DNA of 50,752 bases from an uncultured Alphaproteobacteria bacterium (GTDB lineage: Bacteria; Pseudomonadota; Alphaproteobacteria; HIMB59; GCA-002718135). This document shows, one piece after another, positions 1 through 50,752 of the stretch; position 1 is the stretch's first letter, and every line of letters starts with the position of its first letter. The notes under the pieces are model-generated. The model made no database searches. It was given only the letters and a program-made list of their open reading frames with translations, and was not told where the DNA came from. The translations under genes and the position numbers were made by a program. The stretch spans positions 1 to 50,752 of the forward strand of contig CABYIF010000005.1 in assembly GCA_902518985.1 (NCBI GenBank), in the 5' to 3' direction.

Positions 1-894
1 TCAATGGCTTCTACCAAAGGATCTCTTACAGTTGATGGAAAACAATATGGTGTTCCATGGGGTTATTATCAATGGGGCGTATATTACAGAAAAGATTTAT
101 TTGACCAACTTGGTTTAAATGTTCCACGTGACTGGGATGAATTTAAATGGGTTTGTGCTATGCTTAAAAAGAATGGAATTACTCCAATCACTATTGGTAC
201 TAAATTTTTATGGACCGCTGGCGGATGGTTTGATTATCTAAATCTTCGAATTAATGGTTATCAATTTCATATGGATTTAACAGCTGGTAAAGTAAGCTAT
301 GAAGATCCAAGACTTGACGCAGTTTTTGATCATTGGAGAGAATTAATTGATCCAGGATATTTCCTTGAAGATCATGCCTCTTTCTCATGGCAGGATGCAC
401 AAGCTCCACAAATCAATGGTGAAGCAGCAATGTACTTAATTGGTAATTTCTATGTACCTACTTTTGAAGCAGCAGGTATTGGTGATCAAATGGACTTCTT
501 TCAATTTCCTACAATCTATGAAGGTGTAGGCGTTGCTGAAGATGCTCCAACTGATACAATGCATATTCCAAGTGGAGCTAAAAACGTTGAAGATGCGAAG
601 AAATTCTTAGCATTTATGTCAAACAAAGAAGCTGCTACTAATTGGGCTAAAATGGGCGGTATGTTAAGTCCAAATAAATATGCTGATAAACCAACAAATA
701 GATTCTCAATAATGGGAGCTAAGATGCTCGCAGCTGCAGATGACATTGCACAATTCTGGGATAGAGACGCTAACCCGGATATGGCAGGTGCAGCAATGGA
801 AGGTTTCCAAGAATTTATGGTTAAGCCTGACCGTGAAGATAAAATTAGAGCTCGTCTTGAAAAAGAGAGAGCAAGAATTCACGGAGCATTATAA
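1..894 (+). CDS. Sugar ABC transporter solute-binding protein (5' truncated)
   Basis: The frame is open from base 1, so the gene begins upstream of the window and its signal peptide is not visible. About 297 residues remain, the C-terminal two thirds of a family 1 extracellular solute-binding protein. Typical features are a tryptophan/tyrosine-rich ligand cleft (VPWGYYQWGVYYRKDLFD near the visible start), the segment GEAAMYLIGNFYVP, and a C-terminal segment with AKKFLAFMSNKEAATNWAK. Two permease genes follow, so the protein should deliver a carbohydrate to that permease in the periplasm. The ligand cannot be read from sequence. A strong hairpin separates it from the permeases, which fits the higher expression binding proteins need. 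Family is confident; substrate unknown. Confidence 0.9.
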   Translation, partial: SMASTKGSLTVDGKQYGVPWGYYQWGVYYRKDLFDQLGLNVPRDWDEFKWVCAMLKKNGITPITIGTKFLWTAGGWFDYLNLRINGYQFHMDLTAGKVSYEDPRLDAVFDHWRELIDPGYFLEDHASFSWQDAQAPQINGEAAMYLIGNFYVPTFEAAGIGDQMDFFQFPTIYEGVGVAEDAPTDTMHIPSGAKNVEDAKKFLAFMSNKEAATNWAKMGGMLSPNKYADKPTNRFSIMGAKMLAAADDIAQFWDRDANPDMAGAAMEGFQEFMVKPDREDKIRARLEKERARIHGAL

Positions 895-907
895 ATTAAA
901 TTTTTAT

Positions 908-933
908 ATAGAGGTGTAAATCTACACCTCTAT
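908..933 (+). terminator. Hairpin between binding-protein and permease genes
   Basis: An 11-bp perfect stem (908-918 pairs with 923-933), core TAGAGGTGTA / TACACCTCTA with loop AATC, is followed by a short T run. It lies 14 nt after the binding-protein stop and 54 nt before the first permease. In ABC operons such intercistronic hairpins usually act as partial terminators or protect the upstream message from 3' decay. Which of the two applies here is inference. Confidence 0.75.
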
Positions 934-987
934 TTTCAATTATTTAAATTAAAGATTATAAAATTTATAAAAAGAGATATTAATTAA

Positions 988-1902
988 ATGACTTTTTGGG
1001 AACGTAACCAGTTAAAATTTGCTCCATTTCTTTTTCTCGCGCCAGCCATACTTATTTTTCTAATCTATGTAATTTATCCTATTTTTGACTCAATTTGGGT
1101 CAGCTTCCATGAATGGAATGGAATGGATAAAAGTGGTGTTAGAGGTAATGGTAAACCAAACTGGGAGTTTGTAGGATTAAAAAATTATATCACTCTATTT
1201 ACAGATGATGAAGAATTTTATGTTTCACTTTTTAATAATATTAGATGGTTAATATTTAGCTTACTAGCTGTTCCAATTGGATTAGCTTTAGCTCTTTTTG
1301 TTAATCAAAAAATTTTAGGTATAAGATATATAAAATCATTATTTTATTTTCCCTTTGTAATAAATGCTGTTGTTATAGGAGTAATATTTACTTGGTTTTA
1401 CAACCCTAAATATGGGGCCTTAACTCTTGTTCTAGGTTTTTTTGGTTTAGATCCTATACCAATGTTAGCAGATGAAAATTTAGCTACATATGGAATTATT
1501 ATAGCATCATTTTTTCCAGGTATAGCTTACACAATGATATTGTATATCACTGGATTGACAGGTGTAAGTAGGGAAATGATTGAAGCTGGAAGGATAGATG
1601 GCGCTTCAGGATTTACAATGTTATGGCATGTTGTTTTACCTCAATTAAGACCTGCAACTCTTATCGCTATTGTTGTGACTTTAGTTGGAGCACTTAGAGC
1701 ATTTGACTTAATTGCAGTAATGACAGCAGGAGGTCCTTGGGGTAGTTCTGAGGTTTTAGCTTATAAAATGTATCAAGAGGCATTATTTAATTTTAGAATG
1801 GGCTATGGTGCTGCTATTGCCACAATTCTTTTCCTAATAATGGATATTTATATTGCCTGGTTTTTATATCGTTTATTTAAAAACGAAAGGTCTGAAAAAT
1901 AA
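988..1902 (+). CDS. Sugar ABC transporter permease, MalF/UgpA type
   Basis: 304 aa, inner-membrane permease of the carbohydrate-uptake CUT1 group. About six hydrophobic segments are visible, the first at residues 13-35. The cytoplasmic EAA loop that docks the ATPase is clear: EAGRIDGASGFTMLWHVVLP, followed by QLRP. The ATG start follows an A-rich leader. The stop shares one base with the start of the next permease, so the two are translationally coupled and should form a heterodimer. No ATPase (MalK-like) gene is present in the window. It may lie upstream, or a shared ATPase may serve the system. Confidence 0.93.
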   Translation: MTFWERNQLKFAPFLFLAPAILIFLIYVIYPIFDSIWVSFHEWNGMDKSGVRGNGKPNWEFVGLKNYITLFTDDEEFYVSLFNNIRWLIFSLLAVPIGLALALFVNQKILGIRYIKSLFYFPFVINAVVIGVIFTWFYNPKYGALTLVLGFFGLDPIPMLADENLATYGIIIASFFPGIAYTMILYITGLTGVSREMIEAGRIDGASGFTMLWHVVLPQLRPATLIAIVVTLVGALRAFDLIAVMTAGGPWGSSEVLAYKMYQEALFNFRMGYGAAIATILFLIMDIYIAWFLYRLFKNERSEK

Positions 1903-2753
1903 TGTTTCCAACACCAATTCAAAATTATTCTTTGAAAATAAATATTGGATACAGAGTTCTACTTGTATTTACCCTTGTTATTTGGTTGTTACCACTAATT
2001 GCAGTTATGCTTACTTCAATTAGAACATTTGATGATGTTCTTGCAGGTAATTATTGGACGTTCCCAAAAGAAACCGCATTGTTTTCTAATTATGCAGCAG
2101 TTTTTGCAGATGGAAAAATGGCAGGGTTTTTTCTTAATAGTTTAATTATTACATTACCAACTGTTTTAGGAACATTATTTTTAAGTTCTCTAGCTGGTTA
2201 TTCACTTGCCATGCATCGTTTTAAACTAAATCTTTTAGTCTTTGCAATGTTTATTGCAGGAAATTTTGTTCCATATCAAATCTTAATGATACCGGTTAGA
2301 AATATCTCCATTGAATTAGGTATGTATAATAGTCATTTGGGATTAATTATTTTTCATATTGCTTTTCAAACAGGATTTTGTACTTTTTTTCTAAGAAATT
2401 TTATTAAAGAATTACCTTTCGAACTTATTGAAGCTGCAAGAGCTGATGGAGCTACAGAATGGACAATTTATAGAAAAATAATTATTCCACTTATAATTCC
2501 TGCTCTTGCGGCACTAGGTGTGTTAGAGTTTACTTTCATATGGAATGATTATTTTTGGGCTTTAATTTTGACACAAGGAGATACTGTAAAACCAATAACA
2601 GTTGGTTTAGATGTTTTAAGAGGTCAATGGACAACTGCTTGGAATTTAGTTTCAGCAGGATCTGTGGTTGCAGCACTTCCACCTGTAATAATGTTTTTCA
2701 TTTTACAAAGACAATTTATTCAGGGACTAACATTTGGTGCTGTAAAAGGATAA
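1902..2753 (+). CDS. Sugar ABC transporter permease, MalG/UgpE type
   Basis: 283 aa, the second inner-membrane permease of the CUT1 importer. An N-terminal membrane segment spans about residues 17-38. The EAA loop reads EAARADGATEWTIYRKIIIP, close to the family consensus, and the C-terminal FIQGLTFGAVKG is typical of MalG-like proteins. It overlaps the upstream permease by 1 nt (TAATG). A 38-nt gap separates it from the aldolase gene, so transport and catabolism are probably co-transcribed. Confidence 0.93.
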   Translation: MFPTPIQNYSLKINIGYRVLLVFTLVIWLLPLIAVMLTSIRTFDDVLAGNYWTFPKETALFSNYAAVFADGKMAGFFLNSLIITLPTVLGTLFLSSLAGYSLAMHRFKLNLLVFAMFIAGNFVPYQILMIPVRNISIELGMYNSHLGLIIFHIAFQTGFCTFFLRNFIKELPFELIEAARADGATEWTIYRKIIIPLIIPALAALGVLEFTFIWNDYFWALILTQGDTVKPITVGLDVLRGQWTTAWNLVSAGSVVAALPPVIMFFILQRQFIQGLTFGAVKG

Positions 2754-2791
2754 TTTGTTGCAAATAAAGTAGTAAAATATAAAAGATATTT

Positions 2792-3856
2792 ATGTCACTA
2801 ATCTCATTAAGACAACTTTTAGATCACGCAGCTGAAAACAATTATGGCGTTCCTGCCTTTAATGTTAATAATTTAGAGCAAATAAGAGCTATTATGGAGG
2901 GTGCAAAAGAACTAAATAGTCCAGTAATATTACAAGCATCAAAATCAGCAAGAAAATACGCGGGTTCAATATTTTTACAAAAAATGGTTGAAGCAGTATC
3001 TGAAGAGTTTTCAGAAATTCCAACAGTTTTACATCAAGATCATGGAGGTTCTCCGTCTGATTGTAAAGATTGTATAGATTTAGGTTTTACTTCAGTTATG
3101 ATGGATGGTTCTCTTGAAGAGGATCAAAAAACTCCTTCAAATTTTGAGTATAATGTTAAAGTTACTAAGCAAACAGTTGATATTGCGCATTCTTTTGGGG
3201 TGTCAGTTGAAGGGGAGTTAGGTTGTTTAGGATCTCTTGAAACTGGGATGGGAGAAAAAGAGGATGGAGTTGGGGCAGAAGGTGTTTTGTCTCAAGAACA
3301 ACTATTAACTGATCCAGATGAAGCTTCAAACTTTGTAAATCAAACAAATGTAGATGCTTTAGCTATTGCAATTGGTACTAGTCATGGTGCTTACAAATTT
3401 TCTAAACCACCCACAGGTGATACTCTTGCTATGGAGAGGATTAGAGAAATACACTCAAGATTGCCAAACACCCATTTAGTTATGCATGGCTCTTCATCAG
3501 TACCCAAAGAATTAATTTCTATAATAAATGAATTTGGTGGAAAAATTAAAGAAACATATGGTGTGCCTGTAAGTGAAATAAAAGAAGGTATTAAAAATGG
3601 TGTTAGAAAAATAAATGTTGATACAGATTTAAGATTAGCCTCAACAGCTGCAATTAGAAAATTTTTTGTAGAAAATCCAAGTGAATTTGATCCAAGAAAA
3701 TATTTAACTCTCTCAAAAGAAGCTATGAAAAATGTTGTAAAAAATAGACTATTAGAATTTGGTGCAGCAGGTAATGCATCTAAAATTAAGCCAAATTCAC
3801 TCTCTTTTATGGCTTCTCAATATCAATCCGGTGAGCTGACATCAATTGTTAACTAA
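2792..3856 (+). CDS. fba: Class II fructose-bisphosphate aldolase
   Basis: 354 aa, the usual length for the CbbA-type (Calvin-cycle subtype) zinc aldolase, which interconverts fructose 1,6-bisphosphate with dihydroxyacetone phosphate and glyceraldehyde 3-phosphate. Visible marks are HQDHGG at residues 81-86 (catalytic Asp83 and zinc-ligand His84), VEGELGCLG, the phosphate-binding [19 protein letters not shown], and [14 protein letters not shown] near the C-terminus. The gene sits inside an uptake and sugar-oxidation operon, directly abutting the next gene. It may therefore be the housekeeping aldolase or one devoted to the phosphorylated product of this pathway. The family is secure; exact substrate preference (fructose or a related ketose bisphosphate) is not. 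Confidence 0.92.
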
Positions 3857-4897
3857 ATGAATAAAATACGTTGGGGAATACTTGGACCAGGTTCTATAGC
3901 TAATAATTTTGCGGATGGTTTAAGTGGATCATATTCAGGTGAATTAAAAGCCATAGCAAGCTTTAATAATAATAGAAGAAAAACATTTGGAGATAAGTAT
4001 CAAATAGAAGAAAGCTTAAGATTTAGTAATTATGATGATCTATTAAATTCAGAATCAGTAGATGCTGTTTATATTTCGACACCCCATACTTTGCATGCAG
4101 AATTATCTATTAAAGCAGCAGGAAAAGGTAAGCATATTTTGTGTGAAAAACCTGCTGCAGTAAATTTCAAGGAGGGCCAAAAGGTGATTAAAGCTGTAAC
4201 AGATGCAGGTGTATTTTACAAAGAAGGTTTTATGTATCGTTGTCATCCACAAATTCCAGCTTTACTTGAATTAATTAAAAATAAGACAATTGGTGATTTA
4301 ATTAAAATTACATCCTCTTTTGGATTTGATATGACAAAAGTTATACCTGATCATAGACTATTTAATAAGAATTTAGCAGGTGGAGCAATTCTTGATGTTG
4401 GTTTATACCCGGTTTCATTTTCTAGAATGATTGCAGGGGCTAATTTAGGAAAGAAATTTATTAATCCTATGTCTTTGGAGGCAAATGCAAAAATAGGAGA
4501 CACTGGAGTTGATGAAATTTCTTCAGCATTTATGGAATTTGAAAATGGTTTAAAAGCTGAAGCACACACTGCAATAATGAAAAACATGAATAATAATGCA
4601 ATTATTGAAGGTTCAGGTGGTAAAATTATAGTAAATAATCCATGGATGCCTGGTAAAGATGGGGGCCCATATCATTCAACCATAAGTATAATAAAAAATG
4701 GTAATGAAGAAATTAAAAATTTTAAAGGTCCAGAACATTTATTTTTCTTTGAAGCTGAACTATCAAGTCAATCAATCATCAAAGAAAAACAACAAGTTCC
4801 CCACCCAGGTATGACGTGGGAAGATACACTAAGCAATTTAAAAGTGTTAGATTTATGGAGAAAAAAAATTAACTATAATTTAGAACAAGACCTATGA
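3857..4897 (+). CDS. Gfo/Idh/MocA family sugar oxidoreductase (first copy)
   Basis: 346 aa NAD(P)-dependent dehydrogenase. The N-terminal Rossmann fold begins IRWGILGPGSIANNFADG, and the family EKP motif (CEKPA) is at residues 96-100. The C-terminal substrate domain has GGAILDVGLYPVSF, whose Asp-Tyr arrangement is typical of dimeric dihydrodiol dehydrogenase-like members. It starts on the base after the aldolase stop and overlaps the aldo/keto reductase by 4 nt (ATGA). Family members oxidise or reduce sugars, inositols or glycosides at a ring carbon. A second, divergent member lies at 6636-7760, suggesting two redox steps in one pathway. The substrate is unknown. Confidence 0.88.
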   Translation: MNKIRWGILGPGSIANNFADGLSGSYSGELKAIASFNNNRRKTFGDKYQIEESLRFSNYDDLLNSESVDAVYISTPHTLHAELSIKAAGKGKHILCEKPAAVNFKEGQKVIKAVTDAGVFYKEGFMYRCHPQIPALLELIKNKTIGDLIKITSSFGFDMTKVIPDHRLFNKNLAGGAILDVGLYPVSFSRMIAGANLGKKFINPMSLEANAKIGDTGVDEISSAFMEFENGLKAEAHTAIMKNMNNNAIIEGSGGKIIVNNPWMPGKDGGPYHSTISIIKNGNEEIKNFKGPEHLFFFEAELSSQSIIKEKQQVPHPGMTWEDTLSNLKVLDLWRKKINYNLEQDL

Positions 4898-5862
4898 TGC
4901 AATATGATAAAATAGAAGGATTAGATAAAGAAATTTCAAAACTTATTATGGGTAATGATAATCAAGTTGATTATGAACAAGCTTCAATTTTATGGGATCA
5001 TTGGATTGAAGTAGGAGGAAATTCATTTGATAATGCACATATTTATGGTGATGGAAGTATGGAAATTCTTTTAGGGAAATGGCACAAATCACGAAATAAT
5101 CTTAAAGATCTAGTTATTATTGCTAAAGGAGCCCATACACCAAATTGCAATCCAAAAAGTATTTCATCTCAATTGTCAGAGTCTTTAGATAGATTGCAAA
5201 CTGAAAGTGCCGATATTTATATTATGCATAGAGACAATAAAGAAATACCAGTTGATGAATTTATTGATGTTCTTAATGAAGAGAAAAATAAAGGGAGAAT
5301 AAAAATTTTTGGAGGCTCTAATTGGACACTTGACAGATTTAAAGAGGCAAACAATTGGGCTAAAAATAATAACAAAGATGGTTTTAGAATATTAAATAAT
5401 AACTTGGCGCTATGTAAAATGATTAATCCACTTTGGGATGGATGCGTCTCATCAAATAATCAGGATATTTTAAATTATTTATATGACTCACAAATTGCTC
5501 ATCTTTCCTGGTCAAGTCAAGGTAGAGGATATTTTTTACCTGACGAAATAACTAAAAAAATTGAAGAAGATATTACTGCCTCTGAGACTTGGAGAGAACC
5601 TGGAGCTCATTCAAGTGGACCTTTAAGTTGTTTTGATAATGAAGATAATAGAGAAAGAAAAAAAAGAGCCAATGAGTTAGCAAATAAAATGCAAACAACT
5701 GCTCAAAATATAGCAGGAGCATGGCCATTGAATTTAAATTTTCCATCCTTTGCTCTTATTGGGCCTAGAAATATAAAAGAAATCAATTCGTCTCTAAATA
5801 ATTTAGATGTTAATTTAAGCAATGATCAAGTAAATTGGTTAAACTTAATCACAAATAATTAA
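4894..5862 (+). CDS. Aldo/keto reductase
   Basis: 322 aa TIM-barrel NAD(P)H-dependent oxidoreductase. The catalytic tetrad can be placed by motif: Asp46 and Tyr51 in SFDNAHIYG, Lys78 in IIAKGAH, His112 in YIMHRD. The C-terminal cofactor region has FALIGPRN, as in family members that bind NADP through this loop. Its start overlaps the upstream dehydrogenase stop (ATGA), and the next gene follows after one base, so it belongs to the same transcription unit. It probably reduces or oxidises a sugar-derived carbonyl. I cannot assign the substrate. Confidence 0.87.
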   Translation: MMQYDKIEGLDKEISKLIMGNDNQVDYEQASILWDHWIEVGGNSFDNAHIYGDGSMEILLGKWHKSRNNLKDLVIIAKGAHTPNCNPKSISSQLSESLDRLQTESADIYIMHRDNKEIPVDEFIDVLNEEKNKGRIKIFGGSNWTLDRFKEANNWAKNNNKDGFRILNNNLALCKMINPLWDGCVSSNNQDILNYLYDSQIAHLSWSSQGRGYFLPDEITKKIEEDITASETWREPGAHSSGPLSCFDNEDNRERKKRANELANKMQTTAQNIAGAWPLNLNFPSFALIGPRNIKEINSSLNNLDVNLSNDQVNWLNLITNN

Positions 5863-5863
5863 A

Positions 5864-6634
5864 ATGAATATAAATCAAATATCCTTCCAATTATATACAG
5901 CAAGAAAATTCACACCTTATAGAAAAATATTTGAATTTATATCCTCAGCAGGAATTAATAATATTGAACTTTTTGCTCTTTCAGATTTTGATGAAAAAGA
6001 AATTAAAGACTTGCTACAGGAATTCAATTTAACCTCTTTGTCTGCGCATATAAGTTTTGAAAGTTTAGAACAAATTGAAGTAATATTAAGTAAATTAAAA
6101 TACTTGAACATAAAGTATGCAATTATTCCTGCTCCAAAAGCAATACCTGGTAAAGAATTTGAAGATTTTTTTAAATTATCTGAAGAAGAATGGATAAATT
6201 TTTCAAAAGAAATTTCTGCTAAAATTAAAATATTTAATGATAATGGATTTACACTTGGATATCACAATCATTCATTTGAATTTAATGTACTATCAAATGG
6301 AAAATATCCAATGGAATATATAATGGATGAAAATGAAAATTTAAAGTTTGAAATTGATCTTGGATGGACTGTTGCGGGAAGAGCTAATCCAATAGATTGG
6401 ATTAATAAATATAAACACCAAATAATTGCCTGTCATCTTAAAGATTTTTCTTCATCTAAAAATATGCTTGATCATAACAATCAATGCTCAATTGGAGAGG
6501 GTTTTATAAACTGGAAAGAATTATTAACTAAAATATCTGAAACTCCTTGTGAAGTTATCGCGATAGAGCATGATGATCCCAAAGATTACAAAGAATATAT
6601 AACAAAATCATTAGAATATTTATTAAATATTTAA
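5864..6634 (+). CDS. Sugar phosphate isomerase/epimerase-like TIM barrel protein
   Basis: 256 aa, AP-endonuclease 2-like barrel (IolE/xylose-isomerase-like group). Likely metal ligands and active-site stretches are GYHNHSFEF, KFEIDLGWT, IACHLKDFS and EVIAIEHDDP, which supply the usual Glu, His, Asp and Glu around a divalent metal. The length is typical. The gene is one base from each neighbour. Relatives include inosose dehydratase, hydroxypyruvate isomerase, and enzymes that cleave or eliminate from 3-keto-glycosides. With two Gfo/Idh/MocA dehydrogenases alongside, the last role is attractive but unproven. Confidence 0.85.
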   Translation: MNINQISFQLYTARKFTPYRKIFEFISSAGINNIELFALSDFDEKEIKDLLQEFNLTSLSAHISFESLEQIEVILSKLKYLNIKYAIIPAPKAIPGKEFEDFFKLSEEEWINFSKEISAKIKIFNDNGFTLGYHNHSFEFNVLSNGKYPMEYIMDENENLKFEIDLGWTVAGRANPIDWINKYKHQIIACHLKDFSSSKNMLDHNNQCSIGEGFINWKELLTKISETPCEVIAIEHDDPKDYKEYITKSLEYLLNI

Positions 6635-6635
6635 T

Positions 6636-7760
6636 ATGAACATAGGAATAATTGGTTGTGGCAATATTTCAGATACATATTTTAATTCTCAAAAAATATT
6701 CAATAATATAAATATCATTTCATGTTCTGATTTAAAAAAAGATATTTCGGATAAAAAAGCGTTAGAATATAATGTTAAATCACAAACAGTTGAGGAACTT
6801 TTAAAAAATAAAGATATAGATATTATTTTAAATCTAACTATACCATCAGCACACAAAGAGATTATAATAAAATCTATTGAAAATGGTAAGCATTGTTTTA
6901 GTGAAAAACCTCTGGCAATTAATTTTAACGATGGATTGCAAATTCAAAAGATTTCAAACGAGAAAAGTATAACTATTGGTTGTGCCCCAGATACATTTCT
7001 AGGAGCTACTGGTCAAAAAGCCCGAACGCTAATAGATAATAACGAAATTGGAAAAGTTGTCTTAGGGACATTTAATATTATGTCTCATGGGATGGAGGAT
7101 TGGCATCCAAATCCAGATTTTTTCTTTAAACCAGGGGCTGGACCCGTGTTTGATCTTGGAGTTTACTATTTAACGCAATTAATAAATCTGAATGGCTCAA
7201 TAAATAGTGTTTTTGCAACTAGTGGGACAGCATCAAAGGAAAGAATTATAACAAGTCAACCAAGAAAAGGAGAAAAAATTATTGTTGAAACACCAACAAC
7301 TTTAATGGGGGTTTTAAATTTTAACAATGGATCAAAAATACAATTTTTTTGTTCATGGGATGTTTGGAATCATACCCACTCAAACATTGAACTGTATGGA
7401 TTGGAAGGTTCAATGATTTTACCAGATCCAAATTTTTTTAGTGGCGATATAAAGGTTTCAAAAAAAAATAATAACTGGATTAAAATTAATAATGACAAAA
7501 TGTTGTTAGGTATCCCAAACTTAAGCGATATAGGTGGATCAAAAGTTGCAAATTATAGAGGTATAGGATTATCAGAAATGGTAGATGCAATTACGAATAA
7601 TAGACAACCTAGATGCTCTTTAGATTTGGCATTACATACATTGGAAGTTATGGAAGGAATAATTAAATCATCAGAGACTAATAAAATTATAAACATGACT
7701 ACTAAAACTGAGAAACCTAAAATTTTGGATGAAAATAAAATACAAAGTTTAAAAAAATAG
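6636..7760 (+). CDS. Gfo/Idh/MocA family sugar oxidoreductase (second copy)
   Basis: 374 aa. The N-terminal Rossmann motif is MNIGIIGCGNISDTYF, and the EKP motif (SEKPLAINF) is at residues 90-92. The C-terminal domain holds GAGPVFDLGVYYLTQLI, the family's substrate-binding helix with its conserved Asp and Tyr. It is clearly divergent from the copy at 3857 and has an insertion (roughly residues 195-215) with the sequence RKGEKIIVETPTT. Last gene of the operon; the convergent mlaC stop lies 4 nt beyond its own stop. Confidence 0.88.
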   Translation: MNIGIIGCGNISDTYFNSQKIFNNINIISCSDLKKDISDKKALEYNVKSQTVEELLKNKDIDIILNLTIPSAHKEIIIKSIENGKHCFSEKPLAINFNDGLQIQKISNEKSITIGCAPDTFLGATGQKARTLIDNNEIGKVVLGTFNIMSHGMEDWHPNPDFFFKPGAGPVFDLGVYYLTQLINLNGSINSVFATSGTASKERIITSQPRKGEKIIVETPTTLMGVLNFNNGSKIQFFCSWDVWNHTHSNIELYGLEGSMILPDPNFFSGDIKVSKKNNNWIKINNDKMLLGIPNLSDIGGSKVANYRGIGLSEMVDAITNNRQPRCSLDLALHTLEVMEGIIKSSETNKIINMTTKTEKPKILDENKIQSLKK

Positions 7761-7764
7761 ATAT

Positions 7765-8370
7765 TTACTCAATTATTTTTTGATAACTTTCATTATTTTG
7801 TTCAAGTAAAATTTTGTTAAATTTTGATAAATTATAATTTACATTTTTAAGCGTTGAATTAAATTCTGATCGTTTTGTGACTACTAAGGAAATATCAGCT
7901 ACTATTAAATCTATTATAAAATAACGATTTTTAGATTCCTTTACTCTCCATGTTACTACCACAGATCCAGTTTCAGAAAATATTTCCATATCAATCAAAA
8001 TAATTTGATTTTTTTGATCAATTTTTGATTTAGATAATTTATAATTTTGATCTGAATAACCTTGCATCATTGAAGCAATATTTAATGCTAAATGTCTTTT
8101 AAAGTTTTTAATATATTCTTTCTTTGTGTCATTATTGGCTGCCGCCCACGATTCTCCTGCTACAAATTTTGCTATACCCGTTCCAGCAAAATTATTATTA
8201 ATTGTTTGCTCAATCATTAAAAATCTATTTTCGTTAGGTAGTTCTTTGTTTTGATATGCCATTAATATTTTATCAATTTCATTTTTTAACCAATTAGACG
8301 GTTCGTCTGCAAATAGTTGATTAGGAATTAAAAAAAAAATTATTATTACAAAATAGTAATATAATTTCAT
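7765..8370 (-). CDS. mlaC: MlaC/Ttg2D family periplasmic phospholipid-binding protein
   Basis: 201 aa with an N-terminal signal peptide (about residues 1-21, ending QLFA-DEP). The body shows the Tol_Tol_Ttg2 pattern: a helical N-terminal part, then the MlaC segment YSDQNYKLSKSKI with following strands and VVTWRVKES. The protein shuttles phospholipids across the periplasm between the outer-membrane MlaA complex and the inner-membrane MlaFEDB transporter. Its start overlaps the mlaA stop by one base, so MlaA and MlaC are coupled. The transporter genes mlaBDEF are not in the window. Confidence 0.82.
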   Translation of the reverse strand: MKLYYYFVIIIFFLIPNQLFADEPSNWLKNEIDKILMAYQNKELPNENRFLMIEQTINNNFAGTGIAKFVAGESWAAANNDTKKEYIKNFKRHLALNIASMMQGYSDQNYKLSKSKIDQKNQIILIDMEIFSETGSVVVTWRVKESKNRYFIIDLIVADISLVVTKRSEFNSTLKNVNYNLSKFNKILLEQNNESYQKIIE

Positions 8371-9155
8371 TATTCGAATTCAATGCTGATGAGAGGCAAT
8401 GGGGTTAGCTCATCATCATTTGTATTATTTATTGCTGCTTTTCTATTTTGATAATAAGAGCTTCTTACTGCAGCATAATAATCTACAGAATTATCTCTAA
8501 GTGCATTTACCTCATCAATAATCTTTGATCTTTGATCTACAGCGTTTGCAGCTGTTCTCATTGGAACTATCCAAGCCTCACCTTCACTTACAACGTAAGC
8601 GTTTATTGGATCAGTCATCATTGTCATGACCATTCCAGTTGTATCTCTTAAATTTGATGGTCCAAAAAGAGGTAGAACAATGTAAAAGCCATCTCCAACA
8701 CCCCAAGTTGCAAGTGTTTGACCAAAATCTTCTTCTTTTTCATCAAGACCTATCTTATCTGCTACATCAAATAAACCAAACACTCCAACTGTACTATTAA
8801 CCAAGAATCTCCCTGTAGACTGAACTGCATTCCCGCCTTGTCCTTGAAGAATTTGATTAACTACTACCAAGGGGGCTCTTAAGTTACTCAAAAAATTACT
8901 AATACCACTTTGTATAGGAGAGGGTAATTTTTTATATCCTTTTGCAATAGGCTCAAGCACTATTCTATCAGCTGCGTTATTAAAGGTAAAAATTGCTCTA
9001 TTAATAGGTTCTATTGGATCATAAACTTCATCTTCAACTTTGGTGGTTGCAAAATCATCTGGTTCAGTATTTACTTGGTCAGATGCGGCACCAAATAACA
9101 CATTTGAATTTAATGAAAATATTATAAAAAAAATTATATAAAATTTATTTTTCAT
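8370..9155 (-). CDS. mlaA: MlaA/VacJ family outer-membrane lipid asymmetry protein
   Basis: 261 aa. The family core is well kept: DPIEPINRAIFTFNN near residue 46, then RFLVNSTVGVFGLFDVA, EDFGQTLATWGVGDGFYIVLPLFGPSNLRD, and a C-terminal DPINAY stretch. MlaA sits in the outer membrane and removes mislocalised phospholipids from the outer leaflet, passing them to MlaC (next gene). The N-terminus looks like a cleavable signal peptide (FSLNSNVLFGAAS) but has no cysteine, so the lipobox of classical VacJ lipoproteins is missing. Promoters for this gene and uvrD must lie in the 70-nt divergent gap. Confidence 0.9.
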   Translation of the reverse strand: MKNKFYIIFFIIFSLNSNVLFGAASDQVNTEPDDFATTKVEDEVYDPIEPINRAIFTFNNAADRIVLEPIAKGYKKLPSPIQSGISNFLSNLRAPLVVVNQILQGQGGNAVQSTGRFLVNSTVGVFGLFDVADKIGLDEKEEDFGQTLATWGVGDGFYIVLPLFGPSNLRDTTGMVMTMMTDPINAYVVSEGEAWIVPMRTAANAVDQRSKIIDEVNALRDNSVDYYAAVRSSYYQNRKAAINNTNDDELTPLPLISIEFE

Positions 9156-9225
9156 GTTTTGTTATGTAATATAGTAAAACTTAATATAGTTATAAATTAC
9201 AATATACTTATATTATAGCAAAAAA

Positions 9226-13465
<4,240 letters not shown>

Positions 13466-14263
13466 TTAAAAAATATTTTTTACTTTTTTAAATAAAGACT
13501 CATCATTATTAATTTTTTTTATTAAATTATAACTGTATCTATACCATTTAGAATTTGGATAGTTATGTCCTAACAGTGATGCTGTTTTAGTGCTTTCTTC
13601 AAACATACCAATTTCATAGTATGCTTCGACCATTCTGTGCAAAGCTTCTGGAGTAAATTTTGTCATTGAATATTTCTCAATAACTATTTTAAATCTATTT
13701 AGTGCTGCCGTGTATTTCTTTTCTTTTAAATAAAACCTACCAATTTCCATGTGTTTTGCAGCTTTATTTGAATTTACTAAAATAATTTTCTGTCTACTAT
13801 CACTCGCATATTTACTTTCTGGGAACCTATTTATTACTTGTTTAAAATTATCATAAGCTAACTCATTATATGTTCCGTCTAATCCATGATGAGTTATCTG
13901 CTCATAATAACACATAGCTCGCATGTAATATACATAATCTAAATTTTTATGAGCGGGATATTTATTTATTATTTTATTAAATTGTAAAGTAGCACTATCA
14001 TAATCAAGTATTAAATAACTAATAAAACCAAGCATTATTTCTGATTGAATTGCTTCATTCGATAACGGATATAATTTTGTAATTTCAATAAATTGCTCAT
14101 TTGCTAAAATATAATTACTACTGTCAAATGAATTTTTTGCAATTATATACATTTCCTCTGGTTTCTGACCTTGATTATCTTGATTATTATTTTTAGAATT
14201 TTGCGTTCCTGAACAACTAAATAAAAAAAATACTGTTAGAATAATAAAAAACCTTTTTAACAT
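13466..14263 (-). CDS. bamD: Outer-membrane assembly lipoprotein BamD
   Basis: 265 aa. Lipoprotein signal peptide MLKRFFIILTVFFLFSC with lipidated Cys17. The body is five TPR-like repeats typical of BamD/YfiO (for example MYIIAKNSFDSSNYILANEQF, then YDNFKQVINRFPESKYASD and ALNRFKIVIEKY). BamD is an essential periplasmic part of the BAM complex that inserts beta-barrels into the outer membrane. It lies upstream of ligA in one transcription unit; a bamD/ligA neighbourhood is common in alphaproteobacteria. A 34-nt divergent gap separates it from the amidase gene. Confidence 0.93.
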   Translation of the reverse strand: MLKRFFIILTVFFLFSCSGTQNSKNNNQDNQGQKPEEMYIIAKNSFDSSNYILANEQFIEITKLYPLSNEAIQSEIMLGFISYLILDYDSATLQFNKIINKYPAHKNLDYVYYMRAMCYYEQITHHGLDGTYNELAYDNFKQVINRFPESKYASDSRQKIILVNSNKAAKHMEIGRFYLKEKKYTAALNRFKIVIEKYSMTKFTPEALHRMVEAYYEIGMFEESTKTASLLGHNYPNSKWYRYSYNLIKKINNDESLFKKVKNIF

Positions 14264-14297
14264 TATTTATTTATATATGTTAAACGTTAAAATTTGA

Positions 14298-15068
14298 ATG
14301 AAATTAATAAATAAATATAAATCACCTAATTATAATAGTAGAAAATTTCATAAAATTAAATTTATAATAATTCACTATACAGCCCTAGCCAATTGTAATG
14401 AAGCTATTACTCATTTATGTAAAGCTGATAATAAGGTAAGTTGTCATTATCTAATTTCACAAAATGGACAAATTTATTCTTTGGTGGACGAAAAAAAAAG
14501 AGCCTGGCATGCAGGATTTTCATACTGGGATAGTATTACGGATATAAATTCTTGCTCAATTGGAATAGAAATAGATTATAGTAACAATAAAAATAATAGA
14601 AAATTTACAAATAAAATAATAAATTCATTAAAAAATCTTTTATATTATTTAAAAAAAAAATATAAAATAGATGAAAAAAATATACTTGGTCATTCAGATA
14701 TCGCCCCTTATCGAAAGATAGATCCAGGAAAAAATTTTCCATGGAAAAATTTACATTTATCAAAATTGGTTTTTATGCCAAAAAATATAAATAAAAAAGT
14801 ATCATCTAATATAATTAATTGGTTTAAATCTCATGGATTTAAATCAAAAAAAACAATATCTATTTTTATATTGATGTATATTGGCTATGATATCTTACCT
14901 ATATTTTATAATAAAAATTTATATAAGAATTTGATTTTAAGTTATCAGTCACATTTTAATCAAAAAAATATTTCTGGAAAATTAGATATTCATACTTTTA
15001 ATAAATTAGTCGAGCATTTTTTAAGTTTACTGTTGACGAAAATGAAAAAAAATCTACTAAAGCATTGA
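14298..15068 (+). CDS. N-acetylmuramoyl-L-alanine amidase (Amidase_2)
   Basis: 256 aa zinc amidase that cuts between muramic acid and L-alanine of peptidoglycan fragments. Zinc ligands are seen in IIHYTA (His) and in GHSDIAPYRKIDPG (His and Asp). SCHYLISQNGQIYSLVDE and RAWHAG complete the family pattern. Residues about 175-245 look like a short helical peptidoglycan-binding domain (INWFKSHGFKS, later YQSHFNQKNISGKLD). No signal peptide is evident, so it may be cytoplasmic and AmpD-like, although the domain layout recalls AmiD. The last two bases of its stop codon are the first bases of RNase P RNA. Confidence 0.88.
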   Translation: MKLINKYKSPNYNSRKFHKIKFIIIHYTALANCNEAITHLCKADNKVSCHYLISQNGQIYSLVDEKKRAWHAGFSYWDSITDINSCSIGIEIDYSNNKNNRKFTNKIINSLKNLLYYLKKKYKIDEKNILGHSDIAPYRKIDPGKNFPWKNLHLSKLVFMPKNINKKVSSNIINWFKSHGFKSKKTISIFILMYIGYDILPIFYNKNLYKNLILSYQSHFNQKNISGKLDIHTFNKLVEHFLSLLLTKMKKNLLKH

Positions 15069-15400
15069 TGGTGCGATGATCGCTTGAGTATTCAAGAGGA
15101 AAGTCCGGGCTCCACTGGAAAAAAAACCAGGTAACACCTGGCGAGCGTGAGCTCAGGGAAAGTGCAGCAGAAAAAATACCGCCTTATAAAGGTAAGGGTG
15201 AAATGGTGAGGTAAGAGCTTACCGCTCTTTTGGTAACAAAAGAGGCATTGCAAACCCTTTTTGGAGCAAGGTCAAATAGGAATAACAATCAGTTCCAGCT
15301 GAGTTATTCGGGTAGACTGCTTGAAACGGATGGTAACATTTGTTCTAGATTAATGATCATCAATTTATTTTAAATTACAGAACCCGGCTTATGCACCATC
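15067..15400 (+). ncRNA. rnpB: RNase P RNA, bacterial class A
   Basis: About 334 nt, the catalytic RNA that trims tRNA 5' leaders. The ends form a perfect P1 helix: GATGGTGC at 15067-15074 and GCACCATC at 15393-15400. The conserved core is present: GAGGAAAGTCCGGGCTCC near 15096, CAGGGAAAGTGCAGCAGAAA, GGTGAGGTAAGAGCTTACCG in the specificity domain, and ACAGAACCCGGCTTA (P4 3' strand) before the P1 strand. A T run at 15402-15408 could terminate the transcript, with the 3' helix as the hairpin. The 5' end overlaps the amidase stop codon. Confidence 0.96.
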
Positions 15401-15446
15401 ATTTTTTTAATAGAACAAAATTAGAACATTTAAAATATTTTATATA

Positions 15447-15481
15447 CCCATTGACGCCCATATAATCCCATGATAACCCAT
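15447..15481 (+). promoter_or_regulatory. MraZ operator: four CCCAT boxes at 10-nt period
   Basis: CCCAT occurs at 15447-15451, 15457-15461, 15467-15471 and 15477-15481, each separated by exactly 5 nt. The complement (ATGGG) matches the TGGG-N boxes with 5-nt spacers known for MraZ in other bacteria. A perfect TATAAT (15461-15466) falls between boxes 2 and 3, so bound MraZ would block the promoter. No good -35 lies 16-18 nt upstream. The boxes end 5 nt before the mraZ start, implying a very short or absent leader. Confidence 0.9.
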
Positions 15482-15486
15482 ATTTA

Positions 15487-15948
15487 ATGGATTTATTTGT
15501 TTCAAGATATTTTAATAAAATTGATAAAAAAGGAAGAGTTTCATTTCCTTCAAGTTTTCGAAACGTGCTTCCTAAAACTAATAAAAGTGAAATAATATTA
15601 TATAAATCAATTAAAACTGAATCCATTGAAGGTTGTGGTGTTGAAAGATTAAAAGAAATTGCAAAAAGAATAAACAATTTGGATTTTTTTTCTGAGGATT
15701 ATGATGATTTTTCAACATCTATTTTTTCTGAAATAGTGCCTACAAAAATTGACAAAGAAGGAAGATTTCTAATTCCTCCAGAATTAAAAGATTACGCAAA
15801 AATAACAAATGAAGCGGCATTTTATGGAAAAGGTCATTTTTTTCAAATTTGGGAGCCAAAAAATGGATTAAATAGCAGTGAAACATCAAGAAAAAGACTT
15901 TTGAATGAAAAAAAATCATTAAGAACAATATTGACTCAACAGAAATGA
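15487..15948 (+). CDS. mraZ: Transcriptional regulator MraZ
   Basis: 153 aa, an AbrB-like DNA-binding protein that forms a ring and represses the division and cell-wall operon it heads. Two copies of the DxxxR signature are visible: DKKGRVSFPSSFR near residue 13 and DKEGRFLIPPELK near residue 93. The start is the first ATG after the operator. No Shine-Dalgarno is present between the last CCCAT box and the ATG. The stop overlaps rsmH by 4 nt. Confidence 0.94.
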   Translation: MDLFVSRYFNKIDKKGRVSFPSSFRNVLPKTNKSEIILYKSIKTESIEGCGVERLKEIAKRINNLDFFSEDYDDFSTSIFSEIVPTKIDKEGRFLIPPELKDYAKITNEAAFYGKGHFFQIWEPKNGLNSSETSRKRLLNEKKSLRTILTQQK

Positions 15949-16889
15949 AAATAAAAAATTTGCATAAACCTGTGATGTTAAATGAAGTTATTTCATTTAT
16001 TCCAAAAAATAAGTCCATAAATGTCGTAGATGCAACCTTTGGGGGAGGGGGGTATACAAGAGCTATATTAAAAAATTTCAAAGTATCTAAAATTTTAGCA
16101 ATTGATAGAGATCCCATATCCAATATTTTTTCAAAAGATATAAAAAGTAAATATGCAAATTTTTCGTTAGTAAATGATAGGTTTAGCAGATTAGACAAAA
16201 TAGTTGAACAAACTAAACTTTCTCTAAAAAAATTTGATGTAATTATATTTGACTTAGGAATTAGTTCCAATCAAACAGATAATTCTAATAGAGGTTTTTC
16301 ATTTATTAATGATGGTCCATTGGATATGAGAATGGGAAAAAGTGAAAAAAATGCTTTTGATATAATTAATAATTACGAAGAAAAAAATCTAGCAAAAATT
16401 ATTTATGAGTATGGAGAAGAGAGATTTTCAAGAAAAATTGCAAAAGAAATAGTTAAAAATAGAAAAATTAAATTTATTTCTAATACTACAGAATTATCAG
16501 AAATAATAAAAAAATGTTTTCCAATTAAAAATAAAAAACTTAAAAATATTCACCCAGCTACAAAAACTTTTCAAGCTTTAAGAATTTATGTTAACGATGA
16601 ATTAAATGAACTTAAACAAGGTTTAGATAAAACAATTAATTTGCTCAAAAAAAATGGGCTTATTTTAGTAGTTTCTTTCCATAGTCTAGAAGATAGAATT
16701 GTGAAAGATTTTTTTAACCACAATAGTGGTAAACGATGGCGTTCCTCCCGCCACTATCCGGAGTTGCCTGATAATTTGGCAGCTCAACTAAGAATAATCA
16801 CCAAAAAACCATTAGTGCCATTAGATTCAGAGATTTTATTAAATCCAAGATCTAGATCAGCAAAACTCCGGGTAGCTCAAAAAATTTAG
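15945..16889 (+). CDS. rsmH: 16S rRNA (cytosine-1402-N4)-methyltransferase RsmH
   Basis: 314 aa SAM-dependent enzyme (MraW) that N4-methylates C1402 of 16S rRNA. Motifs: HKPVMLNEVISF at the N-terminus, VDATFGGGGYTRAIL (SAM site), GPLDMRMG, HPATKTFQALRIYVNDEL and SFHSLEDRIVKDFF near the C-terminus. Normal family length. Overlaps mraZ by 4 nt (ATGA); ftsL follows after 3 nt. Confidence 0.96.
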   Translation: MKIKNLHKPVMLNEVISFIPKNKSINVVDATFGGGGYTRAILKNFKVSKILAIDRDPISNIFSKDIKSKYANFSLVNDRFSRLDKIVEQTKLSLKKFDVIIFDLGISSNQTDNSNRGFSFINDGPLDMRMGKSEKNAFDIINNYEEKNLAKIIYEYGEERFSRKIAKEIVKNRKIKFISNTTELSEIIKKCFPIKNKKLKNIHPATKTFQALRIYVNDELNELKQGLDKTINLLKKNGLILVVSFHSLEDRIVKDFFNHNSGKRWRSSRHYPELPDNLAAQLRIITKKPLVPLDSEILLNPRSRSAKLRVAQKI

Positions 16890-16892
16890 AAA

Positions 16893-17207
16893 ATGAAATA
16901 CACTAAATCAATTATAGGACTTATGCTTCTTAATTTATTTTTAGCTCTTTCAGTTGTATTTATCGGGAGTAAAACAAGGGAAATAGAAAAAAGCAATGAA
17001 AATTTGATTACTAGTATTTCAAAAATTAATGATAATATTAAAATAAATAAAATTGAATTACTTACGCATCAAAATAGTTCATATCTGAAATCATTACATT
17101 CATTATATTTTTCAAAAATTACAGAGAGTAATCCTCCAACAGTTGTTTCATTTAAGCAATTATTAGAACAAAATAATGATATTAAATTGGCAAAAATAAA
17201 TAAATAA
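16893..17207 (+). CDS. ftsL: Cell division protein FtsL
   Basis: 104 aa bitopic inner-membrane protein. A single membrane segment (residues about 7-26) is followed by a periplasmic coiled-coil-like stretch (residues 30-70, heptad pattern of I/L with many N, K, E). FtsL bridges FtsQ to the FtsW-FtsI synthase and helps activate it. Assignment rests on size, topology and position between rsmH and ftsI, since sequence conservation in this family is very low. Confidence 0.85.
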   Translation: MKYTKSIIGLMLLNLFLALSVVFIGSKTREIEKSNENLITSISKINDNIKINKIELLTHQNSSYLKSLHSLYFSKITESNPPTVVSFKQLLEQNNDIKLAKINK

Positions 17208-17211
17208 CTAA

Positions 17212-18861
17212 ATGTTTAGTAATTTAAAACTATTTGATAGTGACTCATTAAAATTATTGCACAGAAGAGTATTCTTCTCAATCACAATTTTTATATTCGT
17301 CTTCTTTATTTCTATTTATAGAATTTCCGAAGTAATGCTATTCCCAGAAATTAAAAAAGAAAAATTTAATATCGTAAAACAAGATTTGAGAGGAGATATT
17401 TTTGATAGAAATGGAAATATTCTTGCAACGTCAATAAAAAGTACTTCCCTATCAATTAATCCTTTGAAAATTAAAAATAAAAATGACTTAATCATTAAAA
17501 TTAGTCCCATATTAAATTTAAGTAAATCAGTATTAAAAAAAAAACTATCAACTAAAAATGAATTTGTTTGGATAAAAAGAAATATAACTCCAAGAGAATA
17601 TCAAGAAATTATTAATTTAGGTGAAATAAATATAAAGAGTCATAACGAATATAAGAGAATATATCCTTATAAAAATATTCCATCACATATTGTTGGGCAC
17701 GTGAACGTTGATCAAAAAGGACAAAAAGGAATTGAAAGATATTTTGATAATAAGCTTTCTAAATCAAAAGACGTATATTTGTCTTTAGATATAAATTTAC
17801 AACAATTGGTAAGGGAAAATTTAACAGAAACAATAAATTTTTATAGAGCCGAGTCAGGATTAGCTATAGTGATGGATATAGAAAATGGTCAGATTTTATC
17901 TTCAGTTAGTTTGCCAGATTACAATCCTGAAAAAATCAAATCATCTAAAAATAATAATTTAATAAACAAAGTGTTGCAGTCAAACTTTGAAATGGGCTCA
18001 ACCTTTAAACCAATTACTGCAACGATGGGATTTGATTTAGGAGTTATTCAGCCAGATATGAAGTTTGATGTAAAAGAAAAATTTTTAAAAATAGGAGATC
18101 ATAATAAATATAAAGGCGATGGAATTTATGATGTTGAGAAAATAATAATTGAGTCTTCAAATATAGGTACTGCAAAGATTGCATTAAAAATTGGAAAGGA
18201 AAATCAAAAAAAATTTTTTAATAAAATTGGTTTCAATAAAAGGATTAACATCGAAAATAATGAAGCGGCAAAACCTTTGGGTAATAGACATTATTGGGGA
18301 AATAATGAAACTGCTAGAATAGGATTTGGTCATGGATTTTCAATAACACCTTTGCACTTAGTAAAGGCTTATGCAACATTGTCTAATAATGGAAATGAAG
18401 TGTACCCAACTTTTCAATTAGATAAAAGTTTTAAAAGTAATAATATTTTACAAAATAAAGAGTCTTCAAAATTTTTTTTAAATCTTCTTAATTCCGTAGT
18501 CATTAAAACAGAATACACAGGACCTAGAGTTAAAATTGACGGATATCAAATTGGAGGTAAGACAGGAACAACAGAATTATTAGACTCAAAAGGTGAATAT
18601 TATAAAGATAGAAACTTGACTTCCTTTATAGGAGTATTTCCAATTAAAAATCCAAAATATATTGTTTATACAGCTTTGGAATATCCAAAAAAACAAAAGG
18701 GGACGGATCAAAAAATGACTGGTGCCAGGGTTAATGCACCACTTGTTAAGGAAATAATCATAGATATTATAAACCTTTTTAATATTCCAAAAAAAATCAA
18801 TAATGAACTTCTAAAAGCAGACACAAATTACTTATATAAATCCTTTAATGCTTATATCTGA
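17212..18861 (+). CDS. ftsI: Septal peptidoglycan transpeptidase FtsI (PBP3)
   Basis: 549 aa class B penicillin-binding protein. N-terminal membrane anchor at about residues 19-38, then the pedestal domain starting RGDIFDRNGNILA. The transpeptidase domain carries the SxxK nucleophile motif STFK (Ser263, Lys266), SSN at 315-317 and KTGT at 450-453. It crosslinks septal peptidoglycan with FtsW. Four nt after ftsL; its 3' end overlaps murE by 14 nt. Confidence 0.96.
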   Translation: MFSNLKLFDSDSLKLLHRRVFFSITIFIFVFFISIYRISEVMLFPEIKKEKFNIVKQDLRGDIFDRNGNILATSIKSTSLSINPLKIKNKNDLIIKISPILNLSKSVLKKKLSTKNEFVWIKRNITPREYQEIINLGEINIKSHNEYKRIYPYKNIPSHIVGHVNVDQKGQKGIERYFDNKLSKSKDVYLSLDINLQQLVRENLTETINFYRAESGLAIVMDIENGQILSSVSLPDYNPEKIKSSKNNNLINKVLQSNFEMGSTFKPITATMGFDLGVIQPDMKFDVKEKFLKIGDHNKYKGDGIYDVEKIIIESSNIGTAKIALKIGKENQKKFFNKIGFNKRINIENNEAAKPLGNRHYWGNNETARIGFGHGFSITPLHLVKAYATLSNNGNEVYPTFQLDKSFKSNNILQNKESSKFFLNLLNSVVIKTEYTGPRVKIDGYQIGGKTGTTELLDSKGEYYKDRNLTSFIGVFPIKNPKYIVYTALEYPKKQKGTDQKMTGARVNAPLVKEIIIDIINLFNIPKKINNELLKADTNYLYKSFNAYI

Positions 18862-20260
18862 AATATCTAAAATTATTGCTATCTCAAAAAATTATAATTT
18901 TTCAAAGGATAAACATTTTCATTCAGTTACCTCTAATTCAAAATTAACAAATAAAAATACTATATTTATTTATGATAAAAATTCAAAAGTTAAAAAAAAA
19001 TATGTCAATGAAGCAATAAAAAACAAAACACCAGCTATAATTACGAATAAATTTCTTGAATTTGCAAAAGTACCTCAATTCCTAACACTCAATTTGAATA
19101 CATCAATTCAATTATTGTTGAAAAAAATTTATAAATATATGCCAAATAAAACTATTGCAATAACTGGAACAAATGGAAAAACATCAGTAGTTTGGTATAT
19201 TTCTCAAATTTTAACATTATTAAAAATCAATAACTCCACTGTTGGAACTTTAGGATATTATGAAAATGGAGTAAAAAAAGATGAACTAAGCTTGACAACT
19301 CCAGCATATGAAGAATTGTATAAGTATGGCTCATTTAAAAAAAAAGATATATATATTTTTGAGGCCTCAAGCCATGCTTTAGAACAAAATAGAATAAGAA
19401 ATTACCCTATTAATATTGCTGCAATTACAAATATTTCCAAAGATCATATGGATTATCACGAAAATATGCTTCAATATAAAAAATCAAAATTAAAACTATT
19501 TAATAAATATCTTTTAGATAACAACTATGCAGTAATAAATTCAAGAATAAATAATTTATCAAATTTAATAAAAAAACTAGAGTTAAAAAATCAAAATATA
19601 ATTTTATTTGGAAAAAAAGTTTATTTTGAGAAAAAAGAAAATAATATATTTCTGAATATCAATAAAAAAAAATATAATATAAAAAATTTAAAGTTAAATA
19701 GTGAAATCGAATTAGAAAATCTAGAGTGTGCTATATCTTGTTGTTTAGCTCTTAAAATCAATCAAAGAAAAATTATTAAAACTCTGTCTAGTGTAATTAA
19801 TCCTCCAGGTAGATTTCAAAAAATTGATTTTAAGAAAAAAAAATCTACTATTTTAATAGATTATGCTCATACGCCTGAAGCACTGGAGAGAACATTAAAA
19901 TCATATACTTATAATAATAAAAAACCTGTCCTTTTATTTGGGTGTGGAGGCGATCGTGATAAGACAAAAAGGAAATTAATGGGAGAAATTGCAAATAAAT
20001 TATCAAGTGTAACTTATATTACGGATGATAATCCTCGAAATGAAAATCCAGCCAAAATTAGGAAAAAAATACTGGCACATTGTCCAAAAGCTATAGAGAT
20101 ACCAGATAGAAAGAAAGCCATAATAAAGGCAATTAAAGAATTAAATAAAAATGAAATTTTAATTATTGCTGGTAAAGGGCATGAAAATTACCAAATTATA
20201 AAAAATAAAAAATATAAATTTGATGATTATAAATTTGCTAAACGAATTGTTAATAGATGA
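18848..20260 (+). CDS. murE: UDP-MurNAc-L-Ala-D-Glu:meso-DAP ligase MurE
   Basis: 470 aa cytoplasmic Mur ligase that adds the third stem residue using ATP. ATP loop TGTNGKT at residues 106-112, then ASSHALEQNR, the central YAHTPEAL and GCGGDRDKTKR. The DNPR motif (residues 394-397) is the signature of meso-diaminopimelate specificity, so this organism should have DAP-type peptidoglycan. AGKGHE lies near the C-terminus. It starts inside ftsI (14-nt overlap) and overlaps murF by 4 nt. Confidence 0.95.
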   Translation: MLISEISKIIAISKNYNFSKDKHFHSVTSNSKLTNKNTIFIYDKNSKVKKKYVNEAIKNKTPAIITNKFLEFAKVPQFLTLNLNTSIQLLLKKIYKYMPNKTIAITGTNGKTSVVWYISQILTLLKINNSTVGTLGYYENGVKKDELSLTTPAYEELYKYGSFKKKDIYIFEASSHALEQNRIRNYPINIAAITNISKDHMDYHENMLQYKKSKLKLFNKYLLDNNYAVINSRINNLSNLIKKLELKNQNIILFGKKVYFEKKENNIFLNINKKKYNIKNLKLNSEIELENLECAISCCLALKINQRKIIKTLSSVINPPGRFQKIDFKKKKSTILIDYAHTPEALERTLKSYTYNNKKPVLLFGCGGDRDKTKRKLMGEIANKLSSVTYITDDNPRNENPAKIRKKILAHCPKAIEIPDRKKAIIKAIKELNKNEILIIAGKGHENYQIIKNKKYKFDDYKFAKRIVNR

Positions 20261-21633
20261 ATATAAATTTAAAGTTAGAAAAATATGTTATAAAAAAAAG
20301 TAACAAAATAAAAATATCAAGTTTAGAAATTAATAAAGGTGATATATTTTTAGCTCTTAAAGGTAAAAATCATCATGGAAATAAATTTATAAATTCTGCT
20401 CTTAAAAAAGGAGCAAAGTATTGTATAACTGATAATAAAAAATTTATTAGGAATGAAAAAGTTTTACTTGTTGAAAATATTTTTGATTATTTAATTAAAT
20501 TAGCAGTAAAAAAAAGATCTTTATATGAAAATAGAGTAATTGGTATAACGGGAAGTGCCGGTAAAACAACTTTAAAAGAAACATTAGTTTTTTTCCTTAA
20601 AAAATATCATAAAATATCTTTTTCACAAAAAAGTTATAACAATGAATTGGGGGTCTTGGTATCAATACTGAATTTAAATTTAAAATCAAAATATGCAATT
20701 TTTGAAATTGGAACAAATAATTTTGGAGAAATAAAATATCTAACAAAAATTATCAAGCCAACAGATATTTTTATAACAAATATTCAATCTACTCATCTAG
20801 AAAATTTCAAGACTAGAAATAATATTTCAAAAGAAAAATCAGATATATTTTTATTAAAATATAATAATCAAAGAAGAAACATTTATTTAAATATAACTAA
20901 TCAATATGAAAAAAAAATTCTTAGAAAAGCTAATAATGAAAAAAAATTAAAAGTTATTAAAATTGGAAATTCTTCAAATAAGTATTTTATAAAAAGTATT
21001 CAAACTAAAGGAAAAAATTATGAAGTGATATTTTCTATTAACAAAAAAATCAAAAAAATAAATTCTAAATCAAATACTATTTTTAGATTAAATAATTTAT
21101 TATTTTGTTATGCTTTTTTCTCTGAAAATAATATTTCAAATAAGATTATATCTGACAAATATAAATTTTTAAAGCCAGTAGATGGAAGAGGTTTAACACA
21201 TCACATATTTATTAAAAAAAAGAGAATCATAATGATAGATGAATCATATAATGCAAATCCGGATACAATGTTACAGAGTATTGAATATTTTGATAGCATC
21301 AAAAAAGATTCAAGTAAAAAAATACTAATTTTAGGCAACATGAATGAATTAGGAGTAAATACAGATAAACTTCATTTTAAATTAATTAAAAATATAGATA
21401 AATTTAATTTTAAGTTTGTTATTTTATGTGGCGAATTCCTTAGAAGATCTATAAAAAAATCAATCAAACAAAAAAATGAATTTATTTATCTAGATAGCAA
21501 AAATGAAATAATGAGATTTTTATATAAAAATATTCATAATGATGACATTATTATGGTTAAATGTTCAAACAACACAGAAGTAAATAATTTTGCAGTAAAT
21601 TTATTAAAAAAAAAGGTAAAGAGTTTTGATTAA
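20257..21633 (+). CDS. murF: UDP-MurNAc-tripeptide:D-Ala-D-Ala ligase MurF
   Basis: 458 aa. Mur ligase pattern: N-terminal uridine-binding part with KGDIFLALKGKNHHGNKF, ATP loop GITGSAGKTTLKETL near residues 95-108, FEIGTNNFGEI in the central domain, and DESYNANPDTM plus LILGNMNELG in the C-terminal domain. It adds D-Ala-D-Ala to complete the pentapeptide. Very lysine- and asparagine-rich, in line with the low GC. Overlaps the murE end by 4 nt and mraY by 8 nt. Confidence 0.94.
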   Translation: MNINLKLEKYVIKKSNKIKISSLEINKGDIFLALKGKNHHGNKFINSALKKGAKYCITDNKKFIRNEKVLLVENIFDYLIKLAVKKRSLYENRVIGITGSAGKTTLKETLVFFLKKYHKISFSQKSYNNELGVLVSILNLNLKSKYAIFEIGTNNFGEIKYLTKIIKPTDIFITNIQSTHLENFKTRNNISKEKSDIFLLKYNNQRRNIYLNITNQYEKKILRKANNEKKLKVIKIGNSSNKYFIKSIQTKGKNYEVIFSINKKIKKINSKSNTIFRLNNLLFCYAFFSENNISNKIISDKYKFLKPVDGRGLTHHIFIKKKRIIMIDESYNANPDTMLQSIEYFDSIKKDSSKKILILGNMNELGVNTDKLHFKLIKNIDKFNFKFVILCGEFLRRSIKKSIKQKNEFIYLDSKNEIMRFLYKNIHNDDIIMVKCSNNTEVNNFAVNLLKKKVKSFD

Positions 21634-22714
21634 ATATCTAGCTTATGAATATCAATCTGTATTTAGTTTCTTAAATATTTTTAGTTATATAACTTTTAGA
21701 GCAGGTGCTGCTATACTCACTGGACTTTTTTTTTCACTTATATTTGGTAATTATTTAATAAATAAATTATCATTAATTCAACCTCAGGGCCAACCAATAA
21801 GAGATGACGGTCCCGAGACACATATAATCGCAAAAAAAGGAACTCCTACAATGGGAGGATTATTAATTATCTTAAGTATTTTGGTATCTGTGTTTTTATG
21901 GGCTGATTTAAGAAATAATTTTATTTGGATATCTATAATAACAATTTTACTATTTGGTCTAATCGGATTTGCAGATGATTATAAAAAGGTAAAAACCAAT
22001 TCCAGTCGAGGCATATCTTCTTTAGTAAGAGTCTCTTTTCAAATTTTATTTGGATTGTTAGTTACTTATCTAATAGTCCTAAATCTAGATCCAATTATCA
22101 GTAATTCAATGACATTACCTTTTTTTAAAAATTTAATAATTGACTTTGGTTTTTTTTATTTTTTTATATCTATTTTTATAATCATTGGTTCTGCAAATTC
22201 TGTAAATTTAACTGATGGATTAGATGGATTGGCAATCGTACCTGTGATGATAGTATCCATGTCATTTTTATTAATAGTTTACATTTCGGGCAATAAATTA
22301 TTTGCTAATTATTTGTTAATTCAATACATACCTGGCACTGGTGAGTTAGCAGTATTTTGTGGCTCTTTAATTGGTGCGGCTCTAGGATTCTTATGGTTCA
22401 ATGCGCCACCAGCTAAAGTATTTATGGGTGATACAGGATCATTAGCATTGGGATCATCATTAGGAACTACGGCTATTATGTGCAAACATGAAATCTTACT
22501 AGCAATAATAGGCGGGTTATTTGTTTTAGAGACATTTTCTGTAGTACTTCAGGTTATTATTTTTAAAATTACTGGGAAAAGAGTTTTCCTAATGGCGCCT
22601 TTACACCATCATTTTGAAAAAAAGGGTTGGGCTGAGTCTACTATTGTAATCAGGTTTTGGATTATAACAATTGTATTAGCCCTAATAGGTCTATCAACTT
22701 TGAGAATTAGATAA
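21626..22714 (+). CDS. mraY: Phospho-MurNAc-pentapeptide transferase MraY
   Basis: 362 aa polytopic inner-membrane enzyme (about ten membrane helices) that makes lipid I on undecaprenyl phosphate. Signatures: KKGTPTMGGLLI, GFADDYKKV (metal-binding Asp pair), NSVNLTDGLDGLAI, FMGDTGSLALG and LHHHFEKKGW. The start is TTG at 21626, preceded by AGGTAAAG as ribosome-binding site. No ATG occurs in frame before the conserved N-terminus. Overlaps murF by 8 nt and abuts murD directly. Confidence 0.95.
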   Translation: MIKYLAYEYQSVFSFLNIFSYITFRAGAAILTGLFFSLIFGNYLINKLSLIQPQGQPIRDDGPETHIIAKKGTPTMGGLLIILSILVSVFLWADLRNNFIWISIITILLFGLIGFADDYKKVKTNSSRGISSLVRVSFQILFGLLVTYLIVLNLDPIISNSMTLPFFKNLIIDFGFFYFFISIFIIIGSANSVNLTDGLDGLAIVPVMIVSMSFLLIVYISGNKLFANYLLIQYIPGTGELAVFCGSLIGAALGFLWFNAPPAKVFMGDTGSLALGSSLGTTAIMCKHEILLAIIGGLFVLETFSVVLQVIIFKITGKRVFLMAPLHHHFEKKGWAESTIVIRFWIITIVLALIGLSTLRIR

Positions 22715-24037
22715 ATGTATTTAGTATACGGTCTTCAAAAGTCAGGTATTTCATTAGTAAAACTATTAGAAAAAAAAAATTTAGATTTTAAAATATGGGA
22801 TGATAATGATTTAGTTAGAAAGAAATTAAAAAAAGTTATTAATCAAAATCTTTTTATAGATAAAAAAAATTGTAAGTTGATTGATTTTGACAAAATATTT
22901 GTTTCTCCAGGAATATCTCTTAGACAGAAAAAATTTCAATTTAAAAAAAAAACTTCTAAAATTCAGAGGGATTTAAATTTTTATATTTCGAATTTAGAGA
23001 AACAAAATGTAATTGCCATAACTGGTACAAATGGTAAATCAACAACAACAAAATTAATTGGAGATATTTTAAAAAAACAAAAAATTTCAAGATTTGTAGG
23101 AGGTAACATTGGAGATCCATTGTGTAACGCTTTTTTATCACAAAAAAAATATAAATATCATGTAATCGAATTAAGCTCATTTCAACTTGAAACTGTTAAT
23201 AATATTAATAGTAAAATATCAATAATTACAAATTTATCATACGATCATTTGGATAGATATAAAGATATGAACGATTATATTAATCAAAAGAAAAATATAA
23301 TTACAAAAAATGGTTTTAATTTAATCTCAATTGATGATAGTTTTTCAAAAAAAATATATGAAAAAAAAAATATAAAAAATAAAATAAGTTTTTCAATTTT
23401 AAACCCTAAGGCTGATGTTTACATGGGACATAGCTTTATATTAGATAACTACTTCCATAATAATAAAAAAATAGATGTAAAATATATTTCCAGAGATTTA
23501 AGTGGAAAATTTAATAATCAGAATATAGTAATAGCGTATATATGCAATAAACTATTAAAATTATCAGAAAATTTTTTTTTTGATGTTATTAAAAATTTCA
23601 AAGGATTGCCTCATAGATCAAAAATTATATTTGAGAATAAAAAGCTTAAAATTATTAATAATAGTAAATCAACTAATATTAGCTCAACTATAAATTCTAT
23701 TGTTAATTATAATAATATTTATTTAATTTTAGGCGGCATTGCAAAGGAAAAAAATTTTGAAATTATTTTAAATTTTAAGAAAAATATTAATTGTATTTAT
23801 TTGTTTGGAAAATCTTCTAAATTTATTGAAAATAAATTAAAAAAAAATATTTATGTAAAAAGATTTAAGGATCTAAAACAATTAATAAATCATGTTTTTG
23901 CAGATATTAAATTTAATAAAACTCAATCTACAATTTTATTTGCTCCAGCTTGTAGCTCTTATGATCAATATAAGAACTTTGAGGAAAGAGGAGAAGAATT
24001 TACAAAATTAGTTCTAAAGCATTTAAAAAAAACATGA
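22715..24037 (+). CDS. murD: UDP-MurNAc-L-Ala:D-Glu ligase MurD
   Basis: 440 aa. N-terminal Rossmann-like domain (YLVYGLQKSGIS), a first conserved stretch VSPGISL, ATP loop TGTNGKSTTTKLIGDIL, then GGNIGDPL and ELSSFQLE in the central domain, GLPHRSK before the C-terminal domain, and FAPACSSYDQYKNFEERG at the end. It adds D-glutamate as the second stem residue. Zero spacing after mraY; its stop overlaps the ftsW start by 4 nt (ATGA). Confidence 0.94.
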   Translation: MYLVYGLQKSGISLVKLLEKKNLDFKIWDDNDLVRKKLKKVINQNLFIDKKNCKLIDFDKIFVSPGISLRQKKFQFKKKTSKIQRDLNFYISNLEKQNVIAITGTNGKSTTTKLIGDILKKQKISRFVGGNIGDPLCNAFLSQKKYKYHVIELSSFQLETVNNINSKISIITNLSYDHLDRYKDMNDYINQKKNIITKNGFNLISIDDSFSKKIYEKKNIKNKISFSILNPKADVYMGHSFILDNYFHNNKKIDVKYISRDLSGKFNNQNIVIAYICNKLLKLSENFFFDVIKNFKGLPHRSKIIFENKKLKIINNSKSTNISSTINSIVNYNNIYLILGGIAKEKNFEIILNFKKNINCIYLFGKSSKFIENKLKKNIYVKRFKDLKQLINHVFADIKFNKTQSTILFAPACSSYDQYKNFEERGEEFTKLVLKHLKKT

Positions 24038-25095
24038 GATATCTACAAAATTGGTGGCACACTATCGATAGAATAAACTTCATACTAATTTTATCATTAG
24101 GTATCACTGGTTTAATTCTATCTTTTTCTATTAATGAGTACTTTTCGATAAATAGACATACAGTTTTTTTTATGATTTCTTTAGGTTTGTTATTTATATT
24201 AGCTGGCTTAGATAACAAAAGTATAAGAAGGATTTCCTTATTTGCTTTTATTATTTTAATTTTTTTAATGTTTCTAATACTTTTTTTAGATTATGAAGTA
24301 AAAGGCGCAAAAAGATGGATTCAAATTTTTAATTTTACTCTACAACCATCCGAAATCATAAAGCCAATTTTTGTAATATTATCAGCATGGTGTATTAGTA
24401 GATCTATTGAGGATAAGAAATTTTATCTACCCGTATTATTTATATTCTGCTTAGTTTTGTTAGGTTTAATACTTATGCAACCAGATCTAGGTATGACAGT
24501 TCTTGTTTCAGCAACCTTTTTTTGCCAGTTATTTGTTGCTGGATTATCTATTTATTTAGTTATTTTGGCTTTTCTATTTATTTTAAGTATTTCAATTTTT
24601 TCATACTTAATATTTGACCATGTACAATCAAGAATAAATTCTTTTCTTGGCGGTCTAGGTGGAGCAGATACATATCAAATAGATTTAAGTTTGAAAGCCT
24701 TTGCAAATGGAGGACTATTTGGTAAAGGTCCTGGGCAAGGAATTCTAAAGGAGAAAATTCCAGACGCAAACACAGATTTCATATTTGCCGTAGCTGGTGA
24801 GGAGCTTGGTTTTATATTTTGTTTGATTATTATTCTAATTATTTTATCAATAATCGTAAGAACTCTATTAAATGTTTTAAAGTTAGACGACCCTTATAAA
24901 ATTCTTGCAATCAGTGGTTTAATTTGTTCTTTTGGATTACAATGCTTAATAAATATATTTAGCTCCTTGGGCTTAATTCCAACAAAAGGCATGACACTTC
25001 CTTTTGTTAGCTATGGCGGTTCATCAATGATATCTATAGCATTACTTTTTGGTTTTTTATTATCCTTAACCAATAAAAAAAATGAGAATTTATGA
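24034..25095 (+). CDS. ftsW: Septal peptidoglycan glycosyltransferase FtsW (SEDS)
   Basis: 353 aa, about ten hydrophobic helices. SEDS motifs are clear: KGAKRWIQIFNFTLQPSE in the first large loop with the catalytic-region residues, LMQPDLGMTVL, then FANGGLFGKGPGQG, AGEELGF and the C-terminal LPFVSYGGSSM. It polymerises lipid II at the septum with FtsI. Overlaps murD and murG by 4 nt each. Confidence 0.95.
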   Translation: MRYLQNWWHTIDRINFILILSLGITGLILSFSINEYFSINRHTVFFMISLGLLFILAGLDNKSIRRISLFAFIILIFLMFLILFLDYEVKGAKRWIQIFNFTLQPSEIIKPIFVILSAWCISRSIEDKKFYLPVLFIFCLVLLGLILMQPDLGMTVLVSATFFCQLFVAGLSIYLVILAFLFILSISIFSYLIFDHVQSRINSFLGGLGGADTYQIDLSLKAFANGGLFGKGPGQGILKEKIPDANTDFIFAVAGEELGFIFCLIIILIILSIIVRTLLNVLKLDDPYKILAISGLICSFGLQCLINIFSSLGLIPTKGMTLPFVSYGGSSMISIALLFGFLLSLTNKKNENL

Positions 25096-26174
25096 AAAAT
25101 AAATTTTTAATAATTACAGGCGGTACTGGAGGACATGTAATTCCGGCAAATAATTTTGCAAATTATCTTATAAGTAAAAATATTAATTGTAGGCTTATTT
25201 TGGATAAAAGAGGTTACAGTTATATTGATAAATCGAACTGTATTATTAATATAGTTAATAGTTCAAATCTTAACGGCGGAATATTTTCAAAGGTTATTGG
25301 TTTATTAAATCTTTTTATAGGTTTTTTGAAATCATTTTTAATTATACTTATTTTTAAACCTAAATTTGTTCTATCATTTGGTAGTTATGCATCTTTTTTT
25401 CCAATGATGAGTTGTATTTTGTTAAAACCATTTTACAATATAGAAATTTATATACATGAACAAAATTCTATTATAGGCAGATCAAATAATTTCTATTTAA
25501 AGTATGCAAATAAATTGTTTCTTAATTTTGATTTAGGTACTAGTAATAAAAAAAAAATATATTTATCTAATTCGTACATCGTTGGTTCTCCTGAAAAAAA
25601 TAATGTTTCAAAATATAAAAAAAAATATAATTTTGATAAATCATTTACCATATTTATTTTTGGTGGAAGTCAAGGGTCAGTATACATTTCAAGTTTTGCA
25701 TTGAACCTTATCAAGCTTCTTGATGATAAAAAATTAAATATAAAATTTATAATTCAATGTCCAAAAAAAAACATTTCTAAAATATCAATGGATTTAAAAC
25801 ATTTGAAAAAAAAAATAATTATAAAAGAGTATTTTCACAATATTGATGAAATTTTACAAAATACAACAATAGCTATATCTAGGGCAGGCGCTGGATCGAT
25901 AAATGATTTAATAAGATATAAAATACCATCAATCTTAATTCCTCTTCCTTCTGCAAAAGATAATCATCAATTTTATAATGCTTCAGTGATGACTAATCAT
26001 GAGGTTGCCATAATTTTAGATCAAAGAAAAGACGAATATAATAAAGCAAAAAATTTTATTCATGAGATGTATAGAAACGTTAATAAACTAAAAATTATCA
26101 GAGAAAGATTCGAAAAAATTAAAGTTACGAATTCTAATTCTTTAATTTATAAATTAATTACTAATGAAAAATAA
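25092..26174 (+). CDS. murG: UDP-GlcNAc:lipid I glycosyltransferase MurG
   Basis: 360 aa GT28 enzyme at the inner face of the membrane, converting lipid I to lipid II. The glycine-rich loop TGGTGGHVIPA is at the N-terminus, followed by IHEQNSIIGRSN, FGGSQGS (second glycine-rich loop) and SRAGAGSINDL with LPSAKDNHQFYNA in the donor site. Overlaps ftsW by 4 nt and murC by 11 nt. Confidence 0.95.
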   Translation: MKNKFLIITGGTGGHVIPANNFANYLISKNINCRLILDKRGYSYIDKSNCIINIVNSSNLNGGIFSKVIGLLNLFIGFLKSFLIILIFKPKFVLSFGSYASFFPMMSCILLKPFYNIEIYIHEQNSIIGRSNNFYLKYANKLFLNFDLGTSNKKKIYLSNSYIVGSPEKNNVSKYKKKYNFDKSFTIFIFGGSQGSVYISSFALNLIKLLDDKKLNIKFIIQCPKKNISKISMDLKHLKKKIIIKEYFHNIDEILQNTTIAISRAGAGSINDLIRYKIPSILIPLPSAKDNHQFYNASVMTNHEVAIILDQRKDEYNKAKNFIHEMYRNVNKLKIIRERFEKIKVTNSNSLIYKLITNEK

Positions 26175-27537
26175 GATCAAAATTCATTTTGTTGGCATAT
26201 CTGGAATTGGAATGTCTGGCATTGCAGAATTAATGCAAGACAAAGGATATTTAATTCAGGGTAGCGATATTACTCTAAATGACAATACAAAAAGATTAAA
26301 AAAAAAAGGTATTAAATTTTTTTTAGGTCATGATAAAAATAATATTAATTCAGTAGACGCAGTTGTTTTTTCATCAGCAATCAATAAAAAAAACCCTGAA
26401 ATTAAAGCAGCCCTAATCAATAAAATTCCACTTCTTTCTAGGGCAGATATGCTTGGTGAACTAATGAAAAATAAAAAATCAATAGCAATAGCTGGCTCAC
26501 ATGGAAAAACTACAACAACAAGTTTAGTAGGTAATATTTTAAGTCAATCCAATTTAGACCCTACTATTGTAAATGGTGGAATAATTAATTCTATTTCTAA
26601 AAATAATAGGTACGGAAAAGGCGATTGGATGGTAGTTGAAGCAGATGAGAGTGACGGATCTTTTTTAAAGTTACCTCATCAAATTTCTATTATTACTAAT
26701 TTAGATATAGAACACATGGATTTTTATAAATCAAAAGAATATTTGATTAAGTCTTTTGAAAATTTTATTAATATGCTTCCATTTTATGGAACTTCAATAG
26801 TATGTCTTGATGATAAAAATTTACAATTTTTAATAAAAAAAATTAAAACAAGAAATATTATAACTTATTCTATTAAAAACAAAAAAGCAGATGTTTATAT
26901 ATATGATATTAAAAAAAATAAAAAAAATACATCGTTCAAATTAAAAGTAAATAATAATAAAATTTCACACTCTAATAAATATAAGTTTACAATAAACACA
27001 ATAGGAACTCATAATATTCTTAATGGTACTGCTAGTATTATTGCATCAAAACTAGTTGGTGTTAAAAATGAAGACATAAATAAAGCTTTGACAAACTATA
27101 TTGGTGTAAAGAGGAGATTTACTTTTTTAGGTAAAAAAAATAAGTCCAATATATATGATGATTATGCTCATCATCCCACAGAAATTTCTGCAACATTAGA
27201 TGCAGCAAAAAATTTAAAAAATGAGATTATAGTTATTTTTCAACCACATCGTTTCACAAGAACAAAAACTTTAATGAAAGAATTTATAAACGTTTTGTCA
27301 AAAATAAAATACTTAATAATTTTAGAAACATATTCTGCTGGAGAAAAAACAATTAAAGGAGCGACTTCAAAAGATATTTTTTTAAATATATCAAAAGTTA
27401 ATAAAAATGTCTTGTATCTAAAAAATTTAAAAAACTTACAAAATTCATTGGATCAATATACAACAAAAAAAAATACAATAATTTTTATGGGCGCAGGCTC
27501 AATTTCTAATATTGCAAAAAAATTTATGGATAGTTAA
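26164..27537 (+). CDS. murC: UDP-MurNAc:L-alanine ligase MurC
   Basis: 457 aa, the first Mur ligase. N-terminal HFVGISGIGMSGIAELM, ATP loop AGSHGKTTTTSLVGNIL near residues 114-130, VEADESDGSFL, the central IYDDYAHHPTEI, and FQPHRFTRTKTL in the C-terminal domain. It starts inside murG (11-nt overlap) and shares one base with the murB start. Confidence 0.96.
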   Translation: MKNKIKIHFVGISGIGMSGIAELMQDKGYLIQGSDITLNDNTKRLKKKGIKFFLGHDKNNINSVDAVVFSSAINKKNPEIKAALINKIPLLSRADMLGELMKNKKSIAIAGSHGKTTTTSLVGNILSQSNLDPTIVNGGIINSISKNNRYGKGDWMVVEADESDGSFLKLPHQISIITNLDIEHMDFYKSKEYLIKSFENFINMLPFYGTSIVCLDDKNLQFLIKKIKTRNIITYSIKNKKADVYIYDIKKNKKNTSFKLKVNNNKISHSNKYKFTINTIGTHNILNGTASIIASKLVGVKNEDINKALTNYIGVKRRFTFLGKKNKSNIYDDYAHHPTEISATLDAAKNLKNEIIVIFQPHRFTRTKTLMKEFINVLSKIKYLIILETYSAGEKTIKGATSKDIFLNISKVNKNVLYLKNLKNLQNSLDQYTTKKNTIIFMGAGSISNIAKKFMDS

Positions 27538-28433
27538 TGTCTAGTAATTTATTGAAAATTGAAAAGAAATTAAAAAGCAAAATCTATTTTAATTATAACA
27601 TAGGTAGACTAACATGGTTTAGGACAGGTGGAGTGGCAAAAGCACTAGCAATTGTTGAAAATAGTCAAGAATTAGAAATCATTTTAAATGAAATAAATAA
27701 TAGTAATTTTTATATTTTAGGTGCAGGATCAAATTTATTGATAAGAGATAAAGGATTTAATGGAACAATAATAAAATTAGGTAAGGAATTTAATAGTCTT
27801 AATATTAAAGAAAATAAATTAGAAGTCGGAGCGGCAACATCTGACCTAAGTTTATCTAATTATGCACTAAAAAATAATATTGAAGGATTTGAATTTTTTA
27901 GTGGAATACCTGGCTCAATTGGAGGTGCCATTAAAATGAATGCAGGATGTTTTGGCTCAGAAACCAAAGATAAACTGGATAGTATAGAAATTTTTAATAT
28001 AAAATCAGAAAAACAAATTATTATGAGAAAAGATATAAATTTAAATTACAGATCTTCGAATATAAAAATAAACCAAATTATATCAAAAGCAATTTTTAAT
28101 TTTAATTATGGAAATAATAAAATTATAAAAGATAAAATGGAAAATATCAAAAAACGAAGATTATTATCCCAACCTATTAAAAGCAGAACATCGGGAAGCA
28201 CTTTTAAAAATCCACCGAATATGTTTGCTGCTAAATTAATTGAAGATAGTGGTTGTAAAGGTATGACATTTGGAAATGCATATGTAAGTGAAAAACATGC
28301 TAATTTCTTGATTAATAACGGCAAGGCAACTGCTAGTGATATAGAAAACCTAGGTAAAAAAATTATAGATAAAGTTTACAATAAATTTAATATAAAATTA
28401 GATTGGGAGGTAAAAATTTTAGGTGACTTTTGA
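27537..28433 (+). CDS. murB: UDP-N-acetylenolpyruvoylglucosamine reductase MurB
   Basis: 298 aa FAD enzyme that reduces the enolpyruvyl group to make UDP-MurNAc, using NADPH. Motifs: TWFRTGGVAKA, ILGAGSNLLIRD, FFSGIPGSIGGAIKMNAG (FAD site), then SGSTFKNPPNMFAAKLIEDS with the catalytic Ser, and EKHANFLINNGKAT. The length and the absence of the extra C-terminal loop domain fit the type II (short) MurB. Overlaps ddl by 11 nt. Confidence 0.95.
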   Translation: MSSNLLKIEKKLKSKIYFNYNIGRLTWFRTGGVAKALAIVENSQELEIILNEINNSNFYILGAGSNLLIRDKGFNGTIIKLGKEFNSLNIKENKLEVGAATSDLSLSNYALKNNIEGFEFFSGIPGSIGGAIKMNAGCFGSETKDKLDSIEIFNIKSEKQIIMRKDINLNYRSSNIKINQIISKAIFNFNYGNNKIIKDKMENIKKRRLLSQPIKSRTSGSTFKNPPNMFAAKLIEDSGCKGMTFGNAYVSEKHANFLINNGKATASDIENLGKKIIDKVYNKFNIKLDWEVKILGDF

Positions 28434-29370
28434 TAAAATATTAATTTTAGAGGGTGGATATAATGAAGAACATACCGTTTCACTTAAAAGTTCAGAAGAA
28501 ATTCAAAAAACATTAAAAAAGCTTAAGATAAAATTTAAATCATTAAAAGTTAATCCAAAAAATTTTGAAAAAAAAATATCTAATTATAAAAATTATATTT
28601 GTTTTAATGCACTTCATGGTCCTTTTGGAGAAGATGGACAAATACAAAAAATATTAAAAAAAAATAAAATTAAATTTACGCATTCAAATTTCACATCATC
28701 TAAGAATTGTTTTGATAAAGTGTTAAGTAAAAAAATTATTATTAAGAACAAAATTTTAACTCCAAAATATTCAATAATTAATAAAAAAGACTTAAATTAC
28801 AATACACTTTTGAAATTTAAAAAAAAATTTAAAAAATTTATAATTAAGCCTAGTAAAAGCGGATCTAGTTTTGGTATAAAAATTATAAAGAAAGATAGTG
28901 ATTTAAAAAATTTAATAGATTCTATAGATGTATTTAAAAAAGAACTTTTATCTCATAACAAAATCCTAATTGAAGAATTTATAACAGGTAAGGAATTAAC
29001 AGTATCAACTATAAAATTTTATAATAAAATTGAAGCACTAGCAGTTACGGAGATAAAATCTAAAAATACTTTTTTTGACTATAAGGCCAAATACACAAAA
29101 GGTTATGCAAAACATATTTTACCTGCTTTAATAAATAAATCAAACTATCAGAAATGTCTTAGAATAGCCATCAAATCTCATAAAATTTTAGGTTGCAAAT
29201 CTATAGCTAGAACAGATTTTATTTTAAATACAAGAAGAAATAAAATATATTATCTTGAGACTAATACTCAACCAGGGCTAACTTCAATTTCATTATTACC
29301 TGAACAAGCAAAATATAAAAATATATCATTTAAAAATATAATTAAAGGCATATTAAAAAATATTAATTAA
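28423..29370 (+). CDS. ddl: D-alanine:D-alanine ligase Ddl
   Basis: 315 aa ATP-grasp enzyme making D-Ala-D-Ala for MurF. N-terminal EGGYNEEHTVSLKS, then NALHGPFGEDGQIQ, FIIKPSKSGSSFGIK (ATP loop), IARTDFILN and LETNTQPGLTSISLLPEQA. The start is GTG at 28423; GGGAGG at 28405-28410 lies 12 nt upstream, and no upstream ATG is available in frame. Most copies of the last motif read NTQPGMT; here it is NTQPGLT, a conservative change. Confidence 0.94.
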   Translation: MTFDKILILEGGYNEEHTVSLKSSEEIQKTLKKLKIKFKSLKVNPKNFEKKISNYKNYICFNALHGPFGEDGQIQKILKKNKIKFTHSNFTSSKNCFDKVLSKKIIIKNKILTPKYSIINKKDLNYNTLLKFKKKFKKFIIKPSKSGSSFGIKIIKKDSDLKNLIDSIDVFKKELLSHNKILIEEFITGKELTVSTIKFYNKIEALAVTEIKSKNTFFDYKAKYTKGYAKHILPALINKSNYQKCLRIAIKSHKILGCKSIARTDFILNTRRNKIYYLETNTQPGLTSISLLPEQAKYKNISFKNIIKGILKNIN

Positions 29371-29374
29371 AAAT

Positions 29375-30148
29375 ATGTCAAGAAATTTAAATAGAAAAAA
29401 GTTTTTTTTTTTTAATACAAAAAATTCGTATTATCTAATATTTTCAATTATTGTTATTATTTCAATTTACTTCATTTTTTCTCAAAAAAAATTTTTATTA
29501 ATTAATATAACTAATGTAGTAGAAAATTTTTCAAAAAATTATGGATACCAGTATAATAATCTTAGTATAAGTGGTTTAAATAGAGTTAAATATACTTTTA
29601 TTGAAAAAAAATTAGAAAAATTTTCTAACTCTTCAATTTTCTTACTCCCTTTTGATAAAATAAGTGTTGAAATAAAAGAAAATAATTGGGTTAAGAGTAT
29701 AAAATTAAAAACAAATTATAAAGATACCCTTTTTATAGATTTGAAAGAATATATTCCAATAGGTTTATATAATTTTAACAATAAATTATTTTATTTTGAT
29801 GCTAATGGAAAAATAATTGGAAGATTTGATGAAACATTAAATACAAATGAAAAGTTATTAATTTTTTTTGGAAAATCATCAAACTTAAAAGCAAACTCGA
29901 TAATAAATATTATCAAAAAAATAGATTTTGAAAAAAAATATAAGATAAAAAGTATTGAATATATCGAAAAAAGACGATGGGATATATATTTGAAAAACAA
30001 TATTAAACTTATGTTGTCTGAAACTAAACCTAAGATTTCATTACAAAACTTTATGAATATAGAAAAAAATCTTAGCGAAACAGATTTGAATAATATAAAA
30101 TATTTTGATTTAAGGAATATAAATAAAACTCTTATAAATTATAATTAA
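29375..30148 (+). CDS. ftsQ: Cell division protein FtsQ
   Basis: 257 aa bitopic inner-membrane protein. A short basic cytoplasmic tail (SRNLNRKK) is followed by a membrane segment at about residues 20-35. A POTRA-like domain (residues about 60-125, INPFDKISVEIKENNWVKSIKLK-like pattern from 29640 on) comes next, with a beta domain after it (KEYIPIGLYNFNNKLFYFD). FtsQ recruits FtsL and FtsB. Sequence is poorly conserved, but topology and position between ddl and ftsA are decisive. Confidence 0.88.
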   Translation: MSRNLNRKKFFFFNTKNSYYLIFSIIVIISIYFIFSQKKFLLINITNVVENFSKNYGYQYNNLSISGLNRVKYTFIEKKLEKFSNSSIFLLPFDKISVEIKENNWVKSIKLKTNYKDTLFIDLKEYIPIGLYNFNNKLFYFDANGKIIGRFDETLNTNEKLLIFFGKSSNLKANSIINIIKKIDFEKKYKIKSIEYIEKRRWDIYLKNNIKLMLSETKPKISLQNFMNIEKNLSETDLNNIKYFDLRNINKTLINYN

Positions 30149-31368
30149 TGATTAAAGCTGGTCTTGATATTGGTAATTCAAAAATTTCATGTATAGTTGT
30201 CGATTATAAGAATTATGATAAAATAAATATTTTATCAACATTTAGTATCCCAACAACAAATATAAAAAAAAATATTATTTTAAATTATGAAAATTTATCA
30301 CAACAAATTAAATCACTTATTTATGAAACAGAAAAATTATCTCAAACTAAATTGAATTCTATAAATTTAAATGTATCTCTTTTGAATTCTACTTCACATT
30401 ATTATGACTCTGAAATTAAAATAAATAATGAAAAAATATCCGAATTACATTTAAAAAAAATTATCAACAAATCAGATTTCTTTAATAGTTCACCAGATAA
30501 GTTAGAATTGTTTAATAATATCATTTCTTATGGTATTGATAATAATCAATATTTCACGGCTCCATTAGGTAATTATTCTGATTTTGTAAAAATAAATTTT
30601 TATAAAATTCTGACACAAAGAAAATATGTAGAAAATTTTTCAAATGTAATTAAAAATTTAAAAATAAGTATTGAAAACTATGTTCCATCTCCATTATCAT
30701 CAGCTTTGTCATCATTAACTAAAGATGAAAAAGAATTAGGTACAATATGTATAGACTTAGGTTATTCAACTTCTTCAATATCAATCTTTGAGAATAATAA
30801 GTTTATATTTGGAGATACAATTGGAGTTGGGAGTAATAATATTACTTTAGATATTGCCAGAGGAGTATCAACAACTATTTCTAGTGCAGAAAGATTAAAG
30901 ACTTTGTATGGGTCATTGATTTCTTCACCTAGTGATGATCACGAAATTATTGAGACTCCTATAATTACTGGTGATAAAAATACTTTTCATCAAATTACAA
31001 GATCAAACCTTAACTCAATAATAAAACCACGTGTTGAAGAAACTTTGGAAATGTTATGGCAAAAAATAAAAGATAATAATTTTAGTAATAAGAAGATTAA
31101 TAATGTTGTTATAACTGGTGGCGGCTCACAATTAGATAATATAGAAAAATATGTATCAACTATTTTTGCAAGTGGAGCTAGAGTTGCTTATCCAATAAAC
31201 TTACATAATTTAGATAATAAATATAATAAACCTAATTTTTGTGATGTCATTGGATCAATTTTGTTTGACCCAAAAATACATGGAATAAATTTTCTATATA
31301 AACAGTCAAAATCTAAGAAAAAACATGGATTTTCAAGCTTTTTTTCTTGGCTTGATCAATATATTTAG
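30148..31368 (+). CDS. ftsA: Cell division protein FtsA
   Basis: 406 aa actin-like ATPase that tethers FtsZ to the membrane. Phosphate 1 loop AGLDIGNSKISCIVVD at the N-terminus, phosphate 2 region ICIDLGYSTSSISIF, adenosine motif VVITGGGSQLDNIEKY. The C-terminal HGFSSFFSWLDQYI is an amphipathic membrane-targeting helix. It shares one base with the ftsQ stop (TAATG); a 79-nt gap, the longest inside the cluster, separates it from ftsZ. Confidence 0.94.
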   Translation: MIKAGLDIGNSKISCIVVDYKNYDKINILSTFSIPTTNIKKNIILNYENLSQQIKSLIYETEKLSQTKLNSINLNVSLLNSTSHYYDSEIKINNEKISELHLKKIINKSDFFNSSPDKLELFNNIISYGIDNNQYFTAPLGNYSDFVKINFYKILTQRKYVENFSNVIKNLKISIENYVPSPLSSALSSLTKDEKELGTICIDLGYSTSSISIFENNKFIFGDTIGVGSNNITLDIARGVSTTISSAERLKTLYGSLISSPSDDHEIIETPIITGDKNTFHQITRSNLNSIIKPRVEETLEMLWQKIKDNNFSNKKINNVVITGGGSQLDNIEKYVSTIFASGARVAYPINLHNLDNKYNKPNFCDVIGSILFDPKIHGINFLYKQSKSKKKHGFSSFFSWLDQYI

Positions 31369-31393
31369 ATAATACTATATATTGTAAATTATG

Positions 31394-31447
31394 TTGACGG
31401 TTTCGATATCAAATCGTTAAAAACATTATAAAACGGCGGAGAATTAG
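31394..31447 (+). promoter_or_regulatory. Probable ftsZ promoter region and strong Shine-Dalgarno
   Basis: The only sizeable gap in the cluster holds TTGACG (31394-31399), 17 nt before a weak TTAAAA (31417-31422). GGCGGAG near 31435-31441 lies about 7 nt before the ftsZ ATG and is one of the clearest ribosome-binding sites in the window. The segment also carries AAATCGTTAAA (31411-31421), repeated upstream of lpxC. A dedicated ftsZ promoter is plausible; the exact boxes are a guess. Confidence 0.4.
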
Positions 31448-33085
31448 ATGACTATTAATATTTCAATACAAGATGTAGACCAAAACTTGCATCCAAAAAT
31501 TACCGTTCTAGGTGTTGGAGGTTCAGGTGGTAATGCAGTAAACAATATGATTAGCGCAAACTTAGAAGGCGTTGATTTTCTAATTGCAAATACTGACGCA
31601 CAAGCATTACAAATTTCAAAATGTCCAAACAAAATTCAATTAGGATTAAATAGTACTAAAGGTTTAGGTGCTGGGATGAGACCAGACATTGGTAGACAGG
31701 CTGCTGAAGAAGCAATTCAAGATCTTAGTGATAAATTTGATGGAAGTCATATGTTGTTCATTGCTGCAGGAATGGGTGGAGGAACTGGTACTGGCGCCGC
31801 ACCAGTTATAGCAAAGCTTGCTCGTGAGAAAGGGATATTAACTGTTGGTGTTGTAACAAAACCATTTCATTTTGAAGGATCTCAAAGAATGAAATTAGCA
31901 GAAAAGGGAATTGAAGAACTTCAACAATACGTTGATACTCTGCTTACAATACCAAATCAAAACTTATTCAGAATTGCTAACGAAAAAACAACTTTTTCTG
32001 ACGCATTTAAAATGGCTGATGATGTCCTTTACGCTGGGGTAAGAGGAGTAACTGATTTAATGGTACAGCCAGGAATGATAAACCTTGATTTCTCGGATAT
32101 AAAAACAGTTATGTCAGAAATGGGTAAAGCAATGATGGGAACAGGAGAAGCATCAGGAGAAGGAAGGGCAATTGCAGCTGCTGAGGCAGCTATTGCTAAT
32201 CCACTCATTGATGATGTCTCATTGAAGGGAGCTAAAGGTCTAATAATCAATATAACAGGTGGTAAAGATATCACACTTTATGAAGTAGACGAAGCTGCTA
32301 ATAGAATTAAACAAGAAATAGATGAAGAAGCAAATATAATTTATGGCACAACTTGTGATGATAGACTTGAAGGTCTTGTAAGAGTAAGTATTGTTGCAAC
32401 TGGGATAGATGCTAATATCAGTATGTCAAAAAATACATTAGAGAGCTTTGCACCAATTAATATTAATAATGAAATTTATAAAAAAAATAATATAATCAAT
32501 AATGAGGATAAAATTGATACACCTTTCTTGGCAGATGAAAATATTCAAAGTAATGTTGATCAAGAAGTAAAAGACTCTCTAGATGAAGATATTTTGTATT
32601 CAAAAGAAGAAACTTCAACAGATGAATCAAAAGCTCTTTTAGTAGATGAAAATCATGGTGATATTTCAAATAGTAGAGAAGAAATTGTCGAGTCTCATAA
32701 AGATGAAGTATTTCAAAAGGAAGAGATTGAGGAAAGAAATGAGCAAAATTTTGATCATAAATCCCAGGAAACAGATGATTTGGTAAAAGAAAGTGAGTCC
32801 TCTGTTAGAAGATTAAGTCTTTTTGATACTTTATCCACTACTGACCCATCAAATTCACCTCAAGATAAAGATATTGTGGAAGAAAAATCTGAACCTATTT
32901 TAAATTCAGGTGAAAATTTAAATGTTAATCAAGAAATTGTGGAAGAAAACGAAATTTCTAAAGGTTCAGAAAATGAGTTTAATCCTGAAGAAAGTGATTC
33001 TTCGGAGCTTGAAGACGAGTTTAATCAAGAAACTGAAGAAGAATTGCTTGATATACCTACATTTTTGAGAAGGCAGGCCAATTAG
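31448..33085 (+). CDS. ftsZ: Cell division GTPase FtsZ with long acidic linker
   Basis: 545 aa tubulin homologue that forms the Z ring. The GTP-binding GGGTGTG is at residues 110-116, and the T7 synergy loop NLDFSD at 212-217 completes the catalytic site of the next subunit. The globular core ends near residue 330. A linker of about 200 residues follows, rich in Glu, Asp, Ser and Asn and low in hydrophobics. The conserved C-terminal peptide [12 protein letters not shown] binds FtsA and other partners. Long linkers are known in alphaproteobacteria. A hairpin after the gene probably ends the cluster transcript. Confidence 0.97.
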
Positions 33086-33150
33086 TTTTGTTTGAAACAC
33101 TTTGAAATATTAGGTTAGTTGTTAAAATCGTTAAATTTATATATCTCTAA

Positions 33151-33174
33151 AAGTGCTGATTTCAGCACTTTTTA
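33151..33174 (+). terminator. Hairpin terminator between ftsZ and lpxC
   Basis: AAGTGCTG (33151-33158), loop ATTT, then CAGCACTT (33163-33170) form a perfect 8-bp stem running into T residues. It lies 65 nt after ftsZ and just before the lpxC ATG. It most likely ends the ftsZ transcript, leaving lpxC to a promoter in or before the hairpin. If transcription of lpxC starts upstream, the hairpin would instead sit in its leader. Confidence 0.65.
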
Positions 33175-33176
33175 CT

Positions 33177-34049
33177 ATGATTGACGTACACAACAAAAAC
33201 ATATTCCAACAAACAGTTACTAAGCCCATTCACGTTAGAGGTATCGGTCTTCATTCAGGAGTAAATGTTTCTATGAAACTTTTGCCTGCAGAAACAAACT
33301 TTGGAATTAAGTTCTATAGAACAGACTTAGATTCTAATAATGTAATTGATGCATATTGGTCAAATGTAAGCAGTACTCAACTTAGTACAAGTATTAGCAA
33401 TAAGTTTGGAATAAGTGTTTCAACAATTGAACATCTTATGAGTGCCTTATCTGGCCTTCATGTTGATAATTTAAAAATAGAGATCGATGGTCCTGAAGTT
33501 CCAATTATGGATGGCAGTTCAAAAGATTTTGTAGACTTGATTGAAAAAACACCACTTAAAATTCAGAATAAAAAAAGAAAAATAATTAAAATTAAAAAAA
33601 ATATTAAAGTTGTTAATGATGATAGTTCGGCAGAATTAAAGCCAAATAATCAGTTTTCAATCGATTTTGAAATTGATTTTCCAAGCTCAGTTATAAGTAA
33701 ACAATCCTGCCAGCTTCAATTAATAAATGGAAATTACAAATCAGATATAGCATCTGCGCGCACATTTGGATTTATGAAAGATGTAGATATTCTTAGATCA
33801 AACGGACTAGCTTTAGGGGGCTCTTTAGATAATGCTGTAGTTGTTGGAGATAATAAAATTTTGAATGAAGATGGACTTAGATTTAAGGACGAATTTGTTA
33901 GACATAAAATATTAGACTCCATTGGTGATTTGTATTTAGCAGGAGCGCCTATTCAAGGTTATTTCTATGGAAATAAATCAGGACATTATTTAAATAATTT
34001 ACTATTAAAGTCTCTATTTTCTGAAAAAAGTAATTACGAGTATATTTAA
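33177..34049 (+). CDS. lpxC: UDP-3-O-acyl-GlcNAc deacetylase LpxC
   Basis: 290 aa zinc deacetylase, the committed step of lipid A synthesis. N-terminal RGIGLHSGVNVSM, zinc ligands His86 (STIEHLMSAL) and His243 with Asp247 (HKILD), IMDGSSKDF in between, and the catalytic His in SGHYLNN. A longer reading from GTG at 33153 is possible, but those codons are the terminator hairpin, so ATG at 33177 is chosen. Slightly shorter than the usual 300-305 residues. The stop touches the convergent fumC stop with no spacer. Confidence 0.94.
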   Translation: MIDVHNKNIFQQTVTKPIHVRGIGLHSGVNVSMKLLPAETNFGIKFYRTDLDSNNVIDAYWSNVSSTQLSTSISNKFGISVSTIEHLMSALSGLHVDNLKIEIDGPEVPIMDGSSKDFVDLIEKTPLKIQNKKRKIIKIKKNIKVVNDDSSAELKPNNQFSIDFEIDFPSSVISKQSCQLQLINGNYKSDIASARTFGFMKDVDILRSNGLALGGSLDNAVVVGDNKILNEDGLRFKDEFVRHKILDSIGDLYLAGAPIQGYFYGNKSGHYLNNLLLKSLFSEKSNYEYI

Positions 34050-35435
34050 TTATATCATTTTTTTAGGATCAACAATATTATCAAACTCTTTATCACTAAC
34101 TAGGCCTAAACTTATCGCTGCTTCTTTTAATGTTAAGTTTTCTAAATATGCTTTTTTTGCTATTTTAGCAGCATTATCATATCCTATTTTATTATTTAAA
34201 GCAGTTACAAGCATCAAAGAATTTTTTAAATGATTTTCAATATTTCTTTTATTTGGCTTTAGACCTTTTAAACAATTTTTTCTGAAACTTTCGACTCCAT
34301 CACTGATTAAATTAATTGATTGAATAATATTATAAGCAATTACCGGTTTGTAAGCATTAAGTTGAAAGTGCCCACTTGACCCAGCAATATCAACTGTAGT
34401 ACTATTTCCAATTACTTGAGCACAAATCATGCTTAGAGCTTCAATTTGGGTAGGATTTATTTTACCCGGCATTATTGAAGATCCGGGTTCATTTGCTGGA
34501 ATTTCCAATTCACCAATACCTGATCTAGGGCCTGATGCTAAAAATCTTATGTCATTCAAAATTTTTATCAAAGCTATTGAAAGAACTTTTAAGCTATTAG
34601 AAAAATTAACTAATGAGTCATGAGATGAGATTGCTTCAAATTTATTAACACATGGTTTGTAGTTATTGTTTGTCATTTTATTCAAATATTTACAAAACGT
34701 TTTATCAAAGTTTTTTGGAGAATTTATTCCAGAACCAACAGCAGTTCCACCTTGTGCTAATAAATTTAATTCTTTTTTTGCAATTAATATTCTATCAAAG
34801 CATGATTTAACTTGTGAGTAGTAAGCTGAAAATTCATCGCCTAAGGTTATAGGAGTCGCATCTTGAGTGTGTGTTCTTCCAATTTTAATAATTTTAATAA
34901 ATTTCTTGTTCTTTTGTTTCAATTCCTTCAATAAACTCTTGAGATTAGGCAATAGTTTCTTAGAAACTAATTCATTAATAGCAACATGCATAATAGTAGG
35001 AAACGTATCATTAGATGACTGAGATAAATTAACATGATCATTTGGATGAACAGGTTTTTTACTTCCAATCTTTCCTTTTATTTTTTTTATAGCATAATTA
35101 CTGATAACTTCATTGGCATTCATATTTGTTTGCGTGCCAGAACCTGTTTGCCAGACTACTAATGGAAATTCATTAATTAATTTTAAATTTATTATTTGAT
35201 TACAAGCTTGAACTATTAGATTACCTATTTTTTTATCTAATATTCCAATTTGCACATTAGCTTGTGCGGCAGCTTTTTTCTGTTGTCCAATAGCAATTAT
35301 AAGTTCTTTAGGTATGATTTCGTTACTTATTTTAAAATTTTCTAGAGATCTTTGTGTTTGAGCTCCCCATAGTTTATCTTTATCAATTTTTTTTAAACCT
35401 AAGCTATCAAATTCTATTCTTTTTTTGTTAGTCAT
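34050..35435 (-). CDS. fumC: Class II fumarase FumC
   Basis: 461 aa iron-independent fumarate hydratase of the TCA cycle. The fumarase/aspartase signature GSSIMPGKINPTQIE is present, as are GSGTQTNMNANEVISN, SSNDTFPT and GRTHTQDATPITLG. Full length. GSGTQTNMN near residue 98 distinguishes fumarase from aspartase. It is convergent with lpxC at zero spacing and divergent from gpmA, sharing a 42-nt promoter gap. Confidence 0.95.
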   Translation of the reverse strand: MTNKKRIEFDSLGLKKIDKDKLWGAQTQRSLENFKISNEIIPKELIIAIGQQKKAAAQANVQIGILDKKIGNLIVQACNQIINLKLINEFPLVVWQTGSGTQTNMNANEVISNYAIKKIKGKIGSKKPVHPNDHVNLSQSSNDTFPTIMHVAINELVSKKLLPNLKSLLKELKQKNKKFIKIIKIGRTHTQDATPITLGDEFSAYYSQVKSCFDRILIAKKELNLLAQGGTAVGSGINSPKNFDKTFCKYLNKMTNNNYKPCVNKFEAISSHDSLVNFSNSLKVLSIALIKILNDIRFLASGPRSGIGELEIPANEPGSSIMPGKINPTQIEALSMICAQVIGNSTTVDIAGSSGHFQLNAYKPVIAYNIIQSINLISDGVESFRKNCLKGLKPNKRNIENHLKNSLMLVTALNNKIGYDNAAKIAKKAYLENLTLKEAAISLGLVSDKEFDNIVDPKKMI

Positions 35436-35477
35436 TATTTGTTAATGGTAATATATATAACATATTATATCACACAT

Positions 35478-36107
35478 ATGAATAAACTTATTTTGCTTAG
35501 ACATGGACAAAGTCAGTGGAATCTAGAGAACAAATTTACTGGATGGAAAGATGTTCCACTTACTGAAAAAGGTGTTGAAGAGGCAATCAACGCTGGTCGT
35601 TTAATAAAACAAAACAACATAATATTTGATAAAATTTTTAGCAGTGTATTACAGAGAGCAAATAAAACAGCTGAAATTGCTATAAAAGAAGCAGGTATGA
35701 CAGATTTATTTCAAAAAGATGAACTTATTTATGTTAGAAATGAAAGTTTAAATGAAAGAGATTATGGTGATTTAGTAGGTTTAAACAAATTAGAAACGTC
35801 AGAAAAATTTGGAAAGGATCAAGTGCAAATTTGGAGAAGATCTTACGATGTGCCTCCACCAGGAGGTGAAAGCCTAAAAGATGTCGTTGACCGAGTTTCG
35901 CCTTATTTTAGGAAAAATATAGAAACATTATTATTTGATAATAAAAATATATTGATAGCTGCTCACGGCAACTCATTGAGAGCAATAATGATAACAGTTG
36001 GATTGTACAAGCCTGAAGAAATTTCCTCAATTGAAATCCCAACAGGAAGACCATTGTGTTTAGAATATAAACAGAATAAGTTAATTAAGAACTATTATTT
36101 AAACTAA
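35478..36107 (+). CDS. gpmA: 2,3-bisphosphoglycerate-dependent phosphoglycerate mutase
   Basis: 209 aa glycolytic enzyme interconverting 3- and 2-phosphoglycerate. The phosphohistidine motif LLRHGQSQWN places His9; also TGWKDVPLTEKG, NERDYGDLVGLNK and the second active-site His in AAHGNSLRA. An upstream in-frame start at 35439 would add 13 residues (MLMVIYITYYITH) unlike the family, so ATG at 35478 is used. The short form (about 210 aa) is common in alphaproteobacteria. Its stop overlaps the sspB stop by 4 nt. Confidence 0.93.
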   Translation: MNKLILLRHGQSQWNLENKFTGWKDVPLTEKGVEEAINAGRLIKQNNIIFDKIFSSVLQRANKTAEIAIKEAGMTDLFQKDELIYVRNESLNERDYGDLVGLNKLETSEKFGKDQVQIWRRSYDVPPPGGESLKDVVDRVSPYFRKNIETLLFDNKNILIAAHGNSLRAIMITVGLYKPEEISSIEIPTGRPLCLEYKQNKLIKNYYLN

Positions 36108-36538
36108 TTTTTTTTATAATTAGAAAAATTTATTACGTTATCAGTTTTATTCTTTTTCTTATCTTTAAGTAGTTTTTCTTTTTTCTTTACAAAAATATTT
36201 TCATGAAGTTTTAAGCCAAAATTAGATGAAGGATCTGCGAAAGATATTATAGACTCAAAACTAATTTTTAAGTTTGTTTTAATATTTTCAAAAGAAAGAC
36301 TTATTGAAAAGCAATCTTTATCTATATTAATATTGCTATATTCATGTTGTAAAATTATTGTCATCTCATTTGGATATTTCTTTAATAGCCAATCAGGAAC
36401 AATATTTTTTTTATGATTAGTTACAAAAGTGATATAAAGTTGAATATTGCTGGATAAATTGTTTTTATTTATCTCTATTAATATATCCTTAAGAACATTT
36501 ATTATATTCTTATTTAAAATTTTTTGATAGTTTACCAT
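36104..36538 (-). CDS. sspB: SspB-like ClpXP adaptor, alpha type
   Basis: 144 aa. The fold signature of alphaproteobacterial SspB is clear: PDWLLKKYPNEMTIILQHEY, FSISLSFENIKTNLKISFE and SFADPSSNFGLKL. The C-terminal tail is charged and ends VINFSNYKKN, the position of the short ClpX-tethering motif in SspB proteins. It delivers tmRNA-tagged polypeptides to the ClpXP protease. The matching ssrA gene is 10 kb away in this window and encodes an AANDN-type tag, the part SspB recognises. Convergent overlap of 4 nt with gpmA. Confidence 0.9.
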   Translation of the reverse strand: MVNYQKILNKNIINVLKDILIEINKNNLSSNIQLYITFVTNHKKNIVPDWLLKKYPNEMTIILQHEYSNINIDKDCFSISLSFENIKTNLKISFESIISFADPSSNFGLKLHENIFVKKKEKLLKDKKKNKTDNVINFSNYKKN

Positions 36539-36617
36539 AATAATTAAATTTTAGTTAAATAGATATTATTTAATTAATTAAAAGAAATACATAATTTTAT
36601 TAATTATTAAATTTATT

Positions 36618-37226
36618 ATGGATAAAAATAATCAAAAAAATATACTCAATTACTTTGAAAAAAAATCAGATTATTATCAAAATATTAAAAATTCATTATT
36701 ATTTTCTTTGATTAAAAAAAAGGAATTAGATATATTTAAAAAAAATGTTCATATAATTTCCTCAGATACAGTAATTGACTTAGCTTCAGGATCTGGATTT
36801 TATATAAATGAAATAGCTAAACATAAGCCGAAGGAAATATGTGCAATTGATTTTTCACAAAAAATGTTAGACAAAATTAAATTAAAAAAAATAACAAAAA
36901 TTAATTCTAATATTGAAAAATTAAATTTAAATAAAAAATTTGATATTATTTTTTGTTTTGGATTGTTAGAATTTTGCTCAAATACAAATATTATTTTTCA
37001 AAAAATAAAAGATTTGTCAAAAAATAATTCAAAAATATATTTAATTTTCCCTAGAAATAATATTTTTGGGTTAATATATAGATTTTACCATTTAATAAAT
37101 GGTTTAAATATAAAATTAAAAAACTATAAAACTATTCAAAATGAATTGAATAAAAATAATCTAAAAATTATAAAAAAATATAATACATTTTTGTCTACTT
37201 TTGTTGTAATAAGAAAAAATGGATAA
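36618..37226 (+). CDS. Class I SAM-dependent methyltransferase (first)
   Basis: 202 aa. The SAM-binding motif I is VIDLASGSGFYINEIAK, followed by the acidic strand end CAIDFSQKML, and motif IV FDIIFCFGLLEF. The C-terminal part is rich in Lys and Asn and hydrophobic patches (IYRFYHLINGLNIKL). First gene of the surface-like block, preceded by a 79-nt AT-rich gap. It overlaps the second methyltransferase by 8 nt, so the two are made together. The methyl acceptor is unknown; a glycan or a lipid carrier is possible from context. Confidence 0.82.
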   Translation: MDKNNQKNILNYFEKKSDYYQNIKNSLLFSLIKKKELDIFKKNVHIISSDTVIDLASGSGFYINEIAKHKPKEICAIDFSQKMLDKIKLKKITKINSNIEKLNLNKKFDIIFCFGLLEFCSNTNIIFQKIKDLSKNNSKIYLIFPRNNIFGLIYRFYHLINGLNIKLKNYKTIQNELNKNNLKIIKKYNTFLSTFVVIRKNG

Positions 37227-37905
37227 TGGAATTGATAAGGAAAAAGACTTTTGGGATAACAAAATTATTCAATGGGAAAATGGAAGATATTTAAAAAAAA
37301 ATAATTCTTTTTTTGAAAAGTTATCTGATTATTTTAGTTCTTCATTAGTTTTTAGACGAGATAAATCTATAGAATTTTTAAAACAAATAAATATTGAAAA
37401 TAAAATAGTTTATGAATTAGGTTGCGGGTCTGGTTTTTTAGCAAAACAAATATTAGATCTTGGTGCAAGTAAGTATATCGGTTTAGATATATCTTCAGAG
37501 GCAATTTCTCGTGCAAATATGATTAATGCAGATTTAATTAGAGATAATAAATGCTTTTTTTATTGTGGTAGACAAAGTAATTTTAAGCAAATTGAATATG
37601 ATGTAATGTTCTCTTTGGGGTACATTGACTGGATATATGATAACGAAATTGTTGAATTAATTAATTTCACAAAAAAAGAAAAACCTTTTTTCCATTCCTT
37701 TTCTTCTTTAAATAAAAAAAGTATAAGCCAATTATTACATAAATTTTATGTATATCTATCATATAAAAGAAATAAAAAACTATCACCGATTTATAGATCT
37801 GATATTCAAATTAAAAATTTTTTTAAAAATGATAATTATATTAATTTTTATTCAAATAAAAAATTAAACTTTGGAAAATTCTTTGGAAATATTAAATTCA
37901 AATAA
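37219..37905 (+). CDS. Class I SAM-dependent methyltransferase (second)
   Basis: 228 aa. Motif I is VYELGCGSGFLAKQILDLGA, followed by YIGLDISSEAISRAN (ribose-binding acidic residue) and a motif IV region YDVMFSLGYIDWI. It is not a close copy of the upstream methyltransferase. Starts within the upstream gene (8-nt overlap) and overlaps the deacetylase frame by up to 35 nt. Substrate unknown. Confidence 0.82.
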   Translation: MDNGIDKEKDFWDNKIIQWENGRYLKKNNSFFEKLSDYFSSSLVFRRDKSIEFLKQINIENKIVYELGCGSGFLAKQILDLGASKYIGLDISSEAISRANMINADLIRDNKCFFYCGRQSNFKQIEYDVMFSLGYIDWIYDNEIVELINFTKKEKPFFHSFSSLNKKSISQLLHKFYVYLSYKRNKKLSPIYRSDIQIKNFFKNDNYINFYSNKKLNFGKFFGNIKFK

Positions 37906-38740
37906 ATTATTAAATATTTCTATCTGTGCCGATGATTATGGTTATAATTTTGAGGTAAATAGCTCAATTATAAAATTAATTAAAAAAAAAATTATTACAC
38001 ACACTTCTTGTATTATATATCAACAAAATAATTATATTGAAGGCTTTAATGAACTAAAAGATAGGGCAAAAGATGTAAATATTGGTTTACATTTATTATT
38101 TATAAATGATGAAAATAATAATAATTACGAATTAAATAATTATAAAAATACGTTTAGAAAATATTTAATTAGATCTCATTTGAGTTACATTGATAAAAAT
38201 AAAATTATAAGATTAATTAATAATCAATTAGATTATTTTGAAAAATTTTTTTCTTTTCAGCCAAAATTTATTGATAGCCATATGCATATTCATCAATTTC
38301 CAAAAATATCAAATATTCTCTTAAATATATTAATAAAAAGATATAGTTCTAGTGATTTAAATAAAATATGGATAAGAAACACTCAAAATTATAATATAAA
38401 AAAAAATAATATAAAATCAAATGTACTCTCTTACTATGGAAAAAATTTTAAAAAAAAATTAATCAATTTTAATATTAAAACTAACAAAAATTTTATTGGT
38501 TGTTACGAATTTAAAGATAATTTTAAAATTAAAATATTTTATGAAAGAATTTTAAAAAATATAGTCAATGGAACACTTCTTATGTCTCACCCAGGTTTTT
38601 ATAATAGTTTAAATAAGCATACAGATGATATTTATAAATTCAGACAGTTAGAATATAATTTTTTAAGTAGTTCTGAATTTAAAAAATTATTAGTTTCAAA
38701 CAATATAGTAATCAATAGTTCAAACAATATTTTACTTTAG
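37871..38740 (+). CDS. YdjC/ChbG-like carbohydrate deacetylase
   Basis: Up to 289 aa. Metal-binding pattern of the YdjC/HpnK family: SICADDYGYN (Asp pair), NIGLHLLF (His) and DSHMHIHQFPKI (two His). MSHPGFYN lies near the C-terminus. Family members remove acetyl groups from amino sugars or lipid-linked sugars. No ATG precedes the conserved core. TTG at 37871 or TTG at 37883 are the candidate starts, both inside the upstream methyltransferase, so translation is probably coupled. The 3' end overlaps the convergent glycosyltransferase by 9 nt. Confidence 0.82.
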   Translation: MENSLEILNSNKLLNISICADDYGYNFEVNSSIIKLIKKKIITHTSCIIYQQNNYIEGFNELKDRAKDVNIGLHLLFINDENNNNYELNNYKNTFRKYLIRSHLSYIDKNKIIRLINNQLDYFEKFFSFQPKFIDSHMHIHQFPKISNILLNILIKRYSSSDLNKIWIRNTQNYNIKKNNIKSNVLSYYGKNFKKKLINFNIKTNKNFIGCYEFKDNFKIKIFYERILKNIVNGTLLMSHPGFYNSLNKHTDDIYKFRQLEYNFLSSSEFKKLLVSNNIVINSSNNILL

Positions 38741-39805
38741 TAAATCATTATCGAAATAATCAATAGAGTTAATAATTTTTTTATTAATTTTGAGATTTTT
38801 TTTAAATAAATTATAACTTTTTAACATTATTTTAATATCTTCATTTAAATTTCCACTAGTTAAAATTCCAAAATTTTCATTTTTAACAATTGAAGAATTT
38901 ATATATTGCTCAGCATGATTATTTATTGGCATTAATATCATTGGTATTTCAAGATTTATACAGTCAGCTATTGCACTATAACCTGAGTTAATTATCGCAA
39001 TATCACATTTTTTTAATATTTTAAAATTATCAAATTCTTTATAAAAATATTTATGATTTGTATAATCTTTTGATCCTAATTTATATTTATAGTTTATTAA
39101 ATAAAAATTATATTTATCCAAATTTATTTTTGAAAAAAAAACTTTTGTTTTAAATGATGACCCACTTAACATTACACATATATTTTTAATTTCTGATGAT
39201 TCTACTTTTATGAAATTATTTTTAAATCTAGAAATAGGTGGGAGAAAAAAAATTTTTTTATTATTTTTATTATTTTTTTTTAAATCATTAATTGATATAA
39301 CAGGACTCCATATTTTTTTATAAACAAATTTTGAAATCAAATAATCAAACAATTCTATTAGAAAAAATTGTGGGTATATATTGAGTGGTTTTTTCTTAAA
39401 TCTAAAAAAATATCTAATTATTAAATTTGAATTATTTAAAGCTACACTATTTCTTTTTTTAAAATCTTTTCCGGGGAAAAAATATATTGAGTCCGATATA
39501 ATAAGATCAGCATTTACTTTTTTAATAACATTATTGATATTTGTTGAATTTATTTGAACTATCTTAATTATATTTATCAAATTTAAAATAAGTTTAAAAA
39601 TACTTAGTTTGCCATTTTTTTTATCATAGTCAATTTGTTTTAGCGGTATAATTTTATAGTTATTGTATTTAAAATAATCTTTTCCATTACCTGATGTTAG
39701 TATTGTGATTTCAAAATTTTTAGAAATTAACCAGTCTATTAAAACTTTACATCTGGTCGAATTGCCTAACCCCAATCCATTAATCAATATAACTGCATTT
39801 TTCAT
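38732..39805 (-). CDS. MurG-like (GT28) glycosyltransferase
   Basis: 357 aa. An N-terminal glycine-rich loop GLGLGNSTRC resembles the nucleotide-sugar transferase GT28/GT-B fold. The C-terminal donor-site pattern is INSGYSAIADCINLEIPMIL followed by MPINNHAEQYINS, as in MurG and UDP-sugar transferases. It is not murG itself, which lies at 25092. Ten nt downstream of the large membrane protein on the same strand, so they form a pair. Likely role: adding a sugar in surface glycan or lipid-linked sugar assembly. Donor and acceptor unknown. Confidence 0.75.
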   Translation of the reverse strand: MKNAVILINGLGLGNSTRCKVLIDWLISKNFEITILTSGNGKDYFKYNNYKIIPLKQIDYDKKNGKLSIFKLILNLINIIKIVQINSTNINNVIKKVNADLIISDSIYFFPGKDFKKRNSVALNNSNLIIRYFFRFKKKPLNIYPQFFLIELFDYLISKFVYKKIWSPVISINDLKKNNKNNKKIFFLPPISRFKNNFIKVESSEIKNICVMLSGSSFKTKVFFSKINLDKYNFYLINYKYKLGSKDYTNHKYFYKEFDNFKILKKCDIAIINSGYSAIADCINLEIPMILMPINNHAEQYINSSIVKNENFGILTSGNLNEDIKIMLKSYNLFKKNLKINKKIINSIDYFDNDLLK

Positions 39806-39815
39806 ATATTTGAAA

Positions 39816-42074
39816 TTAGTCTATTTTTAAATCAATCACGACAGTATTTTTATCGTCCATTTCAAGCCACTCAATATTATTATTTATGTTTTCAAATATA
39901 ACTCTAATATTAAACTTAATGTTTTTATCAAATTCTAATGGTATGACTATATCAAATGGAGATTTTAAGAGTGAGGGATCATCACCAAATTTAATATCTT
40001 TATATTCTGCAAATTGAAGAATTTCATCAGTTTTCTTGTTTATTAATTGAATTTTAATATTATTAAAATTATACCCTGCTAAATTTCCACCAATATTTAC
40101 GTTATTTCTTAATTGAAAAGAAAATATTCTAAAATATATTTCTGATTTATTATCAATTAGGTTAATTCCTAGATGCAGCGGTATATTTACGATCTCTTGA
40201 TCTAAATTTAAGCCAGGTTTATACGTTTCATTAAGTAAAATTTTTGCTAAGTAAAATTTATTATCATTTTGTTCTATATGGTAGAGGGTATTGACCTCTT
40301 TATCATTTAAAATTTTAAAAGTATTAATTTCATTTATGTTTGGAACATAATCGTTTGATAAATTATTGTAACAAGGATAGTCATTGAAATATTTAAACAA
40401 AATAAAGTTATTGAATTGCTTTGTTTCAACAATTTTTTTATTTTTTAATATGCTTATTTCAGAAGTTGATAATTTTTTTTCTTTATTAAATTTAAATTCA
40501 GAAATATCTAAAAATAAATAACAATAATTATTTTTATGTAAGCTAAAATAGCTATCTCTAATGTTCTTATCTTCATTTAAAGTATAATCTATGGTTAAAT
40601 TAGGAGGAAAAATATTTTTATTTTCAATGACAGAACCAACTAATACTTTTGAATATATTTCATCATCCGTTAGTTTAAGATTATTTATTAAAAGTTCTTT
40701 AATTGAGTTTTTAAAGTTATGATTGAACCTTGCAGAATAACTATCAGTTAAGTAGTCTAAAGCAAAAAGACTTTTTATAAATCCAAAAAAAATTATTAAT
40801 AAAAGAATAAATTTTTTAAATTTATAATTTTCATAAATCGATACCAATGCATAAGAAACTAAAATTGATAGAATTGGTGCAACAACTATAAAATATCTTC
40901 TATCTAATCCTATCTCCAGTTTTTTATAAAATAATAAATATCCAACCGAAGTTATTAAAATAAGAATAAATAAAAAATGAATTATGTAGGAATTCTTTTT
41001 CCAATATTTATTAAAGAAATTTGAATTTGGATTTTTTAAATACAACCAATATGAAAATAAAATTAGAAATACTGATGGAAAAGAAATATTAAAATAAATC
41101 CATCCCTCTGTATAAGTAAATAACAATCTAATTTTTTTTGCAACTTTCGAGAGATATTTTTTATATGTATTATAAAATTTTCCTAAGTATTTTTTTTGAA
41201 AGTCCTGTAAATAAAAAATACTTTTAAAATTATTATCAATAGTTAAATTTTGAATATTTTTATTAATATTATCTTTAGAAATATTAGTATTTTCATTTTC
41301 AACAAAAATTGTTATTTTCTCTTTGTTTAATATATTTTCTTCAAAATTTGAATTTCCATAATCATACTTTTCTAAATTTTTCTTTTTAAAATAATATATT
41401 GAATGGGAAAAGAGCAAGATAAAAATTATTGTAAAACTAAATAAAATTTTTAAAAAATCTTTAAATTTATTTGATGAGTTTTTGATTACATAAAAATATC
41501 CACAAATAATAGGAAGTATATAAGTAGAATGAAATTGAAATGCTATTAATCCAAATAGAGTAAATAATATTATATATGTATTTTTTATCTTAATTATATT
41601 TAATAGTACAAAACTATATGCCAGTATCATAAAACCAAATCCAAATGACGGGTTCCATAATCTGAATAATAATTCAAATAATAGTGAAGAAGAAAATATT
41701 AAAAATAAAGTTATAAGAGCAATTTTAAAATCAAATATTTTGTAAACCACCAAACCAAGAAAAAATAAGCTAATAATGTTAAATGAAAGTGAAAATAAAA
41801 ATATATATTGTATTTTTTGTGTAATAAGTTGAATAGTAAAAATATAATAATATAAAAATCCTCCAATACTTCTGTGTCCATTTAGATGATTTAGTTCTGG
41901 GCCATATAATTGAAAATTGTCTAACAGATTATAAGATCTAATTAAATCTCTATCACCAAATTGAAAATACCAAAAATTTTCGTACAAAAGTAAGTATGAT
42001 GTAACAAGTAAAATTAATAAGATAAAAATTATACCAAAAGTAAAATTTTCAATATTTTTTTTTACAGGGACCAT
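39816..42074 (-). CDS. Large polytopic membrane protein, GT-C/GT39-like
   Basis: 752 aa. About 11-13 membrane helices lie in the first 450 residues, starting at residues 14-33. A first extracytoplasmic loop contains FGDRDLIRSYN, the kind of acidic loop that holds the catalytic Asp in GT-C transferases using polyprenyl-phosphate sugars. RLWNPSFGFG and FQFHSTYILPI fit the same family. Residues 450-752 form a large soluble extracytoplasmic region with no motif I recognise. Best reading: a lipid-linked sugar transferase acting outside the inner membrane. A polymerase or flippase-like role cannot be excluded. Confidence 0.6.
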   Translation of the reverse strand: MVPVKKNIENFTFGIIFILLILLVTSYLLLYENFWYFQFGDRDLIRSYNLLDNFQLYGPELNHLNGHRSIGGFLYYYIFTIQLITQKIQYIFLFSLSFNIISLFFLGLVVYKIFDFKIALITLFLIFSSSLLFELLFRLWNPSFGFGFMILAYSFVLLNIIKIKNTYIILFTLFGLIAFQFHSTYILPIICGYFYVIKNSSNKFKDFLKILFSFTIIFILLFSHSIYYFKKKNLEKYDYGNSNFEENILNKEKITIFVENENTNISKDNINKNIQNLTIDNNFKSIFYLQDFQKKYLGKFYNTYKKYLSKVAKKIRLLFTYTEGWIYFNISFPSVFLILFSYWLYLKNPNSNFFNKYWKKNSYIIHFLFILILITSVGYLLFYKKLEIGLDRRYFIVVAPILSILVSYALVSIYENYKFKKFILLLIIFFGFIKSLFALDYLTDSYSARFNHNFKNSIKELLINNLKLTDDEIYSKVLVGSVIENKNIFPPNLTIDYTLNEDKNIRDSYFSLHKNNYCYLFLDISEFKFNKEKKLSTSEISILKNKKIVETKQFNNFILFKYFNDYPCYNNLSNDYVPNINEINTFKILNDKEVNTLYHIEQNDNKFYLAKILLNETYKPGLNLDQEIVNIPLHLGINLIDNKSEIYFRIFSFQLRNNVNIGGNLAGYNFNNIKIQLINKKTDEILQFAEYKDIKFGDDPSLLKSPFDIVIPLEFDKNIKFNIRVIFENINNNIEWLEMDDKNTVVIDLKID

Positions 42075-42168
42075 TAATTTTTAATGTTTATTAGCAGAAT
42101 TTAATAAAATTTGATAAGAATTTATTTATTTCATAAAATAGTTAATTAAATTCTTGTATATATATCAA

Positions 42169-44208
42169 ATGATTAAAATTAATTATAGACCAGAAATAGA
42201 TGGTTTAAGAGCTATAGCTGTTGTAGCCGTCATTATTTATCATGCTAACTTAAAAATATTTAATTATCCACTTTTAAAAGGAGGCTTTCTTGGAGTAGAT
42301 ATATTTTTTGTTATATCAGGTTATTTAATTACATCTTTGATTTATAAAGAACTCTTAATTAATAACAGTTTTTCATTTAAATATTTTTATGAAAGAAGAA
42401 TTAGGAGAATTTTACCAGCTTTACTAACTGTAATTTTCTTATTATTTCCTGTTAGTTTCATTTATCTATTACCCTCTAGTTTTGTTGATTATTCACATTC
42501 AATCATATCTTCTCTTGGTTTTAGCTCTAATTTTTATTTCCATATTACTGGACAAAAATATGCAGCAGAAAGTGCATCTATAATACCTTTTCTTCATACT
42601 TGGTCATTATCAGTTGAAGAACAATTCTATATTTTATTTCCAATAGTATTTTTTGTTGTATTTAAATATTTAAAAAAATATCTACATTTTTTATTGATAT
42701 TATTTTTCTTCTTAAGTTTATTATTAGCTGAGTGGGGTAGTAAAAATTATCCATCTTTAAATTTTTATCTTTTACCAACAAGAGGTTGGGAATTAATTGC
42801 AGGTTCAATTTTAGCATACTTTGAAATTTCATTAGGTATTAGAAAAAGTAATAAATTTTTAAATTTAATTTTACCATCCATTGGATTAATTTTGATAATT
42901 ATATCAATTTTAACTTTTAATGATAACATACTTCACCCATCAAAATACACTTTTTTACCAATATTTGGTGTCTGCTTAATTATTTGGTTTTGCAATAAAG
43001 ATAATATTGTCTTTAATATTTTATCATCTAAATTATTTGTAGGAATTGGTTTAATTTCTTACTCTCTTTACCTTTGGCACTATCCAATTTTTGCATTTTT
43101 CAACATTACTCAAATAAATAATACAAATATATTTTATGATATAATCAAAATCTTTATCGTAGTTATTCTATCAATCTTAACTTATTTTTTAATAGAAAAA
43201 CCCTCCAGAAATAAAAAATATAAATTTAAATATATATTAATACCTATAATCTTAATTTCTTCTTTCACAATATTCATGAGTTTAATAATAATTTACAAAG
43301 ACGGATTTAAAAATAGAGTCCCACAATTATTGCTAAATGATTTGGGTGATTTTGAGAAAAACAATTGGAATTTACTCAAAAATTCAAAAGACGTTATTTG
43401 TCATCATAATATAAATGGATGTGTATTTAACGAAAAGTCAAAAGATAAGGTGTTTTTAATAGGTGATAGCCTAATGGGAACTATAATGTATGATTTAACA
43501 AACAAATTAATAAATAAAAATTATTCTGTAAAAACAAATACTATAGCAGGTTGTCATTACTTCCCAGGATTTGATAAAATAAATACTAAAACAAAAAAAA
43601 TAGAAGAAATGTGCAATGATGAATATTTTAGCAAATTACATAATTATTTAATGAAACAAAATAATGCTATAATTATTTTTGCTGCAATGTATCCAATACA
43701 ATTAAATAATACTTTTTTTGATAATGAAGAAGGTGGCATAGCAGATTATGGTATCATTATTCATGAGTATATTGCTAAAGGTAAATATAAAAATTTAAAA
43801 GACTCATTTAAAAATTCAATAGAAAACCTATCAATTAATAATAAAATAATTCTAACATATCCATTTCCTGAAGCAGGTTGGCATATTCCAAAATTATTAT
43901 TTAATTCTTTTCCAGAAAATCGAAAAGATGCTAGTAATTTTATTTTAGAAGAAAATTTTATCACAACTTCATATAATGTATTTATAAATAGAACTAAGTC
44001 GAGTTTTGACTTACTTGACTCTATAAAAGGCAAAAATATAATTAGAGTTTATCCTCATAAATTATTTTGTGATAATAGAATTAGTGAAAGATGTCTTACG
44101 CATGATGAAAAAAATATTTTTTATTCTGATGCTGATCATCCTTCAATAAAAGCAAGTGAGATGATTAATAAATTAATAATTGAAAAAATTAATGAAATAG
44201 AAAACTAA
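42169..44208 (+). CDS. Membrane acyltransferase (OafA/YrhL type) with SGNH domain
   Basis: 679 aa from ATG at 42169; a TTG at 42154 would add five residues. The N-terminal acyltransferase-3 domain (about residues 1-370, ten membrane helices) has EIDGLRAIAVVAVIIYHA, GGFLGVDIFFVISGYLI and FYERRIRRILPAL. The C-terminal periplasmic SGNH hydrolase-like domain shows LIGDSLMGTIMYD (Ser nucleophile block) and DADHPSIKAS (Asp-x-x-His-type block). Such two-domain proteins O-acetylate or O-acylate surface polysaccharides or peptidoglycan. It is divergent from the GT-C-like gene, with 94 nt between. Confidence 0.9.
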   Translation: MIKINYRPEIDGLRAIAVVAVIIYHANLKIFNYPLLKGGFLGVDIFFVISGYLITSLIYKELLINNSFSFKYFYERRIRRILPALLTVIFLLFPVSFIYLLPSSFVDYSHSIISSLGFSSNFYFHITGQKYAAESASIIPFLHTWSLSVEEQFYILFPIVFFVVFKYLKKYLHFLLILFFFLSLLLAEWGSKNYPSLNFYLLPTRGWELIAGSILAYFEISLGIRKSNKFLNLILPSIGLILIIISILTFNDNILHPSKYTFLPIFGVCLIIWFCNKDNIVFNILSSKLFVGIGLISYSLYLWHYPIFAFFNITQINNTNIFYDIIKIFIVVILSILTYFLIEKPSRNKKYKFKYILIPIILISSFTIFMSLIIIYKDGFKNRVPQLLLNDLGDFEKNNWNLLKNSKDVICHHNINGCVFNEKSKDKVFLIGDSLMGTIMYDLTNKLINKNYSVKTNTIAGCHYFPGFDKINTKTKKIEEMCNDEYFSKLHNYLMKQNNAIIIFAAMYPIQLNNTFFDNEEGGIADYGIIIHEYIAKGKYKNLKDSFKNSIENLSINNKIILTYPFPEAGWHIPKLLFNSFPENRKDASNFILEENFITTSYNVFINRTKSSFDLLDSIKGKNIIRVYPHKLFCDNRISERCLTHDEKNIFYSDADHPSIKASEMINKLIIEKINEIEN

Positions 44209-44311
44209 ATTATTGTTACTATTATTCTGCTTAAAAACTTCATAATACTATCTTGAATATTATTAAAAAATTAGAATATTGAAACTTATTATTAATTATG
44301 ATCTATGGTTT

Positions 44312-45256
44312 TTAATTCTTTAAAGAAGACATTATTTCATCATAATTATTTATTTTAGATGCTGAAGACTTTATTCTATCTTTCCAAAATTGTGCATTTT
44401 TAAAATAAATATTTTTATTTGTGATTAAAGAATAATTAATTAGCGCTTTATCATAATCAAGCAAAATATGATTTAATCGTGCGTAAAGAAATTTTTTATA
44501 ATCATCTTCAAGGCTAGGATTAATAAATATTCCAAATTTATAAATCATTTTAATTAAATTTTTTGGTACATACTTAACAATTTTTAAAGAAATTTTACCT
44601 AAAATAGAATATTCCTCATAGCTTCTGTTTGTAATAAAAATTCTTTTATCATTTTCTAACATTCGTAGTTTTATATTGTCACTATCAAGCATTTTATAAT
44701 TTGAAAACTCTTTTTTATTTCTAAGCATATAATCAACATTCACAAATTGATTTTTTCTATTAACTGGATAATAATTATAATGAGGGTCAAAAAGATACAT
44801 ATTATTGAATTTAGTTTTATTTTTTTTATTGAAATTTTCTAATTCAACAAAGTTTAAAGTATGGGATGCAATGCCATCATTTTGATATAAATAAACCATA
44901 TGAACTTTAGTATTAATATTTTCAGATAGTCTTAAAAAAATATCAGCAACTCCATCACACCAAATTGAACCATGAAGCATTTTCCAGGAAACACCATCAT
45001 CTAGATTTTTAAATTCAGGTCGAAAAAAATTGTAAACATAATTATTTAGAACAACTAATGATTTTTTCTGATTTTCATTATCTGTCATTTCAAATTCTAT
45101 TTTATCGTTAATTGCATAAAAGACACTGTGTGTTAACAAAGATAATTCATGAGAAAAAATTAATCTTGATATTAATTTTTTAGGATAATCAAATATAATA
45201 AAATTTCCAATAAAAATAAAAAGTATAAATATAAAAAAAAATAAGATTTTTTTCAT
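44312..45256 (-). CDS. Membrane-anchored transglutaminase-like protein
   Basis: 314 aa. N-terminal hydrophobic anchor or signal (residues 4-22). A Cys-His-Asp triad can be placed by motif: SIWCDGVAD (Cys100), GIASHTLNFVEL (His132) and MYLFDPHYNYYP (Asp157), with the spacing and order of the transglutaminase-like peptidase superfamily. The C-terminal 150 residues are basic and without known motif. Likely extracytoplasmic. Could crosslink, cleave or handle a peptide or polyamine on the surface. Family membership is inference from the three motifs only. Confidence 0.55.
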   Translation of the reverse strand: MKKILFFFIFILFIFIGNFIIFDYPKKLISRLIFSHELSLLTHSVFYAINDKIEFEMTDNENQKKSLVVLNNYVYNFFRPEFKNLDDGVSWKMLHGSIWCDGVADIFLRLSENINTKVHMVYLYQNDGIASHTLNFVELENFNKKNKTKFNNMYLFDPHYNYYPVNRKNQFVNVDYMLRNKKEFSNYKMLDSDNIKLRMLENDKRIFITNRSYEEYSILGKISLKIVKYVPKNLIKMIYKFGIFINPSLEDDYKKFLYARLNHILLDYDKALINYSLITNKNIYFKNAQFWKDRIKSSASKINNYDEIMSSLKN

Positions 45257-45365
45257 AATGCAAGCATAGTATAATTAAATCAGATTTTCTCAATCACTTA
45301 ATTTAGATTGTATCTTAATGCTTTGCTTAAATTTTGAGTCTTTGTTTGAATTGCTAATTTAAAAC

Positions 45366-45776
45366 TTATTTAAGACTTTCTATATATGAAAGAAAATCAT
45401 TAATTTCTACAAATTTACAAATACCAATTGGAAACATTTCCCTTGTAGTAAATCCTCCACCAGTCATTGCCCAAATATCAATTCTAAGTGTATTAAGTTC
45501 AACAGAGTATACTCTATCTCGTATGTTATCTTTATTTGTAAATATATTTATATAAGAAAGGTTTAAATCAATATCATAGTAATATTCTGTAATAGAGGTT
45601 TTTTTGTTAAGATCTGTATTTATAACCTTTACTTTATTTGAGGAGATAAATTCAAATCCCCAAAGTAATTTTTCACATAGTAATTTTTTACTTGTAAAAT
45701 CCTTATTATTAACTGCTAAAGATAATGAAGAAAAAAAAAGAGGAAATATTAAAATTATAGATATTTTTTTCACCAA
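45366..45776 (-). CDS. Small secreted protein of unknown function
   Basis: 136 aa with a clear signal peptide (residues 1-21, ending SLSLA-VNN). The mature part has two cysteines, one in KLLCEKLLWGFEF and one in PIGICKFVE, which could form a disulfide. It is predicted beta-rich (alternating SISSNKVKV, YYYDIDLNLSYIN). No RNA or domain match recognised. It lies alone between two AT-rich gaps (109 and 195 nt). Confidence 0.6.
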   Translation of the reverse strand: MVKKISIILIFPLFFSSLSLAVNNKDFTSKKLLCEKLLWGFEFISSNKVKVINTDLNKKTSITEYYYDIDLNLSYINIFTNKDNIRDRVYSVELNTLRIDIWAMTGGGFTTREMFPIGICKFVEINDFLSYIESLK

Positions 45777-45971
45777 TGAGGTTTTTTTGCCTAAATGTTT
45801 TTATTAATAAATTACAATACCTGTCCATTAACAATATTTTTAACAAATAACAATATTCTTTCAAAAAAATATAAATCTGACTTTAATAATTTTTTAATAA
45901 TTATATCGATTTTTTTTATTATAATTTATTAAAAGTTTGGCTGTTAAAGGAAATATTTTCATTGAACTTAA

Positions 45972-46337
45972 TTATTTAGTTAACTTTTCCCACTCAGCTA
46001 TACCTCCAGTAATATTCTTAACATTCTTAACACCCATGTCTTGCATTGTCTTTGTTGCTAAAGTTCCTTGTCCACCAACTCCACAAAATACAACGTATTC
46101 CTTATCTGGATTTTCTTTAAAAAATTTATTTTCTAGAGGACTTCCTTCAGCTAAATAAAACTCAAGGAAAGCTCTATCCATATGAATTGCGTTTCCAATT
46201 GTTCCTTTGGAAAAACTATCTTTATCCCTAACATCAATAAATTGAACATTTGGATCGTTTAGTTTATGTTTTGCCTCTGAAGCACTAATATTTTGAATTT
46301 CATTTTTTACATTCATTAGATCATCAAATTTTTTCAT
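45972..46337 (-). CDS. Rhodanese-like sulfurtransferase domain protein
   Basis: 121 aa single rhodanese domain. VQFIDVRDKDSFSKGTIGNAIHM is the first conserved block (shown in part: IDVRDKDSF), and the active loop FCGVGGQGTLAT holds the catalytic Cys, followed by GGIAEWEKL at the C-terminus. The start is ATG at 46337 with an excellent Shine-Dalgarno AAGGAGT at 46341-46347. A longer reading to 46397 would run through tmRNA sequence and is rejected. Only about 20 nt separate it from the tmRNA 3' end on the same strand, so it may be co-transcribed with ssrA. Confidence 0.88.
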   Translation of the reverse strand: MKKFDDLMNVKNEIQNISASEAKHKLNDPNVQFIDVRDKDSFSKGTIGNAIHMDRAFLEFYLAEGSPLENKFFKENPDKEYVVFCGVGGQGTLATKTMQDMGVKNVKNITGGIAEWEKLTK

Positions 46338-46357
46338 TTTACTCCTTATGTTTAAAT

Positions 46358-46608
46358 ACGGGGCGTTCTGTTGCCCGGTGCCCCAAACCGCGCTCACCTA
46401 GAAACTAGGCAGCAAGTGCTAATCTATTATCGTTAGCGTTTATAAAATAGCCCGATAACGGTGGTACAATACCGGATAAAGTCTTTGTCTTTAAATTACC
46501 GTCGATCCTATTTCGTCCCCAAATTTTTTGGTGGAGACGCCGGGTACCGCCCCCGGGTCCGAATAACCTATTTCACAAAGCATTTATTATCATAGTTGAA
46601 AAATCAAC
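46358..46608 (-). ncRNA. ssrA: Circularly permuted two-piece tmRNA (alpha type)
   Basis: On the minus strand the acceptor piece comes first, ending CTCCACCA at 46529; its T arm is around 46540-46560. After an 8-nt loop (46528-46521) the coding piece begins GGGGACG at 46520. GGGGACG pairs with CGTCTCC (46539-46533) to form the 7-bp acceptor stem with one G-U. A P2 helix pairs ACAAAG-A-CTTTAT (46488-46476) with ATAAA-TG-CTTTGT (46587-46575). The coding piece carries GGATCGACGG (near 46508-46499) and the tag frame, and ends in hairpin GGGGC...GCCCC near 46360. Possible -10 TATAGT at 46620-46615. Outer ends are approximate. Confidence 0.95.
46405..46437 (-). other. tmRNA proteolysis-tag reading frame
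   Basis: The resume codon is GCT at 46437-46435. The frame reads A-N-D-N-R-L-A-L-A-A and stops with TAG (46407-46405). With the alanine carried by tmRNA the tag is AANDNRLALAA. AANDN at the front matches the segment bound by alphaproteobacterial SspB, and LAA at the end is the ClpX degron. It is 11 residues, shorter than the 14-residue tag of Caulobacter (AANDNFAEEFAVAA). Confidence 0.95.
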
Positions 46609-46715
46609 ATCAACACTATACCTCAATCCACAAGTACTTAAAAGTTTTGTCTTAATTTCTATATTTTATTTAAAATAATTGTGAAAAATTACTTAAATAC
46701 AATAAGTATAATCAT

Positions 46716-47204
46716 ATGATTAAAGGTATTATGGCAGTTGATGATAAAGGAGGTATAAGTAAGGGGAAAAGTATGCCATGGCCAAAAAATTCCCTAGATT
46801 TAAAGTGGTTTAAAGATAATACTTTAAACAACATAGTAATTATGGGGAGAAAAACATGGGAGGATCCATTTATGCCAACCCCCCTTAAATCAAGAATAAA
46901 TGTTTTAATAACCAATAATCAAAATTCATTATACCCTGGGGCCGATTACTATTTCTCAGGAAACATTAAAAAACAAATAAAAGATCTTCAAAACAAATAT
47001 AGAGATAAAGATGTTTTTGTAATAGGTGGATCAGAAATAATAAATCTGACTATAGAAATAATAGAAGAATTTTCTTTAACAAGAATCTACGGTAATTATG
47101 AGTGTGAAAAATTTGTAAATATTTCACTAATAGAAAGTAACATGAAAATGGTAGAAAGAATTGATGGTGATGAAACTTGTCATTTTGAGATTTGGAAAAA
47201 ATGA
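46716..47204 (+). CDS. folA: Dihydrofolate reductase FolA
   Basis: 162 aa NADPH enzyme that regenerates tetrahydrofolate, needed directly for the ThyA reaction. N-terminal GIMAVDDKGGISKGKSMPWP (M20-like loop with the substrate-binding region), IVIMGRKTWEDPF, and VFVIGGSEIINLTIE for the cofactor. It overlaps thyA by 4 nt (ATGA at 47201-47204), so reductase and synthase are translationally coupled. Divergent from ssrA, sharing about 107 nt of promoter region. Confidence 0.92.
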   Translation: MIKGIMAVDDKGGISKGKSMPWPKNSLDLKWFKDNTLNNIVIMGRKTWEDPFMPTPLKSRINVLITNNQNSLYPGADYYFSGNIKKQIKDLQNKYRDKDVFVIGGSEIINLTIEIIEEFSLTRIYGNYECEKFVNISLIESNMKMVERIDGDETCHFEIWKK

Positions 47205-48031
47205 AACAATATTTAGAAGCATTAAAATATTGTTTTGATAATGGCTCAGATATTCAGAGCAGGGCAGGAAAAGTTAGAAAAAGCTTTGGTTTTCAAATGC
47301 ATTTTGACTTATCAAAAGGCTTTCCAGCGATTACAACAAAAAAATTGGCGTGGAAATCTGTGGTTTCTGAATTACTATGGTTTATTGAAGGTTCAGCTGA
47401 TGAAAGAAGATTAGCTGAAATTCTTTACGGAGATAAAAGAGAAAATTTAATAGATAAAAAAACCATATGGACTCAAAATGCTGAGTCTGAATATTGGAAA
47501 CCTAAGTCTAGATTTGATGGTGATGTTGGCAAAATATATGGAGTTCAATGGAGAGATTTTAATGGAGTTGATCAACTTGAAAACCTCATAGTAGGTTTAA
47601 AAAATGATCCACATGGGAGACGTCACATAATATCTTCTTGGAACCCACCCGAATTAAACAACATGTCATTGCCAGCTTGCCATGTACTCTCACAATTCTT
47701 TATTTCTGAAAATAAATTAAGTTGTCAACTTTATCAAAGATCTTGTGATATGTTCTTGGGGGTCCCATTTAATATTGCCAGTTATAGTTTATTAACACAT
47801 ATGTTAGCTAGAGAGTGTAATTTAGAAATAGGCAATTTTATTCACTCTTTAGGAGATTTTCATATTTATGAAGAGCATTTTGAACAAGTTAAAATTCAAT
47901 TGTCGAGAGAACCAAAAGAATTAACATCACTGAATTTTGAAACAAAAAACTTTTATGATTATAATGTTAGTGATTTCAAATTAGAAAACTATATTCATCA
48001 CCCAAAAATAGAAGCAACAATGAATGTTTAA
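47201..48031 (+). CDS. thyA: Thymidylate synthase ThyA
   Basis: 276 aa. It makes dTMP from dUMP with methylenetetrahydrofolate. N-terminal MKQYLEALKYCFDNG, the nucleophile Cys in SLPACHVLSQFF, then LYQRSCDMFLGVPFNIASYSLL, GDFHIYEEHFEQV. A TTG at 47192 could add MEK, but ATG at 47201 overlaps the folA stop and matches the family start. The order here is folA then thyA. The convergent mrp stop overlaps its end by 4 nt. Confidence 0.96.
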   Translation: MKQYLEALKYCFDNGSDIQSRAGKVRKSFGFQMHFDLSKGFPAITTKKLAWKSVVSELLWFIEGSADERRLAEILYGDKRENLIDKKTIWTQNAESEYWKPKSRFDGDVGKIYGVQWRDFNGVDQLENLIVGLKNDPHGRRHIISSWNPPELNNMSLPACHVLSQFFISENKLSCQLYQRSCDMFLGVPFNIASYSLLTHMLARECNLEIGNFIHSLGDFHIYEEHFEQVKIQLSREPKELTSLNFETKNFYDYNVSDFKLENYIHHPKIEATMNV

Positions 48032-49062
48032 GAATTTAGGGATACATTTATTTGTTTTGCAATAGTAGTATATATTTTTGAAATTTCTCCATTTGGATCA
48101 TCAACACAACAAGGAGTACCGTTGTCGGATTGTTTCCTTAGATTTTTATTAATTGGAATGTGTCCTAAAAAAGGAACTTTAAACTTTTCAGCTTCTTTTT
48201 TTGCTCCATCTTTAGAGAAAATAAAATGTTTTTCTTCACAATTATCGCAAATAAAATAGCTCATATTTTCAACAATTCCTAAAATTTCTACATCAACTTT
48301 TTTGAACATATTTATACCTTTTCGTGCATCAATCAGAGCAACATCCTGAGGAGTTGAAATTACAATTGATCCAGATAGTTTTGAGTTCTGAGCTAATGAT
48401 AGTTGAGCATCACCTGTTCCTGGAGGCAAATCAATTATTAGAAAATCTAATGACCCCCAATCAACCCCATTAAACATCTGCTCTAAAGCTTTCATTACCA
48501 TAGGCCCTCTCCAGATTGTTGGAGCTTCTTCATCCAATATAAAACCAATAGACATACACTTAATACCGTAATTATTTACAGGTATGAGTTTTTTATTTTC
48601 ATTAATTTCAGGTTTCTTTGATATACCCATCATTCTAGGAATACTTGGTCCATAAATATCTGCATCTAGTAACCCGACTTCCAATCCTATTGACTTAAGG
48701 GCAACTGATAGGTTTACTGCAAATGTAGACTTACCAACACCTCCTTTACCACTTGCTATAGCAATTATGTTTTTTGCATTGATATTAAATTTTTTTTTTG
48801 GTGCGCTATTGGTTTTTTCCGAAGTTAATGCAATGTTCACAGAAATTACTTCTGGAATTTGTTCGATATTCTTCTTTAGAAGCCTTAATATGTCTTTATA
48901 GATAAGTGTATTGCCATCACTTACTTGAAGAAAAACATTAACATTTCCATCCTTAATTATAGCTGAAATGTTATTATTTTGGCGATCAAATGATAATTTT
49001 GTTTTAGGATCACTAAATTTCTTAGAAAAAGCATAAATTAAAGATAAAATTTCGTCTGACAT
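48028..49062 (-). CDS. mrp: Mrp/ApbC-type Fe-S cluster carrier ATPase
   Basis: 344 aa. An N-terminal MIP18/DUF59-like domain (residues 1-90) is followed by the P-loop ATPase: deviant Walker A ASGKGGVGKSTFAVNLS near residue 108, IDLPPGTGDAQLSL (Walker B), and NMSYFICDNCEEKH with the Cys-x-x-Cys that binds the bridging Fe-S cluster. It transfers [4Fe-4S] clusters to client enzymes. It is in opposite orientation to thyA and hflK and divides the two + strand gene pairs. Confidence 0.93.
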   Translation of the reverse strand: MSDEILSLIYAFSKKFSDPKTKLSFDRQNNNISAIIKDGNVNVFLQVSDGNTLIYKDILRLLKKNIEQIPEVISVNIALTSEKTNSAPKKKFNINAKNIIAIASGKGGVGKSTFAVNLSVALKSIGLEVGLLDADIYGPSIPRMMGISKKPEINENKKLIPVNNYGIKCMSIGFILDEEAPTIWRGPMVMKALEQMFNGVDWGSLDFLIIDLPPGTGDAQLSLAQNSKLSGSIVISTPQDVALIDARKGINMFKKVDVEILGIVENMSYFICDNCEEKHFIFSKDGAKKEAEKFKVPFLGHIPINKNLRKQSDNGTPCCVDDPNGEISKIYTTIAKQINVSLNS

Positions 49063-49149
49063 ACTTGATTTTTACAGAATTACTCAAATATTAGTTATTA
49101 AATAATTTATTTAGTGTTAGTAGAAAGTACCAATAATATCAAACAATAT

Positions 49150-50250
49150 ATGAACTGGAATAATAATAAAAATGACAATAATCCATGGGGATCTGGAAAC
49201 AACAATAATCCCTGGGGATCTGGTGATAATGGCTCCAATAAGATGGATTTTGAAGATTCCATTAAAAAGGCCAAAGATAAATTTGGAAGATTTAAATTTG
49301 GCGGTAGAAGAAACCTATCCTTTTTCATTTTAATTGCAATTTTAGTATGGCTTGCAACTGGTTTTTACAGGGTAGAGCCAGATGAACAAGGTGTTGAGCT
49401 TCTATTCGGCAAATGGAATGGTCAGACAACAGATCCCGGTCTACATTACTTTTTTCCAACACCTATAGGTAAGACTGTAACTCCAAAAGTTGAAGTAATA
49501 AGAAAAATTAACGTTGGTTTCAGAAGTGCAAGTGATTTAGGATTTTCATCAAACACTAATGCTGAAAGAAAAGTGATAGAAGAAAGTTTAATGTTAACTG
49601 GCGATCAAAACATAGCAGATGTTGCCTTTACTGTCCTTTTTAAAATTAAAGACGCTGGAAATTTTTTGTTTCAACTGAGAAACCCAGAGCTTACTGTTAA
49701 GGATATGGCTGAGAGCGTTGTCCGTGAGGTTGTTGGGCAAAGAGATTTACAATTCCTACTTACTGAAGGACGTCAAGAAGTTGAACAAGTTGTAAGAAAT
49801 GAGCTACAAATTGTTTTAGACTCATATGAAAGTGGTGTTCTTGTTCAATCTGTTCAATTACAAAGCGTTGATCCGCCTGACCAAGTTATTGATGCATTTG
49901 ATGAAGTTCAAAGAGCAAGACAAGATAAAGAAAGATTGGTTAACGAAGCAAATACATATTTAAATAAAATAGTTCCAAATGCCCGAGGAGAGGCTGCTAA
50001 ACTTGTTGAAGGTGCTAAGGCATATAAAGAACAGGTTGTTAAACAAGCTGAAGGTGTGGCTCAAAATTTTATTGATGTTTATAATAGTTATAAAGATGCT
50101 AAAGAAGTTACAAAAAGAAGAATATATCTTGAAACTCTAAGAGAAGTTTTAGAAGGTAAAAATAAAATTATACTGGATGATACTGGTAATGGACAAGGCG
50201 TTGTGCCCTATTTACCTTTAAATGAATTAAAAAATAAAGGTAATAACTAA
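49150..50250 (+). CDS. hflK: FtsH protease modulator HflK
   Basis: 366 aa from ATG at 49150; a GTG at 49114 would add 12 residues (MLVESTNNIKQY) unlike the family. The Asn/Gly/Trp-rich N-terminus contains a duplicated NNPWGSG unit. A membrane segment at about residues 56-75 is followed by the SPFH/band-7 domain (VEPDEQGVELLFGKW, then DPGLHYFFPTPIGK) and a helical C-terminal region with ARGEAAKLVEGAKAYKEQVV. HflK and HflC form a membrane ring that controls FtsH. hflC follows 1 nt after the stop. Confidence 0.93.
   Translation: MNWNNNKNDNNPWGSGNNNNPWGSGDNGSNKMDFEDSIKKAKDKFGRFKFGGRRNLSFFILIAILVWLATGFYRVEPDEQGVELLFGKWNGQTTDPGLHYFFPTPIGKTVTPKVEVIRKINVGFRSASDLGFSSNTNAERKVIEESLMLTGDQNIADVAFTVLFKIKDAGNFLFQLRNPELTVKDMAESVVREVVGQRDLQFLLTEGRQEVEQVVRNELQIVLDSYESGVLVQSVQLQSVDPPDQVIDAFDEVQRARQDKERLVNEANTYLNKIVPNARGEAAKLVEGAKAYKEQVVKQAEGVAQNFIDVYNSYKDAKEVTKRRIYLETLREVLEGKNKIILDDTGNGQGVVPYLPLNELKNKGNN
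49176..49223 (+). repeat. Two-copy 21-bp direct repeat in hflK
   Basis: CAATAATCC-A/C-TGGGGATCTGG occurs at 49176-49196 and 49203-49223 with one mismatch, at a 27-nt (9-codon) period. It encodes the duplicated NNPWGSG units at the cytoplasmic N-terminus of HflK. Such N-terminal repeats are low-complexity and likely to vary between strains. Confidence 0.9.
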
Positions 50251-50251
50251 A

Positions 50252-50752
50252 ATGAGATTTAATGCACGAAACTTATTAATTATTTTAATATTGTTCATCG
50301 GTTTCCTTACTTTCACCGGAGCTTTTTTTATTGTTAATGAAACAAAACAAGCTTTGGTTTTGCAATTTGGTGATCCAAGAAAAGTTGTTACTAAACCAGG
50401 TTTACAGTTTAAAATACCCTTTATTCAAGACGCAGTATTTATAGACTCCAGACTGCTAAATTTGGACCCTCAGCCTGAAGAAATGATTTTGTCTGACCAA
50501 AAAAGGATTATAGTAGACTCATTTGCTCGTTACAGAATTGTTGATCCTCTAAAATTCTTTCAGACAGTAAGAAATGAAGCAACATTTTCTGATCGATTTG
50601 GTAGAATTATCAATGCATCAGTTAGAGGTGTAATTGCTCAGTATTCACTAACATCACTTTTAAGTGATGAAAGAATAAAAATTATGGGTGAGATTGAAAA
50701 ACAGATAAAAATAAATGAAGACTCATATGGTGTTTCAATAGTTGACATAAGA
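50252..50752 (+). CDS. hflC: FtsH protease modulator HflC (3' truncated)
   Basis: The first 167 residues are present; the gene runs off the right edge. The start ATG follows the hflK stop after one base. A membrane segment (about residues 8-28, LLIILILFIGFLTFTGAFFI) is followed by the SPFH domain: VNETKQALVLQFGDPRKVV, KPGLQFKIPFIQDAVFID and RIIVDSFARYRIVDPLKFFQ. Forms the HflKC complex with the upstream gene. Confidence 0.93.
   Translation, partial: MRFNARNLLIILILFIGFLTFTGAFFIVNETKQALVLQFGDPRKVVTKPGLQFKIPFIQDAVFIDSRLLNLDPQPEEMILSDQKRIIVDSFARYRIVDPLKFFQTVRNEATFSDRFGRIINASVRGVIAQYSLTSLLSDERIKIMGEIEKQIKINEDSYGVSIVDIR

Follow-up and report, generated by a model that had tools for sequence, protein, structure and literature searches.

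A candidate oxidation–elimination operon for glycoside use in an uncultured marine alphaproteobacterium

Gene content and conservation of the locus

The window analysed here—50,752 nt of contig 5 (CABYIF010000005.1) from the 70%-complete genome of an uncultured alphaproteobacterium (GenBank assembly accession GCA_902518985.1)—opens with eight genes, all on the forward strand, that occupy positions 1–7760, where the last gene ends. In a Pfam domain search all eight assignments scored above the Pfam cut-offs. The first three encode a sugar ABC importer: a solute-binding protein missing its 5′ end (1–894; SBP_bac_1) and two permeases (988–1902 and 1902–2753; both BPD_transp_1). They are followed by a class II fructose-bisphosphate aldolase of type B (2792–3856; F_bP_aldolase), a Gfo/Idh/MocA sugar oxidoreductase, termed GFO1 (3857–4897; GFO_IDH_MocA), an aldo/keto reductase, AKR (4894–5862; Aldo_ket_red), a xylose isomerase-like TIM barrel, BAR (5864–6634; AP_endonuc_2), and a second Gfo/Idh/MocA protein, GFO2 (6636–7760; GFO_IDH_MocA). 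Contig 5 itself breaks off at position 1, so that the binding protein is truncated at its N-terminus and any genes further upstream in this genome are hidden; none of the eight genes encodes an ATPase for the importer.

A preliminary description of this sequence had reported an operon of just this make-up, and all its components are present. The spacing of 0–4 nt that it gave holds among the enzymes (aldolase–GFO1, 0 nt; GFO1–AKR, a 4-nt overlap; AKR–BAR and BAR–GFO2, 1 nt each) and between the permeases (a 1-nt overlap), but not at the other importer joints, where 93 nt separate binding protein from permease and 38 nt separate permease from aldolase. Likewise, its remark that no kinase or glycoside hydrolase is visible is accurate for the window, whereas congener loci do carry glycoside hydrolases.

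For comparison, we assembled 23 congener loci chosen because they hold BAR: 20 of the 26 further BAR-bearing genomes of the family supplied loci, as did three public records; BAR was counted at ≥52% identity, excluding weaker matches (24–29%). The order BAR–GFO2 is kept in all 23 loci and the order GFO1–AKR in all 21 that reach both pairs, so the gene set is not a chance assemblage. A GH1 beta-glucosidase gene follows GFO2 in four of the 23, and a GH4 alpha-galactosidase gene flanks the binding protein in six of the nine loci in which this protein is seen.

A full-length congener binding protein (L032:3753–5030) is 100% identical (rounded) to the window copy over the part they share, and its closest relative in the PDB is AcbH (E 8.6e-57), which has high affinity for galactose. 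As the nearest solved relative of the binding protein, AcbH makes galactose or a galactoside the favoured candidate for a substrate that, in the preliminary description, may be new. In the congener loci L032 to L034 the binding protein is preceded by genes for an RNase Z-like hydrolase and rpoD. The aldolase passes the FruBisAldo_II_B model TIGR01521 (590 bits, cut-off 496) and is the only match to PF01116 (class II) in the 70%-complete genome; it is probably a housekeeping enzyme of glycolysis. It had been read as a hint that the product enters metabolism as a ketose bisphosphate, a special route that we rejected for this ordinary type B enzyme.

BAR, GFO2 and a predicted route of glycoside cleavage

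BAR is a single-domain TIM barrel of 256 residues without a lid, modelled with high confidence (pLDDT 92.3). A sequence search of the PDB gave as its best match 8bvk (E 2.9e-21, residues 6–253). This is the 3-keto-O-glycoside beta-eliminase AtOGE, for which PMC10628242 describes the Mn ligands H132, D163, H189 and, weakly, E233, the base H134, and loss of activity in the variants H134A and H189A. The metal ligands correspond to H134, D165, H191 and E235 of BAR, identical in 22/22 aligned sequences, and the catalytic base His134 corresponds to H136, also kept in 22/22.

In a fold search with the BAR model—a structural comparison that the preliminary description had proposed—the Alistipes 3-keto-beta-glucopyranoside-1,2-lyase 8tcd ranked first (Z 26.2, 233 residues aligned, 2.1 Å) and AtOGE seventh (Z 24.2, 210/214 aligned, 2.3 Å). 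Identity to the 3-keto-glucoside lyases is only 22–23% in these alignments, and no tested enzyme is a close relative of BAR. Other functions lie close in the same list, including the Art22 isomerase (Z 24.5, above AtOGE), IolE (23.5 and 23.0) and the dehydratase AsbF (23.3), near-equal scores that make the function undecidable by fold alone. Fold and active-site residues taken together, we predict that BAR is a Mn-dependent 3-keto-glycoside beta-eliminase.

GFO2, which carries K91, D173 and Y177, found DgpA1 first and DgpA second in both sequence and profile searches of the PDB. Its beta-2 aspartate, D32, is kept in 22/22 sequences, and the enzyme looks NAD-dependent. DgpA oxidises glycosides at C3, and its NAD+ is regenerated with 3-oxo-glucose, as described in PMC11239390. 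Against the NCBIfam glycoside 3-dehydrogenase models BT_2158 and BT_2159 (cut-offs 750 and 650), GFO2 scored 22 and 36 bits and GFO1 33 and 26 bits, all far under the cut-offs, and GFO2 matched no curated model for DgpA. On its DgpA kinship, GFO2 is a predicted glycoside 3-dehydrogenase, and the oxidative route of C3 oxidation and elimination raised in the preliminary description is thus sustained by the closest relatives of both BAR and GFO2.

A third enzyme of such a route is encoded elsewhere: the product of contig 4:41188–42237 matches 8ro4, a ‘2-hydroxy-3-keto-glucal hydratase’, with E 1.5e-172 over 350 residues, and its gene adjoins a Gfo/Idh/MocA gene. The hydratase gene is therefore outside the contig 5 operon as far as this can be read downstream of the contig end, and the four enzymes do not share one operon as they do in Agrobacterium and Bacillus smithii. 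Homologues of the hydratase (61, 68 and 63%) and of its neighbour adjoin BAR–GFO2 in three of five plasmid operons, from Paracoccus, Agrobacterium and Roseinatronobacter. Contrary to expectation, the hydratase is not tied to BAR. Copies (counted at ≥269 matched residues) occur in 27/37 family genomes and in 22/24 genomes of the sister family, where BAR is found in 0/24, and seven of the 27 BAR genomes show none of that size, one of these holding only a contig-end fragment, with the caveat that the genomes are incomplete. As for another cleaving enzyme, a DUF1080-type 3-keto-disaccharide hydrolase was considered and set aside, with no PF06439 matches in the 70%-complete genome.

Our preferred reading, to which we give a probability of roughly two in three, is that the operon takes up a sugar, either a hexoside or a hexose and most likely of galactose type, and splits glycosidic bonds without hydrolysis, by C3 oxidation and elimination, with GFO1 and AKR forming a second module. 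GFO2 would oxidise the sugar at C3 with NAD+; Mn2+ bound by BAR would polarise the 3-keto group while H136 takes the C2 proton, expelling the aglycone to leave a 2-hydroxy-3-keto-glycal; and the contig 4 hydratase would add water to give a 3-keto-hexose. Reduction to the free hexose could then fall to GFO2 itself, to the Gfo/Idh/MocA protein encoded beside the hydratase or to GFO1/AKR, before phosphorylation by a hexokinase, for which the one ROK-family protein in the genome is a candidate, and entry into the aldolase reaction. GFO1 and AKR would act as an NADP-linked module, either on this sugar or on a different imported one. The support for this pathway consists of homology, conserved active sites, gene order and gene fusion.

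The GFO1–AKR pair and alternative readings

Aldo/keto reductases have a catalytic tetrad of Asp-Tyr-Lys-His. It is complete in the window AKR (D46, Y51, K78, H112) and present in 26/26 sequences. GFO1 is of NADP type by its beta-2 residue, S35, and its predicted structure is poor (pLDDT 71); both enzymes look NADP-dependent. GFO1 and AKR form one fused protein in nine of the 385 class genomes and in three Rhizobium plasmids, which suggests a second, redox-neutral sugar-converting module separate from BAR–GFO2, one that the preliminary description had not recognised. In class genomes the fusion gene has varied neighbours (SelO, nuclease, amidohydrolase, P450, desaturase, GH3, phosphotransferase) that indicate no common substrate. 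AKR genes beside BAR–GFO2 in Sinorhizobium and Roseinatronobacter did not match the window AKR at 1e-8. A narrow literature search found no paper on a GFO–AKR fusion, and this recurrent arrangement is an immediate target for enzymology.

A tentative and rather doubtful elaboration would make GFO1–AKR a two-headed, redox-neutral sugar epimerase, fused in rhizobia and other class genomes but split and operonic here. GFO1 would oxidise a hydroxyl with NADP+ and AKR would reduce the ketone with the same NADPH in the opposite stereochemistry, converting an imported hexose such as galactose into another that feeds straight into glycolysis and needs neither UDP-sugars nor phosphoglucomutase. We also considered the idea that the pair replaces the Leloir pathway; the predicted loss of galactokinase where GFO1–AKR occurs was not seen. 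Galactokinase is present in 27/37 family genomes (18/27 with BAR, 9/10 without) and in 13/24 sister-family genomes, although it was not found in the window’s own 70%-complete genome; as it is commonly kept, replacement is unsupported and the pair could at most provide a parallel route.

Among the alternatives, the one that survives best holds that two pathways share the locus—BAR–GFO2 cleaving glycosides and GFO1–AKR serving another sugar—and lie side by side through genome streamlining alone. We regard this as possible, if clearly the less probable account, and it is compatible with our preferred reading. In 11/22 congener loci the two pairs stand apart, with an entire further importer between them and, in seven of these, also a LacI gene on the opposite strand. 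Counting against our preferred reading, a different importer directly precedes BAR–GFO2 in 12/23, and relatives of that importer take the same position in rhizobial and paracoccal plasmids (binding proteins 41–46%, four tested), and in the rhizobial plasmids each pair has an importer of its own. Against mere adjacency, both pairs occupy one locus in every congener locus that reaches both, and BAR comes immediately after AKR in 9/22. Across the 37 family genomes, 25 hold both BAR and AKR, two BAR only, four AKR only and six neither (Fisher p 0.002, a guide only, since the genomes are related and incomplete); the four with AKR only speak for two pathways.

A Ycj-type remodelling is unlikely. In that scheme GFO2 would oxidise C3, BAR would epimerise the resulting 3-keto compound, perhaps at its C4, and GFO1 or AKR would re-reduce C3, turning one glycoside into another without cleavage. 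Escherichia coli does have the same kinds of enzyme with an ABC importer, and YcjR (6wn6) appears in the BAR fold list at Z 20.1; however, it ranks only 32nd, 4 to 6 Z units below the lyases and AtOGE, and the six sequence matches of BAR at E 1e-3 include no YcjR chain. The glycoside hydrolases at congener loci also weigh against it, as does the presence in this genome of a hydratase for the elimination route.

Less probable still is a specialist that aims the same chemistry at levoglucosan or C-glycosides. Levoglucosan is broken down by the same four steps according to PMC7676230, and the DgpA group nearest to GFO2 is known from C-glycoside use; yet the levoglucosan dehydrogenase model NF052479 gave 75 bits for GFO1 and 51 for GFO2 (cut-off 650), the first metal ligand of BAR is His where C-glycoside eliminases have Glu, and the neighbouring alpha-galactosidase and beta-glucosidase genes of congeners point to O-glycosides. 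Inositol degradation, the other option aired in the preliminary description, in which GFO1 and GFO2 would dehydrogenate inositol and BAR would dehydrate inosose, is very improbable despite weak IolG and IolE profile similarity and the IolE folds noted above, given scores far under the cut-offs (IolG model: GFO1 93 and GFO2 62 bits, cut-off 355; IolE model: BAR 36.7, cut-off 290) and a contig 19 protein that passes the IolG model (378 bits), placing the inositol dehydrogenase elsewhere in the genome.

Significance and comparison with known systems

Oxidation–elimination is a known but little-explored alternative to glycoside hydrolysis, most likely used by this streamlined marine bacterium. A 2023 study of AEGEAN-169/HIMB59, the surface-ocean order to which the window most likely belongs, describes sugar entry into glycolysis as unclear for want of phosphoglucomutase (PMC10308909); if our preferred reading is true, a route that frees a hexose through oxidation at C3 and elimination, with a hexokinase acting next, would offer one solution where glycosides are concerned. 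For annotation, the ‘alpha-N-acetylgalactosaminidase’ reported in PMC10734472 as enriched in this bacterial family may represent Gfo/Idh/MocA proteins counted as GH109.

The Agrobacterium tumefaciens pathway in PMC10628242 (GlycDH, AtOGE, AtHYD and a Gfo reductase) shares with ours the metal site and base of the eliminase barrel and a hydratase homologue, here beside a Gfo/Idh/MocA gene, but starts with a flavoenzyme where GFO2 stands here; the hydratase on another contig, the extra GFO1–AKR pair and the importer also set our system apart. In Bacillus smithii, lgdA–lgdB1–lgdB2–lgdC (PMC7676230) similarly clusters a dehydrogenase, isomerase-like barrels and a Gfo/Idh/MocA reductase with an ABC importer and LacI, although that cluster has two barrels and the levoglucosan dehydrogenase model fails here. 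The DgpA–DgpBC puerarin pathway supplies the closest solved relative of GFO2 and the precedent for NAD recycling with 3-oxo-glucose, but its eliminase is heterodimeric and uses Glu for the first ligand, a position filled by His in the short, single barrel of BAR. The lyases AL1 and BT1 of Alistipes and Bacteroides (8tcd, 8tct) are the top fold matches of BAR and share with it a YHNH motif in sequence alignment, yet they come from another phylum at low identity, and the BT_2158 and BT_2159 dehydrogenase models are not matched here. The E. coli Ycj operon resembles the locus in its importer, two dehydrogenases and isomerase-like barrel acting on 3-keto glucosides, but differs in that its barrel, of lower fold score to BAR, is an isomerase and that phosphorylases are present.

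The operon and its genomic setting

Position 1 of the window is the first base of contig 5 in a 1.18 Mb draft genome that is 69.6% complete; size divided by completeness gives 1.69 Mb, and G+C content is 28.1% (over 155 kb of its own sequence), alongside reported family means within the HIMB59 order of 1.70 Mb and 29.1% G+C for GCA-002718135 and 1.47 Mb and 30.7% for HIMB59 (PMC10734472). The gene calls and coordinates in the preliminary description for positions 1–7760 were correct: the forward strand encodes, in order, a truncated binding protein, two permeases, a class II aldolase, a Gfo/Idh/MocA oxidoreductase (GFO1), an aldo/keto reductase (AKR), a xylose-isomerase-like TIM barrel (BAR) and a second Gfo/Idh/MocA oxidoreductase (GFO2). 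On the opposite strand, mlaC and mlaA (recognised with domain profiles) follow, and then uvrD and ligA (named from their translations).

The operon was compared with 23 congener loci, from 20 of the 26 other BAR-bearing genomes of its family and from three public records in which the locus recurs (isolates AH-321-J05, AG-916-I19 and AG-893-O06). GFO2 directly follows BAR in all 23, and GFO1 and AKR stand together in all 21 loci reaching both; after GFO2, opposite-strand mlaC comes next in 19/23, with one GH1 gene intervening in the other four. Among the 22 loci showing AKR, BAR follows it directly in nine, and a LacI gene lies between them in two. In the remaining 11 they are separated by a second, complete importer made up of a binding protein, a permease pair and a UgpC-type ATPase, accompanied in seven by a LacI gene. 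The four second-importer loci without a LacI gene (L037, L039, L042 and L047) are those in which GH1 is the final operon gene.

The window-type binding protein is seen in nine of the 23 loci, the stretches read for L043 and L045 ending within permease 2. Upstream of the binding protein, the three closest loci reaching that far (L032–L034) carry a gene for an RNase Z-like hydrolase, preceded in turn by rpoD; none of the ATPase, regulator or kinase genes that the preliminary description had thought worth seeking upstream lies between binding protein and rpoD. One MalK/UgpC-type ATPase is encoded elsewhere in the genome and could be the partner of the operon's importer.

The importer proteins (1–2753) are 95–100% identical to congener copies whose enzymes reach only 52–84% (among L032, L033, L046 and L049); the importer of L034 is 66–69% identical, yet its enzymes are as close as those of L032. 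The DNA of L046 is 86% identical over 1–3781 and 74–77% over the remainder. A cassette has likely been exchanged between species.

Probable oxidation and elimination by GFO2 and BAR

The oxidative glycoside chemistry first put forward for this operon is the best-supported reading, with BAR matching AtOGE and GFO2 nearest to DgpA. The best solved match of BAR (8bvk; E 2.9e-21, residues 6 to 253 aligned) is AtOGE, the Agrobacterium O-glycoside beta-eliminase, for which the reaction has been measured and mutants made (PMC10628242). The AtOGE ligands H132, D163, H189 and E233 correspond to BAR H134, D165, H191 and E235, and its base H134 to BAR H136, all five being identical in 22/22 sequences; the alternative-site residues E39, H66 and E161 are also matched. 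C-glycoside eliminases are described as carrying Glu at the position of AtOGE H132 (PMC10628242), whereas BAR has His.

An AlphaFold model of BAR (pLDDT 92.3, 17 sequences) was compared with 995 chains. The 3-keto-beta-glucopyranoside-1,2-lyase AL1 took ranks 1 and 2 (Z 26.2 and 26.1), followed by unassigned Parabacteroides barrels (25.6 and 25.0), the lyase BT1 (24.6), the isomerase Art22 (24.5) and, at rank 7, AtOGE (24.2, 210/214 aligned); further matches were IolE entries (23.5 and 23.0), the dehydratase AsbF (23.3) and YcjR (20.1). Entries no more than 1 Z apart count as tied, and BAR function is therefore not settled by fold alone. Structure prediction, proposed earlier as a check, thus placed 3-keto lyases first but left IolE near enough that fold does not decide; profile cut-offs and the active site do more to assign function.

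DgpA1 and DgpA are the top two solved matches of GFO2 both by single sequence (1.4e-19 and 9e-17) and by profile (7.5e-26 and 2.5e-22). The family Lys and Asp and a Tyr are kept in 22/22 GFO2 and 13/13 GFO1 sequences.

A search with PF01408 gave nine Gfo/Idh/MocA matches in this small, 70%-complete genome. GH109 shares the Gfo/Idh/MocA fold. The reported enrichment of 'alpha-N-acetylgalactosaminidase' in family GCA-002718135 (PMC10734472) may reflect Gfo/Idh/MocA proteins counted as GH109. On contig 4 (L055:5147–9567), a GFO2 paralogue (43% identical) follows a PhyH oxygenase, with a BPD_transp_2 permease two genes before; on contig 19 (L054:6448–9476), the gene of a true inositol 2-dehydrogenase (378 bits against a cut-off of 355) is grouped with two others, one for a Gfo/Idh/MocA protein and one for a short-chain dehydrogenase that is nearest to D-xylose dehydrogenase but scores below its cut-off.

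The GFO1–AKR module and the imported substrate

The nearest solved relative of GFO1 is dimeric dihydrodiol dehydrogenase, and the next matches include sugar 3-ketoreductase and glucose-fructose oxidoreductase. The best solved relative of AKR is DepB, with a deoxynivalenol 3-epimerase entry also among the matches; its tetrad is kept in 26/26 sequences. Rhizobium etli CFN 42, R. beringeri and Rhizobium sp. Pop5 carry both enzymes as a single 667-residue protein behind its own ABC importer (GFO1 part, residues 7–345, 45–46% identity; AKR part, 368–665, 41%). Full fusions in one open frame of 664–684 residues occur in nine of 385 genomes of the class, and one further fusion is split across contigs. 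At L093:4733–11439 and L095:4936–11569, in 1.7–1.8-Mb genomes, the fusion lies beside a P450 and a fatty-acid-desaturase-like protein; its divergent neighbour in L093 is a GH3 glycosidase.

An Asp that closes the second beta strand usually marks NAD(H) use, and a Ser or Thr in its place fits NADP(H). GFO2 carries the Asp in 22/22 sequences; in GFO1 and the fusions the position is Ser or Thr in 16/16, which fits an NADP(H) type. The fusion of two apparently NADP-linked oxidoreductases suggests an oxidising and then a reducing step, which together would amount to an epimerisation or isomerisation. A PhyH-family oxygenase lies near GFO1 in 6/23 congener loci and a P450 adjoins the fusion in two distant genomes; the substrate may therefore be a modified sugar.

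The full-length congener binding protein (L032:3753–5030) is nearest, among solved structures, to AcbH (E 8.6e-57), reported to have high galactose affinity and, in the title of a structure paper cited there, an exclusive preference for beta-D-galactopyranose (PMC3364876). Of 20 relatives among the matches listed, four were viewed in their plasmid neighbourhoods, where a gene named alpha-galactosidase occurs in three and one named for 2-keto-3-deoxygalactonate use in two. A GH4 gene adjoins the binding protein in six of the nine congener loci showing it, and all three GH4 proteins tested exceed the alpha-galactosidase model cut-off (580, 593 and 607 bits against 486). Galactose or a galactoside is the first guess for the substrate. 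The GH1 protein 3′ of GFO2 in 4/23 loci exceeds the beta-glucosidase cut-off (528 to 541 bits against 478.5), and since these four congeners have the other importer, the operon enzymes may accept several glycosides.

A probable hydratase outside the operon and comparison with known pathways

Elsewhere in the genome, contig 4:41188–42237 matches 8ro4, '2-hydroxy-3-keto-glucal hydratase', over its full length (E 1.5e-172), and is directly followed by another Gfo/Idh/MocA gene. Homologues of hydratase (61–68%) and neighbour (45–52%) lie beside BAR–GFO2 in Paracoccus sp. AK26, Agrobacterium sp. T29 and Roseinatronobacter sp. S2, that is, in three of the five plasmid operons with BAR–GFO2 examined, a sixth region having been left out as a GFO2-only match. 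The hydratase is present in 27 of the 37 genomes of the family (our draft included) and 22 of the 24 of the sister family, counts that omit one 30-residue contig-end fragment and include one partial copy with a stop; BAR (at least 52% identity) is present in 27/37 and 0/24, respectively. This order-wide spread of the hydratase counts against a tight link to BAR; as the hydratase occurs in both families and BAR in one alone, BAR probably feeds an older, shared hydratase step.

Our literature search found no report of the pathway for the HIMB59 order; one paper is said to treat the hydratase and another, reportedly, a gut-bacterial glycan pathway of broad specificity, and as neither surfaced in our searches, prior description elsewhere is possible. 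The terms '3-keto', 'Gfo' and 'aldo' are absent from the main texts of two papers on the order (PMC10308909; PMC10734472). Oxidation–elimination chemistry is already known from other bacteria; what would be new here is its presence in this marine group, its split form and the GFO1–AKR module. Two barrels belong to each of the pathways known from Agrobacterium and Bacillus, whereas the operon in the window has a single one.
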